A stretch of 55,760 nt of DNA, from contig JAFOBJ010000029.1 in assembly GCA_017381865.1 (NCBI GenBank), positions 1 to 55,760 of the forward strand, written 5' to 3'. Of this stretch, positions 1-55,760 are shown in pieces (the first letter of the stretch is position 1; the number at the start of each line of letters is the position of its first letter). Source of the DNA: Bacteroidales bacterium (GTDB lineage Bacteria; Bacteroidota; Bacteroidia; Bacteroidales; F082). A program made the translations under genes and the position numbers. A model generated the notes under the pieces. The model had not been told where the DNA came from. It searched no databases and saw only the letters and a list, made by a program, of their open reading frames with translations.

Positions 1-665
1 CAATGCTAAACAAACTTGAAATAAGTTGCGAAATTTGTCATTCCTCTTTGGAATTTGACAAAATCTTAACCAATATTAACAATTATGATTTAATATTGAC
101 TGACAGAGAAATGGGTGCGTTCAGCGGTCTTGATGTGTTAAAAAAAGTTAAGGAAATCAATAAAGACAAGAAAGTTGTTTTAATGACAGCGCGCTCTGAA
201 TATAACAATGAGGTTGCTTGCCAGAATGGCTTTGACGATTATTTAAGAAAACCTTTTTCTATCAATGATTTAGCTTTATTATTCAATACTAATTTTGACA
301 TCAGAACCGATAATATTTCAAAATATCAGAATGATTTTCCAGAATTATGTTCCATGTTCGACAATGACAGCGACATCAACAACATTCTTACGACATTTGC
401 AGAAGTCACTTCTCATAACATCATAACATTCAATGAAATAATTAATGCTAATGATTTTTCAGAAGCGGTTAAACTTTGTCATAAAATGTATCCGATGTTT
501 GTACAATTAAATCAAAAAGACAATGCTGATTTTCTGTTAAGAATGGACAAATCAAGGGGAAAAGACGAAAGTTCATTTCCTGAATGGAAAGAAAAATCAA
601 TCGATTTTTTGAATAATGTCGATGACTTTCTTTTATATTTGAACGAAAAATTCGGAATAGAATAA
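1..665 (+). CDS. Hybrid sensor histidine kinase, C-terminal part (receiver + HPt), cut by window edge
   Basis: Only the last ~220 residues are in the window; the gene begins upstream, so no start is called. The visible part begins inside a response-regulator receiver domain: the phospho-acceptor Asp sits in LILTDREMGAFSG and the conserved Lys in RKPFS. After a linker comes a helical segment with LCHKMYPMF, matching the phospho-accepting His region of an HPt domain. This order (receiver, then HPt) is the tail of a hybrid kinase running a multistep phosphorelay. It ends next to the stop of the opposite-strand NtrC-type regulator, an adjacency common for Bacteroidota kinase/regulator partners, so the HPt may phosphorylate that regulator. 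The pairing is inferred; the domain calls are seen in sequence. Confidence 0.8.
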   Translation, partial: MLNKLEISCEICHSSLEFDKILTNINNYDLILTDREMGAFSGLDVLKKVKEINKDKKVVLMTARSEYNNEVACQNGFDDYLRKPFSINDLALLFNTNFDIRTDNISKYQNDFPELCSMFDNDSDINNILTTFAEVTSHNIITFNEIINANDFSEAVKLCHKMYPMFVQLNQKDNADFLLRMDKSRGKDESSFPEWKEKSIDFLNNVDDFLLYLNEKFGIE

Positions 666-2042
666 TCACAATTCTATTCCATACAAATGCATCTTATTAT
701 ACAAAGTCTTTCTGTCGATTTGCAAAAGTTTTGCCGCAATAGTCTTGTTACCTCGAGCTTGTTTTAAAGCAGCGATAATTTGTTCTTTTTCATTCGCTTT
801 ATTATTCAAGCTAAAATCCTGACTTAGAATTTCTGGAGATTCTGTTTTTACAACTATTTGATTTTTATTATCTTTAGGAAAATCAGGCAAATTTTCTTTT
901 CTCAACACATTATCTTTTGCGAACAATACCGAACGGCGAATAACATTACGCAATTCGCGAAGGTTACCATGCCAGCTTTGTTGTTTCAATATGTAAAGTA
1001 CATCTTCAGAAATTGTATCGACATTTTTTCCGAGTTCGTCATTTGCTTGATTTATAAAATGATAACAAAACTCTTCTATATCTTCCATTCGTTCGCGAAG
1101 TGGCGGAACATTGACTGAAAACTCATTGATGCGATGATACAAGTCTTGGCGGAATCTGCCCTCCTCTATCGCTTTTTCCAAATCTTCATTAGTCGCTGCT
1201 ATAATTCTAACATCTACTTTTATATCTGCAGCCGAGCCGACAGGACGGACTTTCTGTTCTTGCAATGCTCTTAACAACTGTTTTTGAACCTCATATGAAA
1301 GATTTCCGACTTCATCCAAAAAAATCGTTCCGCCATTAGCAGAGACGAACACGCCTTCTTTATCAGATATTGCAGAGGTGAACGAGCCTTTTTTATGGCC
1401 GAACAATTCAGACGGAGCCAATTCCATAGAAAGACTACCACAGTCCACAGCGATAAAAGGCTCTGATTTTCTGTTACTATTCTCGTGAATCATACGAGCT
1501 ATATATTCCTTTCCCGTGCCACTTTCACCAAGAATAAGAACCGACATCTTTGTCGGTGCAACCAATTCTATATGAGAATACAGGCGTTGCATCACAGAGC
1601 TGCTACCTCTCACGACCTTATTGGCTGATTTTTGTACTTTTTTAGATGTTTTTTCGGTTTCATTTTTCACTTCAACAATAGGCTGCTCCAGCGCCATTTC
1701 TATCTTCTGTTGAAGAATCGTTGGATTTATTGGTTTTTGGAGATAATCAAAAGCACCGAGTTTCATTGCCGAGACTGCGGTTTGCACGTCAGAATAACTG
1801 GTCATTATTATAAACGGAGTCGTTATATTATTTTCACGCATCCATGTAAGGAAGATTATTCCATCTCCATCTGGAAGACGCAAATCACTAAGAACCAAGT
1901 CATAAGTATTATTTTGAAGTTCTTGTTTCGCCAATTCTATTTTTGACACCCAATTGGCGTCTCTAGAATTTTTAGAAAACCAAGTATTCAGCATTGTTCC
2001 AAATGCCACATCATCTTCGACTATTAAAATACGCTTTTTCAT
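666..2042 (-). CDS. Sigma-54-dependent response regulator, NtrC/AtoC family
   Basis: A 458-residue activator with all three expected parts. The N-terminal receiver has EDD near residue 10 and phospho-acceptor Asp53 in LVLSDLRLPDGDG. The central AAA+ domain has Walker A LGESGTGKE and Walker B GGTIFLDEVGN. The C-terminal Fis-type helix-turn-helix has NKTIAAKLLQIDRKTLYNK. Phosphorylation should license ATP-driven opening of RpoN promoters. The loop that contacts sigma-54, normally GAFTGA, reads GSFTSA, two substitutions within the six positions. The gene is convergent with the hybrid kinase remnant, with adjacent stop codons. A TAnnTTTG element lies 28 bases upstream of the start. Confidence 0.93.
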   Translation of the reverse strand: MKKRILIVEDDVAFGTMLNTWFSKNSRDANWVSKIELAKQELQNNTYDLVLSDLRLPDGDGIIFLTWMRENNITTPFIIMTSYSDVQTAVSAMKLGAFDYLQKPINPTILQQKIEMALEQPIVEVKNETEKTSKKVQKSANKVVRGSSSVMQRLYSHIELVAPTKMSVLILGESGTGKEYIARMIHENSNRKSEPFIAVDCGSLSMELAPSELFGHKKGSFTSAISDKEGVFVSANGGTIFLDEVGNLSYEVQKQLLRALQEQKVRPVGSAADIKVDVRIIAATNEDLEKAIEEGRFRQDLYHRINEFSVNVPPLRERMEDIEEFCYHFINQANDELGKNVDTISEDVLYILKQQSWHGNLRELRNVIRRSVLFAKDNVLRKENLPDFPKDNKNQIVVKTESPEILSQDFSLNNKANEKEQIIAALKQARGNKTIAAKLLQIDRKTLYNKMHLYGIEL

Positions 2043-2070
2043 ATTTCATGAAACCTCTTAATGCATAATG

Positions 2071-2078
2071 CAAATTTA
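2071..2078 (-). promoter_or_regulatory. -7 promoter element of the NtrC-type regulator
   Basis: TAAATTTG on the minus strand matches the Bacteroidota TAnnTTTG consensus. The start codon of the regulator lies 28 bases downstream. Confidence 0.5.
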
Positions 2079-2130
2079 AGAATATTTCACAAAAAATGGA
2101 AGACAAATCAAGTTAATTTTGACAAAAAAG

Positions 2131-2163
2131 AAAATCCGATATCTGGCGATACCGGATTTTTCC
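2131..2163 (-). terminator. Intrinsic terminator downstream of the coiled-coil lipoprotein
   Basis: An inverted repeat (AAATCCG...CGGATTT with a GATA/TATC inner part and a TGGC loop) is followed on the minus strand by a T-run. It lies just past the stop of the lipoprotein gene. Confidence 0.6.
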
Positions 2164-2187
2164 ATAATATTGAAAACGAGCAGAAAA

Positions 2188-3036
2188 TTATTTGGTAACA
2201 ACGACCAAATATTTAGTTACACTCCAGAATAATTCTGGGTTTGTAATTTGTAATACTGATTGATTATTTTCATTTACAACGATTGTGTAAGCTTCTGTTG
2301 GATGAGCTGAAAGAACTCTAGCTTTCTTTGTTTCGAAAACGATTTCTTTAACTTCACGTTTGTCAGCTTTTGTGAATGATTCAGCTGGAACTTCTTGTCT
2401 CAAGATATATTTAGCTGTTAAAATGCCGTTAGCTTTTAATTCTTTCTTTGTTGCGCCAATGTAGTAAACTGTGTTCATAGCTACGATTTGGTCAGCAATG
2501 ATACGGCTTTGTTCGTCTTTTTCAGCTGTAACTTTTGTAAGATCTTCGTTCAAGTTTGAAACTTGTGTGTTCAAACCAGCGATTTCTTGATCTTTTTGTG
2601 CAAGTTGTTCTTGCATAGCAACGATTGTAGCTTCTTTTTCAGCTAATTGAGCTTGTAATTTCTTGATTGTGCTACGAAGTTGTGATCTATCTTTGTTTGA
2701 TTTTTCGATAACTGTTGACAATGAATCTAATCTTGCACGATTGATTGCCATAGTTTCTTTAATTTGAATCAATTCTGAGTTGAGTTGGTCTCTTCTTGTG
2801 TTGTTTTCACCTTTGATTAACATCAAACCTTCTGCATCGCGAATTGCACTAAGATTATTTTCAACATCGCTGATAATACCAAGAGCTGCGTTGTATTCTT
2901 TTTCAATGTTTTGATTTTCAACTACAACAGCTTCTTTTTCTGCTAATAATTGTTGGTACTTCTTTGATTTCTCTACGCATGAGCTTAACATGAAAGCTAC
3001 TAATGCTACTGACAAAATTGTTAAAGTTTTTTTCAT
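2188..3036 (-). CDS. Coiled-coil lipoprotein, possible Cbp1-type family
   Basis: A 282-residue envelope protein. The N-terminus is a lipoprotein signal with lipobox LSSC, so the acylated Cys is near residue 20. Residues ~25-190 are heptad-rich (many E/K/Q/L, e.g. KKLQAQLAEKEATIVAMQEQ), predicting a long coiled coil. The last ~90 residues form a compact domain with ESFTKADKREVKEI. The layout resembles the Bacteroidales family named after the B. fragilis Cbp1 collagen-binding protein, but that is from memory of overall layout and was not tested, so adhesion is not claimed. It stands alone, divergent from the MATE gene, with its own terminator. Confidence 0.7.
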   Translation of the reverse strand: MKKTLTILSVALVAFMLSSCVEKSKKYQQLLAEKEAVVVENQNIEKEYNAALGIISDVENNLSAIRDAEGLMLIKGENNTRRDQLNSELIQIKETMAINRARLDSLSTVIEKSNKDRSQLRSTIKKLQAQLAEKEATIVAMQEQLAQKDQEIAGLNTQVSNLNEDLTKVTAEKDEQSRIIADQIVAMNTVYYIGATKKELKANGILTAKYILRQEVPAESFTKADKREVKEIVFETKKARVLSAHPTEAYTIVVNENNQSVLQITNPELFWSVTKYLVVVTK

Positions 3037-3277
3037 TATTTTAAGTTTTAATTAAGTTAGTGTTCAATTCAATATTATTTAATCTAATTTCATACCAAAT
3101 GAAAACAATTAGCACAATTATTTCAATTTATTGATAATCACATTAGACTTTGCAAATTTAATATATTTTTTTCAAATATGCAACGTAGAATTGTGTAGAA
3201 ATTTTCCACACCTCTCCACAATGTGTTGCCGATTCATTTTCCACACAAAACATCTCCCCAAAAACAATTCATTTTTG

Positions 3278-3285
3278 TATCTTTG
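3278..3285 (+). promoter_or_regulatory. -7 promoter element of the MATE gene
   Basis: TATCTTTG, a full match to TAnnTTTG. It lies 16 bases before the GTG at 3302 and helps decide that start over the longer open frame. Confidence 0.6.
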
Positions 3286-3301
3286 TAAAAAAGTATTTCA
3301 A

Positions 3302-4600
3302 GTGAATAGATCTATATTAAAACTCGCTATACCTAACATTATCAGCAACATAACCATTCCATTACTCGGACTGGTCGATATGATTTTAATGGGTCATTTA
3401 GACTCTGCAATATACATCGGAGCCATCGCTTTGGGCGGAACAATATTCAGTGTGCTGTACTCTTTTTTCAGCTTTTTAAGAGCTGGAACAACTGGATTTA
3501 CTGCCCAATCGTATGGAAATAACGACAAAACGGAAATTATTTATTCATTATATCGCGCCATAGCCATCGGAATACCTATTATTATATTGATACTGTCATT
3601 GCAAATTCCAATTGCAAAAGTCAGCAGCCTGCTACTCGACGGCAGCAATGATGTCAAGAATTTGGCGATAACATATTTTTATGTTAGAATTTGGGCAGCT
3701 CCCGCAAACATACTGCTCTACTGCCTCAACGGCTGGTTCGTTGGAATGCAGAACACAAAAATCCCAATGTTCATAGCCATATTAATTAATGTAATGAACA
3801 TCATTTTCAGTTTCATCTTAGTGATAATATTTGAACAAAATGTAAAAGGCGTCGCTTTAGGAACCGTAATTGCGCAATACAGCGGATTAGCTTTAGCAAT
3901 CATAATGTTAATAAAAAATTACAAATCTTATTTCGTTAAGATAAATACTAAAATTTTATTTGACATAGAAAAAATGAAACGATTCTTTAAAGTCAATCGC
4001 GACTTGATGATACGCAGTTTCCTATTGATTATAAGCATCGCTTTTTTCACAAACCAATCGGCGAAATTAGGCAATAACATATTGGCAATCAATATGATAT
4101 TATTACAATCATTTTATATTTTCTCTTATTTTACCGATGGTTTTGCATATGCAGGAGAAGCTCTCGTCGGCAAATTCGTAGGTTCCAAAGACAAAGAAAA
4201 TCTTCAAAAAGTCATTAGACTTCTTTTAATTTGGGGATTTTCCATAAGCATACCATTTTCAATACTTTACGCGCTGTCGCCAAGCACTTTTGTTAAAATA
4301 ATTTCAAACAATTCAGAGATACTAACAGGAATCCAGCCATATTATATATATATGATTATCATACCATTGATAACATTCGCAGCATTTATATGGGACGGAA
4401 TATATATTGGAGCCACGGCTTCTAAAGCAATCAGAAACACCATGATAATATCTACAATTTTTGTTTTTATTCCGTCATGGTATTTTTTAATGCCTCGATT
4501 TGGCAATCACGGATTGTGGATTGCATTCCTATTTTTCATGATAGCAAGAGGCGTAAGCATGAGTCTGATGTATAAGAAAAATATTATTAACAATTGTTAA
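3302..4600 (+). CDS. MATE family efflux transporter, DinF-like
   Basis: An inner-membrane antiporter expected to export drugs or metabolites in exchange for Na+ or H+. The protein is 432 residues from the GTG at 3302, with about twelve hydrophobic segments in two similar halves. The start of the MatE fold is visible: ILKLAIPNIISNITIPLLGLVD, then FLRAGTTGFTAQSYG. The open frame continues upstream, but that extension is not membrane-like and contains a good promoter element, so GTG 3302 fits both family length and promoter position. The last codons overlap the open frame of the next gene, so the two may be co-transcribed. Substrate unknown. Confidence 0.85.
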   Translation: MNRSILKLAIPNIISNITIPLLGLVDMILMGHLDSAIYIGAIALGGTIFSVLYSFFSFLRAGTTGFTAQSYGNNDKTEIIYSLYRAIAIGIPIIILILSLQIPIAKVSSLLLDGSNDVKNLAITYFYVRIWAAPANILLYCLNGWFVGMQNTKIPMFIAILINVMNIIFSFILVIIFEQNVKGVALGTVIAQYSGLALAIIMLIKNYKSYFVKINTKILFDIEKMKRFFKVNRDLMIRSFLLIISIAFFTNQSAKLGNNILAINMILLQSFYIFSYFTDGFAYAGEALVGKFVGSKDKENLQKVIRLLLIWGFSISIPFSILYALSPSTFVKIISNNSEILTGIQPYYIYMIIIPLITFAAFIWDGIYIGATASKAIRNTMIISTIFVFIPSWYFLMPRFGNHGLWIAFLFFMIARGVSMSLMYKKNIINNC

Positions 4601-4611
4601 AAATAATTAAG

Positions 4612-6012
4612 ATGCATATACTTTCAAAATCGACATATATAAAAGGAGAACAATGTCCGAAAGCTCTTTACATGTACAAAAAGCATCCATATTTGCGCGA
4701 TAAACTAAGCATCGAACAAAGAGCTAAGTTCAAAAGAGGAACTGATGTTGGTGTTTTAGCAAGGTCATATTTTTCTGGCGGCGTTAACATGACACCGACG
4801 AATCCAAACCTATTCGGGAAGATGTTCGAGCAGACAATGCAGAATCTTAACGACCCGAATATCAATGTGATGTATGAAGCAATATTCATATATAACGACA
4901 CACTCATCATGCTCGACATCCTTGTCCGTGACGGCGACAAATGGCGCGCAATAGAAGTAAAAAGCTCTCTTTCATTAAGCGAAACTTATTACAAAGACGC
5001 CGCACTTCAATATTATGTCTTAAATGGCTGTAATGTTCCTATCAGTGACATGCAGTTAATGTATGTTAATGAAAATTATGTTAAAAACGGTGAAATTGAC
5101 ATTAATAATCTTTTTGTTTTCAAATCCGTCAAAGAGTATGCAGAAGAACAATTAGACGTCATTGACAAAAAAGTTAATGAATTTAAAGATATTGTAAATC
5201 TCAGCAATGCTCCTCGTATAAATATTGGAACTCAATGTTTTACTCCATACAAATGCGATTTTGTCGGACATTGCTGGAAAAAAGTCGAAAAGGATTGTTT
5301 TCTTCATACTAATGCTTTAAATGACAAAGAATTGTTTTCTTTATACAACAGCGGCGTTCAAGACAACAGAAGTTTCAAAAAGTTATTAGATCCATTTTCA
5401 TTAGAAACAGATCAAGTAGACGCATTAGAACAGAACATATTTTATATCAATTACAAAAAATTCTACGATCTAATCGGAAAGAAAACAGATTCTATAGCAT
5501 TTCTTAACTTATTGTTTTACAGGCCTGCTGTTCCAATTTTGGACGGTCACAAACCTTATCAGGAAATAATTCTAGCCTTTTCAATTTTATCAAACGAAAC
5601 TGGAGAAACAATAGAATGGAATTGTTTCGACGACTATTCTAAGATGGAAGATGGCTTGAAAATCTTGACAGAAGAACTGAAACGTTACGAAAAAATAGTT
5701 TACTTCTCCCCTCAAAATATCAATCTGATGATGCAACGATACCATATAATCGAATCAAAAGATGTTTTGTTTAAAATAATTAACTTAAAAGATATTTTGA
5801 AAAATTCAGATTTCTTCAACAATAAGACAAAATATGATTTTTCATTAAAAACTATTTACGAAGGATTATTTCCATCAGAAAGCCTGTTCGAGCATAGCAG
5901 AATTATACTTAACGCAACTAGCGACAATGAGTTAGAGAGAATTCTAGTCAATCAGGACATGGAAGACGAGAATAAATGCCTACAAAAAGCATACAAATAC
6001 CTATTAAAATAA
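4612..6012 (+). CDS. DUF2779-type protein: Cas4/RecB-like nuclease half plus degraded exonuclease-like half
   Basis: A 466-residue protein. The first half looks like a PD-(D/E)XK nuclease of the Cas4/AddB type: LDILVRDGDKWRAIEVKSS gives the D...ExK core, and four cysteines (one in GEQCPKAL, three in TQCFTPYKCDFVGHCW) match a one-plus-three Fe-S cluster arrangement. The second half aligns with the DUF2779 region (RPAVPILDGHKPYQEI, SLKTIYEGLFP). Where related proteins, as I recall them, carry a DFET-like acidic motif, this one reads FLNLLFYRP, and the later YN..FE motif is YFSPQNINLM. That domain is probably catalytically dead. The ATG at 4612 is preferred because HILSKSTYIKG is the typical family start. 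Likely role: DNA processing or repair; untested. Confidence 0.72.
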   Translation: MHILSKSTYIKGEQCPKALYMYKKHPYLRDKLSIEQRAKFKRGTDVGVLARSYFSGGVNMTPTNPNLFGKMFEQTMQNLNDPNINVMYEAIFIYNDTLIMLDILVRDGDKWRAIEVKSSLSLSETYYKDAALQYYVLNGCNVPISDMQLMYVNENYVKNGEIDINNLFVFKSVKEYAEEQLDVIDKKVNEFKDIVNLSNAPRINIGTQCFTPYKCDFVGHCWKKVEKDCFLHTNALNDKELFSLYNSGVQDNRSFKKLLDPFSLETDQVDALEQNIFYINYKKFYDLIGKKTDSIAFLNLLFYRPAVPILDGHKPYQEIILAFSILSNETGETIEWNCFDDYSKMEDGLKILTEELKRYEKIVYFSPQNINLMMQRYHIIESKDVLFKIINLKDILKNSDFFNNKTKYDFSLKTIYEGLFPSESLFEHSRIILNATSDNELERILVNQDMEDENKCLQKAYKYLLK

Positions 6013-6084
6013 GACACTGATTTACAACACATTATATTTTAAATAAAAGTTATCAACATTTAATTAACATGATAATTTTTATTG

Positions 6085-6092
6085 TAATTTTG
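6085..6092 (+). promoter_or_regulatory. -7 promoter element of dnaB, four bases from the start codon
   Basis: TAATTTTG matches TAnnTTTG, and only AAGC separates it from the ATG at 6097. Transcription from it would begin at or next to the A of the start codon. Confidence 0.5.
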
Positions 6093-6096
6093 AAGC

Positions 6097-7626
6097 ATGA
6101 ACAACGATAATACAAATTATACTAGAGCCAGTTTTGGCAGGACGAAATCAGCCAACATTCCAAGTGAAATTTTAGCCAATCAAGGCAGAGTTCCACCTCA
6201 AGCCATTGATTTAGAAGAGGTAGTTCTTGGCGCAATGATGCTCGAAAAAGGAGCTGTCAACGCCATTATCGACATGTTGACACCAGATGTATTCTATAAA
6301 GAATCACATAAGTTAATCTTCACTGCGATAAAGGACTTATTCGGAAAATCAGAACCAATTGATATTCTTACCGTTACAAATCAACTCAAAAGTACAGGAA
6401 ACCTAGAAGTCGTTGGTGGCCCTTATTATATTTCACAATTAACGAATCGTGTTGTAAGTTCCGCTAATATTGAATATCACGCTCGTATTATTTTACAGAA
6501 ATATATTCAGCGTCAACTTATTGTGATTTCATCTGAAATTATAAAAGACGCTTATGAAGATACAACTGATATTTTCGATTTGCTTGACAGAGCAGAGAAC
6601 AAATTATTCCAAATAAGTGAGAATAATTTAAAGAAAAATCACGACCAGATGCCTGACTTGGTCAGCATGGCGATTTCCGACATCGAGAAAGCTCGCAACA
6701 ACGGTGCTACATTAAGAGGAGTTCCGTCTGGTTACACCGAATTAGACCGCATCACTCAAGGTTGGCAAAAGTCAGACCTTATTATTTTGGCGGCTCGTCC
6801 TAGTATGGGTAAAACAGCTTTCGCTCTTAACCTCGCTCGCAACGCAGCTGTCGACTTCCAAAAACCAATCGCATTTTTCTCATTGGAAATGTCATCTGTT
6901 CAACTAGTTACACGTCTTATTTCTACAGAGACAATGTTAACTGCCGACAAATTAAGAACTGGTAATTTAGCTGAATACGAGTGGCAACAACTTAATACAA
7001 TGGTCTCCCCTCTCGTCAACGCTAAAATTTTCATTGATGATACAGCTCAGTTATCAATCTTCGATTTAAGAGCTAAATGTCGTCGTTTGAAACAACAGCA
7101 TGACATTCAAATGATTTTCATCGACTATCTTCAATTGATGACAGCCAAAGGCGACAAAAACGGAACTCGTGAACAAGAAATCAGTACTATCAGCCGTTCG
7201 TTGAAGAGTTTGGCTAAAGAACTGAATGTTCCAGTTTTGGCACTTTCACAGTTAAGCCGTAGCGTTGAAACTCGTCCAGGCTCCAAGAAACCAATCCTTT
7301 CCGACTTGCGTGAATCTGGTGCTATCGAGCAAGACGCCGACATGGTATTATTCATCTATCGTCCAGAATACTACGGACTTACAGAAGATGAAGGAGGCGA
7401 ATCAGCAAAAGGTAAAGCAGTCATCAGCATTGCAAAACACCGTAATGGTAAATTAGGCGATGTCACTTTGAAATTCGTCGGACAATATGCAAAATTCGAA
7501 GATGTCGTTGAAACTTACGGTGGAGCTAGCGATGGCAACACCAACATAATGCCGAACAATAACTTTGAACAATTCACAACAAAAGTCGTTTCTTCCCGAA
7601 TGAATGATGATTTCCTAGGTGCATAA
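6097..7626 (+). CDS. dnaB: Replicative DNA helicase DnaB
   Basis: The ring helicase that unwinds DNA at the replication fork and recruits primase. It is 509 residues, slightly long for the family because of a ~30-residue polar N-terminal extension. The N-terminal helical domain starts around GRVPPQAIDLEEVVLGAMML. The RecA-like ATPase has Walker A ARPSMGKT (residues 233-240), Walker B MIFIDYLQLM, and the ALSQLSRSVE and DLRESGAIEQDADMV motifs. No intein or frameshift. The gene stands alone, and a bidirectional hairpin separates it from the convergent carbamate kinase. The -7 element sits so close to the ATG that the mRNA may be leaderless. Confidence 0.97.
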   Translation: MNNDNTNYTRASFGRTKSANIPSEILANQGRVPPQAIDLEEVVLGAMMLEKGAVNAIIDMLTPDVFYKESHKLIFTAIKDLFGKSEPIDILTVTNQLKSTGNLEVVGGPYYISQLTNRVVSSANIEYHARIILQKYIQRQLIVISSEIIKDAYEDTTDIFDLLDRAENKLFQISENNLKKNHDQMPDLVSMAISDIEKARNNGATLRGVPSGYTELDRITQGWQKSDLIILAARPSMGKTAFALNLARNAAVDFQKPIAFFSLEMSSVQLVTRLISTETMLTADKLRTGNLAEYEWQQLNTMVSPLVNAKIFIDDTAQLSIFDLRAKCRRLKQQHDIQMIFIDYLQLMTAKGDKNGTREQEISTISRSLKSLAKELNVPVLALSQLSRSVETRPGSKKPILSDLRESGAIEQDADMVLFIYRPEYYGLTEDEGGESAKGKAVISIAKHRNGKLGDVTLKFVGQYAKFEDVVETYGGASDGNTNIMPNNNFEQFTTKVVSSRMNDDFLGA

Positions 7627-7628
7627 AA

Positions 7629-7657
7629 AAAGGTGTGACTTCTATGTCACACCTTTT
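7629..7657. terminator. Bidirectional terminator between dnaB and arcC
   Basis: An 11-bp stem (AAAGGTGTGAC / GTCACACCTTT, loop TTCTAT) flanked by A-run and T-run sits directly after the dnaB stop and between convergent genes. Confidence 0.85.
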
Positions 7658-7680
7658 ATCTTTATATAAGGAAACAAAAA

Positions 7681-8622
7681 TTATTCTGCGTAAATTCTTG
7701 TTCCGCCGTTTTCGTCAGACAATGTTGTTGCGTCTGTGATAACAGCTTCTTTGCCAGTAGCTTCAACGAACTTGATAGCGGCACGCATTTTAGGAGCCAT
7801 GCTACCTTCTGTGAACTGACCATCAGCGAGATGTTTCTTAGCTTCTGAAAGAGAAATTCTTCCCAAAGCTTGTTGGTTTTCTTTCTTGAAGTTGATATAA
7901 GCTTGAGGAACGTCTGTTAAAATGTAGAATTCGTCAGCGCCAGTTTGGATAGCAGCCAATGATGAAGCGAGGTCTTTGTCGATAACAGCTTCAACGCCAA
8001 CAACGCTACCGTCTTTTTCAACAACAGGAATACCGCCTCCACCAACAGTTACAACGATATGACCAGCGTCTGCTAACGACTTAACGATTTCTATATTGTT
8101 AATTTTTATTGGCTGTGGTGATGCGACGACTTTTCTCCAGCCGCGACCTCTTGGATCTTCATGATAGATTGCGCCTGTTTGTGCTGCAAAAGCTTCAGCT
8201 TCTTCTTTTGTGTAGTAAGGACCTACAGGTTTAGTAGGATTTTGGAACATAGGGTCGTTCTTGTCAACAACGACTTGTGTAATCAATGTAACGACATTTC
8301 TATCTATTTTTTCTTGTGCCAATACCTTTTTGAAACCTAATTCAACAAGATAACCTATTGAACCTTGTGTTTCAGAAACACAGAAATCCATTGGCATTGC
8401 TGGCAAATCGAAAGTTTTCAAACCAGCTTCATGTTGTAACATCACGTTACCAACTTGAGGGCCATTACCATGACCAATAATTAAACGATTGCCTCTTTTT
8501 AAAATATCAGTCAAAGCTTGACATGTTTCTGTCACATTAGCTATTTGTTCCTGATAAGTACCTTTTTGGTTGCTTCTTAACAATGCGTTTCCGCCAAGAG
8601 CTACAACTACTAATTTACTCAT
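7681..8622 (-). CDS. arcC: Carbamate kinase
   Basis: Transfers phosphate between carbamoyl phosphate and ADP, making ATP at the end of arginine/agmatine or purine breakdown. It is 313 residues, normal for the family. Amino-acid-kinase features are clear: LVVVALGGNALL at the N-terminus, GHGNGPQVGN, VVASPQP, VGGGGIPV, and VIDKDLASSLAA. No arcA, arcB or other carbamoyl-phosphate-producing partner is nearby, so the source of substrate is not shown here. Only 25 bases separate it from the upstream lipoprotein gene on the same strand, and no promoter word is seen in that gap, so the two are probably co-transcribed. Confidence 0.95.
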   Translation of the reverse strand: MSKLVVVALGGNALLRSNQKGTYQEQIANVTETCQALTDILKRGNRLIIGHGNGPQVGNVMLQHEAGLKTFDLPAMPMDFCVSETQGSIGYLVELGFKKVLAQEKIDRNVVTLITQVVVDKNDPMFQNPTKPVGPYYTKEEAEAFAAQTGAIYHEDPRGRGWRKVVASPQPIKINNIEIVKSLADAGHIVVTVGGGGIPVVEKDGSVVGVEAVIDKDLASSLAAIQTGADEFYILTDVPQAYINFKKENQQALGRISLSEAKKHLADGQFTEGSMAPKMRAAIKFVEATGKEAVITDATTLSDENGGTRIYAE

Positions 8623-8647
8623 TATTATTATTTTATTTTATTTAATA

Positions 8648-8977
8648 TTATTTCTTAATATAATTAACTGTATATCCAGCTTGAGAAAGTGTTAATTCTG
8701 TTTCAGAAATAGATTCAATTTTCATTGTATCTGAAAACTCTCTCTTCACCAAACCTGTATAGTCTCCTTTTAATATTAATAAGTCACCAGATTTTTCCCA
8801 CTTATCAAACACAACATAGCCCATATTCAATGAACTTGCAGAGCCGTCTTTATTAAGTGTAAAGCCTTGTTCTTCAGAGCCTCCAGTCACTTCAACCCAT
8901 GTTCCTACAGGAGATGGAGTGCATGACATCATTCCTAATGTCAATAATACGATTACGAAACCTAATATCTTTTTCAT
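8648..8977 (-). CDS. Small lipocalin-like lipoprotein
   Basis: A 109-residue secreted lipoprotein: hydrophobic signal MKKILGFVIVLLTLGMMSC with the lipobox Cys at residue 19. After it comes PVGTW, the start of a lipocalin-like beta sheet (GTW motif, then alternating strands such as DLLILKGDYTGLV and ELTLSQAGYTVNYIK). Such Bacteroidota proteins are usually annotated as lipocalin-like or copper-resistance-NlpE-like; the ligand is unknown. It precedes arcC in a probable two-gene transcript, but there is no obvious functional link. It has its own TAnnTTTG element 18 bases upstream. Confidence 0.7.
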   Translation of the reverse strand: MKKILGFVIVLLTLGMMSCTPSPVGTWVEVTGGSEEQGFTLNKDGSASSLNMGYVVFDKWEKSGDLLILKGDYTGLVKREFSDTMKIESISETELTLSQAGYTVNYIKK

Positions 8978-8995
8978 GATTAAAAAATTCTTTCA

Positions 8996-9003
8996 CAAAA
9001 ATA
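8996..9003 (-). promoter_or_regulatory. -7 promoter element for the lipocalin-like lipoprotein and arcC
   Basis: TATTTTTG on the minus strand, 18 bases before the lipoprotein ATG. Confidence 0.5.
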
Positions 9004-9008
9004 CAAAA

Positions 9009-9030
9009 TTTAGTCTTCGTTAAGACTAAA
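9009..9030 (-). terminator. Terminator after rimM-trmN6
   Basis: Nine-base stem TTTAGTCTT / AAGACTAAA with a CGTT loop, followed on the minus strand by a short T-rich stretch, 28 bases past the trmN6 stop. Confidence 0.65.
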
Positions 9031-9058
9031 TATTTTGCAATAAATTCAACATAGTCAC

Positions 9059-9778
9059 TTAAAAATCCAGATAGTAATCTTTTAGAAATTCACGATATTC
9101 ATCAGTGTACGAATAATCTTTATTTCTTATTGTAAAACATTCTGTTTCAATAAATTCCACTTTATTTAAAACAAATTGCATATTAACACGATTTGCATCT
9201 TTTCCTTCAATTGGAATTATTTGCATTTCTTTCTGAAGGTAAAACCCTAATTGTTCTGCTTCTTTGATAAACAATCTTGATTCGTAGAATGGAAGGACCA
9301 ATGCGAAACGTGAATTCTCTTTCATCATTTTTTTTGCAGAAATCAAAAGGTCCTTGAAACTCAATGTTGAGACATGGCGTGCCATCACTTTTTTCTCTTT
9401 AATCGGCTTAACATCGCTGGCGTAAAACGGAGGATTTGAAACAATCAAATCATATTTCTTATTTATCTCATCAGCGTAAAGTCTCACATCTCTGTTAAAA
9501 ACATTTAACTTTTCATTCCATGCTGAGATTTCAAAATTCAGCTTTGCTTCTTCGTAAGAATCAGAATCAAGTTCCACGGCATCAACTGTTCCAACACCTT
9601 TTTGGGATAAAATCATCGGAATTATTCCACTTCCTGTACCGATATCCAGAACGCTATCTGAAGACGACACGTCGACCCATTGCGCAAAAAGAACCGCATC
9701 AGTTCCAATACGCATCGTCGAGCGATGGTGAAACATACCGAATTTCTTAAAGAAAAAAGGACGACAATCCATAATCAA
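9059..9778 (-). CDS. trmN6: tRNA1(Val) adenine-37 N6-methyltransferase TrmN6 (YfiC family)
   Basis: An S-adenosylmethionine-dependent methyltransferase expected to modify A37 of tRNA-Val. It is 239 residues. The N-terminus has the family signature GMFHHRSTMRIGTDAVLFAQWV. SAM-binding motif I is VLDIGTGSGIIPM, and the catalytic NPPFY tetrad (IVSNPPFYASD) marks an amino-methylating enzyme. The start overlaps the rimM stop by four bases (ATGA arrangement), so the two are translationally coupled. The neighbour also acts on RNA, consistent with a small translation-maturation operon. Confidence 0.93.
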   Translation of the reverse strand: MIMDCRPFFFKKFGMFHHRSTMRIGTDAVLFAQWVDVSSSDSVLDIGTGSGIIPMILSQKGVGTVDAVELDSDSYEEAKLNFEISAWNEKLNVFNRDVRLYADEINKKYDLIVSNPPFYASDVKPIKEKKVMARHVSTLSFKDLLISAKKMMKENSRFALVLPFYESRLFIKEAEQLGFYLQKEMQIIPIEGKDANRVNMQFVLNKVEFIETECFTIRNKDYSYTDEYREFLKDYYLDF

Positions 9779-10302
9779 TTTCCCAAATACATATCAATCA
9801 ATCCATTAGGAGCTTTGATAAAAATTTTCTTAGCTTCTCTATCGACATTTTGAATAATGTCATCATGAATTGGAATCAAGACTTCTTTCTCGTTTATAAC
9901 GATTTGTATCAATGATTGTGTTGGATATTCAATTATTTCACGAACATTACCCAGTTCGCCTTTTTCTTCATCAACAACAAGAAAATCAACAACTTCATGA
10001 GAATAAAAGTCGTTACCATCTTTTTCTGGAAGCAATTCCAAAGGAAGATAAACAGCTGTTCCAACAAGTTTAGAAGCTTCTTCCAAAGTTTTCATATCTT
10101 GGAACAAAATGAAAGATTTATTTGAATGGTAAGTTATATTTTCAATAAAATATGGTATGAGTATGTCATTTAGCTCGAGCAAGAAATAATTCAACTCTTC
10201 AATTTCGTCAAATTGCTCATTATCGATACGCAAAGTCACCTCACCTTTAAGACCATGTGTCTTAACTATTTTACCAACATAAAAACATTTATCTTTTGTC
10301 AT
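9775..10302 (-). CDS. rimM: 16S rRNA processing / ribosome maturation factor RimM
   Basis: Helps assemble the head of the 30S subunit by binding protein S19. It is 175 residues, normal length. The N-terminal RimM domain starts CFYVGKIVKTHGLKGEVTLR. The C-terminal PRC-barrel contains YSHEVVDFLVVDEEKGELG and VLIPIHDDIIQNVD, with a family-typical end. It is first in the rimM-trmN6 operon, overlapping the next gene by four bases. The usual partners rpsP and trmD are not adjacent. Confidence 0.95.
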   Translation of the reverse strand: MTKDKCFYVGKIVKTHGLKGEVTLRIDNEQFDEIEELNYFLLELNDILIPYFIENITYHSNKSFILFQDMKTLEEASKLVGTAVYLPLELLPEKDGNDFYSHEVVDFLVVDEEKGELGNVREIIEYPTQSLIQIVINEKEVLIPIHDDIIQNVDREAKKIFIKAPNGLIDMYLGN

Positions 10303-10316
10303 GAATATTTTTTTTG

Positions 10317-10324
10317 CAAATATA
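10317..10324 (-). promoter_or_regulatory. -7 promoter element of rimM-trmN6
   Basis: TATATTTG on the minus strand, 14 bases before the rimM ATG. Confidence 0.5.
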
Positions 10325-10330
10325 AAAAAA

Positions 10331-10354
10331 GTAGAGAGATAAAAATCCCTCTAC
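10331..10354 (-). terminator. Terminator downstream of the porin gene
   Basis: GTAGAG / CTCTAC stem with an inner GAT / ATC pair; on the minus strand it is followed by seven T. Located 28 bases past the porin stop. Confidence 0.75.
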
Positions 10355-10381
10355 CTTAGTAAAAAATAGCAGTTTGTTATT

Positions 10382-11689
10382 TTATTTTAAGAAAGTAGGT
10401 TTGAATGTAAACATGAGATAAGCCCAGTTGTTGCAAGCATTTTTATCGCCGCCTTTCAAAGCTTGAAGTGTTTCAGAACCAATCATTTGACTATAACCTA
10501 AGACAACATTAGATGTTTTTGATAATTTGTAAGCCATTGTCACATCGATTTCTGTTCCAAGGTAAGATTCCATTTTTTCATTAACATTTCCGTCTTTGAT
10601 AACATCGGCAGCTGTCAAGAAAGCATGGCCTGTAACATTGAACTCAAAATTCCTTCTTGAGAATTGGATTGATGCGAACAAGTCGTTAAGACCCACAGAG
10701 TTAGCCCAATTTCCGTTTGCATTGAAATAATCCATAAAACCATTGAACTTATGCGATGTTCCGTAGAAAGGATTGAAAGACTTGTTTTTATAGCCATCAG
10801 GATTTTCAATCATATCTTTTTGGTCTGTACCAGAAAGGAGTTCCCAACCTAAGCCGAAAGTCCAATCATCACTGACGTTATAATCTGCGCCCAAGCCAAC
10901 GTAGTAAGCTTCCAAATCTCTGTCTTTCATATCTTTACCCATTGAATAGTATCCAGAAGCATGGATATTGAAGTTACCAGGAGTAAATACGATGCGACCA
11001 CCGAGTGTTTGATTGAAGATTGTATGTTTCTTTTCGTCAGTTTGATCGCTATTATACATATCTTTTTCACGTTGATAACCATTATTCAAGAACAAAAGGC
11101 TGAGATTCAAGTTGTCAACAATATCTGTATTTAACCATACAAACTGCATCATTTTGTAGTTATTCAATCTGTAATAAGCTCCGCTGAGATAGTGTCTGTC
11201 TTGGTTGAAAGCAGCACCGATGTCAATTCTGAGCATTCCGTCATAACGCAACAATGCGACATCATGACTTCTACCCTGTTGATCCCAGTTTGAAGCGCCG
11301 AAGATTCTTTCATCATCGTAAGAAAGTTCTTGACGTCCCAATTTCAAAGAAAGTGAAGGTGTTAAGAAATATTGACCCCATGCTTGGTGAACACTCACTG
11401 TGTTTGATGTTGAAAATAATTGAGGTTGACTTCCCCAAAGGAATACGTCTTGTACAGAAACTCCCATTTTAACACGGTCGTTTGAATAGTTGAAATTGAT
11501 TCTGGTACGTTGTGACGCAAATCCCGCAGGATCAGCATCTTTGTCAGTTAATGTTGAATATCCATGAAGATATTCCATACGAGGTCTGACTTCTCCGCTT
11601 AATGAAAATTGTGCGTAAGCGTGATTTCCAAGTAATAATCCGAATACTGTCATTACGAGGATTTTTTTAAGTGTTGTAAAGTTTTTCAT
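10382..11689 (-). CDS. Outer-membrane beta-barrel protein, alginate-export/porin type
   Basis: A 435-residue outer-membrane protein. The signal peptide ends LLLGNHAYAQ, and the mature part opens FSLSGEVRPRMEYLHGYSTL, the pattern of the alginate-export porin family in Bacteroidota. The body is a series of amphipathic strands with aromatic girdles (SLKLGRQELSYDDERIFGA, GLGWELLSG). Length fits a 16-18-stranded barrel. The alginate name belongs to the Pseudomonas relative; no polysaccharide genes are nearby, so the substrate is unknown. It is single, with its own terminator, and the 86-bp dispersed repeat lies upstream. Confidence 0.75.
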   Translation of the reverse strand: MKNFTTLKKILVMTVFGLLLGNHAYAQFSLSGEVRPRMEYLHGYSTLTDKDADPAGFASQRTRINFNYSNDRVKMGVSVQDVFLWGSQPQLFSTSNTVSVHQAWGQYFLTPSLSLKLGRQELSYDDERIFGASNWDQQGRSHDVALLRYDGMLRIDIGAAFNQDRHYLSGAYYRLNNYKMMQFVWLNTDIVDNLNLSLLFLNNGYQREKDMYNSDQTDEKKHTIFNQTLGGRIVFTPGNFNIHASGYYSMGKDMKDRDLEAYYVGLGADYNVSDDWTFGLGWELLSGTDQKDMIENPDGYKNKSFNPFYGTSHKFNGFMDYFNANGNWANSVGLNDLFASIQFSRRNFEFNVTGHAFLTAADVIKDGNVNEKMESYLGTEIDVTMAYKLSKTSNVVLGYSQMIGSETLQALKGGDKNACNNWAYLMFTFKPTFLK

Positions 11690-11765
11690 AATTTGTTGTT
11701 TTTACAATTTGCTTGAAAAACATTTAGAAATAATTATTGTTTAAATTTAACGAAAGATTAACATC

Positions 11766-11851
11766 TGGGCGTTCCGGCTATCGCCGTCGGGCTTTCCGCT
11801 CTATCTTTTTCCGCTACGCTACAAAAGGATGCCGCTTCAATCCCTAACGCA
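11766..11851 (-). repeat. 86-bp dispersed repeat, copy A
   Basis: Reverse complement of copy B at 41981-42066, with three mismatches in 86 bases. It contains short internal inverted repeats such as CCGGCTATCGCCGTCGG and is non-coding. It lies between divergently transcribed genes. Confidence 0.9.
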
Positions 11852-11975
11852 TTGGCAGCGACTAGTCCCAAGGTGCAAGCATTAAGCAAAAAAACGCTGC
11901 GATTTTTTAAACAAAAACAAACTCTATTTGCTAAAAAAATTGCATTTTTGTAAATAGAAAAAAATAATATAAAAA

Positions 11976-13199
11976 ATGAGTTTACACACGTTATATATCA
12001 TTCTGCAACAGACACTTATTATCACGACTTTTGTTATAGGAATGATGATGGTAATTGAATTTATCAACGTTAGGACTGGAGGTTTATGGTCGAAGAAATT
12101 GCAGAAGTCGCCATGGATTCAGATTATATTTGCTATTGTTATGGGCGTAATTCCTGGTTGTTTAGGAACTTACACTGTTGTTTCTCTTTACGTTCATAGA
12201 GTCGTGAACTTCCCTGCCTTGATGGCTGCGCTCATCACAACGACAGGCGACGAAGCGTTTTTTATGTTCTCATTATTTCCCGAAAAAGCTCTATTGATAA
12301 ACTTGATTCTGATAACAATTGCAATTATCGTCGCTACAATATTACAATTCTCGATAAAAAACAAATTTATCGGATTGAAAGACAAAGAGATGTCGTTTCC
12401 GATACACGAACACGAGTCGTGCAGTCATTCGCATCATCACCATCATAGCATCAAGAAAAACATAAAGAATATCAGCTTTGTAAGAGCTTTATTGATAACA
12501 TTAAGTCTGGGCGTTTTAACATTAGTTTTAAGTGGCATCATCGATGGTTCGCATCACCTTAGTTTATTAATGGGAGGAGCCAGCGAGGAAAGTGTAATGC
12601 ATTCTATTGAAAGTCAACAAGACAACAAGACAACAAGTCTACAAGATTGTGGAGAAGAGCATCATCATTGTCATATTCACGGTCAACAGCCAACAGTCAA
12701 CAGTCAACAGTCAATGGCCAATGGTCATCATCATCACGATCACGGAGGTGAAGCGGATTGGATTCGTATAATTTTAATAATATTATTTGTAGCTATTTTG
12801 ATAATTGTCATTGTTGCAGAGGAACATTTTCTGGAAGAACATTTGTGGCAGCATGTGATTAAAGTTCATCTTCCTAAAATATTTTTCTGGACATTTGCTG
12901 TCATATTATGTCTCACTGTATTAAACAATTACGTCAACATACACAACATCATAGACAGCAAGCCTTTCATAGTCTTATTGATAGCGATATTAATAGGTCT
13001 CATTCCACAATCGGGACCACATTTGATTTTCCTCATCTTATTTGCCAACGGCGACTTGCCATTAGGCATCTTCCTTGCCAACTGCATCGTCCAGGACGGT
13101 CACGGAGCCTTGCCATTATTGGCAGAATCGAGGAAAGCGTTTCTTGTTTCGAAGGGAATAAAAATTGCGATTGCTTTGATTTTAGGGAACTTATTATAA
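11976..13199 (+). CDS. Putative ten-TM heavy-metal (manganese-type) exporter with His-rich loops
   Basis: A 407-residue inner-membrane protein with roughly ten hydrophobic segments, resembling the Bacteroidota family called putative manganese transporter / ten-TM heavy-metal exporter (ArsP_2-like). Both halves carry the paired motifs VMGVIPGCLGTY / ALITTTGDEAFF and IGLIPQSGPHLIF / CIVQDGHGALPLL, suggesting internal duplication. Two extramembrane loops are metal-binding-like: HESCSHSHHHHHS (around residues 145-160) and a second with HHHCHIH and HHHHDHGG. The second loop is built from low-complexity DNA resembling this genome's intergenic repeats (about 12608-12725). No riboswitch is recognised upstream. 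Which metal is exported is not shown. Confidence 0.75.
   Translation: MSLHTLYIILQQTLIITTFVIGMMMVIEFINVRTGGLWSKKLQKSPWIQIIFAIVMGVIPGCLGTYTVVSLYVHRVVNFPALMAALITTTGDEAFFMFSLFPEKALLINLILITIAIIVATILQFSIKNKFIGLKDKEMSFPIHEHESCSHSHHHHHSIKKNIKNISFVRALLITLSLGVLTLVLSGIIDGSHHLSLLMGGASEESVMHSIESQQDNKTTSLQDCGEEHHHCHIHGQQPTVNSQQSMANGHHHHDHGGEADWIRIILIILFVAILIIVIVAEEHFLEEHLWQHVIKVHLPKIFFWTFAVILCLTVLNNYVNIHNIIDSKPFIVLLIAILIGLIPQSGPHLIFLILFANGDLPLGIFLANCIVQDGHGALPLLAESRKAFLVSKGIKIAIALILGNLL
12608..12725 (+). repeat. Low-complexity tandem repeats inside the metal-exporter gene
   Basis: Two blocks inside the reading frame: an ACAAGAC/ACAAC-type block (12616-12646) and a CAACAGTCAACAGT-type block (12683-12715). 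They encode Q/N/S/T-rich linker between His clusters. Similar words occur in intergenic DNA, e.g. 13198-13232 and 42095-42105. Confidence 0.8.
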
Positions 13200-13232
13200 G
13201 ACTACAAGACTACAAGACCACATGACTACAAG
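13198..13232. repeat. Intergenic tandem repeat, ACTACAAG type
   Basis: Four imperfect copies of GACTACAA directly after the exporter stop codon. Confidence 0.75.
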
Positions 13233-13272
13233 TTTATTTAGAACCATTTATTAATTTTAAAAGCCATTATTT

Positions 13273-13623
13273 ATGAAAAGATGTATTGAAAATTTATTTA
13301 TTTGGAAAGAAGCTCGCATTATTGTAAATGACATTTACGAGTTAATGAAAAATTGTAAAGATTATGCTTTTAAAAATCAATTACAAAGAGCAGCCATAAG
13401 TATTATGAACAATATTGCAGAAGGATCAGAATCTGGGTCTGATGCCAAGTATATCAATTTCTTAAATATTTCAAAAGGAAGTTGTTCTGAAGTGAGATCC
13501 ATGTTATATCTTTGCGAAGACTTTAAAATTTGCACTTCTGAAGATAGAATCAGAATTCAAGAAAAGACACGAATCCTATCTTCTGGTATTAGCCATTTAA
13601 TACAAAAACTATCTAACAAATAA
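13273..13623 (+). CDS. Four-helix-bundle protein (23S rRNA intervening-sequence type)
   Basis: A 116-residue all-helical protein of the family first seen within intervening sequences of 23S rRNA genes and widespread as solo genes in Bacteroidota. Diagnostic parts are LFIWKEARIIVNDIYELM at the N-terminus, then QLQRAAISIMNNIAEGSES and FLNISKGSCSEVRSMLYL. No enzymatic motif; function unknown. It is not in an rRNA operon here. A truncated relative lies at 55332. A bidirectional hairpin terminates it. Confidence 0.88.
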   Translation: MKRCIENLFIWKEARIIVNDIYELMKNCKDYAFKNQLQRAAISIMNNIAEGSESGSDAKYINFLNISKGSCSEVRSMLYLCEDFKICTSEDRIRIQEKTRILSSGISHLIQKLSNK

Positions 13624-13655
13624 AAAAGACCCCAAAACATACTTGTGGTCTTTTT
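13623..13655. terminator. Bidirectional terminator between the four-helix-bundle gene and dcu
   Basis: Perfect nine-base stem AAAAAGACC / GGTCTTTTT with a 15-base loop, between convergent genes. Confidence 0.75.
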
Positions 13656-13675
13656 GTCTTGTGGTCTTGTAGTCT

Positions 13676-14974
13676 TTAAAAAATCTGCACCAACAAAATT
13701 CCCACTACTATCCCTACTACTGTCGCTACCATTCCTGGCATCATGAAGGAGTGATTGAGGATATATTTTCCGATTTTCGTTGTTCCGGTTCTGTCGAAGT
13801 TGATTGCTGCAACAATTGTTGGATAATTAGGTATGAAGAAATATCCGTTTACAGCTGGGAAAAGCGCAATCAAAAGCATTGGATTGAGTCCGAGAGCAAT
13901 GCCTAGTGGCATAATGGCGCGTACTGTTGCGGCCTGACTGTAAAGAAGAATTGACATCACGAACAAAGCAACGCCAAACAACCAAGGCATTTCTGTCACA
14001 ATACTTTCTATAGAACCTGTTAACTGAGCCAAATTACCATTGATAAACGTATCACCCATCCAAGCGACGCCGAAGATAGCGATGACAGCCTGCATACCAG
14101 CAGAGAAGACACTGCCTTGCGCCGCCTTTGCACCAGAAGTCTTGGTAACCAATAAAATAACAGCTGCGGTAGTAAGCATCAGAATTTCTATCAGCGATGG
14201 CATTCCTAATGTTCTTCCGTCGAAGGTAGGACGCATTGAAGGAATAGAACCGAATAAAACGATGAGTACAGTTGCTGCTATGAAAAGTATGACTGACAAC
14301 TTTGCACTGAAAAGATTTTTTATGTCGTTCAATTCAACGTGTGAGTTGTCGAGTTCGCCGCTTGCGAGTCGTCTTTGATATTCAGGGTCATCGACGAGTT
14401 CCTTGCCTACTCTCATTGAAGCGAAAGCGCCTACGAGCACACCGATGAGCGTTGCTGGAACTGTTATTTTAAGTATGTCGAACAATGTGATATCGAAGCC
14501 AGCGAGGAGACCTAACAATGCCACTGTAGCCGCTGATATTGGCGAGGCTGTGATAGCCTGTTGCGATGCGATGACCGCGATGCCGAGTGGACGCTCAGGA
14601 CGAATCTTGGTCTCACGAGCCACTTCAGCGATGACTGGCAGAACAGAATAAGCGACGTGGCCAGTTCCTGCCAAAAATGTGAATGTGTAAGTCACCAATG
14701 GAGCGAGAATTGTAACATATTGAGGGTGACGTCTCAATACTTTTTCCGCTATCTTAACCAAGAAGTCAAGGCCACCTGCAGCCTGCATTGCGCCTGCCGC
14801 TGAAATAACTGCCGCAATCATAAGCATGACATCAATAGGCGGAGCTGTAGGTTCTAAACCAAAAACAAAAGTCAATATTGCGACGCCGAGACCACCCATC
14901 ACACCTAAACCAATACCGCCGATACGAGCACCGACAATGATACAGACTAAAACAAATAAGAGTTGTATTAACAT
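13676..14974 (-). CDS. Anaerobic C4-dicarboxylate transporter, Dcu family
   Basis: Exchanges fumarate, malate or aspartate for succinate across the inner membrane, supporting fumarate respiration or succinate excretion. It is 432 residues with about ten to twelve TM segments. Family signatures are visible: the Gly-rich start VGARIGGIGLGVMGGLGVAI, AGTGHVAYSVLPVIAEVA, IASQQAITASPISAATVAL, and YFFIPNYPTIVAAINFDRTGTT near the end. DcuA and DcuB cannot be separated from sequence alone. It is single, with a TAnnTTTG-like element 36 bases upstream. Confidence 0.92.
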   Translation of the reverse strand: MLIQLLFVLVCIIVGARIGGIGLGVMGGLGVAILTFVFGLEPTAPPIDVMLMIAAVISAAGAMQAAGGLDFLVKIAEKVLRRHPQYVTILAPLVTYTFTFLAGTGHVAYSVLPVIAEVARETKIRPERPLGIAVIASQQAITASPISAATVALLGLLAGFDITLFDILKITVPATLIGVLVGAFASMRVGKELVDDPEYQRRLASGELDNSHVELNDIKNLFSAKLSVILFIAATVLIVLFGSIPSMRPTFDGRTLGMPSLIEILMLTTAAVILLVTKTSGAKAAQGSVFSAGMQAVIAIFGVAWMGDTFINGNLAQLTGSIESIVTEMPWLFGVALFVMSILLYSQAATVRAIMPLGIALGLNPMLLIALFPAVNGYFFIPNYPTIVAAINFDRTGTTKIGKYILNHSFMMPGMVATVVGIVVGILLVQIF

Positions 14975-15010
14975 AAAATATATTCTTAATTTAACCTAAT
15001 AATGCTTCTA

Positions 15011-15018
15011 CAAAAATA
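15011..15018 (-). promoter_or_regulatory. -7 promoter element of the dcu gene
   Basis: TATTTTTG on the minus strand, 36 bases before the ATG. Confidence 0.45.
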
Positions 15019-15129
15019 CATATTATTTCGCTTATAATAACAATTTAATTTGCGATTTTACATGTAATTAATGAAAAAAAATCACAAAACTTTTTTCTCA
15101 AAGACATTGTTTATTTTTTAAAGAATTTT

Positions 15130-15137
15130 TATCTTTG
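15130..15137 (+). promoter_or_regulatory. -7 promoter element of the universal stress protein gene
   Basis: TATCTTTG, 20 bases before the ATG at 15158. Confidence 0.6.
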
Positions 15138-15157
15138 TCATGACTAAATTTTAAGAA

Positions 15158-16030
15158 ATGAAAATTATACTATCAACTGACTTCAGCGAAGAAAACAAGG
15201 TACTTCTACCCTACGCAATAGATTTCTTGAAAAATGCCAATGGCGGTGAGATTATAATCTTCCATGCTTATATGGATAACATCTGCATCGGAAATAATTG
15301 CTATCCAGGAAATATGGACACCGACAATTATTTCACTACTGAGATTCTAATTGAATTGGAGAAAAATTCTCAACAGATGATGCAAGAGAAAACTCAGTAT
15401 CTCATTGATTTGATTAAAGAAGACGGCTGCGAAAACATCACAGTGCGTCCTGCCCTCGTCAGCGGCGACCCTGAAGAAGAACTGATAGAATTATCCAAGA
15501 AAGAAAATCCAGACCTTATATTAATGGGCACACGCGGCAAAGGCGGCAAACGTTTCCTCGAAGGCAGCCTCGTGAAAAACGTCATGACAAAATGCGACGT
15601 GCCGATGCTCTTCATCCCTGAAGGCTACAGCTGGAGAAAAAGTAATGAAGTGGTTTACGCTACAGACTTCAACGACCACGACATCAATACTTTAGACAGA
15701 ATATTCAAGATATTAAAACCTTATAAACCTCATATCCACGTCATTCATTTCGTGGAAGAAGCCGACAGACCAAAAGAAGCTGTCTTGATGGATGAACTCG
15801 AACAGTCTTTCCTAGAAAAAGACTTCGACGGAGAAATTCATTTCCAACTCATCTACACCGATAACGCAGCTCTGGCTCTCAAGACATTCTGCGAACGCAA
15901 CGACATAAGCCTTAGTTCGTTCATCGCTTATCAAAAAGGATTCTTCGACTTCTTATTCAAAGGCAAAATAGACAAAGATGATTTTTTGAACCTCAATATC
16001 CCGATGTTGACGTTTAAAGACACCGAGTAA
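15158..16030 (+). CDS. Universal stress protein, tandem UspA domains
   Basis: A 290-residue cytosolic protein made of two Usp folds. The first starts KIILSTDFSEENKVLLPYAIDFL and ends with the nucleotide-binding G-2X-G-9X-G(S/T)-type motif in MGTRGKGGKRFLEGSLVKNVM, so it probably binds ATP. The second (from about residue 165, NEVVYATDFNDHDIN) lacks that motif and is probably structural. No adjacent partner; divergent from dcu, which is also tied to anaerobic metabolism, though co-regulation is not shown. Confidence 0.88.
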   Translation: MKIILSTDFSEENKVLLPYAIDFLKNANGGEIIIFHAYMDNICIGNNCYPGNMDTDNYFTTEILIELEKNSQQMMQEKTQYLIDLIKEDGCENITVRPALVSGDPEEELIELSKKENPDLILMGTRGKGGKRFLEGSLVKNVMTKCDVPMLFIPEGYSWRKSNEVVYATDFNDHDINTLDRIFKILKPYKPHIHVIHFVEEADRPKEAVLMDELEQSFLEKDFDGEIHFQLIYTDNAALALKTFCERNDISLSSFIAYQKGFFDFLFKGKIDKDDFLNLNIPMLTFKDTE

Positions 16031-16033
16031 TTA

Positions 16034-16092
16034 AGTTACTAAGTTACTAAGTTGCTAAGATACTGAGTTACTGCAGTAACTCAGCAACTCAA
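16034..16092. repeat. Intergenic tandem repeat, AGTTACTA type
   Basis: About five imperfect copies of AAGTTACTAAGTT-like words ending in CTCAGCAACTCAATC, filling the whole gap between the usp stop and the next convergent gene. Confidence 0.75.
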
Positions 16093-16719
16093 TCAATGGA
16101 AAAATATCGCACCGATATAGAATCGCGGTCCTATTGGGAGATATAATTCGCTGTTATTAAATCCGTTGAGGAAATCTATTTTCAATGTAAGATGCAAGGC
16201 ATCTGTGAGACAATAGTCGCAGCCGATATATGGGTCGATGGCGATGAAAGCGGTTTTGTTAACCATCACCTTCGACTCTGGGTTCCAGTCGTGATTGTCA
16301 CCTTCAAAGATAAAGCAATCTGTCACTGTGCCGCCGCCGACGCTCAAACCAGCATATGGCATAAACTTACCGAACTGCCAATAGAAATCATTCGTCAAAC
16401 CAGCCCAAAAAGTCTTGAGATAACTACCTTCTGACAAATCCTTATTAAGCGACAATGTCGAGACGTAACCTTCTGTACCAAGACGATAATGTTCCCCAAA
16501 ATGAAATCTTATCGCACCGCCGATACCTTTGGTGATGCCTTTTGCCTTGAAATCAACAGGTTTGATAGTTTTTGAAACATATCCTGCATGAAGCATCATA
16601 CCGCCATCATAACCGTTGAAACCTTTTTTACTCTGACTCTGATTCTGACTCTGACCTTGACTCAAACCCTGACTCAGACTTATAAATGTAATCAATACAA
16701 CAAGTAATAATCTTTTCAT
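16093..16719 (-). CDS. Secreted beta-barrel-like protein, unknown function
   Basis: A 208-residue protein with a Sec signal (MKRLLLVVLITFISLSQGLSQ). It is followed by a Ser/Gln-rich stretch, SQGLSQGQSQNQSQS, encoded by imperfect repeats of a GACTCTGA-like word. The rest has alternating hydrophobic/aromatic strands (GIGGAIRFHFGEHYRLGTEGY, FMPYAGLSVGGGTVTDC, RFYIGAIFFH ending in an aromatic), like a small outer-membrane barrel with eight or so strands. I do not recognise the family. The repeat sits at the signal-peptide/mature junction, where length changes would be tolerated. Confidence 0.6.
   Translation of the reverse strand: MKRLLLVVLITFISLSQGLSQGQSQNQSQSKKGFNGYDGGMMLHAGYVSKTIKPVDFKAKGITKGIGGAIRFHFGEHYRLGTEGYVSTLSLNKDLSEGSYLKTFWAGLTNDFYWQFGKFMPYAGLSVGGGTVTDCFIFEGDNHDWNPESKVMVNKTAFIAIDPYIGCDYCLTDALHLTLKIDFLNGFNNSELYLPIGPRFYIGAIFFH
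16640..16680 (-). repeat. Coding hexamer-like repeat at the mature N-terminus
   Basis: Imperfect TCTGAC / CTTGAC tandem units encode the SQ-rich linker of the barrel-like protein. Confidence 0.7.
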
Positions 16720-16752
16720 TTTATGTAATTTTTATTATAAACCTTATTATTT

Positions 16753-16804
16753 AGACGCATCAACAATCATTTTTTATTTCATAGGTATTGTTGACACATC
16801 TCTA
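16753..16804. repeat. GAGACG-type palindromic repeat, solitary copy
   Basis: AGACGCATCAACAAT and ATTGTTGACACATCTCT form long arms around a 19-base spacer. It is the same arm type as the cluster at 45237-45442. Confidence 0.65.
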
Positions 16805-16809
16805 CAAAA

Positions 16810-16857
16810 TTAAAAAACCTCAAATCCTCAGTTCCTCAAATCCTCAGTTCCTACTCA
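16810..16857. repeat. Intergenic tandem repeat, TCCTCAGTTCC type
   Basis: Alternating CCTCAAATCCTCAGTT copies at the end of the hemolysin III gene; the last bases include its stop codon. Confidence 0.7.
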
Positions 16858-17510
16858 ATCACATTCCACACCGCCAGCATATGAAAAACATCGCCAAGAA
16901 CTACGAAAACATGGAACACGAAATGCATATATTTTGTTTTCTTGAAACTGTAAAATACCGCTCCTATTATGTAACTGACGCCTTCTGCAATGATTAACAA
17001 AACAACTTTCAGTCCGACGCTGTCGTATAATGGTTTGAATGCCACGAGTATCGTAAGTCCCATAAGTACATAACAAGCAGTCTTGAAATAACTATGAGAC
17101 TTTATTTTTCTGAATGTCAATGCTGTTCCTAATATAGCGCAAGTCCAGATGAAAATAAAAATGCCAACCGCCCACATTGTCGCACCATGATTATACATAG
17201 CGATAAGGGTGATTGGCGTATAACTTCCCGCGATATGCCAATATATCGCAGCATGATCAAATTTTCTTAATAAATATTTAGAATTCTCTTTATTTGCAGG
17301 ACAAGCATGATAAACAGAAGACGCCACATAAGAACTGACGACGCCAAAGAAATAAAGACACATACTGACGACCGCCAACGCACTTCCAGAAGGAATGACT
17401 TTTACAATAAAAAAGGTGCAAACAGCCAAAGCCATTAATGCACCGAAAATATGAGATATGCTGTTAGCAATCTCTTCAGAATGTGTGTATCTGCTTTTAT
17501 TATCTTCCAT
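16851..17510 (-). CDS. Hemolysin III / YqfA (PAQR-like) membrane protein
   Basis: A 219-residue inner-membrane protein with seven TM segments. Conserved polar residues of the HlyIII/PAQR fold are present: SSVYHACP, KFDHAAIYWHIAGSYTPI and HVFVVLGDVFHMLAV, which supply the Ser/His/Asp set thought to bind zinc. Bacterial members have unclear function; hemolytic activity is reported only for the founding member. The ATG at 17510 is chosen over the one at 17522 because the promoter element at 17528-17535 would place transcription start near 17521-17523. Confidence 0.88.
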   Translation of the reverse strand: MEDNKSRYTHSEEIANSISHIFGALMALAVCTFFIVKVIPSGSALAVVSMCLYFFGVVSSYVASSVYHACPANKENSKYLLRKFDHAAIYWHIAGSYTPITLIAMYNHGATMWAVGIFIFIWTCAILGTALTFRKIKSHSYFKTACYVLMGLTILVAFKPLYDSVGLKVVLLIIAEGVSYIIGAVFYSFKKTKYMHFVFHVFVVLGDVFHMLAVWNVIE

Positions 17511-17527
17511 ACTAAAAATCAAGAATG

Positions 17528-17535
17528 CAAATATA
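17528..17535 (-). promoter_or_regulatory. -7 promoter element of the hemolysin III gene
   Basis: TATATTTG on the minus strand, 17 bases before the chosen ATG; it decides between two candidate starts. Confidence 0.55.
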
Positions 17536-17586
17536 CGATTTTTAGTTGAAAGTTGTGAGTGTTGAGAAGAAGCAATAGTTATGAGT

Positions 17587-18078
17587 TCAGACTACAGATA
17601 TTATTGCGAATATTGTAATTACAACGACAGCTACCAACAAGATAGTACCAGCTTTTGTCACTGCTTCCGAATTTTGCGCTTTGTCAACTATATGCAAGTT
17701 TTCAACGCCCAACATTTCACACAAAACATCTGCTGTGATTGATGACAAACATTCTGGCATCGGCATTCCTATTTTTTCATAAAATGGAAGATATTTTTCC
17801 CTCCTCATTTCCAACAAAGTTTCCAGTGAATACACATAATCCTTTTGATTCTGCGCCGCATCAATGATTTCCATATTGAAACGAGAGTTAAGATATTCGT
17901 ATGCGCCTTCTGCATTGTCATCAGACATAAAACTCTCCACCACGACAGACAACTCTTCCTCTGTAGTTATATTCGCCAGTTGCTCAGCCATTTCCATACG
18001 CTGTTCATGGAGACTGTTCGCCATAGAACCTGCGATAGAATTTGCTGCCCAAAATCTTAAAAGGTCATTATTATTCAT
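17587..18078 (-). CDS. Tail-anchored small protein, unknown
   Basis: I do not recognise this 163-residue protein. It is mostly helical and acidic (EMAEQLANITTEEELSVVVESF), with two short Cys-containing segments (PMPECLSS, DVLCEML). It ends in one strongly hydrophobic helix at the very C-terminus (TILLVAVVVITIFAIISVV). No signal peptide is seen, so a C-tail anchor with a cytoplasmic body is the simplest reading. A TAnnTTTG element lies 24 bases upstream, which supports a real single-gene transcript. Confidence 0.6.
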   Translation of the reverse strand: MNNNDLLRFWAANSIAGSMANSLHEQRMEMAEQLANITTEEELSVVVESFMSDDNAEGAYEYLNSRFNMEIIDAAQNQKDYVYSLETLLEMRREKYLPFYEKIGMPMPECLSSITADVLCEMLGVENLHIVDKAQNSEAVTKAGTILLVAVVVITIFAIISVV

Positions 18079-18102
18079 AATTCACAACTATTTTTGCAGT
18101 GA

Positions 18103-18110
18103 CAAATATA
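18103..18110 (-). promoter_or_regulatory. -7 promoter element of the tail-anchored protein gene
   Basis: TATATTTG on the minus strand, 24 bases before the ATG. Confidence 0.5.
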
Positions 18111-18149
18111 AGATTTTTGCTAATCTACCTACTTCTCTGACCTAACCCA

Positions 18150-18262
18150 AATTCGTGAAAATTCGTGGACACTTTTTCGTCCACTAATCTCCACTAATCT
18201 TCACGAATGATTAGTGCCGATTCGTGTCAATTCGTGGACAGGGGAAAAAATAATTCGTGGAT
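18150..18262. repeat. ATTCGTGnnAATTCGTGG repeat cluster
   Basis: At least five copies of ATTCGTG in both orientations, mixed with CCACTAATCT copies; GTCCAC/GTGGAC arms can pair. No gene is present between the hypothetical gene and the tRNA. Confidence 0.75.
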
Positions 18263-18271
18263 AAAAAAAAG

Positions 18272-18291
18272 AAGCGACTTGTTAGTCACTT
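18272..18291 (-). terminator. Terminator of tRNA-Ser(UGA), copy 1
   Basis: On the minus strand AAGTGACT / AGTCGCTT (one G-T pair, ACA-type loop) followed by a long T-run, just beyond the tRNA 3' end. Confidence 0.75.
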
Positions 18292-18298
18292 CAGTCCG

Positions 18299-18383
18299 CG
18301 GAGAAAGAGGGATTCGAACCCCCGGTACATTGCTGTACAACGGTTTTCAAGACCGCCGCATTCGACCGCTCTGCCATTTCTCC
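18299..18383 (-). tRNA. tRNA-Ser, anticodon TGA (copy 1)
   Basis: Acceptor stem GGAGAAA / TTTCTCC is perfect. The anticodon stem-loop GCGGTCTTGAAAACCG gives anticodon TGA. A long variable arm (GTTGTACAGCAATGTACCG) marks tRNA-Ser, and the T-arm contains GGTTCGAATCC. CCA is not encoded. The identical mature sequence recurs at 37359-37443. Confidence 0.96.
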
Positions 18384-18387
18384 GTTG

Positions 18388-18395
18388 CAAAGATA
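18388..18395 (-). promoter_or_regulatory. -7 promoter element of tRNA-Ser(UGA) copy 1
   Basis: TATCTTTG on the minus strand ends four bases before the mature tRNA 5' end, so transcription should start at or very near G1. Confidence 0.6.
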
Positions 18396-18672
18396 CAATT
18401 TTTTCTTTCCACGCAAGAAGTTTTACAAAAATTTTATTTTTATTTACAAACAAAGGATTATCAACAATTTACAAAACCACAAGCTATTATTTAAAGGAAA
18501 TAAAATTAAGATTTAAGATAAAAACAAGATAAAAAATATCACAAAGAGGTTAAAAAAATGAATAATTTATAATGTAAAATGTACAATTATTTTCAATTCA
18601 ATTTCTCTTTTTTTGCCGCAAAAAAGAGAAACAGAAAAAGCTCGCCGCTGCGTCTAAATCCGCCTTTTTCCA
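18396..18672. other. Gene-free gap before the CAT-like gene
   Basis: AT-rich DNA between the tRNA promoter and the acetyltransferase promoter. Apart from about 40 bases flanking the tRNA that resemble those at 37456-37495, I see no gene, hairpin or repeat. Confidence 0.5.
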
Positions 18673-18680
18673 TATCTTTG
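18673..18680 (+). promoter_or_regulatory. -7 promoter element of the CAT-like gene
   Basis: TATCTTTG, 23 bases before the ATG at 18704. Confidence 0.6.
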
Positions 18681-18703
18681 CAACCTAAAAATCAACACCA
18701 ATC

Positions 18704-19330
18704 ATGAAAGAAATAAACCCCAAAGAAACATCTCGCGCATCAGCATTTGAATTGTGGATGACATCACCAATGCCGATGGTGACTCTTACCAAGACCTTCA
18801 ACATCTCTCGTCTTTGCAAGATAAGCAAGAAAAAATCCTTGAAATTAAATATGCTTCTTTGCTGGTGCATCGGAAAAGCAGCAAGTCAGATAAAAGAATT
18901 CTCCATGCTTCCCGTCAACGGAAAAATGTTTGAATACGACAGACTCGCGATAAATGTCATCGTCAACAACAAACAAGGTGGCATCAATTCTTGCGACATC
19001 AACTTCAGCAACGATTTGAATAAGTTCAACGAAGATTATATCTCTTTAACACAAAAAGTCGCCGACTCATGCGAAAGCATTTTCGAAGAAGACGCGATGA
19101 TTGTTGGAACATCAGCTGTCGTGGCAACAGAACTCGATTGTATTGTAAACCAATACACCGACAAATTCCTCAACCCAATGGTGATGTGGGGAAAATATCG
19201 TAAGAAATGGTTTAAAACGACATTGCCTATTTCATTCCAGTTCCATCACGTCCAAATGGACGGCGGTCAAGCTGCAATGTTTTTGGACTTGTTGCAAAAA
19301 GAGATTCTTGGTTTAAAGTTTAAGGCTTAG
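18704..19330 (+). CDS. Chloramphenicol acetyltransferase-like O-acetyltransferase
   Basis: A 208-residue member of the CAT fold. The catalytic motif FQFHHVQMDGGQAAMFL near the C-terminus carries the active HHxxxDG, with the catalytic His, and the N-terminal part (RASAFELWMTSPMPMVTLTKTF) corresponds to the CAT start. CAT enzymes form trimers and acetylate a hydroxyl from acetyl-CoA. It is close enough to be a CatA-like enzyme but too divergent to claim chloramphenicol resistance. It is single, with its own promoter element, and shows no mobile-element context. Confidence 0.85.
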   Translation: MKEINPKETSRASAFELWMTSPMPMVTLTKTFNISRLCKISKKKSLKLNMLLCWCIGKAASQIKEFSMLPVNGKMFEYDRLAINVIVNNKQGGINSCDINFSNDLNKFNEDYISLTQKVADSCESIFEEDAMIVGTSAVVATELDCIVNQYTDKFLNPMVMWGKYRKKWFKTTLPISFQFHHVQMDGGQAAMFLDLLQKEILGLKFKA

Positions 19331-19367
19331 TTCAACAGCCAAAAGCCAAAAGCCTTAGTTAAAAACT

Positions 19368-20804
19368 CTACTTCTTCAACGAAAACTCAAATCTCAATCC
19401 GCCTTTGGCTCGGTTCGTCACACTGACATTTCCGCCATGAAACTGAACAGCGTGTTTCACGATTGCAAGTCCCAATCCTGTTCCGCCCATTCGTCGTGAG
19501 CGTCCTTTGTCGACTCTATAAAACCTCTCGAAAAGTCGAGGTAATTGGTCTTCCTCAACTCCCCTGCCGTCGTCTTCAAAGCTTATGAGACAACTGTCTT
19601 CATTATTTTCCATCAAGGTGATAAAGATATTTTTTCCTCCAGAATAAGCGATGGCGTTTTCCGTAAGATTTCTAAAAATAGAACCTATCAAAGAGAGATT
19701 GCCATTCATCACGACTTGTTCGTTGAAGTCGGCATGCAGATACAGACGCTCATCTTCCGGCATGATATTCAGTTCGTCAGAAATCTCATCAATTATACTA
19801 TTTATATTGACGGTTTCCTTTCCAATCAGTTGACTTCCGCTTTCCATTCTGGTGATGAGCGAGACATCTTCTAACAAACGACGCAGACGTTCATTATTTG
19901 TATAACATCTCTCTATCAACTCTTGACGTTTTTCTTCAGTAAGATTTATTCCAGAAAGCAAAGTCTCCAGACATACTTGTATTGAAGCGACAGGTGTCTT
20001 CAATTCGTGGTTGATGTTATTTGTAAGTTGCTGCTTGATACGGATTTTCTCTTGTTCCTCACGCAGTCTCGCCTCATGAGCGATGTCTCTGTCTTTTATC
20101 GTCTGCTGCCATTGTGCGTAAAGCTGCACGATGTGATTTGAGATGGAACCGAGTTCGTCGTTAGGGAACGACTCTTCTTCATCGAAGCTCTCTCCTGTCT
20201 CCGCCTTAGCAGCGAAACGGTTGAGACGCTCGATGTTTTCACCTAGACGTCGTGTTGCGAAAAACACCAACACACTCATAGCAAGGCTGATGCAAATCAT
20301 CACAAAGATGAAAGTGGAGTCTGGTCTCAGCAATTCTTTAAGCAAATCAGAATAAGGTATCGCGGTTCTGACTATCACCCTGTCGCCTCTTGTTGCCGAA
20401 TAAAAATAGTCTCGGCCATCGCTTGCCGACTGACGTCCTGCATGATATGCGTCACCGTTTTTCATCGTGGCGACAATTTCTGGACGATGACTGTGATTGT
20501 CGAGAGAATCGACAGAAAGTGTATTGTCGAAAATGACAGTACCCGTCGTGGCGATGATTGAGATTCGTAAGTCATCGAAAGGCTTCTCTTCTAATGCGAT
20601 AAAGTCTTCGTATGGCGAGCCATCTTCAACGAGGGTTAGCAGTTTATGATTATATAACTGCAGCTGCGCATTGACTAGTTCAGATTTAAAATGTTTCTCA
20701 CGAAAATATTGGAAGAATGTAAAACACAAAATCATCGACCATAAGAATGTGAGCAACATCAGAAAGAGTCGCTTATGATATGAAATTTTAATCACGGAAG
20801 CCAT
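19368..20804 (-). CDS. phoR: Phosphate-regulon-type sensor histidine kinase PhoR
   Basis: A 478-residue membrane kinase. One TM helix near residues 8-28, a ~120-residue sensor region, a second TM helix, then a HAMP linker (LGENIERLNRFAAKAETG). The H-box is NINHELKTPVASIQ with the phosphorylated His. ATP-binding boxes are NLTENAIAYSGG (N), EDDGRGVEEDQLPRLFERFYRV (G1/F) and GGTGLGLAIVKHAVQ (G2). It is second after the response regulator, overlapping it by 17 bases, so translation is coupled. The pst cluster reads divergently from the pair, which makes phosphate sensing the likely job. A TTG six bases upstream is an alternative start. Confidence 0.85.
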   Translation of the reverse strand: MASVIKISYHKRLFLMLLTFLWSMILCFTFFQYFREKHFKSELVNAQLQLYNHKLLTLVEDGSPYEDFIALEEKPFDDLRISIIATTGTVIFDNTLSVDSLDNHSHRPEIVATMKNGDAYHAGRQSASDGRDYFYSATRGDRVIVRTAIPYSDLLKELLRPDSTFIFVMICISLAMSVLVFFATRRLGENIERLNRFAAKAETGESFDEEESFPNDELGSISNHIVQLYAQWQQTIKDRDIAHEARLREEQEKIRIKQQLTNNINHELKTPVASIQVCLETLLSGINLTEEKRQELIERCYTNNERLRRLLEDVSLITRMESGSQLIGKETVNINSIIDEISDELNIMPEDERLYLHADFNEQVVMNGNLSLIGSIFRNLTENAIAYSGGKNIFITLMENNEDSCLISFEDDGRGVEEDQLPRLFERFYRVDKGRSRRMGGTGLGLAIVKHAVQFHGGNVSVTNRAKGGLRFEFSLKK

Positions 20805-21489
20805 AGCCAAAACCTGAACGTGTTACAATATAAGAACCGTAATTTCCAATTTTAGTGCGCAGACGAGTGATGTTAACATCTATTGTCCTGTCAAGCACAA
20901 CGACTTCATCGCTCCACACTCTGTTAAGTATCTGTTCGCGAGAACAAATCTTGCCGCGATGCGAGATGAGATATGCCAGCAATTCAAACTCTTTTCTTGC
21001 GAGTTTCACCTCGACTCCATCGACGATGCAACGCTTGAATTCCAAATCGAGATGCAAGCCTTCCACCTTTAATATATTAGGCTTATCATTCTGAACGACA
21101 TTATTACTTTTATGTCCAGAAGTACGACGCAACACGCTTTTCACTCTTGCGATGACATTACGGACAGTATAAGGTTTCATGATATAATCGTCGGCTCCGA
21201 TATTCAAACCCATAATCATATCGTCTTCCGTATCGCGAGCGGTGCAGAATATAATAGGAATATCGGCTGTCGTGACGTCCGCTTTCAACATCTTCGCCAT
21301 CTTGATTCCGCTTATCTCGCCCATCATAATATCGAGAAGGATAAGAGAATATTTTTTGATATCAAGCGTCAAAGCCTGTTCCGCACTGAAAGCGATGTCG
21401 ACGTCATAGCCTTCATTTTCAAGATTCAGTTTCAAGACCTCGCATAAAGTCTCTTCATCATCGACTATCAAAATACGTTCTGTTGTCAT
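20788..21489 (-). CDS. phoB: PhoB-type response regulator (OmpR family)
   Basis: A 233-residue transcription factor. The receiver has DDEE near residue 10, phospho-acceptor Asp in LILLDIMMGEISG, and KPYTVRNV with the conserved Lys. The C-terminal winged helix contains RKEFELLAYLISHRGKICSREQIL and RTIDVNITRLRTKIG, the OmpR/PhoB DNA-binding signature. It is first in the regulator-kinase operon and sits about 190 bases from the divergent porin promoter, which carries phased 11-bp repeats. PhoB half-sites in other bacteria have the same 11-bp period, so this protein is the likely binder. Confidence 0.88.
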   Translation of the reverse strand: MTTERILIVDDEETLCEVLKLNLENEGYDVDIAFSAEQALTLDIKKYSLILLDIMMGEISGIKMAKMLKADVTTADIPIIFCTARDTEDDMIMGLNIGADDYIMKPYTVRNVIARVKSVLRRTSGHKSNNVVQNDKPNILKVEGLHLDLEFKRCIVDGVEVKLARKEFELLAYLISHRGKICSREQILNRVWSDEVVVLDRTIDVNITRLRTKIGNYGSYIVTRSGFGYGFRD

Positions 21490-21591
21490 ATATATTTTTT
21501 ATAAAGCTCCACGTATCTCAAGGATTTTCACATATTTTTTCACCATTTATTAATATGTAAAAACACATACGATACGCAGATATATTTCTTG

Positions 21592-21599
21592 CAAAAGTA
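21592..21599 (-). promoter_or_regulatory. Possible -7 element for phoB-phoR
   Basis: TACTTTTG on the minus strand, about 100 bases before the phoB ATG; plausible but distant. Confidence 0.35.
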
Positions 21600-21675
21600 A
21601 ATAAAAATATGAGTGTTAATGTCGCAATGACAATATTTAATAAAAATGTAACAATTAATTTTTCTTAAATATTTC

Positions 21676-21732
21676 TTTAACCAAACTCTAATTTTTTCGT
21701 AACAACTTTGAAACATCTTACAGATACTTTTG
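21676..21732 (+). promoter_or_regulatory. Candidate Pho box and promoter of the porin-pst operon
   Basis: Four consecutive 11-bp units, TTTAACCAAAC, TCTAATTTTTT, CGTAACAACTT and TGAAACATCTT, share a nnTAAC-like head. The first 22 bases are identical to 26383-26404 before the Na/Pi cotransporter. The -7 element TACTTTTG (21725-21732) begins 27 bases after that shared word, the same spacing as at the second site. TTTG occurs 14 bases upstream of the -7 element in both. Confidence 0.7.
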
Positions 21733-21786
21733 CGGCAGAATTAAGACGAAAATTAAACATTAAACTAACAACTAAAAATTAAAAAG

Positions 21787-22767
21787 ATGAAAAGAAAAAA
21801 TTTAATCGCAGCAACTCTTTTAGCCTGCATCGGTATCAGTGCAAAAGCACAAGATGTTAAAATCGAAGAACCTAAAGGTAAAGCCATCGTACAAACATTC
21901 GGCAACTTCAACGTCAATTTCGGCGCTGACAACAGCAGAGGTTTCGAACTTGAACGCACATATTTAGGATACGAATACAAATTAGGCAACGGACTTACCG
22001 TTAAAAGCGTAATGGACATCGGCAAGTCTGGCGACGTCTCCGACATGCAACGTATCGCCTACATCAAAAATGCGATGTTATCATGGAAGAAAGGCAATAT
22101 GACATTAAACGGAGGTCTCATCTCAACAACACAATTCAACTTTCAAGAAAAATTCTGGGGTTATCGTTACATCATGAAATCATTCCAAGACCAATATAAG
22201 TTTGGAAGCAGTGCTGACTTAGGTTTGTCTGTCGCTTACAAATTCGCTGATTGGATTTCAGCTGACGCTATCGTTGTCAATGGCGAAGGATATAAGAAAA
22301 TACAGAAAGACAACGGACTGAATTATGGTTTAGGCTTAACACTCACTCCAGTCAAAGGATTTCAGATTCGTTTGTACGGAGGTCTGAACGCCAGCGCAGA
22401 AGAAAACAAAGAAGACATTATTAATATAGCAACTTTCGCTGGCTACAAAAACGACAGATTCACTATTGGCGCAGAATACAATCACATGATGAACGCCTCA
22501 TACAAAAAAGGCAACGACCAATACGGATATTCTGTATTTGCCTCGATGAAAGTCGCGAAGAACACTGAAGTTTATGCACGTTTCGACGACTTATATTCTA
22601 ACGACGAATGGAACATCTCTAAAGACGAACAAACTACAATTGTCGGTGCACAATTCAAACTAGGAAAATACGTAAAACTCGCTCCAAACTTCAGAATGGC
22701 GATGCCTAAAGCTGAAGGTTCTGACAACACATACGCAGCATTCATCAACTGTTACTTCGGATTATAA
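21787..22767 (+). CDS. Outer-membrane porin, probable phosphate-regulated
   Basis: A 326-residue barrel protein. The signal peptide ends IGISAKAQD. The mature protein is a run of amphipathic strands (FGNFNVNFGADNSRGFELERTYLGYEY, GLTVKSVMDIG, TIVGAQFKLGKYVKLAPNFR) ending in the aromatic FINCYFGL, typical of outer-membrane insertion. It heads the cluster that continues with pstS-pstC-pstA-pstB and has the candidate Pho box upstream, so a role in phosphate entry through the outer membrane is inferred by position. It lacks an obvious OprP-type signature, so anion selectivity is not claimed. Confidence 0.78.
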   Translation: MKRKNLIAATLLACIGISAKAQDVKIEEPKGKAIVQTFGNFNVNFGADNSRGFELERTYLGYEYKLGNGLTVKSVMDIGKSGDVSDMQRIAYIKNAMLSWKKGNMTLNGGLISTTQFNFQEKFWGYRYIMKSFQDQYKFGSSADLGLSVAYKFADWISADAIVVNGEGYKKIQKDNGLNYGLGLTLTPVKGFQIRLYGGLNASAEENKEDIINIATFAGYKNDRFTIGAEYNHMMNASYKKGNDQYGYSVFASMKVAKNTEVYARFDDLYSNDEWNISKDEQTTIVGAQFKLGKYVKLAPNFRMAMPKAEGSDNTYAAFINCYFGL

Positions 22768-22819
22768 AAACATATTAACATAAAAATTATTAACCAAAAA
22801 TTATTTTAAAATTAAAATT

Positions 22820-23881
22820 ATGAAAAAGATCTTATTATCAATCATCACATTAACATTTGCCATCGTATTGGCATCATGTGGCAGCAACACAAACGACAAT
22901 AGTCGCAAGGCGCAAGAACTTTCAGGTGCAGGAGCAACATTCCCACTACCATTTTATAATGCAGTATTTGAACAATTTGCAGAGACAAAAGGCGATGCTG
23001 TAGCATACGGCGGCATCGGTTCCGGCGGCGGTGTCCGTAACTTACGCGACAAAATCGTCGACTTCGCAGGCAGCGACGCTTTCTTGACAGAAAAAGAAAT
23101 GGCAGATATGAATCCTGTAATTCACATCCCAACATGTATGGGTGCAGTAGTATTAGCTTACAACCTCGAAGGCGTTGAAGAGCTAAGACTCACAGGTGAA
23201 ATAACCGCTGATATTTTCGCAGGAAATATTAAAATGTGGAACGACGAACGCATCAAGTCCTTGAACCCACAAGCTTTACTCCCTAACGAAGCTATCATAC
23301 CTGTCTTCCGTTCAGACGGTTCTGGCACTACATTCGTGTTCACAGATTATCTCACTAAAGTCAGCCAGATGTGGGCTTCAAAATTCGGAGCTGGAAAGTC
23401 AGTCAACTTCCCTACAGGTCAGGCTGCCAAAGGCAATCCTGGAGTGGCGAGCGTGATAAAACAAACCAGAAACTCAATCGGCTATGTAGGTTCTGAATAC
23501 GCTTTCGCACAAAAGATAGCTTATGCTAAAATCCAAAACCAAGACGGAGAATTCGTAGCACCATCAGCAGCAAGCATCTCTGCCGCAGCATCGGGCAACA
23601 TTCCAGCCGACACTCGCACTTCAATAACCAACTCTGCTGCCAAAGGTGCATATCCAATCTCAACATTCACATGGATGATTATCTACAAAGAACAAAACTA
23701 CTCAGACCGCAGCAAGGAACAAGCCATGGCAACCCTCGACCTGATACAATACATCCTCTCCGACGAAGCTCAGAAAATCACAGCCTTCGTTCACTACGCT
23801 CCACTTCCAACAAAGGCAAAAGAGATAAGCCTTGACAACTTAAAGACTGTAACTTACAATGGTGAAGCAATATTACAATAA
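22820..23881 (+). CDS. pstS: Phosphate ABC transporter substrate-binding lipoprotein PstS
   Basis: Captures phosphate for the PstCAB importer. It is 353 residues. The lipoprotein signal has lipobox LASC (Cys at residue 20), so it is membrane-anchored. Family motifs: LSGAGATFPLPFYNAVF at the start of the mature domain, GGIGSGGGVRNL, DFAGSDAFLT, and FRSDGSGTTFVFTDYL (phosphate-contacting Ser/Gly/Thr). It follows the porin by 52 bases and precedes pstC by 5 bases. Confidence 0.96.
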   Translation: MKKILLSIITLTFAIVLASCGSNTNDNSRKAQELSGAGATFPLPFYNAVFEQFAETKGDAVAYGGIGSGGGVRNLRDKIVDFAGSDAFLTEKEMADMNPVIHIPTCMGAVVLAYNLEGVEELRLTGEITADIFAGNIKMWNDERIKSLNPQALLPNEAIIPVFRSDGSGTTFVFTDYLTKVSQMWASKFGAGKSVNFPTGQAAKGNPGVASVIKQTRNSIGYVGSEYAFAQKIAYAKIQNQDGEFVAPSAASISAAASGNIPADTRTSITNSAAKGAYPISTFTWMIIYKEQNYSDRSKEQAMATLDLIQYILSDEAQKITAFVHYAPLPTKAKEISLDNLKTVTYNGEAILQ

Positions 23882-23886
23882 TCATC

Positions 23887-24744
23887 ATGAACGATAAAAT
23901 ATATAAAGCGATATTGTTTGTGACAGCATTGATTATGCCGATAGTGTGCGGGGGCATCGTTTACGCCCTCGTCACCGACGCATACGAAGCTTTCGAGCAT
24001 TTCGGTTTCTTCAAATTTCTCACTTCATCAGAATGGAGTTATACCGAAGGTGCTGAGCAATACGGAGCGCTACCATTCATCACTGGAACATTGATGACGA
24101 CATTGTTAGCACTCATCTTCTGTATCCCATTCTCATTGCCTGTCGCATTATTCGTAGGAGAATATTTCAAAGGCACAAAAATCGCCGCTGTATTAAGCAC
24201 CGTAACAGACTTGTTAGCAGGCATACCCTCAATCATATACGGACTTTGGGGATTCTACACCTTACGTCCTATAATCATGGCACTCAACATATCGCCACAA
24301 GGTTCAGGAATTTTGACAGCATCATTAGTCTTGGCAATTATGATTGTTCCTTATGCAGCATCGCTCAGCACAGAATTCATCAAGATGGTCCCAAACGATT
24401 TAAAAGAAGGAGCATACAGCCTAGGAGCAACACGCGCCGAAGTCATAAGAAAAATCATATTTCCCGTAGCAGGCTCAGGAATATTCTCTTCGTATATTTT
24501 AGCCATAGGACGAGCATTAGGAGAAACTATGACAGTAACGATGCTCATCGGCAACACCAACAATATTCCTGATTCAATAACATCTACAGGCAACTCCATG
24601 GCGTCTATCATCGCGAACCAATTCGGTGAAGCCGACGGACTCCGACTATCATCACTCATTGCAATAGGACTCATACTTTTCTTGATAACAGCAGTGATAA
24701 ATATGATTGGAAAAATGATTATCAAACGTGCAAGAATATCGTAA
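23887..24744 (+). CDS. pstC: Phosphate ABC transporter permease PstC
   Basis: One of the two inner-membrane channel subunits of the phosphate importer. It is 285 residues with six TM segments. The permease EAA loop is visible as EGAYSLGATRAEVIRKIIFP, which contacts PstB, along with GIPSIIYGLWGFYTL and the end motif GRALGETMTVTMLIGN. It is in the order pstS-C-A-B with spacing of 5 and 2 bases. Confidence 0.95.
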   Translation: MNDKIYKAILFVTALIMPIVCGGIVYALVTDAYEAFEHFGFFKFLTSSEWSYTEGAEQYGALPFITGTLMTTLLALIFCIPFSLPVALFVGEYFKGTKIAAVLSTVTDLLAGIPSIIYGLWGFYTLRPIIMALNISPQGSGILTASLVLAIMIVPYAASLSTEFIKMVPNDLKEGAYSLGATRAEVIRKIIFPVAGSGIFSSYILAIGRALGETMTVTMLIGNTNNIPDSITSTGNSMASIIANQFGEADGLRLSSLIAIGLILFLITAVINMIGKMIIKRARIS

Positions 24745-24746
24745 TT

Positions 24747-25613
24747 ATGACACATTTAAAAATAAAGAAAAGATTAGCGCAAGACAAACTCATGCTATGG
24801 ACGGTATGTCTACTCGCAACACTTACCGCCGTGCCTTTGATTGCCATCTTAGGAGAAGTGTTCTTCAGAGGCTACGACCAATTAACATGGTCGTTCTTCA
24901 CAGAACCGACGCCGACGGCATACAAGGCAATGAAAGCCATTGAAGCAGGAGAGCCCATACCAGGAGGCATCGCCAACGGCATCATCGGAACTATGATAAT
25001 GCTAGGAATGGCAGTAGTATTCGCCGTGCCTATCGGAATATTATGCGGAGCATTCCTCGCAGAAAACGACAAGAACCGTTTTGCAAAAACAGTAAGTTTC
25101 CTCACCGACTTATTACAAGGCACGCCATCTGTCATCATCGGCATCATAACATACATTTGGGTTGTCGTCCCGATGAAAGGCTACTCAGCAATAGCTGGCA
25201 GCATAGCACTTTTCATCATGATGTTACCGCTTATAATTCGTTCCACTGAAGAGACATTAAAGATACTCCCTGCATCATTAAAAGAAGCAGGTCTGGCATT
25301 AGGCGGCAACAAGGCAAGAGTGATGCTGAAAGTACAACTTCCTGCCGCATTCGGAGGTATCTTCACCGGAGTTCTACTCGCCATCTCTCGCGTCATAGGC
25401 GAGACAGCACCGCTGATGTTCACAGCATTAGGATGCTCACTCATACGCATCTCCATCGACAAGCCAATATCTGCAGTACCACTATTGATATGGGAGTTTT
25501 TCAATGACCCTAACCTTCAAGACCTCATCTGGGGAGCCTCATTATTCCTTTTATTATTCGTATTATCATTAAATATATTAGCTAAATATTTTGCAAAGAA
25601 ATGGAATCAGTAA
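24747..25613 (+). CDS. pstA: Phosphate ABC transporter permease PstA
   Basis: The second permease subunit, 288 residues with six TM segments. EAA loop: KEAGLALGGNKARVMLKVQLP; family motifs LLQGTPSVIIGIITYIWVV and SRVIGETAPLMFTALG. Its last 13 bases overlap the pstB start, so translation of the pair is coupled. An insert after TM1 carries TEPTPTAYKAMKAIEAGEPI, a feature common in PstA but not in PstC. Confidence 0.95.
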   Translation: MTHLKIKKRLAQDKLMLWTVCLLATLTAVPLIAILGEVFFRGYDQLTWSFFTEPTPTAYKAMKAIEAGEPIPGGIANGIIGTMIMLGMAVVFAVPIGILCGAFLAENDKNRFAKTVSFLTDLLQGTPSVIIGIITYIWVVVPMKGYSAIAGSIALFIMMLPLIIRSTEETLKILPASLKEAGLALGGNKARVMLKVQLPAAFGGIFTGVLLAISRVIGETAPLMFTALGCSLIRISIDKPISAVPLLIWEFFNDPNLQDLIWGASLFLLLFVLSLNILAKYFAKKWNQ

Positions 25614-26371
25614 AAACACCGATATTAGAATTCAAGAACACATGTGTCTCTTACACCAAACAGACTATGGCAGTGAAATATGTATCTGCCGCCATTGAAA
25701 GAAACACCATCACTGCCATCATGGGACCTTCAGGCTGCGGAAAATCAACATTATTGCGTGCAGCAAATCTTATGCACAACCTCTATCAGAACATACAAGT
25801 CAATGGAGAAATATTGCTGAATGGAGAAAACATACTTGCAATGGAACCTATCGACGTACGTCGTAGAGTTGGGATGGTATTCCAACGCCCTGCCCCATTT
25901 CCAACGATGAGCATATATGACAATGTTTTATCTGGATTTACCTTAAACGGCATCAATTTATCCAAATCAGAAAAAGACGCGACAGTGGAACGTTGTCTGA
26001 AAAATGTAGCTCTTTGGGACGAAGTAAAAGACGTTTTAAATAAGAAAGGTACTTTCCTCTCTGGCGGACAACAGCAGCGTTTATGTATTGCACGCGCCTT
26101 GGCAATGAAGCCTGACGTACTTCTGATGGACGAACCGACTTCCGCCCTCGACCCTATCGCCACAAAACATATTGAAGAATTATTGTTAGAATTACAAAAA
26201 GAAGTAACAATATTAATTGTGACACACAATATGGGACAGGCACGAAGAATATCATCAAAATCAATGTTTATGTATTTGGGAGAACTCGTTGAATATGACT
26301 ATACTGAGAATATGTTCACAAATCCAAAAGACGAACGCACCAAAGCTTATCTTACTGGCAAGATGGGATAA
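25601..26371 (+). CDS. pstB: Phosphate ABC transporter ATP-binding protein PstB
   Basis: The cytoplasmic ATPase of the importer. It is 256 residues, normal length. Walker A GPSGCGKST (residues 42-50), Q-loop VFQRPAPFPTMSIYDNV, signature LSGGQQQR, Walker B LLMDEPTSALDP and switch His in IVTHNM are all intact. It overlaps pstA and is the last gene of the pst cluster. No separate phoU follows, unlike the usual pstSCAB-phoU order; the next gene carries a PhoU-like domain instead. Confidence 0.97.
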   Translation: MESVKTPILEFKNTCVSYTKQTMAVKYVSAAIERNTITAIMGPSGCGKSTLLRAANLMHNLYQNIQVNGEILLNGENILAMEPIDVRRRVGMVFQRPAPFPTMSIYDNVLSGFTLNGINLSKSEKDATVERCLKNVALWDEVKDVLNKKGTFLSGGQQQRLCIARALAMKPDVLLMDEPTSALDPIATKHIEELLLELQKEVTILIVTHNMGQARRISSKSMFMYLGELVEYDYTENMFTNPKDERTKAYLTGKMG

Positions 26372-26382
26372 CACTCCCATCA

Positions 26383-26439
26383 TTTAACCAAACTCTAATT
26401 TTTTTGAAACATTTTTGTAACATAATTTGTATTGTTTTG
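26383..26439 (+). promoter_or_regulatory. Candidate Pho box and promoter of the Na/Pi cotransporter
   Basis: Units TTTAACCAAAC, TCTAATTTTTT, TGAAACATTTT and TGTAACATAAT repeat at 11-bp spacing. The first 22 bases equal the site before the porin. A weaker -7 element TTGTTTTG starts 27 bases after the shared word, exactly as at the first site. Confidence 0.65.
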
Positions 26440-26463
26440 CAATCGTAAAATAATATAATTTTT

Positions 26464-28200
26464 ATGAGCATATTACAAGTATTTACATTATTCGGAGCAT
26501 TGGGAATGTTCCTTTATGGCATGAATTTAATGAGTTCCGGTTTGCAAAAAGCTGCCGGTGATAAACTAAGAGGTTTCTTATCCGCAATGACATCAAATCC
26601 TTTCAAAGGCGTGATGACAGGCTTGGGAATCACCGCATTGATACAGTCATCATCAGCGACGACGGTCATGGTCGTCAGTTTCGTCAACGCAGGACTTCTG
26701 ACATTAGTACAAGCCATCGGCGTCATCATGGGTGCGAACATAGGCACGACGGTAACAGCTTGGTTGGTCGCATGGCTTGGTTTCAAAGCCGACATCTCAA
26801 TACTCGCAATACCATTGATGATATTCGGTTTCCTTTTCTCCAACTCGAAACAAGACAAACGTAAAAACATCGGCGAACTCATCGTCGGCTTCTCACTCCT
26901 CTTCCTTGGACTTTCCTTCATGAAAGAATCGGTGCCAGACCTCAGAGAGACACCAGCAGTATTAGAATTCGTAACGACATGGTCATCACACGGCTTCGGT
27001 TCAGTGCTGTTATTCCTCGCTTTCGGAACGATATTGACACTCATCCTTCAATCTTCATCAGCCACTATGGCCATCACACTCATTATGTTAAGTATGGGAT
27101 GGATTCCGTTCAGCATGGCATGCGCTATGGTTCTTGGTGAAAACATCGGTACGACAATCACTGCCAACATAGCAGCATCTGTCGGAAACACACAGGCGAA
27201 ACGCGCCGCGATGTCACACACTATCTTCAACCTATTCGGAGTCATCTGGGCGTTGATATTATTCAAGCCATTCTTGAGATTAGTAGGATTCATCACCGAA
27301 TCTATATTCGGCTTGCCAAATCCAGCATCCGACGGATTTGTCGTGAGCGAGGCGACATCAGCAGAAGGAACCGCAGCCTTATACGGATTGTCGATGCTTC
27401 ACACTTTATTCAACACAATCAACACCTTGATTTTAGTGTGGTTCACAAAACTCATAAGCAAGATTGTTTGCAGCATCATACGCACGCCAGAAAATCAAGA
27501 GAAAGAAGTATTCAAACTCAAATACATCTCGGCAGGTCCTTTGGCAACGCCAGAATTGTCAGTAGAACAAGCTTTTAACGAAGTGATACATTTCGCTCAG
27601 ATTTCAAAGAACGGAGCAAAATACGCACAAGAAGCTATCAACGAGACTGACAACAACAAGTTAAACACATTAAAAGAAAAGCTTGTCAAATACGAAGAGA
27701 TTTCCGACAGAATTGAATTTGAAATCGTGACATTCCTTAATGCCGTATCTGCTGAAGAAATAAGCGAAAGCACATCTATGAAGATAAAGGCGATGTATAA
27801 GATCATCGGTGAATTAGAGTCATTAGGCGACTCAGGAGAAAGCATCAGCAGGATTTTATCAAGAAAGAACATACATAAAAAAGAGTTCGATGCTGAAAGC
27901 ATCAAAAACCTCAACACTATGGCTGAAGCTGTCAACGACGCATACGATGCGATGATTACAAACCTCAACGCAGCGCATAAAGGCGAATTGGTCGAAATAT
28001 CAAATGCTTACAACGCAGAAGAGCGACTCAACAACCTTAGAAACGACTTCCGAGACGCCATGATTGAAGACCTTGAAAACAACAGAAACAATTATCAGTC
28101 AAACATATATTACATCGACATCATCAACGCCTACGAGCAAATGGGAGACTTCATGATTAACATCTCTCAAGATTTAGAAAAGGCTTTTATCGAGAAATGA
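26464..28200 (+). CDS. Na/Pi cotransporter (NptA/YjbB type) with C-terminal PhoU-like domain
   Basis: A 578-residue sodium-phosphate symporter. The two inverted repeats carry the QSSSA signature: GITALIQSSSATTVMVVSFVN and LTLILQSSSATMAITLIMLS, with GANIGTT and GENIGTT after each. The last ~220 residues are a helical bundle (residues ~350-575, e.g. KAMYKIIGELESLGDSGESISRIL) resembling PhoU. This may put phosphate-signalling control on the transporter itself, since no stand-alone phoU is seen. It sits 92 bases after pstB with its own phased-repeat promoter. Confidence 0.92.
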   Translation: MSILQVFTLFGALGMFLYGMNLMSSGLQKAAGDKLRGFLSAMTSNPFKGVMTGLGITALIQSSSATTVMVVSFVNAGLLTLVQAIGVIMGANIGTTVTAWLVAWLGFKADISILAIPLMIFGFLFSNSKQDKRKNIGELIVGFSLLFLGLSFMKESVPDLRETPAVLEFVTTWSSHGFGSVLLFLAFGTILTLILQSSSATMAITLIMLSMGWIPFSMACAMVLGENIGTTITANIAASVGNTQAKRAAMSHTIFNLFGVIWALILFKPFLRLVGFITESIFGLPNPASDGFVVSEATSAEGTAALYGLSMLHTLFNTINTLILVWFTKLISKIVCSIIRTPENQEKEVFKLKYISAGPLATPELSVEQAFNEVIHFAQISKNGAKYAQEAINETDNNKLNTLKEKLVKYEEISDRIEFEIVTFLNAVSAEEISESTSMKIKAMYKIIGELESLGDSGESISRILSRKNIHKKEFDAESIKNLNTMAEAVNDAYDAMITNLNAAHKGELVEISNAYNAEERLNNLRNDFRDAMIEDLENNRNNYQSNIYYIDIINAYEQMGDFMINISQDLEKAFIEK

Positions 28201-28223
28201 TTTAAATTTAGTTAATAACAATT

Positions 28224-28256
28224 GAGGCTGACTAGAAATTTAGTCAGCCTCTTATT
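28224..28256. terminator. Bidirectional terminator between the Na/Pi cotransporter and fhs
   Basis: Perfect 11-bp stem GAGGCTGACTA / TAGTCAGCCTC with a GAAATT loop and T-rich tail, between convergent genes. Confidence 0.9.
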
Positions 28257-28280
28257 TTTATGTCTCATCAAATTCTTCTC

Positions 28281-29948
28281 TTAACTCAATCCTTCGATGT
28301 TACCATTGACGATGTCAATATCTTTAGCCTGTGGATTTTTAGGCAATCCTGGCATACGCATAATATCACCCATGATGACAACTATCATCTCAGCTCCGTT
28401 GTTGATGATAATATCGCGCACGTTAAGGTCGAAATCCTTCGCGACGCCGTAAGCCTTTGGATCTGCCGAGAATGAATTCTGTGTCTTTGCAATACATATA
28501 GGATAATGCGAGATTCCTAACGACTCAATCTGCTTGATTTTCTTGAGAGCAACAATTGAATATGCTATATCTTTTGCGCCATAAATCTGCTTAGCCACTT
28601 TATCAATCTTAGTGCGTACAGAATCCTCGTTTTCATAAATAAACTTAAGAGGTTCTGACGGTGTCTTTTCTATTGTCTCAACTACGAGTTTCGCAAGTTC
28701 TTCAGCACCTTTACCTCCATCGGCAAATACGTTGTTCATGCAGAATCCCACTCCTAATTCTTTGCAGTGTTCTGCTACCAATGCTATTTCTTCATCGGTG
28801 TCGCTTGCAAATCTATTGAATGTAACGATAACCTTCTGACCGAAAAGTTTTAAATTCTCGATATGTTTGTCGAGATTTGGAAGACCATTCTTCAATCCTT
28901 CAATATTTGGTTCCTTGATTTTGTCTTCAGGGACACCACCATGCAGTTTCAGACTCTGCGCTGTAGCCACCACGACTGTAAGTTTTGGAGAGAGCCCCCC
29001 CTTACGGCATTTGATGTCAAAGAATTTTTCTGCGCCGAGGTCTGCGCCGAAACCAGCTTCAGTGATTACATAATCGCCATAGCTGAGAGCCATTTTCGTA
29101 GCGATAAGAGAGTTACATCCGTGAGCGATATTAGCGAAAGGACCGCCATGAACGAAAGCAGCTGTGTTTTCTGTTGTCTGTACGAGGTTTGGTTGAATAG
29201 CATCTTTCAGAAGCACTGTTATCGCACCAGCTATACCAAGGTCGTTGACTGTCAGAGGTTGGTCGTCGAATGTGTAACCTAAAAGAATATTACCCACACG
29301 GCGGCGCAAGTCATCAAGGTCTTTAGCGAGACAGAGAATTGCCATAATCTCCGATGCTGGAGTGATGTCGAATCCGCTTTCTGTAGGGAGTCCGTTAGCT
29401 GAACCACCGAGACCAGTGACAATATTACGCAAGCTTCTGTCATTGACGTCGAGCACACGTTTCCATTTTATCTCTTTGAGAGCTAGACCAGTTTTTCTAT
29501 TATGATAGATGTAATTGTCGAGCAGCGCAGTAATCATGTTATGCGCAGATGTTATCGCATGGAAGTCGCCAGTGAAGTGGAGGTTGATATTTTCCATTGG
29601 CAGCACCTGAGAGTATCCGCCGCCTGCCGCACCACCTTTCATGCCGAAGCAAGGACCGAGTGAAGGCTCGCGCAATGCGACAATAGCTTTCTTACCTATT
29701 CTATTAAGGCCCAAGGAGAGACCGATAGAGACAGTCGTTTTACCGATGCCAGCCTTTGTAGGAGTGATAGCAGTGACGAGGATAAGGTTGCTTTTCTTTA
29801 TCTTATCTTCGTCAATAAGAGATAGTGGAAGTTTAGCAATATATTTGCCATAGTTGTTTATCTCATCTGTTGGAACGCCAATATTACTTGCAATATCTTC
29901 GATTCTTTTAAGAGAAGTTTCTCTTGCGATTTCAATATCAGATTTCAT
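28281..29948 (-). CDS. fhs: Formate--tetrahydrofolate ligase
   Basis: Makes 10-formyl-THF from formate, THF and ATP, feeding one-carbon metabolism. It is 555 residues, the normal length. The P-loop-like start is [23 protein letters not shown]. Other family segments are [38 protein letters not shown], and [21 protein letters not shown]. The enzyme runs mainly toward 10-formyl-THF in anaerobes, consistent with the rest of the window. Single gene with its own promoter; terminator shared with the convergent transporter. Confidence 0.97.
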
Positions 29949-29997
29949 ATTAAAAATGTTAAGTTATATAATAAGTATGATTAGTTTGTTAACATAA

Positions 29998-30005
29998 CAA
30001 AGATA
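29998..30005 (-). promoter_or_regulatory. -7 promoter element of fhs
   Basis: TATCTTTG on the minus strand, 49 bases before the ATG. Confidence 0.55.
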
Positions 30006-30135
30006 CGAAAAAAAACGCATATAAGATGGAAAAATTACAACAAAAAGCATATTAAAATTAGGCTTTGAGCAATGAGCCAAAAGCGGTGAACTGTCAATAG
30101 TTTCAAATCAAAACAAGATTTCGTATAGACATAAA

Positions 30136-30178
30136 AAAATAAAACTGCCGACATATTGATTATCAGCAGTTTTATTTT
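30136..30178. terminator. Terminator-like inverted repeat before the island
   Basis: Thirteen-base perfect arms AAAATAAAACTGC / GCAGTTTTATTTT with a 17-base loop and T-rich flanks. No gene immediately uses it; it may insulate the island from fhs. Confidence 0.6.
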
Positions 30179-30193
30179 ACAATTGTTTTATTT

Positions 30194-30217
30194 TGCGGAG
30201 AGAGAGACTCCAGAACT
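30194..30217 (+). other. Possible left attachment site (partial tRNA-Ser 3' end)
   Basis: GCGGAGAGAGAGACTCCAGAAC resembles the 3' end of the tRNA-Ser genes read on the plus strand; 11 of the first 12 bases match 37147-37158, and GAAC matches again. It lies ~7 kb from the tRNA. It could be a worn copy left by tRNA-targeted integration. Confidence 0.35.
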
Positions 30218-30307
30218 TACAAAGTCACAGAAAATCATAAAGTCTCAAATCATTGTAAATTAAGCGTTTATAAAATTGCTAAATTCATTGAAAATCATAA
30301 GGTGCAT

Positions 30308-30338
30308 TTTGATATATGGAAAATTGGATGTAATTTTG
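30308..30338 (+). promoter_or_regulatory. Full -33/-7 promoter of the PLD nuclease gene
   Basis: TTTG (30308-30311), 19 bases, then TAATTTTG (30331-30338): the complete Bacteroidota housekeeping pattern. The ATG at 30366 is 27 bases further on. The -7 overlaps the word TTTTGGGTGTAA, which also occurs at the other island end. Confidence 0.65.
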
Positions 30339-30365
30339 GGTGTAACTTTTAAAACATTAATAGAA

Positions 30366-31160
30366 ATGAAAATATCAAACGCATCAAAAGAGGCTATAGT
30401 TCCTCTTATAATAGGAGACAATAATGAGTTATGGACTGCAAGATCCAGTAAAAACCTCGTTAGCTTATTTCAAACCTATGGTTTTAGAGATGATGTTTAT
30501 AATGGTGCATTGCCCAAATTAAATAATTCAAATCTTAATACATCTAAAACAAACTACACAAAAGATCGTTTGTATAAAATTTCGGATATAGTTCTGAAAC
30601 AATTAATTGAACAACTTATCAGCGAATCTACCGATGCGCACAATGCTATTTCACAACTTAATAATATTCTTGCACACGATAACATTAAGTTGTCATTTAA
30701 CGATGGCTCCATTGTTTGGGAAGGAATCAAAATAGATCCTAAAATCGAAAACGAAGCGATATTTAAGAATAATGAAAAGAATGTCATTGATAATATAAAT
30801 AATGCTAAAGTATCAATTTTAGTTGCAATGGCTTGGTTTACTAATGAAAAAATAAAAGAAGCTTTAGTAAGGAAACGTCAAGAAGGTTTAAGAATAGAAT
30901 TAGTCATTTACAAAGATGGTATAAATGCTGCTCATGGAGTCGATTTAACTGATTTTGATTATAAAGAGATTAGAGGAACCAGAGGTGGATTTATGCATAA
31001 CAAGTTTTGTGTTATTGATAACCAAAAGGTTTTAACTGGCAGTTATAACTGGACAACAAATGCTGAGGCTAGAAATGATGAAAATGTGTTAGTGACTGCT
31101 GATAACACGACAGCTACAAATTACTCTGTAGAATTTAGAAGACTAAAGCCATTGATTTAA
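30366..31160 (+). CDS. PLD-superfamily nuclease with an N-terminal accessory domain
   Basis: A 264-residue protein. The C-terminal half has one complete HKD motif, HNKFCVIDNQKVLTGSYNWT, followed by NDENVLV. A single motif per chain means two chains would form one active site, as in Nuc-type nucleases. The N-terminal ~115 residues (from KEAIVPLIIGDNNELWTARSSKNLVSLFQ to LNNILAHDNIKLSFNDG) resemble N-terminal modules found on abortive-infection-type effectors. The defence link is from resemblance and island position only. The ATG at 30366 is preferred over the longer open frame because a full promoter lies just before it. Confidence 0.75.
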   Translation: MKISNASKEAIVPLIIGDNNELWTARSSKNLVSLFQTYGFRDDVYNGALPKLNNSNLNTSKTNYTKDRLYKISDIVLKQLIEQLISESTDAHNAISQLNNILAHDNIKLSFNDGSIVWEGIKIDPKIENEAIFKNNEKNVIDNINNAKVSILVAMAWFTNEKIKEALVRKRQEGLRIELVIYKDGINAAHGVDLTDFDYKEIRGTRGGFMHNKFCVIDNQKVLTGSYNWTTNAEARNDENVLVTADNTTATNYSVEFRRLKPLI

Positions 31161-31329
31161 AATAAACATTAAAAGAAACATCATTTTTGCTTTGGAGAGC
31201 CGTGAGAAAAACGATGTTCCCATCATTGGAACGTTCCATCCGAATGAGAGTTATTTTTGCGAGCCAGCGTATTGAATTTACCTCAGGCCACCGCATTGAT
31301 GCTGCTAAATGTGATGCTGACAAACAATG
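31161..31329 (+). other. Decayed DNA after the PLD gene
   Basis: Short open stretches in different frames (e.g. SREKNDVPIIGTFHPNESYF) run into stops. No intact gene; probably eroded coding sequence of the mobile element. Confidence 0.4.
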
Positions 31330-32152
31330 AGCGAAGAACGGCTACACAAACAAACTCAAGTAGAGTGTATCGGATATTAATGCCGCCCTCTTCGCTATTA
31401 TACAATAATGCAGGAGGTATTCAAAGAGTACGAGGTTAAGGATATTATGCCTACTCGAGAAGAAATGCACAGAACTTGAACGCATCGAGGCTGAACGGCA
31501 GCATAAAGAACACCAAATAGATCTTGCCGAGCAAGAACTCAAACAGGTGAAATCGGAGATACGCACCGACAAACTCAAAAGCGTAACCACCGATGCAGCC
31601 ACAGCCCTTGCAAGCGGTGTGAGTTCTCTTTTTGGCAGTGGTAAGATGAAATCGTTGGAACGCAAGAACGAGGATTTACGGGATGAGATAGCAATCCGAA
31701 ACGAGACCATCGAGCAACTGCAATCCAATATCAAGCAAATGCAGGTGGAACACCAAAAGCAGATACAGGAGGTGAAGCAATCATACGAAGCGGAACATCG
31801 TAAACAATCGGAGTATATCGACAAGATTTTGCGTTACTTCCCGTATGTGGAGAAATTGATGCCAATGATTAAATACCTCAGCGAGAAAATAGGGTTCAAC
31901 GACAGCCTTATCAAATTATTATGTACCTTTAAGGAAATACCCGTCAAAGGTAAGCTCTACTCAACGATGTTTAACCAATCATTTTCAGCCGATGGTGCGG
32001 TCTGCTCCCTCAAAGAGGACAAAGAGGGAAGATTTGACCTTAGAATCGATGGTGTTTCGCATCACTCTTGGTTCAGACGCAAAAAAGATGAGTTTATGGA
32101 AGCATTAGGGTTGCCGACAAGTAGAAGACAAAATCGAGGGCTGAAACTCTAA
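31330..32152 (+). pseudogene. MobV/Pre-type mobilization relaxase, decayed, C-terminal part only
   Basis: The last ~200 codons (31547-32152) are open: a coiled coil (MKSLERKNEDLRDEIAIRNE) and an end like that of Bacteroides MobV relaxases (LYSTMFNQSFSADGA, LRIDGVSHHSWF). Upstream, the recognisable relaxase words occur in different frames: DINAALFAII, then QEVFKEYEVKDIMPTREEM, then ELERIEAERQHKEH, so at least two frameshifts have accumulated. The N-terminal nickase domain with its catalytic His/Tyr motifs is missing. The gene marks the region as a former mobilizable element that can no longer nick its own origin. An intact terminator follows. Confidence 0.7.
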
Positions 32153-32163
32153 AATGCACCTCC

Positions 32164-32210
32164 AAGTCGTAATAATTTGCCTAAAATGAGCCTATTATTA
32201 CGACTTTTTT
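32164..32210 (+). terminator. Terminator between the relaxase remnant and the Hxs leader
   Basis: Thirteen-base perfect stem AAGTCGTAATAAT / ATTATTACGACTT with a 17-base loop, then a run of T. It insulates the Hxs transcript from upstream reading. Confidence 0.85.
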
Positions 32211-32211
32211 G

Positions 32212-32219
32212 TAATTTTG
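32212..32219 (+). promoter_or_regulatory. -7 promoter element of the Hxs operon and leader
   Basis: TAATTTTG directly after the terminator. Transcription from it would start near 32224, at the base of the first leader hairpin, ~260 bases before hxsD. Confidence 0.6.
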
Positions 32220-32222
32220 CAG

Positions 32223-32438
32223 TTGGATAGGGGTAACTCTATCCAAGACATATGAGTTAAAAAGAAGCGTTATGCTATCTTGATACTTGGGAACGTAGGA
32301 AATTCACAAAGTATAAGTCAAGAAAAGCGTAATGGTTTCTCACGCATATAGCGTGGGCTGCTATTACCATCCCTCGACTTATACGGGTTTTCCTACGACC
32401 TCCAAGAACGAACGTGGCATTGCAGTTCCACGCTTCTT
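32223..32438 (+). ncRNA. Long structured leader RNA upstream of hxsD
   Basis: First hairpin TTGGATAG / CTATCCAA (32223-32246). Then a rod of nested helices: AAGAAGCGT 32262-32270 with 32430-32438; ATGC 32272-32275 with 32417-32420; CTTGGG 32286-32291 with 32401-32406; CGTAGGAAA 32294-32302 with 32389-32397; GTATAAGTC 32311-32319 with 32376-32384; ATGGT 32332-32336 with 32366-32370; CACGC 32341-32345 with 32351-32355. All nest without crossing. CGTGG/CCACG (32413-32417 / 32428-32432) competes with the outer helix, so two states are possible. No terminator follows, so it reads into hxsD. Overall it is 6S-like in shape, but identity is unknown. Confidence 0.6.
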
Positions 32439-32484
32439 CGTTGAATAAGATTGGTCTTTGGGGGCTGGAAGACTTGGTACGGTT

Positions 32485-32820
32485 ATGGCAGACATTAAAT
32501 TCCCAGTCGTAGAACTTGAAGACAATAAATTTCAAGTTTCGGTAGATTTGAATTTGTATGCAAAAGAGGTTATTACAGCAGCCTTATACAAATTTACCCA
32601 TCTCTATTTCATACATCAGGTAACTGATAGTAGCAATTCCAACTTAGTTCAAATTGTTTTTGAGTCCAAAGAGGATAATCAAGTAAATGCAGATGTTCCA
32701 AAACACTTCTGCAATGAGTTGATAGACCAGCAACTTAGACATTATACGAATAATCAATTTGGACATATTCGAGATTTGATAGTTGAAGAAGCATTCAAAC
32801 CTGTCAATGTAAAACGATGA
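32485..32820 (+). CDS. hxsD: HxsD, His-Xaa-Ser system small protein
   Basis: A 111-residue soluble protein matching the HxsD family that accompanies the paired radical SAM enzymes. The family hallmark near the C-terminus (an LLNDYxLRE-like segment followed by IRxLIxxxAF) appears as ELIDQQLRHYTNNQFGHIRDLIVEEAF. The rest is a small alpha/beta domain with one Cys (FCNELI). It has no signal peptide. Its exact job is not established; a recognition or carrier role for the precursor is plausible. It opens the operon, 3 bases before hxsB. The ATG at 32485 is chosen over a TTG at 32458. Confidence 0.85.
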   Translation: MADIKFPVVELEDNKFQVSVDLNLYAKEVITAALYKFTHLYFIHQVTDSSNSNLVQIVFESKEDNQVNADVPKHFCNELIDQQLRHYTNNQFGHIRDLIVEEAFKPVNVKR

Positions 32821-32823
32821 ATT

Positions 32824-34248
32824 ATGGCTTATCAACTATTGCCGTTCCGCTTTGAACGATTTAATGATAATGAATATCTCCTAACTAACGAAGTGGGAGA
32901 ATATATATTTTTACAGAATGAAGACTTTTATCATCTTGTAAAAGGTGATATGGATGAACATTGTGATTTGTTTTATGATATAGCCTCAAAACAAATTGCA
33001 ACCACTGATAACGTTACGGATGTAATCCCGATGCTTGCTACTAAATTCCGTACCAAGAAAAGCATATTGAGGGATTTTACATCTTTGCATATGGTTGTGC
33101 CTACTTTACGCTGTAATTCAAGTTGTATTTATTGCCAAGTTGCACGTAAGAATATGGACGACCATTCTGCAAATATGACAAAGAAAACAGCTAAAAATGT
33201 AGTTAAAACCATATTTCAATCGCCCTCGCCATTTATAAAGATAGAGTTTCAAGGTGGAGACCCATCTACTGATTTTGAAATGGTTAAGTATATTATTGAA
33301 GAGGCTGAATGGCAGAATCTATTCAAGAAACGTGTACTTGAATTTGTTATATGTACTAATCTGACATTGCTTAACGAGGATATGGTAAAATACCTCAAAA
33401 AGCATAAATGTATGATTTCAACATCCTTAGATGGTCCAAAGGATTTGCACGACACAAATCGTCCTTTACAGAATAAAGACTTAGACCATCACGCTATATT
33501 TGAAAAGAACCTAACTATGATACGCGACATTTGGGGGGATAAAGAGTGTGTTTCCGCCTTGATGACAACATCAAAACATAGTTTAGGGCGTTTCAAAGAA
33601 ATCATTGATGAGTATGTTCGATTAGGATTTAACAATATCTTCTTACGTTCTCTTAATCCATACGGATTTGCAAAGCAGTATAAAGAAAAAATTGCTTATC
33701 CCGTAGAAGAATTTATTGAGAACTATAAAGAAGGTCTTAATTATATAATTGAGTTAAATAAGAAGGGTACATTTTTCATTGAGGGTTTTGCCGCATTATT
33801 GCTTAAACGAATGTTGACCCCATTTGCAACAGGTTTTGTTGACTTACAATCACCTGCTGGCGTTGGAATCGCAGGAGCAATTTATGATTATGACGGGAAT
33901 GTGTATGTCTCTGATGAAGCCCGAATGATGGCTCGTTTCAAGAATTTCTATTTCAGACTTGGAAATGTGAATGAGAATACTTACCAAGAAATGTTCAATG
34001 GTGAATTACTTCATAATATTATTTCATCCGCTTGTACGGAATGTTTACCTATGTGCTCGGAATGTGTATTCCAACCATATTGTGGTGCTGACCCCGTCCG
34101 TAATATGTCAGAGCAGGGAGATATGATAGGATTCCGTCCAACCAATGAAATGTGCAAGAAAACAAAGGCGATTATACGCTATCTGTTTGAGTTATTAAAG
34201 AAGCACGACCCTGAGATAAATAGAATATTTTGGTCTTGGATAAATTGA
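32824..34248 (+). CDS. hxsB: HxsB, radical SAM/SPASM-type peptide maturase
   Basis: A 474-residue iron-sulfur enzyme. N-terminal start LLPFRFERFNDNEYLLTNEVGEYIFL is family-typical. The radical SAM motif is CNSSCIYC (C97, C101, C104), with GGDPSTD and STSLDGP nearby. The C-terminus has a SPASM-like cluster with C404, C407, C411, C414, C420 and C444, expected to bind auxiliary Fe-S clusters, as in enzymes that crosslink or modify ribosomal peptides. It should use SAM to make a 5'-deoxyadenosyl radical and act on HxsA, probably at its His/Ser repeats. The reaction on this Bacteroidales version is not known to me. It sits between hxsD and hxsC. Confidence 0.92.
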   Translation: MAYQLLPFRFERFNDNEYLLTNEVGEYIFLQNEDFYHLVKGDMDEHCDLFYDIASKQIATTDNVTDVIPMLATKFRTKKSILRDFTSLHMVVPTLRCNSSCIYCQVARKNMDDHSANMTKKTAKNVVKTIFQSPSPFIKIEFQGGDPSTDFEMVKYIIEEAEWQNLFKKRVLEFVICTNLTLLNEDMVKYLKKHKCMISTSLDGPKDLHDTNRPLQNKDLDHHAIFEKNLTMIRDIWGDKECVSALMTTSKHSLGRFKEIIDEYVRLGFNNIFLRSLNPYGFAKQYKEKIAYPVEEFIENYKEGLNYIIELNKKGTFFIEGFAALLLKRMLTPFATGFVDLQSPAGVGIAGAIYDYDGNVYVSDEARMMARFKNFYFRLGNVNENTYQEMFNGELLHNIISSACTECLPMCSECVFQPYCGADPVRNMSEQGDMIGFRPTNEMCKKTKAIIRYLFELLKKHDPEINRIFWSWIN

Positions 34249-34254
34249 TTTGAA

Positions 34255-35394
34255 ATGAAACAGATTCAAGGAACATCATATAATATCAATGACGATATAA
34301 TAGGAAGGATCACATTTGGGAAGAATATATTCTCTCGTTCAAATGAAATTCTTGTAAGTAATAATGTAGATAAGCCAGCATTTGGTTATTCTGCGACGAT
34401 AACATCCAATAAGTCAGTTATTGACAATAGTAAACCATATTGTATTGTTGACAATACAGATAGTTTCCACGAAGGGGATGTCGTTGTTGTCAATAATCAA
34501 GGAGAAGTTATATTTGTATATGAGATTTCCTCAAATCATAATGCGATAATGGCGACAGAACGCTGTAATCATCGTTGTATTATGTGCCCACAACCTCCAA
34601 TTGTTCAAGAAAAAGATAAAACTCCATTCAATCTGAAACTTATTTCATTATTTGACAAAGGGACTGAGGAAATTGGTATAACTGGAGGTGAGCCAACTCT
34701 CATAGGAGATAATCTTTTTGTGTTGATTAAGCACATACAGAAAGAACTTCCTAAAACTGCAATTAGTATCTTGTCAAATGGAGTAAGATTTGCAGATAAG
34801 GAGTTTGCTATGAAATTGGCAAAATGCCATCATCACGATTTACAGATAGATATCCCATTATTTTCGGATATAGCGGATGAACATAATCGAATTGTTGGAG
34901 CAAAAACATTTTACAAGACTATACAGGGATTATATAATTTAGCGTTATTCCGTCAAAGAATCGGTTTAAGGATTGTAGTCCATAAGCAAACTTATAAACG
35001 CTTGCCTCAGTTTGCGGATTTTATATATCATAATTTCCCTTTCGTCTCGCAAGTAGCATTTATGCAGATGGAAACAACAGGGTTGGCAAAAGAAAACTTC
35101 GATGAGCTATGGATTGACCCCTACGATTATAATAATGAACTGCGTGAAGCTGTTCTTCTTTTGGCTGACAGAGGTATGAAACCATATATTTATAATGCAC
35201 AATTATGTGTATTACCCGAAGATATACGATGCTATGCCCAACAATCAATCTCAGATTGGAAAGATATATATATATCAGAATGTGACGGTTGTTTGCTAAA
35301 AGGTCAATGTGCTGGTTTCTTTGCTTCAAATAAAGAGCATCATAGTAAGCATATTAAAAAAGTCGAGCACATATCAGAAGATATATCGTGTTAG
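34255..35394 (+). CDS. hxsC: HxsC, second radical SAM maturase of the Hxs system
   Basis: A 379-residue radical SAM protein always paired with HxsB in this system. The cluster motif is CNHRCIMC (C104, C108, C111), and the GGEP motif is GITGGEPTLIGD. The end ECDGCLLKGQCAGFF supplies further Cys typical of the family. About 100 residues precede the radical SAM core and probably form a peptide-binding region. It is 6 bases after hxsB and 35 before hxsA, so all are likely one transcript. Two radical enzymes for one peptide suggests two modifications or a heteromeric maturase; this is inference. Confidence 0.92.
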   Translation: MKQIQGTSYNINDDIIGRITFGKNIFSRSNEILVSNNVDKPAFGYSATITSNKSVIDNSKPYCIVDNTDSFHEGDVVVVNNQGEVIFVYEISSNHNAIMATERCNHRCIMCPQPPIVQEKDKTPFNLKLISLFDKGTEEIGITGGEPTLIGDNLFVLIKHIQKELPKTAISILSNGVRFADKEFAMKLAKCHHHDLQIDIPLFSDIADEHNRIVGAKTFYKTIQGLYNLALFRQRIGLRIVVHKQTYKRLPQFADFIYHNFPFVSQVAFMQMETTGLAKENFDELWIDPYDYNNELREAVLLLADRGMKPYIYNAQLCVLPEDIRCYAQQSISDWKDIYISECDGCLLKGQCAGFFASNKEHHSKHIKKVEHISEDISC

Positions 35395-35417
35395 TTCATT
35401 TATTGTTTAATTTTAAA

Positions 35418-35425
35418 AAGGAGGT
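35418..35425 (+). promoter_or_regulatory. hxsA: Strong Shine-Dalgarno before hxsA
   Basis: AAGGAGGT, four bases from the ATG. A near-full anti-16S match is unusual in Bacteroidota and favours the ATG at 35430 over an upstream GTG at 35388. Confidence 0.75.
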
Positions 35426-35429
35426 CTCA

Positions 35430-35696
35430 ATGAAGAAGCTTTTGTTCTTTGCTGTCTCTGCACTTCTTGCAGGTGCAAGCTATTGTTCCTCTGTTGGCGA
35501 AAAGATTGTTGCTAAAGTTACAAACAGCGACACTCAAATCGAGCAACAACAGGAACAAACATTGGTACTTGAACAATCGTCTGCCGAGTTTAAGTTACTC
35601 GCCAGTCATAGTTCACACAGTAGCCATAGCTCGCATAGTTCACACAGCAGCCACAGTTCGCACAGTTCTCATAGTTCACACTATTCGAGTAGATAA
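35430..35696 (+). CDS. hxsA: HxsA, secreted His-Xaa-Ser repeat precursor peptide
   Basis: An 88-residue peptide. Residues 1-20 are a Sec-type signal (MKKLLFFAVSALLAGASYCS); the Cys at 19 might be a lipobox but the -1 residue is Tyr, so this is uncertain. Residues 21-58 are a Gln/Glu-rich leader. From residue 59 comes eight HSS triplets plus HYSSR: nine His (60, 63, 66, 69, 72, 75, 78, 81, 84). The nucleotides vary among synonymous codons (CAT/CAC, AGT/AGC/TCA/TCG), so the repeat is kept at protein level. It is the last gene of the Hxs operon and the expected substrate of HxsB/HxsC. A terminator follows. Confidence 0.93.
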   Translation: MKKLLFFAVSALLAGASYCSSVGEKIVAKVTNSDTQIEQQQEQTLVLEQSSAEFKLLASHSSHSSHSSHSSHSSHSSHSSHSSHYSSR

Positions 35697-35715
35697 AGAA
35701 CTTGGTAAAATTAGG

Positions 35716-35747
35716 ATGGGAGTAGATTTTTCTGCTCCCATTTCTTT
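35716..35747 (+). terminator. Terminator of the Hxs operon
   Basis: Eleven-pair stem around ATGGGAG / CTCCCAT with a TTTT loop and T-rich tail, 20 bases past hxsA. Confidence 0.8.
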
Positions 35748-35765
35748 GCTATACTGTATCTATTG

Positions 35766-36257
35766 CTAAATTATGCCGTAATGTTTCTTTGTTGCATTAT
35801 CAAACACATCGGTTTCTTTTAGAAACTCCATTATTCTTTCTCTATCTTCATCAATAAGGCAGCCTTTCATTTTGCCATCTTTGTCTTTGATTTTGAGTTT
35901 AGAAATTTCAAAAATATCTGAACAATCTAACCAACTATCATAATCTAAAATCGCACGATAATTACGAACCTGTAACTGATATTGACAGTCAAGAAACTCT
36001 TTAGAATGATTTGATGGATCTATTTCTGAATTTATTAGCAATGCACCAACTGCTACACCTTCGGGCGTAAAGCCTATAATAACGATATATTTTAACCTAT
36101 CCTTATATCCTTTTTTTAAGGTCAAACCATCTTCTTCGTCTAACGGGACATAAATAATGTCTCCAACTTTAATTGAAGACATATCTACTTTCTCTTTATC
36201 AGCAATGATTGCCTTAAGTTTGCTTAAAGTGCCAGCTTTATCATCCATAATTAACAA
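35766..36257 (-). CDS. Probable toxin partner of the Panacea gene, PemK-like
   Basis: A protein of 160-163 residues. The middle has VGDIIYVPLDEEDGLTLKKGYKDRLKYIVIIG, the beta-barrel start seen in PemK/MazF-like endoribonucleases and related cap-less domains, followed by GVAVGALLINSEI. The rest is charged and helical. It follows the Panacea gene in a toxin-second order, overlapping it by 7 bases if the upstream ATG is used or separated by 2 if MDDK is the start. The PemK-like fold is from sequence resemblance; catalytic residues are not assured. It is convergent to the Hxs operon. Confidence 0.6.
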   Translation of the reverse strand: MLIMDDKAGTLSKLKAIIADKEKVDMSSIKVGDIIYVPLDEEDGLTLKKGYKDRLKYIVIIGFTPEGVAVGALLINSEIDPSNHSKEFLDCQYQLQVRNYRAILDYDSWLDCSDIFEISKLKIKDKDGKMKGCLIDEDRERIMEFLKETDVFDNATKKHYGII

Positions 36258-36811
36258 GACAAGGCATTTTTAACGAGTTGTTTCTCACGTATATAGTCTA
36301 CCATTGTCTCAGAAGCCTTACCAGCACGTGCTATATCAATAATAGTAATAAAGTTTTTCTGAGGATCATCCAACATACGTCTATTCGCTTCTTTCCAAGC
36401 TGAATCATGTGACATATCAGACAAATCATATGGATCTGCATCTTTGTATTTTTCAATAGCATCCTCTAAACATTTCTTATTCGCTCCTGATATATAATCC
36501 ATATCAGGAGACATTGAAGCATATACTTTCTTATCTCTAACTTCAATTCCCAATAGAAAATCTTTAAAATCACCTTCCAAAGGCTTTCCTTCAGCTATTT
36601 GTAATGCTTTATAGGTATAGGTTGGAACTGGTCCATGTTTAACCGCACGAAATGATTCATCAACTATAACCTTTCCATATTTTACTAAATGGTCTTGTTG
36701 AGCGAAATACAGAATCTTGAACAATTTGATATAATCCACTCCATCTGGGAAACTCTGCATAATGTAGAGTATCACAGCTTTAATTTTTGTTATTTGAATG
36801 AGACTTTTCAT
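36251..36811 (-). CDS. Panacea-domain (DUF4065-type) antitoxin
   Basis: A 186-residue protein from the ATG at 36811. The Panacea/SocA-like fold is seen in FPDGVDYIKLFKILYFAQQDHLVKYGKVI, FRAVKHGPVPTYTYKAL and DSAWKEANRRM. Panacea proteins act as antitoxins to many unrelated toxins and sit directly upstream of them, exactly as here. A TAnnTTTG element at 36835-36842 supports this start; the open frame extends further upstream but that part overlaps the promoter. Likely function: neutralise the toxin encoded next and stabilise the island or provide phage defence. Confidence 0.82.
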   Translation of the reverse strand: MKSLIQITKIKAVILYIMQSFPDGVDYIKLFKILYFAQQDHLVKYGKVIVDESFRAVKHGPVPTYTYKALQIAEGKPLEGDFKDFLLGIEVRDKKVYASMSPDMDYISGANKKCLEDAIEKYKDADPYDLSDMSHDSAWKEANRRMLDDPQKNFITIIDIARAGKASETMVDYIREKQLVKNALSC

Positions 36812-36834
36812 ATCACATATAATTATCCTGACTA

Positions 36835-36842
36835 CAAAGATA
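36835..36842 (-). promoter_or_regulatory. -7 promoter element of the toxin-antitoxin pair
   Basis: TATCTTTG on the minus strand, 23 bases before the antitoxin ATG. Confidence 0.55.
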
Positions 36843-37074
36843 CAACAATTATTCCAAATAATAGTTCTTATCAAGGGTAAAAAATAGTTTTAAGTATAAT
36901 ATAATAATATTTATGTAGTAAATTTGGCAATATTTAGTTTATACCATTTGTTATGTACCCAAAACGGACTAAACCTATTTTTGCTTAGGTAGCACTCAAA
37001 AAAGATGTTGACGAAAAGAGAAAGACGCTCATTCTTCTTTTTTCGCCAGCATTTATCTTAAAAATTCAAAAAAA

Positions 37075-37139
37075 TACACCCAATCTTGATTTTTGGGTGT
37101 AAAAAAAGGTGTAAATCTCGTAACTACTTGATTTACACC
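37075..37139. repeat. GGTGTAA repeats at the right island end; second hairpin is the tRNA-Ser(CGA) terminator
   Basis: Two back-to-back inverted repeats: TACACCCAA / TTGGGTGTA (37075-37101) and GGTGTAAAT / ATTTACACC (37108-37139). Read on the minus strand, the second is followed by seven T and can terminate tRNA-Ser(CGA). The word GGGTGTAA also occurs at 30337-30344. Such repeats flank tyrosine-integrase genes in many Bacteroidota elements. The stretch 36880-37074 holds no gene. Confidence 0.6.
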
Positions 37140-37147
37140 CTTTGCTG

Positions 37148-37234
37148 CGGAGGGAGAGGGATTCGAACCCTCGGACCGGGAGACCGGTCAACGGTTTTCG
37201 AGACCGCCCCATTCGACCACTCTGGCATCTCTCC
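37148..37234 (-). tRNA. tRNA-Ser, anticodon CGA
   Basis: Anticodon stem-loop GCGGTCTCGAAAACCG gives CGA. A long variable arm (GACCGGTCTCCCGGTC) and T-arm GAGGGTTCGAATCCCTC confirm tRNA-Ser. Acceptor GGAGAGA / TCCCTCC has one A-C mismatch at the fifth pair. CCA is not encoded. Confidence 0.93.
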
Positions 37235-37331
37235 TGTTTTTTTAAGTCTATAAGACAACAAGACTATAAGTTATTTGTTCGCAAACATTCTTTAGACTTT
37301 AGTCTTTTGCCTTTAGTCATTAAAGAACAAA

Positions 37332-37356
37332 AGCGACTTTCTAGTCGCTTCATCTC
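37332..37356 (-). terminator. Hairpin after tRNA-Ser(UGA) copy 2
   Basis: On the minus strand AGCGACT / AGTCGCT with a four-base loop followed by TTTGTT; same position as the terminator of copy 1. Confidence 0.65.
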
Positions 37357-37358
37357 CG

Positions 37359-37443
37359 CGGAGAAAGAGGGATTCGAACCCCCGGTACATTGCTGTACAA
37401 CGGTTTTCAAGACCGCCGCATTCGACCGCTCTGCCATTTCTCC
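37359..37443 (-). tRNA. tRNA-Ser, anticodon TGA (copy 2)
   Basis: Identical in mature sequence to the gene at 18299-18383: perfect GGAGAAA / TTTCTCC acceptor, anticodon TGA, long variable arm. The flanks are also partly alike for about 40 bases upstream of the gene, so this looks like a gene duplication. Confidence 0.96.
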
Positions 37444-37447
37444 GCTG

Positions 37448-37455
37448 CAAAGATA
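37448..37455 (-). promoter_or_regulatory. -7 promoter element of tRNA-Ser(UGA) copy 2
   Basis: TATCTTTG on the minus strand, four bases before the mature 5' end, as in copy 1. Confidence 0.6.
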
Positions 37456-37528
37456 CAAATTTTTCATTCCACGCAAGAGTTTTTCAAAAAAAATTATTTT
37501 TTTTATTTCATACACCAAATAAAAGCAG

Positions 37529-37536
37529 TATTTTTG
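37529..37536 (+). promoter_or_regulatory. -7 promoter element of the TPR regulator
   Basis: TATTTTTG, nine bases before the ATG at 37546, so the leader is at most a few bases. Confidence 0.5.
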
Positions 37537-37545
37537 TAATCAAAT

Positions 37546-39138
37546 ATGAGGCGTTTTTACAGAAATATTATATTTTTATCATTGATAATCACCATCTTGA
37601 ACTTGATTTCTTGTAGTGATGTGTCTAGGTCTTATTGTGAAGAAATACTTGATTATTCTTACACAGAAAATGACTCATTGATAGAATATAATATTGAATC
37701 CGCAAAGAAATGCGCAGAAAAATATCACAAACGCCCAGAATTTCTTCAAAAAATATCACAAATTTACTACTACGACGCTATTGAAGATTACTCTTCCAAT
37801 AATCCTTTACAAGCAACAAGGAAATTATATAACGCACTTTATTATATCAACAATTACATAACTAAAAACGAAAACACAAAATCTTACGACTATCAGTTTA
37901 GAGGTGAGATTTTCGAAAGACTCGGTGATATTTATAAAGACATCAACTCGCTTAAACCTGCAGCAGTTCTTTACGACAAAGCCCTCTCCGACTACGAATC
38001 GTCAAACAATAATGAAAAAGCAATAAACATTTTATTGAAAACTGGCAAATTGTACCAATACAATCACATGCCTAATATTGCCATGATTCACTTCGAAATG
38101 GCTGAAGAAAAAGACAATATTCCTAATAACATATATAGAAAAATTATCGACAATAAGATTACAACTCTATATGAATTAAATGATTATGCCAAAGCAGATT
38201 CCATATTCAAAAATCATTTTAACATAAAGATACAAGACTACGATTTCCATTCTGCAATAGGAACAAAATATTTTTACGAAAGGGATTATATCAAAGCTCT
38301 CCCCCATCTTAAATATTGTTTTGAAAATGGCAACCAACAGGAGAAACTGATGTTTTCAGAAAAACTAGCTGAATCTTATTTCAACATCAACGACCATGAA
38401 AATGAAATGTCTTACATACAACATCAGGCTAAAAACAATTCTGTAGAAATCAGAAGAACACCTCTTAAATTAGATCTCGAGAAACTATATGACATTAACA
38501 GCAATATCATAAATGACAAAAACGAAATAGCAAAAAACAATGACAGTTATATAATAATCATATCATTAATTTTCGCAACAATAATATTATCAATTCTTGT
38601 CAACTTTAATATAGACAATAAACACAACAGGGTGAAATTCATTTCTGTACAAGAAACCATTAACAGAAATAAGGGAATTATTGAATCCAAAGACAAAATC
38701 ATAGACAATATTTCCAAGAAACTCAACGATTTAACACCTAATGAAAGCTTTGAAGAAGCATATAATCATTTCTGCGAAAGTATTATTTACACAAAAATAA
38801 AATCTTCATTAGAAGGAATTACAATCTTAACAAAAAACGTTCAAGATTATAGCAAACTTCAGCTATCTAACAAAGACATCATTTCTCTTACTAAGACATT
38901 TAACAGTCATTTCCCAAAAGCAATCCATTCGCTTAAAGAAGAATATGCAAGCATCACAACAAGCGATATTAAATTCATAATTCTTTATTTCATGAATTTA
39001 AACAATACCGAAATCGCCGTTCTTTTAGGTTTAACTTACGGAGCCGCAAATAAAAGAAGTAATAAAATCAAAAACACATTCAATATCAAAAGTGATTTAA
39101 GCCAATTTTTATTAACATTTGTTAAATCGAATTTCTAA
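37546..39138 (+). CDS. Membrane-anchored TPR protein with C-terminal HTH-like domain
   Basis: A 530-residue protein with a lipoprotein-like N-terminus (LNLISCSD, Cys near residue 23). TPR-like helical repeats fill residues ~50-320 (e.g. AAVLYDKALSDYESSNNNEKAINILLK). A single TM helix follows at about 340-360 (YIIIISLIFATIILSILVNF), then a coiled linker and a C-terminal helical domain with NNTEIAVLLGLTYGAANKRSNKIKN, close to LuxR/sigma-region-4-type HTHs. Bacteroidota use this layout to pass an outside signal to a DNA-binding end across the membrane. The target is unknown; the next gene, for a GWxTD protein, has its own promoter. Confidence 0.75.
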   Translation: MRRFYRNIIFLSLIITILNLISCSDVSRSYCEEILDYSYTENDSLIEYNIESAKKCAEKYHKRPEFLQKISQIYYYDAIEDYSSNNPLQATRKLYNALYYINNYITKNENTKSYDYQFRGEIFERLGDIYKDINSLKPAAVLYDKALSDYESSNNNEKAINILLKTGKLYQYNHMPNIAMIHFEMAEEKDNIPNNIYRKIIDNKITTLYELNDYAKADSIFKNHFNIKIQDYDFHSAIGTKYFYERDYIKALPHLKYCFENGNQQEKLMFSEKLAESYFNINDHENEMSYIQHQAKNNSVEIRRTPLKLDLEKLYDINSNIINDKNEIAKNNDSYIIIISLIFATIILSILVNFNIDNKHNRVKFISVQETINRNKGIIESKDKIIDNISKKLNDLTPNESFEEAYNHFCESIIYTKIKSSLEGITILTKNVQDYSKLQLSNKDIISLTKTFNSHFPKAIHSLKEEYASITTSDIKFIILYFMNLNNTEIAVLLGLTYGAANKRSNKIKNTFNIKSDLSQFLLTFVKSNF

Positions 39139-39245
39139 GGAAATCATTTTCATATACATTTGGTTTATAATTTATTACAAAGATTTTGTCGATACTTTTC
39201 CATAAAATAAAAGTTAAAATTTATTGACATTTCTCAAAGTATAAG

Positions 39246-39253
39246 TATCTTTG
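39246..39253 (+). promoter_or_regulatory. -7 promoter element of the GWxTD gene
   Basis: TATCTTTG, 22 bases before the ATG at 39276. Confidence 0.6.
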
Positions 39254-39275
39254 CAGAACAAATTTTAACTTAAAA

Positions 39276-40754
39276 ATGAAAAGAATATTAACATTAGTTT
39301 TATTGTGCGTTCTATCTGCACAAATCATAGCACAAGAGAAAAATATCAACTCTTTTATTTCTTACGGAACATTTAACGTAACTGACAACAACTCTCCTTA
39401 TTTAGAAACCTACATCACTTTTGATTGCAGCAGTTTGACCTACATTAAACAATCTAATGGACAATATGAAGCTGCCATCAACTTAACAGTGTTATTTAAA
39501 CAAGGTGAATCCATCAAAAATTACGACAAATACACCGTCACCAGTCCTCAAGTAGCAGACACTGCAAATATTGATGGTTTCTTTATGGACATCCAACGTT
39601 ACTCATTGCCAAATGGCGAATATCAAATGGAAGTGACGATTGAAGACGCCAACAACATAAAAGAAAGACCTTTGAATGTCAATGAAACCATAATCATCGA
39701 TTTTCCTGAAAACATCTGTTTCTCAAGCATTATCGCACTTGAAAATTACAAACCAAGCAACTCAGAATCAGCGAAAAACGGCTACGAACTCATTCCTATG
39801 ATTATGCCTTACTATCCTGAATCTGTAAATAAATTAACATTTTACACTGAAGTTTATAACACCAAGAAACAACTCGGAGAAAACGAAAAATACCTCCTCA
39901 ACACATACATCAAAACATTCGAAAGCAATACTGTCGTAAGTAATTATTTCTTTACAAAAAGAATGAATGTAAAAGATACAGAAGTGATTATCAACACTAT
40001 CGACATCAGCAATCTTCCTTCTGGAAATTATTACCTCGCACTAGAAGCTCGTAATAGAAACAACGAAATAATAGGTTACAATCAATTCTTTTTCCAAAGA
40101 AGCAATTCAAACTACCAAATTGACAACTCTATTTTAGCATCTATTGCTCCTGAAAAAGTTTTCTCTGGCAATATCAACAACCTTGACACAATCAGAGAAT
40201 ATATAAGATCTTTAGAAGCTATTTCTTCACAAATCGAAAAAGAATACGCATTTAATTTGGTGAAAACCAATGATATTGAAACAATGCAACAATATTTCTA
40301 TAGCTTCTGGGCAAGTCGTAACGCTTTATCACCTAAAGAAGAATGGGAAAAATATTATGTCCAAGTCAAACGTGTAAACGCTTCATTCTCAGCTCATAGA
40401 TTAAAAGGTTACCAAACCGACAGAGGCATCGTATTCCTCAAATACGGCGCACCTGACAGAATTGTTCAAAACCACAATGAACCTGGCGCTTATCCTTACG
40501 AAATTTGGCATTACTACACATTAGACAATCAAAGAAACAAGAAGTTCGTGTTCATGACTCAAGATATTGCAACCAACGACTTCCAACTCATTCACTCTGA
40601 CGCTGTTGGCGAAATCAACAACAACAGATGGACAACCGAAATCTATTCAAGGACATATAGTCCTTACCAAGAATACTACAATGCCGACGGCAGCGTAAAT
40701 CCAGGAGTCAACTACGGCGATGAAGCCAAAGATTATTTCGACAACCCAAGATAA
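39276..40754 (+). CDS. GWxTD domain-containing secreted protein
   Basis: A 492-residue protein with a Sec signal (LVLLCVLSAQIIAQEK). The last ~130 residues show the GWxTD-family features WEKYYVQVKRVNASFS, GYQTDRGIVFLKYGAPDRIV, PYEIWHYY and KFVFMTQDI; the name motif itself has degenerated to GYQTD. The N-terminal ~330 residues are beta-rich. The family is common in Bacteroidota envelopes and has no assigned role. Single gene with promoter and terminator. Confidence 0.85.
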   Translation: MKRILTLVLLCVLSAQIIAQEKNINSFISYGTFNVTDNNSPYLETYITFDCSSLTYIKQSNGQYEAAINLTVLFKQGESIKNYDKYTVTSPQVADTANIDGFFMDIQRYSLPNGEYQMEVTIEDANNIKERPLNVNETIIIDFPENICFSSIIALENYKPSNSESAKNGYELIPMIMPYYPESVNKLTFYTEVYNTKKQLGENEKYLLNTYIKTFESNTVVSNYFFTKRMNVKDTEVIINTIDISNLPSGNYYLALEARNRNNEIIGYNQFFFQRSNSNYQIDNSILASIAPEKVFSGNINNLDTIREYIRSLEAISSQIEKEYAFNLVKTNDIETMQQYFYSFWASRNALSPKEEWEKYYVQVKRVNASFSAHRLKGYQTDRGIVFLKYGAPDRIVQNHNEPGAYPYEIWHYYTLDNQRNKKFVFMTQDIATNDFQLIHSDAVGEINNNRWTTEIYSRTYSPYQEYYNADGSVNPGVNYGDEAKDYFDNPR

Positions 40755-40800
40755 TGAAAGTAATTTCTTACCACACCACATATTTTATTTATACTCAAAA

Positions 40801-40828
40801 GGCTCTCAGAAATGGGAGTCTTTTTTTT
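40801..40828 (+). terminator. Terminator of the GWxTD gene
   Basis: GGCTCTC / GGGAGTC stem (two G-T pairs) followed by eight T, 47 bases past the stop. Confidence 0.8.
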
Positions 40829-40829
40829 A

Positions 40830-40918
40830 AGGCTACAAGACCACAAGACTAAAAGTGTATTAACTATTAATTTTAATTATTACTTATTGACTTGTTGACA
40901 TATTGTCTTGTTGTCTTT
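40830..40918. repeat. Degenerate repeats before the glycosyltransferase
   Basis: CTACAAGACCACAAGACT then GACTTGTTGACATATTGTCTTGTTGTC: the same short words in opposite orientations. Confidence 0.6.
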
Positions 40919-40923
40919 TTTCT

Positions 40924-40931
40924 TATCTTTG
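40924..40931 (+). promoter_or_regulatory. -7 promoter element of the glycosyltransferase, five bases from the ATG
   Basis: TATCTTTG with only CGCTC before the ATG at 40937; predicts a leaderless transcript. Confidence 0.55.
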
Positions 40932-40936
40932 CGCTC

Positions 40937-41956
40937 ATGAAAAAAGTAGCGGTTGTCATATTGAATTATAACGGTAAAAAGTTTCTGGAAAAGTTCCTTC
41001 CTATTGTCATTGAAAACAATGCCGAATTTGCTGAGATTATCGTTGCTGACAATAAATCTACCGATGACTCTGTAGATTTCATGAGACAAAACTTCCCTAA
41101 TATCAGATTGATTGTTAACGACTTCAACGGAGGCTTCGCTACTGGTTATAATGTCGCCTTACGACAAGTTGAAGCAGAATATTACATCTTGCTCAATTCT
41201 GATATTGAAGTCACACCAAATTGGATTGAACCAGTCATCGAACTGATGGACAAGGATGAAAACATTGCTGCCTGTCAACCTAAGATTTTATCATATTACG
41301 AAAAGACAAAATTCGAATATGCTGGAGCTGCAGGCGGTTTTATTGACAAATACGGCTACCCTTTCTGTCGCGGAAGATTGTTCCAAGATTTAGAAACCGA
41401 TAACGGACAATATAACGACATAAAAGAAATATTCTGGGCAACAGGAGCTTGCATGTTCGTCAGAGCATCTCTTTATCATAAACTCGGCGGATTAGACGAC
41501 GATTTCTTCGCCCACATGGAAGAAATAGATTTGTGCTGGAGAATGAAAAACGCAGGATATAAAATAATGTACTGCCCAGACTCAAAAATATACCACATCG
41601 GTGGCGGCACATTACCAAAGTCATCTGCAAGAAAGACTTACCTCAACTTCAGAAACAACCTTTCTTTATTGATGAAAAACCTTCCGAAAGGAAAAGTCTT
41701 CGGAACAATATTATACAGATTTTTCTTAGATTGGATTGCAGCATTTAAATTCTTGTGCGGCGGCAGTTTCGCCGACTTCTTCGCTGTGACACGCGCACAC
41801 TGCAGTTTCTTGCGACATATTCCTTATTTAAGAAAGAAAAGAAGAAAACTCACTCAAAACAAAGTTTCTCAAATTTATAAGAAAAATATAGTTTTCAAAT
41901 ATTTCTTAGGTAAAAAGAAATTATACAGCGAATTGGATAACAAAGACTTTTCGTAA
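40937..41956 (+). CDS. Family 2 glycosyltransferase, rhamnosyltransferase-like
   Basis: A 339-residue cytoplasmic enzyme with a GT-A fold. Nucleotide-binding start: VAVVILNYNGKKFLEKFLP. The DXD-like metal site is YYILLNSDIEV, the acceptor region is GGLDDDFFAHMEEIDLCWRMKNAGYKI, followed by HIGGGTLPKSS. These features are typical of enzymes that add a sugar to a lipid-linked or polysaccharide acceptor. No other polysaccharide gene is adjacent, so the product is unknown. The ATG at 40937 is set by the promoter element that lies 5 bases upstream; longer upstream frames would include the promoter. Confidence 0.88.
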   Translation: MKKVAVVILNYNGKKFLEKFLPIVIENNAEFAEIIVADNKSTDDSVDFMRQNFPNIRLIVNDFNGGFATGYNVALRQVEAEYYILLNSDIEVTPNWIEPVIELMDKDENIAACQPKILSYYEKTKFEYAGAAGGFIDKYGYPFCRGRLFQDLETDNGQYNDIKEIFWATGACMFVRASLYHKLGGLDDDFFAHMEEIDLCWRMKNAGYKIMYCPDSKIYHIGGGTLPKSSARKTYLNFRNNLSLLMKNLPKGKVFGTILYRFFLDWIAAFKFLCGGSFADFFAVTRAHCSFLRHIPYLRKKRRKLTQNKVSQIYKKNIVFKYFLGKKKLYSELDNKDFS

Positions 41957-41980
41957 AAAAAAGCGCCACTTCCATCACTT

Positions 41981-42066
41981 TGCGTTAGGGATTGGAGCGG
42001 CATCCTTTTGAAGCGTAGCGGAAAAAGATATAGCGGAAAGCCCGACGGCGATAGCCGGAACGCCCA
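41981..42066 (+). repeat. 86-bp dispersed repeat, copy B
   Basis: Pairs with copy A at 11766-11851 (inverted, three mismatches). It lies between the glycosyltransferase stop and aroQ. Confidence 0.9.
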
Positions 42067-42160
42067 AAATAAAGTTGCTAAGTTGCTAAGTTGCTGAGTC
42101 AACAGTCAGAGTTCAGAGTTCAAAAGCCTTAGTTCTTAGTTCTTAGTTCTTAGTTCAGAG
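42067..42160. repeat. Run of short tandem repeats
   Basis: AAGTTGCT triplicate, CAACAGTCAGAGTTCAGAGTTC, then TTCTTAG four to five times, ending at the aroQ stop. Confidence 0.75.
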
Positions 42161-42575
42161 TTTCAATCAAATAAAGGACCGCTTCCTCGTAGCCTTTCAA
42201 GCCCTTGCCAACTATAGATTTGACAGAAGCTTCCGCAGTGTATGAATGATGGCGATATTCTTCTCGAGAATAAATATCGCTGATATGAACTTCAACGACT
42301 GGAGTTTCAATGGAACGAATCGCATCAGCCAAAGCAATAGAAGTGTGACAATAAGCACCAGGATTAAAGACGACGCCGTCGTAATTATCCCAAGCCTCAT
42401 GCAATTTATCAATCAAAACGCCTTCGTGATTAGATTGAAAATAATCCAACTGATGCTCTGGAAAATTGTTTTTCATCTTTTCAACAAAATCAACAAGCGA
42501 CTCAGTTCCATATATTTGTGGTTCTCTCCTACCTATAAGATTCAAGTTAGGACCATTTAAAATTAAAATCTTCAT
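42150..42575 (-). CDS. aroQ: 3-dehydroquinate dehydratase, type II
   Basis: Third step of the shikimate pathway: dehydrates 3-dehydroquinate. It is 141 residues from the ATG at 42575, the normal size for this small dodecameric enzyme. Motifs: ILNGPNLNLIGRREPQIYG (catalytic Arg/Tyr region), YFQSNHEGVLIDKLHEA and VFNPGAYCHTSIALADAI (catalytic His), VEVHISDIYSREEYRHHS. The open frame extends upstream but that part overlaps the divergent promoter, and the -7 word at 42593-42600 supports the inner ATG. Confidence 0.96.
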   Translation of the reverse strand: MKILILNGPNLNLIGRREPQIYGTESLVDFVEKMKNNFPEHQLDYFQSNHEGVLIDKLHEAWDNYDGVVFNPGAYCHTSIALADAIRSIETPVVEVHISDIYSREEYRHHSYTAEASVKSIVGKGLKGYEEAVLYLIETLN

Positions 42576-42592
42576 CTTATTATTTTTTCTTG

Positions 42593-42600
42593 CAAACTTA
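42593..42600 (-). promoter_or_regulatory. -7 promoter element of aroQ
   Basis: TAAGTTTG on the minus strand, 17 bases before the aroQ ATG. It lies only 12 bases from the divergent -7 element of the TPP-controlled gene. Confidence 0.5.
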
Positions 42601-42612
42601 AAAAAAAATATA

Positions 42613-42620
42613 ATATCTTT
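42613..42620 (+). promoter_or_regulatory. -7 promoter element of the TPP riboswitch transcript
   Basis: TATCTTTG, giving a transcript that begins about 42625, just before the riboswitch. Confidence 0.65.
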
Positions 42621-42630
42621 GCTTCGACTT

Positions 42631-42730
42631 TCAATAGGGGTGCCTTTTTTACGAGAGTAAAATGAAATACAGGCTGAGATCACACCCTCTGAACCGGATA
42701 CGGATAATGCCGAGACCGGGAAATGAGCAA
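42631..42730 (+). promoter_or_regulatory. TPP (thiamine pyrophosphate) riboswitch
   Basis: Contains the conserved core in order: GGGGTGCC, CTGAGATCACACCCTCTGAACC, GGATAATGCC, and GGGAAATGA. These match the thi-box aptamer that binds TPP. A downstream CCTATTG (42748-42754) is complementary to CAATAGG at the 5' edge (42631-42637), so an alternative helix could form when TPP is absent. The riboswitch controls the TonB-dependent receptor that follows. Confidence 0.93.
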
Positions 42731-42789
42731 AATCAAAAAAATTCCCTCCTATTGATTTAAAATTATTAACAACTTTAAATCAATTAGTT

Positions 42790-45210
42790 ATGTTCAAAAC
42801 ATTTAAAACTTTAGTCTTGATTGCAGTCATAATGCCATTGCAATTATTTGCACAATTCAGTTTAAGCGGAAATGTGATAGACAAAGAAAACCACGAAGCT
42901 TTAATCGGTGCGCACATATCTTTAAAAGAATTGAATCTCATGACCGTCAGCGACGAGTTCGGCAACTTTAATTTTAAGAACATCGAGAAAGGAAATTACA
43001 CATTAGAAGCATCTTACATAGGTTTCAAAACTTATGAAACTACCATTAACATCACCAAAGACAGCAAGATAAAAATTGCGATGACAGCTGATTCCATGAT
43101 GGAAGACGAAGTCATTGTGACAGCATCGCGCATTGGAGAGAAGACGCCACTCACCTATTCTGAAGTCACTTCTAACGAATTGAAAAAGAGCAACCAAGGA
43201 ACAGATTTACCTTTTCTTTTACAAAACACACCATCTGTCGTCGTCACTTCCGATGCTGGCGCTGGCGTGGGATATACGAGCATGAGAGTTCGGGGCAGCG
43301 ACCTCACAAGAATCAACGTCACTTTGAATGGAGTTCCAATCAACGACGCAGAATCGAGTCTGGTTTATTTCGTCGACCTTCCTGATTTAGCATCGTCTGT
43401 AGATAACATACAGATTCAGAGAGGCGTAGGAAATTCAAGTAATGGCGCAGCAGCATTCGGCGCTTCTATAAACATCAAAACTGACGAACAAACGACAGAG
43501 CCTTTCGCACGATTGAGTAGTTCCGTCGGCTCGTTCAACACATTGAAAAACACATTGAATTTTTCTACTGGAAGAAATAAAAACGGTTTCAACGTCAACG
43601 GAAGAATCAGCAAGATAAATTCTAACGGATACATCGACAGAGCTTATTCAGATTTGTTCTCATATCAACTTTCAGCTTCATGGTCAGATGAAAATGACTT
43701 CCTTAAATTCATGATTATGAACGGAAAAGAACAGACTTACCAAGCATGGAACGGTACACCGAAAGACAGTCTCGCCACAAATCCAACCTTCAATCCTGCG
43801 GGAATGATGTACGACAAAGACGGTAATTTCATCGGTTATTACGAAAACGAAATAGACAAATACAACCAGACTTATTATCAATTACATTATGCTCATAGCT
43901 TTAGTCAAAATCTAATTCTGACAGCATCAGCATTTTTGACAACAGGAAAAGGTTATTACGAAAACTATAAAAACGACAAGAAATTATCCAGTTACGGATT
44001 AGAACCTTTGATTATTGGCGACACTACAATTCAACGACTTAACTTAGTACAACAGAAATGGTTAGACAACATATTCTATGGTGTCAACATAAACTTAAAT
44101 CAAAAAGTTGGAAGATTTGACATCAATTATGGTGGCAGCTGGAACAAATACGACGGCAATCATTACGGAATCATCAACTGGGCAGAATACGCAGTTCCTT
44201 TGAATTACAGATGGTACGAAAACAAAAGCAACAAACAATATTACAACGTTTATGTATCAAGCAATTACGAGTTAAATTCATATCTTAACTTCTTTGCAGA
44301 AATACAATATCGACACATCAATTATGACTTAAACGGCATTCATGATGATTTAAACGACATCACTCAAAACCATATCTTCAATTTCTGGAATCCTAAAGGC
44401 GGCGTTTTTTACACCATAAATGAAAATAACTCAGCATATTTTTCAGTTGCATATTCAAACAGAGAACCAAACCGTGACATCTACACCGACGCCGACGAGA
44501 TTCAAAGAGAGAACATCACACACGAAAAACTCATTGATTATGAATTAGGTTATTCTTATAGAAACAGAAAAATTGCTTTGAACACCAACCTTTTCTATAT
44601 GGATTACAGAGACCAATTAGTTTTGACAGGCGAGATTAACAATGTTGGAGCGACTATTATGACGAATGTCGATAAAAGCTACAGATTCGGTCTGGAAGGA
44701 AGCCTTGCTTATCAACCAAACAAATATTTTGCTTTAGATTTCAACTTCGCTTTAAGCCAGAATAAGATTTTGAATTTCGTTGATTTTGTTGACAATTACG
44801 ATGCTGACTGGAATTATTTAGGACAAATCGAGAATAATCTTGGCACAACCGACATTTCGTTTTCACCAAATGTGATTTCTGGTTTGAATTTGAAAGTAAC
44901 GCCAATAAGATATTTAGACATCGTATTTCAAGAGAAATATGTTGGAAGACAATACATTGACAACACCTCTACCCTTTCAAGAAGTCTGGACCCATATTTC
45001 GTAAGCAATGTAAATATCAATTACGAATGGAAGCAGTCATTGTTTAAGACATTGAATTTCAATCTTTCGATAAATAACATCTTCAACAACAAATATTGCA
45101 GCAACGCTTGGGTTTACAAGGCTCTTGTCGGTGGAACAGAATATATTGAAGACGGATATTTCCCACAAGCTGGAATCAACTTTATGTTTGGAATTATTGT
45201 GGAGATTTGA
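42790..45210 (+). CDS. TonB-dependent outer-membrane receptor, probable thiamine importer
   Basis: An 806-residue receptor. Signal peptide ends LQLFAQFS; then a carboxypeptidase-regulatory-like domain (SGNVIDKENHEALIGAHISL, residues ~22-110). A plug domain with MRVRGSDLTRINVTLNGVPINDAESS follows, and then a 22-strand barrel to the C-terminus (GINFMFGIIVEI). The TPP riboswitch upstream and lack of a SusD partner fit a vitamin receptor rather than a glycan one. It is repressed when TPP is plentiful. Import of thiamine or a precursor is inferred from the riboswitch, not from ligand-contact residues. Confidence 0.88.
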   Translation: MFKTFKTLVLIAVIMPLQLFAQFSLSGNVIDKENHEALIGAHISLKELNLMTVSDEFGNFNFKNIEKGNYTLEASYIGFKTYETTINITKDSKIKIAMTADSMMEDEVIVTASRIGEKTPLTYSEVTSNELKKSNQGTDLPFLLQNTPSVVVTSDAGAGVGYTSMRVRGSDLTRINVTLNGVPINDAESSLVYFVDLPDLASSVDNIQIQRGVGNSSNGAAAFGASINIKTDEQTTEPFARLSSSVGSFNTLKNTLNFSTGRNKNGFNVNGRISKINSNGYIDRAYSDLFSYQLSASWSDENDFLKFMIMNGKEQTYQAWNGTPKDSLATNPTFNPAGMMYDKDGNFIGYYENEIDKYNQTYYQLHYAHSFSQNLILTASAFLTTGKGYYENYKNDKKLSSYGLEPLIIGDTTIQRLNLVQQKWLDNIFYGVNINLNQKVGRFDINYGGSWNKYDGNHYGIINWAEYAVPLNYRWYENKSNKQYYNVYVSSNYELNSYLNFFAEIQYRHINYDLNGIHDDLNDITQNHIFNFWNPKGGVFYTINENNSAYFSVAYSNREPNRDIYTDADEIQRENITHEKLIDYELGYSYRNRKIALNTNLFYMDYRDQLVLTGEINNVGATIMTNVDKSYRFGLEGSLAYQPNKYFALDFNFALSQNKILNFVDFVDNYDADWNYLGQIENNLGTTDISFSPNVISGLNLKVTPIRYLDIVFQEKYVGRQYIDNTSTLSRSLDPYFVSNVNINYEWKQSLFKTLNFNLSINNIFNNKYCSNAWVYKALVGGTEYIEDGYFPQAGINFMFGIIVEI

Positions 45211-45236
45211 TAGGATTTGAGGATTTGAGGATTTGT

Positions 45237-45442
45237 AGAGACGTATCATACGACACATTTTAAAATAAATAATATGTCGTTGATGCGTCTTTAAGTTAGG
45301 AATTAGGAGTTAGGAGTTTCGGTGTCTTGGTTCTTAGTTCAAAAAAAAGAGAGACGTATCTAATTCTATGAATTATGACACGTCTCTACTTCTATTTAAA
45401 TTTCTGAGACGCAGCATAATTCTCGAATTTTGATACGTCTCT
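45237..45442. repeat. Cluster of GAGACG palindromic repeats
   Basis: Three elements with inverted ends GAGACG...CGTCTC: 45237-45290, 45350-45387 and 45406-45442. Between them is TTAGGAATTAGGAGTTAGG-like low-complexity sequence. Relation to the copy at 16753-16804. The cluster fills the convergent gap between the receptor and the ATPase genes. Confidence 0.75.
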
Positions 45443-45447
45443 ACGTT

Positions 45448-48183
45448 TTAGCTTAATAATTTCTTAACTATTCTCATCGCCTCGCCTATGACGAATATTG
45501 GCAATGTTCCCAAGATTATGTACATCCAGTCTTTTGCGCTCATTGCTGCTACGCTGAACATTTCGCCGCCGAAGCTTACGATGAGCAACTGACCAGCAAC
45601 GATGACGAATAATGCGAGACCGAAACCAGCGATGACGTCTTTTCTGAACAATCCTTTGAATGCAGAGCCTTCGCTGTGGAATGCTTTAGCGTTAAATAAA
45701 TTCCAGAATTGCAAGAACACGAATATCGTGAAGATGTATGTTTGTTCCAAAGTTGAGATTCCTTGTGATGCTTGGAAGTTGAAATAATTCTTGAAATATT
45801 CTGCGAATGAGAAGTCAGCCAATGAAGTAACATCAGCATGTTTAAAGTATTGAACGAGGCCGAACATCAAAAGAACGAAGAAGATACCGACGCCGAATAT
45901 CTGCCACATCATTGGTTTTGTGATGATGTTTGCTTCTCTGCTGCGTGGTTTCTCTTTCATCACCATTTCTGATGGTGGCAATGAAGCGAGAGCTAGAGCT
46001 GCGAATGTATCCATGATGAGGTTAACCCAAAGCATCTGAGTCACTGTGAGAACCATTTCTGTTCCGAGCAATGCGCCGAGCATAACGATGAGACAAGCTG
46101 CGACATTGATAGTCATTTGGAACACCACGAAACGTTGGATATTGATATACAAAGAACGTCCCCACATCACAGCGCGGGCGATACTATTGAATGAGTTGTC
46201 GAGGATAGTGATGTCGGAGGCCTCTTTAGCCACTGTGGTACCATCGCCCATTGAGAGGCCGACTTGAGCAGCCTTCAACGCAGGAGCGTCGTTTGTACCG
46301 TCGCCAGTAACAGCAACGACTTCGCCATCAGATTGAAGCAATCTTACAAGACGTTCTTTATCCATAGGACGTGCGCGTGACATAATCTTAATCTTATGCA
46401 TTACTGAAAGAGCTTCTTCATCAGAAAGAGCTTCCCAGTCTTTACCAGTGATATGGTTAACTTCCTTAGAATCAGTGCCGAGCCACAAACCAAGCTGACG
46501 ACCGATTTCTATTGCTGTACCTGGAGTGTCACCAGTAACAATCTTAACATCAATACCAGCTGACATACAATTTCTTACAGCTTCAGCGACATCACCACGG
46601 ATTGGGTCAGCGATAGCAACGATACCTAATAATATAAAGTTTTCTGCTACTAAATCGTCTGTATTTGGATCGAATGACTGTTCGTTAGGGTCGCCCACTT
46701 TATAAGCGAATGCGAGAGTACGCATTGCCTTACCTTGATATTCAAGAAGCTGACGCTCAACATCTAAGCGATATGGAGTGATATCGACTTCACCTTCTGG
46801 AGTTGAGATTTTATAGCAATGTTTCAACAAGATTTCAGGAGCTCCTTTAACATAGAAGATTGGTTTTCCCATCGATGGTGACTCAACGATAGAAGCCATG
46901 AATTTATACTTTGTTGAGAAAGGAACTTGTTGATACATCTTAACGCCTTCTCTAACTTGCATATAGTCAACGCCTTGTTTATTCAACCAAAGTAACAAAG
47001 CACCTTCAGTTGGATTACCGATAGCCTTGATTTTCTTTTCATCGCTAAAGTCGAGGAATGCTGTTGTGTTAAGAGCGAGACTTTCTTTTATAAGGTTGCT
47101 GATTTCGTTATCACCTAATTGCTTTTCTGGAAGAGCTAGGAAACTCATATCATTGACACTCATTTGGTTTTGTGTCAAAGTACCAGTTTTATCTGTACAG
47201 ATAACAGTTGCTGCGCCCATTGTTTCACAAGCATGCATCTTTCTGACGAGGTTGTTAGCTGTAAGCATACGTTTCATGCTTAAAGCGAGACTGAGAGTAA
47301 CGCTCATTGGAAGTCCTTCAGGAACAGAAACGACGATGATTGTAACAGCCATCATCAATGTATTAAGGAGATATTGAGCGAAACTGAGCCATTCAAAAGT
47401 TGAGAAATCAAACATCACGAGACGCATCACGAGGATGACCGCAGCGATGCAGTAACTTGCAATTGTGATGATTTTTCCAAGATGATCGAGTTGATTATCA
47501 AGAGGAGTTTTAATATTATTATCAATTTGAGAACCTTGGTAAACCTTACCCCATTCTGTTGCATCACCTACTTTGTCAACTATCATCACGCCGTGGCCGT
47601 CAATCACTTTACTACCGCGGAGAACGTAGTTTGAAGGATAAGTAGCGTCTTTTTTAAAGTCTTTAGGGTCGATGGTTTTTGTTGCCATTGGTTCGCCAGT
47701 GAGGTCAGACTCATTGACTTGGAGTGAGAACGCATCGATGAGTTCGCCATCGGCAGGAACTTCGTCGCCGGTTTCGATGATAACGACATCACCTACAACG
47801 ATTTCTTTACGACCGATAACTGTAATGTTACCATTACGAACGACTTTAACTTCTTCATCATCACTGACTTTATTAAGAACCTCAAACTTCTTGTTTGCAC
47901 TAACTTCAAAAGCAAAGCCGATGCAAGTAGCGAGCATAATAGCCACGAAGATTCCTATTGGTTCAAATAAAACTGACAGGCCTTCATCATGTGCGAAGAA
48001 TTCATACAAAGAAACTCCGACCGATAAAGCCAAAGCTATCAATAAAATTCTGATGATTGGGTCTTTAAATTTTTCAATAAACTGATGCCAGAGCGATTCT
48101 TTTTCTGGCGGCGTCAAGATATTAGAGCCGTGTTTTTTACGACTTTCTTCTACCTGTTCTGTTGTTAAACCTTTGTGTATCAT
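45448..48183 (-). CDS. Calcium-translocating P-type ATPase, PMCA type
   Basis: A 911-residue ion pump of the inner membrane. Catalytic Asp in VICTDKTGTLTQNQMS; ATP-binding segments KGAPEILLKHC and TGDTPGTAIEIG; hinge GDGTNDAPALKAAQVGLSMG; dephosphorylation loop ESDLTGEPMA. TM4 carries VVSVPEGLPMSVTLSLALSMKR, the PEGL motif of the plasma-membrane-type calcium pumps. Bacteroidales usually have one such gene. The calmodulin-binding tail of animal pumps is absent. A -7 element precedes it. Confidence 0.92.
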   Translation of the reverse strand: MIHKGLTTEQVEESRKKHGSNILTPPEKESLWHQFIEKFKDPIIRILLIALALSVGVSLYEFFAHDEGLSVLFEPIGIFVAIMLATCIGFAFEVSANKKFEVLNKVSDDEEVKVVRNGNITVIGRKEIVVGDVVIIETGDEVPADGELIDAFSLQVNESDLTGEPMATKTIDPKDFKKDATYPSNYVLRGSKVIDGHGVMIVDKVGDATEWGKVYQGSQIDNNIKTPLDNQLDHLGKIITIASYCIAAVILVMRLVMFDFSTFEWLSFAQYLLNTLMMAVTIIVVSVPEGLPMSVTLSLALSMKRMLTANNLVRKMHACETMGAATVICTDKTGTLTQNQMSVNDMSFLALPEKQLGDNEISNLIKESLALNTTAFLDFSDEKKIKAIGNPTEGALLLWLNKQGVDYMQVREGVKMYQQVPFSTKYKFMASIVESPSMGKPIFYVKGAPEILLKHCYKISTPEGEVDITPYRLDVERQLLEYQGKAMRTLAFAYKVGDPNEQSFDPNTDDLVAENFILLGIVAIADPIRGDVAEAVRNCMSAGIDVKIVTGDTPGTAIEIGRQLGLWLGTDSKEVNHITGKDWEALSDEEALSVMHKIKIMSRARPMDKERLVRLLQSDGEVVAVTGDGTNDAPALKAAQVGLSMGDGTTVAKEASDITILDNSFNSIARAVMWGRSLYINIQRFVVFQMTINVAACLIVMLGALLGTEMVLTVTQMLWVNLIMDTFAALALASLPPSEMVMKEKPRSREANIITKPMMWQIFGVGIFFVLLMFGLVQYFKHADVTSLADFSFAEYFKNYFNFQASQGISTLEQTYIFTIFVFLQFWNLFNAKAFHSEGSAFKGLFRKDVIAGFGLALFVIVAGQLLIVSFGGEMFSVAAMSAKDWMYIILGTLPIFVIGEAMRIVKKLLS

Positions 48184-48265
48184 ATAATAACAATTAGTAT
48201 ATTTTTTTATAATAATTTTATATTTCTCTTAATAGTCAACAAAATTCCACTACATTAAGCATATG

Positions 48266-48273
48266 CAAATATA
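48266..48273 (-). promoter_or_regulatory. -7 promoter element of the calcium ATPase
   Basis: TATATTTG on the minus strand, 82 bases before the ATG. Confidence 0.4.
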
Positions 48274-48333
48274 AATATTTTTATCTTCACAATTAGCTAA
48301 CAATCAAGCTATATTATCATTTTTTCAACAAAA

Positions 48334-48364
48334 AAAAGATGCAGAAATATTTCTACATCTTTTC
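48334..48364 (-). terminator. Terminator of the LPP20-like lipoprotein gene
   Basis: AGATGCAGAAAT / ATTTCTACATCT stem (one mismatch) between A-run and T-run, just past the stop of the gene at 48392. Confidence 0.7.
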
Positions 48365-48391
48365 TATAATTACAATAATGGAAAATAACTA

Positions 48392-48946
48392 TTATCTTTC
48401 CATTTTGCTCATTTCTTCTTCAAGAACTTTTTTGAATTTTTCGTATTCGAAATCAGTTCTAAGTTTTTGATCGTCACTGATTTTATTTGCAATACCATCT
48501 AAAACAGTTTTACCTGTCAATTCTACACATGCAAAGCAAATTGTGTTACCTGCAGTACTACCTGGCATTGTTCCTTCGCATATAATTGGCGTTCCAACTA
48601 ACAATTGTTCAACGACTGTACGAGCGAGGTCTTGTACGCGTTGGTTGAAATCGCTATCTGCACCGCTGATGTATTCACTTGTGTAATTATCAACGACACG
48701 TTTTATTGTAGCGGTAACTTGTGTTGCCAACTCTGCACGAGCTGTTGTCGCTGCTATCGAACGAGCCTGTTGCACCTGTCTGTCGCTTGATGCAACATGT
48801 TGACCCAAATAGCGGAATGTATCTTTTGTTGAAATACAATCAGGACATGGAAGGTTCTTCATCGTTGTAACACCTTTTTTTGAGCCGCAAGAAGCCATAA
48901 CCAAGGCCATCAAAGCTACACCTAATAATAAAGTTATCTTTTTCAT
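48392..48946 (-). CDS. LPP20-like lipoprotein
   Basis: A 184-residue lipoprotein: lipobox VMASCGS gives an acylated Cys near residue 20. The mature part has a conserved helix SIAATTARAELATQVTATIKRVVDNYTSEYI, then SDFNQRVQDLARTVVEQLLVGTPII and a beta part with ICFACVELTGKTVLDG. This arrangement is the LPP20 fold seen in Helicobacter and in Bacteroidota paralogs. Cys pairs LPCPDC might bind metal or form a disulfide. A second LPP20-like protein is encoded next, same direction; the two are probably functionally linked. Confidence 0.75.
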   Translation of the reverse strand: MKKITLLLGVALMALVMASCGSKKGVTTMKNLPCPDCISTKDTFRYLGQHVASSDRQVQQARSIAATTARAELATQVTATIKRVVDNYTSEYISGADSDFNQRVQDLARTVVEQLLVGTPIICEGTMPGSTAGNTICFACVELTGKTVLDGIANKISDDQKLRTDFEYEKFKKVLEEEMSKMER

Positions 48947-49045
48947 TTTGTTATTTTTTTAGATTACGCCTACTCTTTTGCTTTTCGGCATCCGCTTATA
49001 TTCAACTTATTTTCAATCAATTAAAATTATCAAAAAGTATTTGTA

Positions 49046-49993
49046 TTATAAATTTATCAATACTTTTTCAGTAATTCTTTTTTTGCCAAAGGTAAACTTT
49101 ATTTCGATATAATTATCATCTTGTTCAAAACAATCGAAGGTATTGAAATTAATTTCTATTTGATTTCCGTTATGTTTTTTAACAAAATCCCTTGCGCATT
49201 CCCCCTTTAATTGAGGTAACAATTTAGTTTTCAAGACTTTATCATAACATTTCAATTGAATAACAAGTTTACCGCTTGTATTTTCCAAAACTTCAATATA
49301 AATATTACCTATTGTTTTTTCATAAAGGTAAATATTATTTTTCAACTTATTATATTTGGCAATATCTTCTTCGCCGTATTCTTGCATCATTGTTTTCATC
49401 ATATTGATATTTTCAAGCATAACATCAACATTTTCAATATCTTCAAGAATATTTTTATAATTATCTATTTCATCGTTGACAAGTTTATCTTGTGCATTAT
49501 AAGCAGATATAAGCTCGTCCAATTCAAAACTTGAAAAAGGATAGCGGATATAATAATCGTAGCAGTATTCCTTAGTTTTTTTATTACGATAACGTTCCCA
49601 ATAAACATCGGCCTTTGTAATGCTAAAACCTTGAAGTGCAGGCATTTTAGCAATTCTAACAGTCGTATTATTCCTTATTTCTTCTATATATTGTTCTTTT
49701 GATTTTCCATTAAGATTAACGACAGTCCAGTCTATATTCTTCTCCATTTCACCTATAACTTGAACTGCTATTGAAGACGCCACTTGATTCAGCAAAGACA
49801 TCATGACATCATTCTGAGCCTCTTCCAATGTAGCAACTTTACTTGCTTGTATTATAAAAGCTCCGAATGTATTGCCATTTGTCAACCAAGCCGGTTTGTT
49901 TTTTGGAGTTTTTTCGATAAGCTTATAATGTTTTTGAGCAAATCCAAACAAAGGTAAAAACGACATCAATAATATTAATATATTCTTTTTCAT
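49046..49993 (-). CDS. LPP20-like secreted protein, longer paralog
   Basis: A 315-residue protein with a Sec signal (LLMSFLPLFGFAQKH) and no lipobox Cys. Residues ~30-150 follow the LPP20 pattern: KPAWLTNGNTFGAFIIQASKV, then the helix EEAQNDVMMSLLNQVASSIAVQV, and SITKADVYWERYRNKKTKEYCYDYYIRYPFS. The second half is a coiled coil (DEIDNYKNILEDIENVDVML) and a C-terminal beta domain. I do not know its role. It is upstream of the smaller lipoprotein with a 99-base gap and its own -7 element. Confidence 0.65.
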   Translation of the reverse strand: MKKNILILLMSFLPLFGFAQKHYKLIEKTPKNKPAWLTNGNTFGAFIIQASKVATLEEAQNDVMMSLLNQVASSIAVQVIGEMEKNIDWTVVNLNGKSKEQYIEEIRNNTTVRIAKMPALQGFSITKADVYWERYRNKKTKEYCYDYYIRYPFSSFELDELISAYNAQDKLVNDEIDNYKNILEDIENVDVMLENINMMKTMMQEYGEEDIAKYNKLKNNIYLYEKTIGNIYIEVLENTSGKLVIQLKCYDKVLKTKLLPQLKGECARDFVKKHNGNQIEINFNTFDCFEQDDNYIEIKFTFGKKRITEKVLINL

Positions 49994-50055
49994 ATATTTA
50001 TCTTTTAGGATTTACTTACATTTTCAGTTAACACATATTTCAACTGTTACTCTTG

Positions 50056-50063
50056 CAAATGTA
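50056..50063 (-). promoter_or_regulatory. -7 promoter element of the longer LPP20-like gene
   Basis: TACATTTG on the minus strand, 62 bases before the ATG. Confidence 0.4.
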
Positions 50064-50101
50064 AATCTATATTTTAACAAAAGCAAATTTTATAAAAAAA
50101 A

Positions 50102-50126
50102 GAGGAAATTCTTTGTGAATTTCCTC
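50102..50126 (-). terminator. Terminator of the DUF4251 gene
   Basis: Ten-base stem GAGGAAATTC / GAATTTCCTC with a TTTGT loop; a T-run follows on the minus strand. Confidence 0.8.
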
Positions 50127-50153
50127 CAATTAGATACGATATAATTCTTTCAT

Positions 50154-50813
50154 CTATGGCAACGGATACAAAGTCGAGGCGTTTTCTGGAGACACAATAT
50201 CGCCTGTAAACGTAGCTTGTCCGCCGTCATTTGAGTAGAACACTATCCTACCAGTTCCATTAGCTTGGACATACACTTTAAAGTTGACTGGAATCACGCC
50301 AGTCCAAGTTCTAAACGAGCCTGTTATCACGAAAGCTCCTTCAGGATCAGACATATCGACATTGTAAGATGTCAATGTCGCAGGTGTGTTTGGCGTATCC
50401 CACGACTGCCAATTCCAGCCAGGCCATCCAGGAGACGTATAACCTGGGTCAATTCCTGGAATGCCAGGCCCATACCACGACAATGGCGATGCTGCAAATC
50501 CAGACATGTAACTTGGAGGATTGTTAAACGCAATACTGATTGCTATTTTATCTTTTATAATAGCAAAATAATTTTGGAATGAAGTAACCGGAGACTCTTG
50601 TCCAAAAGGACCGATGAAGGTATTTGCTTCCAAGACAAATGCCGTGTCTTTCACCAGTTTTGTCATTTCGGCACGCGACTGTGCCAACTCCATCGCCTGA
50701 CGTTCTTTACGAGCAGCGCGACGTTGCATTCTGTCTGCATTAGCGGAACTCTGAGCAAAAAGGCCACCGCTCAAAAACAGAAGCAATGTTAAAGATAATA
50801 ATCTAGATTTCAT
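50154..50813 (-). CDS. DUF4251-type secreted protein
   Basis: A 219-residue protein from the ATG at 50813, with signal LLSLTLLLFLSGGLFAQSS. The first mature part is a charged helix (RMQRRAARKERQAMELAQSRAEM), followed by the DUF4251 beta domain (FVLEANTFIG, NYFAIIKDKIAISIAF, ITGSFRTWTGVIPVNFKVYV). In this copy the middle loop is long and Pro/Gly/Trp-rich (SPLSWYGPGIPGIDPGYTSP). Family function unknown; widespread in Bacteroidales. The longer open frame upstream lacks a signal and is not used. Confidence 0.72.
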   Translation of the reverse strand: MKSRLLSLTLLLFLSGGLFAQSSANADRMQRRAARKERQAMELAQSRAEMTKLVKDTAFVLEANTFIGPFGQESPVTSFQNYFAIIKDKIAISIAFNNPPSYMSGFAASPLSWYGPGIPGIDPGYTSPGWPGWNWQSWDTPNTPATLTSYNVDMSDPEGAFVITGSFRTWTGVIPVNFKVYVQANGTGRIVFYSNDGGQATFTGDIVSPENASTLYPLP

Positions 50814-50944
50814 AATACTTGATGTTTTATTTACACATAAACACCAAATATTATTTTTTTGTTTTAATGACAACAGACAAAGGACTATGAATTGCATATT
50901 AAAAATTCTATAGCCCGTTGTCTGTTGACTTTTGTCCGTTATCT

Positions 50945-51706
50945 TTAAATAACGTATTTAGTAACGTCTGAATTTGGTTCTAATTCAATAGGTTCTGTAC
51001 CGTATTTAAAAACAATCAATTTCTTGCCGCCTTTCAAAACGACTTTGTCATCTGTAACCCAAAGTGCTGATGCTTCGCGAAGACCAACGACTTTCATATT
51101 TTGATTTACAGTGAGATATTCATTGATACGATCTTGACGAGTTTCACCGCCGTGTTTAATCATCTTGTCAATTTCTGGATGAGGGTCAAGATAATGAGGA
51201 TTGATTTGGAATGGAACCAAATTCAATGTTTTGAAAGAAGCTGGCTGAACGATAGGCATATCATTTGTTGTACATAATGTTGGGCAAGCGATATTTGAGC
51301 CTGCGCTCCAACCGATGTAAGCTGTACCTTTCTTAGCAGCTTCAGAAATAGCATCCATCAAGCCATATTTATGAAGTTCAGCAACAAGATGGAAAGTATT
51401 ACCACCTCCGACCACGATACAATCAGCGTCTTTAACAAGCTGAATTTTATCTTCTACTTCGTGAACTGAAACAAAATTATTCAATCCCAATTTTTCTGCA
51501 AATACATTCTTAACTCTTGATGTATAAGCATCGTAACTTTGTGGATAAGGATTTCCGTTAATAAAAACGCCAGCGAAAGGAACAAAGACGATTTTGCTAT
51601 CTGATTTAAGATTATTTTTTTCACAAAAAGACTCGAGCTGACTCATTGGCCAAGCAAGATATGTCTCTCCAAAATTTGTTGAGTTACTTATTAATAAAAG
51701 ATTCAT
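50945..51706 (-). CDS. pepE: Peptidase E (alpha-aspartyl dipeptidase)
   Basis: A cytosolic serine peptidase that cleaves Asp-Xaa dipeptides. It is 253 residues. Catalytic Ser lies in YIGWSAGSNIACPT (nucleophile elbow GxSAGS), preceded by CIVVGGGNTFHLVAELHKYGL, and the His-containing segment is FQINPHYLDPHPEI. The fold is related to class-I glutamine amidotransferases. Single gene. A TAnnTTTG element precedes it, 22 bases before the ATG. Confidence 0.93.
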   Translation of the reverse strand: MNLLLISNSTNFGETYLAWPMSQLESFCEKNNLKSDSKIVFVPFAGVFINGNPYPQSYDAYTSRVKNVFAEKLGLNNFVSVHEVEDKIQLVKDADCIVVGGGNTFHLVAELHKYGLMDAISEAAKKGTAYIGWSAGSNIACPTLCTTNDMPIVQPASFKTLNLVPFQINPHYLDPHPEIDKMIKHGGETRQDRINEYLTVNQNMKVVGLREASALWVTDDKVVLKGGKKLIVFKYGTEPIELEPNSDVTKYVI

Positions 51707-51727
51707 AATATTTTATTTTTACTTTGC

Positions 51728-51735
51728 CAAAATTA
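51728..51735 (-). promoter_or_regulatory. -7 promoter element of pepE
   Basis: TAATTTTG on the minus strand. Confidence 0.5.
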
Positions 51736-51769
51736 AGCATTTTTTCTTAATCAAATAAGTTTTTTTTCA

Positions 51770-51777
51770 TATCTTTG
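51770..51777 (+). promoter_or_regulatory. -7 promoter element of the GH97 gene
   Basis: TATCTTTG, 34 bases before the ATG at 51812. Confidence 0.6.
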
Positions 51778-51811
51778 AAACAAAGATTAAAAACTCAAAA
51801 ACACTGGTCAC

Positions 51812-53809
51812 ATGAAAGTTAAATCACTGATAATTTGCACTTTACTAATTTTAATTTCAAATATAGCCAATTCTCAAAAGACATATAATTTAGAATCTCC
51901 GCAAAAAAAAATTAACATTAAGATTACAGCATATAACGATTTCCTGAAATACTCTGTCACTCACGAGAACACAGTTATTATAAACGACTCTCCAATTTCA
52001 ATGGAATTGAGCGACGGCAAAATTCTGGGCGCTGCTCCTATCGTAAAAAGTTTCAAAAACGAAAGCGTAAATGAAAAAATAAAAGCTGAGTTCTACAAAA
52101 AAGAATATATCGACAATAGTTATAACGAATTGACTCTCAACTTTAAAGGAAATTACAGCATTCAATTCAGAGCTTATGACGATGGCGTCGCCTATCGTTT
52201 CTGCACTAAATTTCAAAAACCGATAACCGTTGTAAAAGAAGACATTACATACAATTTTGACGATGATTATACCTCATATATCCCTTATGTAAATCCAGGA
52301 AACTTTTACGGCGACAATATCAGCAAGCAATTTTTCAATTCATTTGAGAACACTTACACCATAACTCCTATTTCTAAAATAGAAGACGACAAACTTGCAT
52401 TTCTACCTATATTAATATCTCTGAACGACAACAAAAAAGCCGTCATCACAGAAGCAAACCTCGAAGATTATCCTGGAACTTATTTAAGGAAAAACAAGAA
52501 TACGAAAAATAGCCTTAGCGGCATTCACGCCAATTATCCAAAAATCGAAGAACAAGGCGGCTACAATATGCTACAATATCTTGTAAAAGAACGCGAGAAC
52601 TATATCGCAAAAGTGCAAGGAACAAGGGATTTTCCATGGAGATGTATGATTATTTCTGAAGAAGACGAAGAACTGACAAACAACGACATGGTTTATAAAT
52701 TAGCTGCTCCGTCTCGTATTGACGACATCAGTTGGATTGTTCCTGGCAAAGTCGCTTGGGAATGGTGGAATGCCTGGAATATCAAAAACGTTGATTTTGA
52801 ATCAGGTATAAATAATGAAACGTACAAACATTACATTGATTTCGCTTCAGAATACGGCATCGAATATGTTATTTTAGATGAAGGATGGGCTGTCAACAAA
52901 AAAGCCGATTTATTTAATGTCATACCAGAAATAGATATTATTGATTTAGTAGAATATGCTGATTCTAAAGGCGTTGGCATTGTCTTATGGGCTGGCCATG
53001 TCGCAATTGACCGTGATATGGAAGAAGTCTGCAAATATTATTCAGAAATTGGCATCAAAGGATTTAAAGTTGATTTCATTGACAGAGACGACCAAAAAAC
53101 TGTTAATTTTTATTATAAAATGGCAGAAACAGCTGCCAAATATCATCTCATCATCGACTTTCACGGAGCATACAAGCCAACAGGTCTCAATCGCACCTAC
53201 CCTAACGTATTGAATTTCGAGGGCGTCTACGGACTTGAAAACGTCAAGTGGAATCAAAATCTCGATTTGGTAACTTACGAAACCACAATACCTTTCATAA
53301 GAATGCTCGCTGGTCCGATGGACTTCACACAAGGTGCGATGCGTAACGCAAACAGAGACAACTACAGAGCTGTGTGGAGCGAGCCGATGAGCCAAGGAAC
53401 ACGATGCAGACAACTCGCTGAATATGTTATATTTGAATCTCCTTTCAATATGCTCTGCGATAGTCCAAGCAATTACAAAGACGAAGATGAATGTTCCAAA
53501 TACATTGCTGAAATTCCAACAATCTGGGATGAAACCATCGCCTTGGACGGAAAAGTCGGCGAATATGTCATAATTGCCCGTCGTTCTGGCGACAGATGGT
53601 ACATCGGTGGCATCACCAACTGGGAAGAACGCGAAATTGAAGTCGATTTGTCAAAATTAAACTTAAAACATAATCAAGCGACAGAATTCCGCGACGGCGT
53701 AAATGCCAATAAAATAGCAGAAGATTATTCAAAAAATAACATAAAAGTCGACAACAACATCTATAATGCTAAAATGGGCAAAGGCGGAGGTTTTGTACTT
53801 ATTTTCTAA
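51812..53809 (+). CDS. GH97 family glycosidase, likely retaining (alpha-galactosidase-like)
   Basis: A 665-residue secreted enzyme: signal LLILISNIANSQKTY, N-terminal beta-super-sandwich, then a (beta/alpha)8 barrel starting near WIVPGKVAWEWWNAWN and a C-terminal beta domain. Family GH97 contains inverting alpha-glucosidases (SusB) and retaining alpha-galactosidases. In the retaining ones the nucleophile is the Asp of a KVDF motif; here GIKGFKVDFIDRDDQ has that Asp, so a retaining enzyme is more likely. The calcium-site Glu residues are not individually assigned. No susC/susD pair is adjacent, so it is not in a standard utilization locus. Confidence 0.9.
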   Translation: MKVKSLIICTLLILISNIANSQKTYNLESPQKKINIKITAYNDFLKYSVTHENTVIINDSPISMELSDGKILGAAPIVKSFKNESVNEKIKAEFYKKEYIDNSYNELTLNFKGNYSIQFRAYDDGVAYRFCTKFQKPITVVKEDITYNFDDDYTSYIPYVNPGNFYGDNISKQFFNSFENTYTITPISKIEDDKLAFLPILISLNDNKKAVITEANLEDYPGTYLRKNKNTKNSLSGIHANYPKIEEQGGYNMLQYLVKERENYIAKVQGTRDFPWRCMIISEEDEELTNNDMVYKLAAPSRIDDISWIVPGKVAWEWWNAWNIKNVDFESGINNETYKHYIDFASEYGIEYVILDEGWAVNKKADLFNVIPEIDIIDLVEYADSKGVGIVLWAGHVAIDRDMEEVCKYYSEIGIKGFKVDFIDRDDQKTVNFYYKMAETAAKYHLIIDFHGAYKPTGLNRTYPNVLNFEGVYGLENVKWNQNLDLVTYETTIPFIRMLAGPMDFTQGAMRNANRDNYRAVWSEPMSQGTRCRQLAEYVIFESPFNMLCDSPSNYKDEDECSKYIAEIPTIWDETIALDGKVGEYVIIARRSGDRWYIGGITNWEEREIEVDLSKLNLKHNQATEFRDGVNANKIAEDYSKNNIKVDNNIYNAKMGKGGGFVLIF

Positions 53810-53909
53810 ATAATTGATTTTCAACACTTTGATTTAAAAAATTATTTAACAAAATTAAGTCCTAAATTGGAGTTTTTTTCGCAATTTTGCACCTTAAAAA
53901 ACAAGTACT

Positions 53910-55244
53910 ATGAGCGAACCGAAAGGAGCATTACTACTAGGAACAGAAAGCGTTGGTAAATTATTGAAAAGATATGCGACACCTGCCATCATTGCAATGA
54001 CAGCATCGTCTTTGTACAATATGATTGACAGTATTTTTATTGGACAAGGCGTAGGTCCATTGGCGATTTCTGGATTAGCTATCACCTTCCCTTTCATGAA
54101 CTTAGGAGCAGCCATCGGCGCAATGGTAGGCGTGGGCGCATCAACAGTCACGGCTATGGAACTCGGCAAGAAAAACTACGCAAAGAGCTGTCGAGCTCTA
54201 GCTAACACCATCATGCTCAATGTTTTCTTCGGAATCATATTCACTGTAGTCTGTCTCTTATTCTTAAAGCCAATACTTTTCTTCTTTGGCGCAAGTGAAC
54301 AGACTTTACCTTACGCCTACGAATACATGCAAGTCATCCTTATCGGAAACATTATCACGCACTTATATCACGGATTAAATTCTTTGCTAAGAGCTTCTGG
54401 ACATCCTAACGAAGCCATGTATGCGACAATAATAACAGTACTTGCCAATGTATTTTTAGACTGGCTTTTCATATATCCTCTCGGAATGGGAATCCGCGGC
54501 GCAGCAATAGCGACAGTCGTAGCGCAAACAATACCATTGATTTATCTCTTCAAAATATTCTCCGATAAAAACGAATTGGTACATTTCGACAGAAAAGATT
54601 TCGTCTTCGACATAAAAATCATCAAAGATATTCTTGCCATCGGTTTGTCACCATTTCTTTTAAACTCAATGCTTTGCGTTATAATCATAATAATTAACAA
54701 AGGATTGAAAGAATTTGGCGGCGATTTATCCGTCGGAGCTTACGGCATCGTAAATCGCGTGACTTTCTTCTTCACCATGATTGTTTTAGGCATCACGCAA
54801 GGCATGCAACCTATCGTCAGTTACAATTACGGCGCAAGACAATTTTCAAGAGTTACAGAAGCCTTAAAAAAAGCTATATTATTAGCATTCATAACATTAA
54901 CCATAGGATTTATAATTGGAGAAACCATACCAAGATTAGTCTGCCGTCTTTTCACTTCTGACGAAGAATTATTGAAATATTCCATCGACGGCATGAGAAT
55001 CGTGATGCTAACATTCCCAATCATCTCCTTCCCTATCGTCATCGGAAACTTCTTCCAAAGCATCGGAAAAGCAAAGAAATCGATATTATTGTCACTCTCA
55101 AGACAAGTTTTATTTTTGACACCTTTATTATTAATACTTCCAAAATTCATCGGCATCAACGGCGTATGGTGGAGCATCCCAATTTCAGATGCAATCGCGA
55201 CGATACTTTCGATTTTTATGATTTATCGGTATTATAGGAATTGA
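53910..55244 (+). CDS. MATE family efflux transporter (second copy)
   Basis: A 444-residue inner-membrane exporter with twelve TM segments. Start region LLKRYATPAIIAMTASSLYNMIDSIFIGQGVG is the NorM/MepA-type MATE entry, and the second half repeats it (GLSPFLLNSMLCVIIIIINKGLKEFG, VLGITQGMQPIVSYNYGAR). It is not a close copy of the MATE at 3302 and belongs to a different sub-branch, by the different entry motifs. Substrate unknown. It starts 100 bases after the GH97 gene and likely has a separate promoter. Confidence 0.9.
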   Translation: MSEPKGALLLGTESVGKLLKRYATPAIIAMTASSLYNMIDSIFIGQGVGPLAISGLAITFPFMNLGAAIGAMVGVGASTVTAMELGKKNYAKSCRALANTIMLNVFFGIIFTVVCLLFLKPILFFFGASEQTLPYAYEYMQVILIGNIITHLYHGLNSLLRASGHPNEAMYATIITVLANVFLDWLFIYPLGMGIRGAAIATVVAQTIPLIYLFKIFSDKNELVHFDRKDFVFDIKIIKDILAIGLSPFLLNSMLCVIIIIINKGLKEFGGDLSVGAYGIVNRVTFFFTMIVLGITQGMQPIVSYNYGARQFSRVTEALKKAILLAFITLTIGFIIGETIPRLVCRLFTSDEELLKYSIDGMRIVMLTFPIISFPIVIGNFFQSIGKAKKSILLSLSRQVLFLTPLLLILPKFIGINGVWWSIPISDAIATILSIFMIYRYYRN

Positions 55245-55300
55245 GGATTTGAGGAATTGAGGAACTGAGGAATTGAGGAACTGAGGAGTTGAGGAGTTGA
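55240..55300. repeat. Intergenic tandem repeat, GAGGAATT type
   Basis: About six copies of GAGGAATTGAGGAACT-like words directly after the MATE stop codon. Confidence 0.8.
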
Positions 55301-55331
55301 TAAATTTGTTGAACCTTAAAAACTAAAAAAT

Positions 55332-55517
55332 ATGAATACCATAAATTTGCTAGTCTTTTCTACTGAGGAAGAGAAGAAAAGAATGAGAGTTAATGAATTG
55401 TCTTTTGATTTTGCTAAAAGAATAGTTTTTCTTCGTAAATATCTCACTACATCTGTTGATGATAAAGAGTATATTATGTCGAAACAAGTTCTTAGGTCTG
55501 GAACAAGATTGTTATAG
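55332..55517 (+). pseudogene. Truncated four-helix-bundle gene
   Basis: Starts with the other common form of the four-helix-bundle family: LSFDFAKRIVFLRKYL, then EYIMSKQVLRSGTRLL and a stop. Intact relatives continue GANVxEA and carry three more helices (~115-125 residues). Here the frame ends right after the SGT motif, so about half of the protein is lost, probably by a small deletion or frameshift. The following bases do not encode a clear continuation. Confidence 0.65.
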
Positions 55518-55655
55518 AATTATAAAAATATTGGCTACAATAGTCGGTAAAGTAAAACTGAAAATAAAAAACACAAAGTAATAAATTAATTACCCTCAAT
55601 TCCTTAATTCCTTAATTCCTTGGTAATGTTGCCAAAAATGGTTGGCAGTTGAGCG

Positions 55656-55710
55656 AAAAAAAGACAGGTAATGGGCATACAAAACAGCCCAAATTACCTG
55701 TCTTTTTTTC
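55656..55710. terminator. Strong bidirectional terminator near the window end
   Basis: GACAGGTAAT / ATTACCTGTC stem plus inner GGGC / GCCC, flanked by A-run and T-run. The DNA after it (55711-55760) shows no gene start. Confidence 0.85.
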
Positions 55711-55760
55711 TATCCTAAATTTAAAATATTTACCAATATATTCTAATATTGAAGTTCCGG

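Follow-up and report, generated by a model that had tools for sequence, protein, structure and literature searches.

The locus considered here raises the question of how a His-Xaa-Ser (Hxs) operon in a Bacteroidales bacterium was acquired and how its expression is controlled. The window, by which is meant the whole stretch of 55,760 nt that was analysed, carries this operon behind a leader RNA (Table 1). The Hxs system (TIGR03976-TIGR03979) is reportedly due to Haft and Basu. As far as comparison of sequences can establish, HxsD, HxsB and HxsC have been shown to belong to the Hxs family, and a covarying leader fold, which has no Rfam 15 match, to recur before other genes. The explanation that we consider somewhat better than an even bet is that the stretch represents an Hxs operon, acquired horizontally, whose expression is mediated by a structured, portable leader RNA, which would function as a translational attenuator.

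Table 1. Features of the hxs region, with positions counted from the first nucleotide of the window.
Feature	Position	Strand	Evidence
C-terminal remnant of Mob_Pre-type relaxase	31526..32149	+	overlaps ORF 31547-32152
TAATTTTG, -7 promoter box upstream of leader RNA	32212..32219	+	fits TAnnTTTG
Structured leader RNA, P1 to P5, about 210 nt, two pseudoknots	32264..32473	+	covariation, covariance model
P1 5' strand, pairs with 32430-32436	32264..32270	+	7/7 pairs in window; 99.4% of cells paired (45 sequences)
Putative mini-ORF, ATG CTA TCT TGA (MLS-stop)	32272..32283	+	start/stop reading of leader
PK1 5' strand, loop of small hairpin, pairs with 32390-32397	32294..32301	+	8/8 pairs in window
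PK2 5' strand, CAGTTCC, pairs with 32461-32467	32423..32429	+	7/7 pairs in window, at least 2 G-U
P5 stem	32454-32458 with 32469-32473	+	
PK2 3' strand, GGGGCTG, in P5 hairpin loop	32461..32467	+	17 nt before hxsD start codon
hxsD	32485..32820	+	TIGR03976, 84 bits (cut-off 50)
hxsB, radical SAM enzyme, six-Cys tail	32824..34248	+	TIGR03978, 645.7 bits (cut-off 370)
hxsC, radical SAM enzyme	34255..35394	+	TIGR03977, 388.9 bits (cut-off 267.9)
hxsA-type precursor	35430..35696	+	repeat, signal-peptide-like start, place in operon
Terminator-like hairpin, 13 pairs	35714..35743	+	hairpin scan

The Hxs genes and their precursor

The gene order hxsD-hxsB-hxsC-hxsA, the coordinates (32485-35696, + strand) and the intergenic gaps of 3, 6 and 35 nt reported in the initial annotation hold on re-examination of the sequence, as do the two radical SAM motifs, CNSSCIYC and CNHRCIMC. 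The terminator proposed on the right coincides with the hairpin listed in Table 1. On the left, TAATTTTG of the proposed promoter fits the -7 box; the terminator hairpin was seen by eye only and is absent from the hairpin scan because its loop is longer than the scan permits. A profile search against the four Hxs families, which the initial annotation had recommended, was carried out with the curated NCBIfam model values as cut-offs. HxsD, HxsB and HxsC score above theirs, and the Hxs identity of these three proteins is thus supported by curated models. In contrast, HxsA falls below every curated HxsA cut-off, with 30.6 bits against 121.65 for HxsA, 35.6 against 48 for HxsA2 (its best score), 13.8 against 65 for HxsA3 and 33.7 against 55 for HxsA4.

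The six-cysteine tail claimed for HxsB is confirmed by alignment, in which C404, C407, C411, C414, C420 and C444 are invariant among 24 HxsB sequences, the one from the window included. Against the Pfam SPASM model (PF13186) HxsB scores 19.6 bits, under the cut-off of 21.5. In sequence comparison it resembles CteB (5wgg) and the anaerobic sulfatase maturases, and HxsC weakly resembles the viperin-like enzymes. HxsC also possesses invariant cysteines (C318, C343, C346 and C352 across 24 sequences). Residues 1-94 of HxsB gave only weak matches in the PDB and Pfam, none of them to an RRE or PqqD; a PqqD search of the bacterium's own genome returned no match, and a PDB search with the HxsD profile gave no convincing match (best E 0.15).

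HxsA is an 88-residue protein with a signal-peptide-like start, an LVLEQ stretch, eight HSS units and an HYSSR end, so that the nine histidines counted initially are indeed present, as eight HSS units and one HYS. The pattern H-X-S with variable X is kept in 44 distinct precursors of related loci, and the final unit is HYS in 43 of them. The earlier proposal, in which the His/Ser repeat of an exported peptide is modified by HxsB and HxsC, fits this pattern and may be extended: HxsD, HxsB and HxsC together would modify exported HxsA at its H-X-S units, and the LxL stretch ahead of the repeat may guide them. No description of an Hxs product was found in the available portions of the few Hxs papers that searches returned. 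In related operons, the gaps hold further exported proteins, many of which contain HXS units.

The locus resembles the Hxs system as outlined in the accessible part of PMC9062424 in that hxsD, hxsB and hxsC score above their cut-offs and adjoin a gene for an exported His-Xaa-Ser repeat protein. The D-B-C-A order is shared with an Aeromonas plasmid hxs locus and with that presented in an excerpt of PMC10686908. Unlike the known system, the window has a short HxsA that lies below all HxsA models and closes with its eight HSS units followed by HYSSR, and its operon has a structured leader RNA.

Signs of transfer and the role of the operon

The Hxs cassette bears marks of having been carried in by a mobile element. 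Its distribution is patchy, and some close relatives adjoin mobilisation genes. The relaxase remnant upstream, a probable sign of the carrier, is 53% identical to the C-terminus of the relaxase at locus L078 (E 1e-69), 55% to that at L034 (9e-71) and 33% to that at L076; the relaxases of L078 and L034 match Mob_Pre. In 10 of 16 carriers, the homology among hxs cassettes starts ahead of GTTATGC, at 32168-32212. A repeat marking a possible tRNA attachment site was sought at the left edge and not found.

These surroundings bear on a different reading of the operon, which we regard as roughly a one-in-four prospect: that mobile elements carry Hxs as a defence or exclusion system acting at the envelope, and that it does not produce a free peptide. 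Relatives of HxsB occur on 409 plasmid records, 325 of them conjugative, and on two phage records; hxs genes are present in Leptospira phage LE1, and the available text of PMC10686908 presents them as prophage cargo. In L034 the hxs genes are immediately followed by a PycTM effector and a cyclase, to which ORFs in L076 correspond, and candidate defence genes were seen among 131 flanking proteins (best 25 of 138 families, counted without a control set). However, PADLOC sees only a weak radical SAM similarity of Hxs proteins to viperin, and the neighbours of a gene on an island are no proof of its function.

Structure and distribution of the leader RNA

The leader is a conserved structured RNA in which compensatory changes exceed those of shuffled and slid controls. 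It had been claimed in the title of the initial annotation only, and covariation indicates that it is real and conserved. The analysis was based on an alignment of 45 sequences (A5), made up of the window and 44 copies, the latter taken from 55 non-redundant ones that are followed by a start codon at a distance of 38-64 nt. Five helices matching the predictions for the hxs leader pair in 96.2% of cells compared with 87.9 after shuffling (45 copies, 44 of them non-hxs). In the same five, both sides have changed in 124 cells, against 42.1 in shuffles (sd 4.8; 0/500 as high) and 14-24 when slid. For all nine helices, a set picked on the same alignment that was used for its count, the figure is 265 against 93.2 (sd 9.4; 0/500) and 38-72 when slid. 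The covariance model matches the window at 32261-32437 with 141.9 bits, the window being among its 22 training sequences.

The individual helices differ in how they fare. PK1 has both-side changes in five of its eight pairs (45 sequences). PK2 alone has 21 both-side-change cells in A5 compared with 6.0 in shuffles (0/500), a count that A5 overstates because the 11 copies omitted from it by eye (L116, L126, L139, L145, L151, L154, L156, L181, L198, L200 and L207) mostly have no clear P5 or PK2. In a less selected set of 109 elements (of 110, one being dropped as its P1 strand was not recognised), PK2 forms at least six contiguous pairs in 76, whereas swapped partners gave a mean of 42.5 and a maximum of 55 in 300 trials. 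Counted by pairs, both-side changes in PK2 lie within the shuffles (4 against 2.8; 116/500 as high), as do those in the small hairpin (130/500) and its further pair types (255/500). In the alignment as it stands, the P5 stem reaches only 53.4% pairing (45 sequences). An alternative helix of 9 bp overlaps P1 and has eight or nine of its nine pairs in 40 of the 45 sequences. An extra CTTG/CAAG helix, good by eye, was rejected as unsupported (mean run 6.19 compared with 6.10 for swapped partners).

A putative short upstream ORF lies within the leader and would be translated. In the window it is one base shorter than in most relatives, of which the commonest form is ML[IVF]L-stop. From 112 elements, 18 without GTTATG and 10 identical in the first 60 nt were removed, and among the remaining 84 an in-frame stop within nine codons occurs in 80, while the other two frames give 56 and 25; the +1 frame thus also stops early in 56/84. 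Among 83 elements (the count began from two elements fewer and used the same filter), the stop after codon 4 is TAA in 25, TAG in 10 and TGA in 9, so the stop is kept while its identity varies. The conserved bases of the mini-ORF may also reflect RNA pairing, because the same bases form the 9-bp alternative helix.

The initial annotation described the leader as the operon's own. A leader specific to Hxs was rejected, as 113 of 393 genomes of the order match the leader model at E of 0.01 or less (a per-genome threshold under which about four of the 113 could be chance matches, given 393 genomes), and copies precede many other genes. Conversely, the RNA is found in 29 of 47 hxs loci; 18 have no clear match, three of them ending before the site, and two loci with 26.6 and 23.3 bits, just above or within the reverse-strand background of 21.6-25.8, were not counted. 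The context of copies was studied for 90 high-scoring non-hxs matches, a non-random sample. A same-strand ORF with an ATG start lies within 200 nt downstream in 85 of these, at 43-62 nt in 51 of the 85. The sequence TAnnTTTG, which we take to be the Bacteroidota -7 box consensus, occurs within 75 nt upstream in 78/90 compared with 5.2/90 expected from random windows, a low baseline because these control windows, drawn from the same loci, are mostly coding. The genes behind the copies are mostly accessory and belong to many families: 79 downstream proteins form 56 groups, the largest of which (10 members) is an unannotated secreted family. Rfam 15 gave no matches in the window at 31500-36300 (E up to 1), and in 20 loci with other copies it gave only two, each of them falling on a tRNA and not on the leader RNA.

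How the leader may control translation

The fold of the leader and its place before start codons are demonstrated by these comparisons, and from them we infer an attenuator mechanism. Transcription would start at the TAnnTTTG box, and ribosomes would translate the mini-ORF inside the leader RNA. Whether the ribosome stalls on the mini-ORF or finishes it would select the fold that is formed. PK2, situated some 20 nt upstream of the start codon (in A5, 11-30 nt from the ATG with a median of 21), would then hide or free the initiation region. The tetQ attenuator of Bacteroides and that of ermC, as covered in an excerpt of PMC5418344, are similar in possessing a short upstream ORF and a leader fold, and in a presumed point of control close to where translation of accessory genes starts. 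In contrast to these, one conserved two-pseudoknot fold of about 210 nt here precedes many different genes, and its regulatory action is predicted. The leader is also a structured RNA from the same order as Bacteroidales-1 (RF01693) and other Bacteroidota motifs given in the available part of PMC2864571, although unlike these it has no Rfam 15 match.

A ligand-sensing riboswitch, in which a small molecule or ion would stabilise the double-pseudoknot fold and control translation, and the mini-ORF would be a by-product of conserved bases, seems to us improbable, at roughly one chance in five. Some riboswitches control the initiation region by a pseudoknot, and the complex fold, the alternative helix overlapping P1 and the position of the PK2 strand are all consistent with such a class. 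However, riboswitch classes usually serve related pathways, whereas genes of many families stand behind this leader. That the downstream proteins fall into so many groups tells against the attenuator as well, since they point to no signal. The mini-ORF also keeps a stop codon of varying identity, which argues against a by-product.

Less probable again is a constitutive leader that does not switch and serves as an mRNA stabiliser, a translation aid for acquired genes or a site for a global RNA-binding protein. The many gene families would be expected of it, and export is suggested for 50 of 81 first ORFs compared with 59 of 221 other ORFs in the same loci (by a crude home-made rule with observed misses and false calls), but two pseudoknots and a kept mini-ORF seem, as an argument only, to exceed what stabilisation needs. 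Very doubtful, and set low once weighed, is an integron attC-like recombination site, which would move gene cassettes in the form of folded single-stranded DNA: GCGTTATGC has what we take to be a likeness to the attC core, cargo-like genes follow the element and two genomes have paired copies, at spacings of 0.9 and 1.4 kb, but the element occupies the coding strand ahead of start codons and is itself preceded by a promoter box, its helices commonly contain G-U pairs, and the hxs homology mostly starts before GTTATGC.

Translational attenuation of an acquired operon therefore remains the reading that we prefer. A wider proposal, offered tentatively and with well under even confidence, is that the leader represents an undescribed double-pseudoknot class with a mostly hydrophobic mini-ORF, which in Bacteroidia would serve as a portable expression module that senses the ribosome. 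It would travel with, or be recruited by, acquired genes such as the Hxs operon and those for secreted proteins, restriction and other accessory functions, and the host would switch its foreign gene pool by one common signal.

Overall, the Hxs gene set is of a known kind, and the surprise is the switch-like leader RNA outside Rfam 15. To our knowledge, and as a general impression, few cis-regulatory RNAs are known from the abundant gut bacteria of this group. The Hxs of the window is a compact, single-precursor version suited to biochemistry on this radical SAM system, and work on HxsA expression would have to take the native leader into account if the attenuator reading is true. In that case, one RNA fold would govern many accessory genes of abundant gut bacteria, and the conditions under which cryptic genes such as hxs are expressed would become directly testable.

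The hxs operon and its mobile setting

With its hxs operon the window adds a new member to the known Hxs system, in a mobile setting. The order hxsD-hxsB-hxsC-hxsA, the starts and ends of the genes and the intergenic spacings (3, 6 and 35 bases) within 32212-35747 are as the initial annotation had described them. Its assignment of the genes to Hxs families was borne out by NCBIfam profiles for HxsD (84 bits, cut-off 50), HxsB (645.7 bits, cut-off 370) and HxsC (388.9 bits, cut-off 267.9), whereas the repeat protein fell below the cut-offs of all four HxsA models (HxsA, HxsA2, HxsA3 and HxsA4). Across 24 aligned sequences of each enzyme, HxsB keeps its three radical SAM Cys and its six Cys of the tail invariant, as are the radical SAM Cys and C318, C343, C346 and C352 of HxsC; the invariance of these last four residues would allow for one auxiliary cluster in HxsC. 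In relatives, some hxs genes are apparently broken (L017/L068, L065 and L044: a stop in hxsB, a short hxsC, an hxsD lacking a start codon).

The middle residue of the H-X-S unit varies among 44 distinct precursors (S 180, R 33, Y 21, then Q, A, G, V and others). Tyr is present in the last unit of 43 of them, and an LxL-type stretch lies ahead of the repeat in 40, a raw count without a control. The constancy of His and Ser alongside a free X suggests that each unit is treated as His-to-Ser. Three-residue cyclophane enzymes act on aromatic-X-X motifs, which for H-X-S is a lead only. The D-B, B-C and C-A gaps of related operons often carry further exported-looking proteins, many with HXS units. 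Such gap proteins were seen in L036, L038, L040, L045-L047, L050, L058, L061, L063, L064, L069 and L074, most with HXS units; some have the repeat mid-protein or another domain after it, and those of L064 and L074 carry long GTH-SHYSG-type repeats.

A scan of the genome collection found 43 loci with HxsB relatives at 67-99% identity, carried by records of many Bacteroidales genera and families and by one MAG labelled Roseburia. Among 60 genomes of the genus, a close HxsC occurs in the source genome only, and one other genome has a form at 44% identity. When the window was compared with 16 carriers, the left edge of DNA homology fell at 32168-32212, around the promoter, in 10 of them, farther left in four (L033, L034, L077 and L078) and later in two (L038 and L044); the right edge fell at 35689-35747 in 14. 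Homology to close congeners stops at 29967-30012 on the left (G401, G419 and G437) and at 37100-37146 on the right (the same three genomes and G430), with the two flanks on different contigs in these congeners. Relative to them, window 30013-37100 appears to be an insertion or rearrangement. Two tRNA-Ser genes stand at its right edge, and an attachment-site repeat was looked for and not found.

In four carriers (L034, L076, L077 and L078), the operon adjoins integrase, excisionase-like, primase and relaxase genes by tblastn, the integrase and Mob_Pre being confirmed by Pfam for L034 and L078. A stretch left of the window's operon matches the C-terminal half of the carrier relaxases at 53% (L078), 55% (L034) and 33% (L076) identity. 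Together with its coiled-coil ORF, this stretch is a C-terminal remnant of the carrier element's Mob_Pre relaxase.

Features of the window around the hxs operon
Feature	Position	Strand	Setting
PLD-family protein	30276-31160		left of operon, inside 30013-37100
Relaxase remnant	31526-32149		
Coiled-coil ORF	31547-32152		overlaps relaxase remnant
Mini-ORF, MLS-stop	32272-32283		leader RNA
Panacea-domain gene and neighbour	35766-36874	(-)	right of operon, inside 30013-37100
Two tandem tRNA-Ser genes	37147-37443	(-)	right edge of 30013-37100

Around the 43 loci, 131 flanking proteins (cut at 400 aa; no control set) include, among the best 25 of 138 families, at least six Mob_Pre proteins and at least two other relaxases. 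Defence-like genes in these flanks encode at least four YhcG-type nucleases (also PDC-S02), at least three AriA-like ATPases and at least two PycTM effectors. Directly 3' of the operon in L034 (8987-10501) lies a Pycsar-type pair of a PycTM effector and a nucleotide cyclase, and ORFs matching it also occur in L076 (10987-12498). Outside this group, HxsB relatives turned up on plasmids, in 409 records (325 of them conjugative, 316 from Klebsiella), and in two phage records. Divergent hxsDBC is common on Klebsiella plasmids (H25-H46), with HxsB at about 28% identity among the matches listed; a mercury-resistance module adjoins it in the one such record examined. Published reports place hxs genes on a Vibrio region differing between strains, in an S. 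Typhi prophage as cargo (PMC10686908) and, for a P. aeruginosa clone, in a list that also has conjugation and phage genes. A survey of Bacteroidales RiPP clusters (PMC10352776) does not use the term 'hxs' in its main text.

Fold and mini-ORF of the leader RNA

RNAalifold predicted 38 pairs for 22 hxs leaders, 10 of them with changes on both sides, and within a single helix three pairs swap type in 9-11 of these leaders. The window's leader has a folding z of -3.68. Five helices corresponding to those predicted on the hxs leaders were counted on A5, an alignment of 45 copies of which 44 are non-hxs. Here, 96.2% of cells are paired, against 87.9% in shuffled alignments, and 124 cells carry double changes, against 42.1 (sd 4.8; 0/500) in shuffles and 14-24 in slid versions. 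Four further helices were picked on A5 itself, or spotted by eye and then tested; the resulting set of nine (50 pairs) has 89.7% of cells paired and 265 double-change cells, against 93.2 shuffled (sd 9.4; 0/500) and 38-72 slid.

Two of the interactions are pseudoknots. PK1 joins a hairpin loop (columns 39-46) to 146-153 and so crosses the stem of the hairpin (34-38/48-52). This stem has 25 double-change cells against 8.3 (0/500) and is ordinary by two other measures. In PK2 (87.4% paired), a CAGTTCC-type strand pairs with a GGAACTG-type loop of helix P5; it has 21 double-change cells against 6.0 (0/500), with a number of doubly changed pairs that is ordinary relative to shuffles (116/500). At least six contiguous PK2 pairs are present in 76 of 109 elements, against a mean of 42.5 and a maximum of 55 with swapped partners. 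P5 itself aligns poorly (53.4% paired). The window has all pairs of PK1 (8/8), PK2 (7/7) and P1 (7/7), and 2/4 of P3. An alternative helix of 9 bp that overlaps P1 retains at least 8 of its pairs in 40/45 copies, yet is neither supported nor excluded because its pairs hardly vary.

The leader also contains a mini-ORF. Of 84 distinct elements, 80 have a stop within 9 codons in the frame that starts at the ATG of GTTATGC (other frames, 56 and 25), and 50 have one within 5 codons (other frames, 23 and 19). Its peptides include MLIL (32), MLVL (6) and MLFL (3), together 41/84. Since TAA (25), TAG (10) and TGA (9) all occur after codon 4, it seems to be the stop that is kept, not a base.

Occurrence of the leader RNA and the genes behind it

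A covariance model, R1, was built from the 22 hxs leaders, the window's included. Of 47 hxs loci, 29 have a match to it ahead of hxsD that scores at least 46.7 bits, namely the 22 training loci and seven others. In five loci with reverse-strand matches, these reach 21.6-25.8 bits against 168.7-184.2 on the forward strand, and two further hxs-locus matches, scoring 26.6 and 23.3 bits, do not stand out from this background. Clear matches are lacking in 18 loci, three of which (L046, L072 and L075) are truncated short of this position. Five R1-negative loci (L038, L045, L047, L059 and L061) have another leader with, by eye, similar GTGG...CCACG arms, which may be a diverged version of the RNA. 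At E up to 1, no match was obtained in any of 17 distant hxs records (plasmids, phages and viral contigs).

A search of the source genome at E up to 1e-4 gave five matches, with scores of 156.2, 144.9, 141.9 (the window), 46.2 and 33.7 bits. The order is represented by 393 genomes, this one among them, and 113 match at E up to 0.01; the best non-hxs match has an E of 9e-39. The search does not match everywhere: in a set of 296 phylum genomes that again includes this one, 10 match at E up to 0.001, all from the same class. Some copies stop exactly at contig ends (G333:C48:1-170 and G333:C34:15657-15827), as if near-identical copies had broken the assemblies there.

Among 90 high-scoring copies, a same-strand ATG ORF lies within 200 nt of the RNA in 85 and TAnnTTTG within 75 nt upstream in 78. 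The ATG is 43-62 nt away in 51 of the 85, nearer in 12, at 63-80 nt in 12 and farther in 10. By a crude rule, 50 of 81 first ORFs look exported, against 59 of 221 other ORFs of the same loci. The 79 proteins behind the RNA form 56 BLAST groups, the largest having 10, 4, 3 and 3 members, and each Pfam family is matched by at most three of them. The ten-member group is a secreted family whose proteins carry the stretch FLGIPVDG or one like it (L124, L128, L130-L132, L139, L149, L158, L175 and L176). The 79 include secreted proteins, lipoproteins, one lincosamide nucleotidyltransferase-like protein, a GmrSD-type nuclease, an MBOAT protein and zinc-ribbon proteins.

A putative attenuator family

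Fold, place and mini-ORF conservation are read directly from the sequences. With its own promoter box, a mini-ORF that closes no later than PK1, and PK2 some 20 nt ahead of the start codon, the RNA resembles in its anatomy a translational attenuator such as that of tetQ of Bacteroides (reviewed in PMC5418344). The transcription start, translation of the mini-ORF, switching and the signal are presumed.

Rfam 15 gave no matches in window 31500-36300; across 20 loci holding other copies, it gave a tRNA and one weak match overlapping that tRNA, and nothing else. Term searches found Bacteroides, Bacteroidales and Prevotella absent from the main text of PMC11109978 and PMC8632094, and passages of PMC2864571 held no description of the RNA. 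No description was found in the literature, searched largely outside subscription papers and bioRxiv preprints, or in Rfam 15. The main interest lies in the leader rather than in the Hxs operon itself: it is an RNA family of which these searches turned up no account, and it extends across many gene families.
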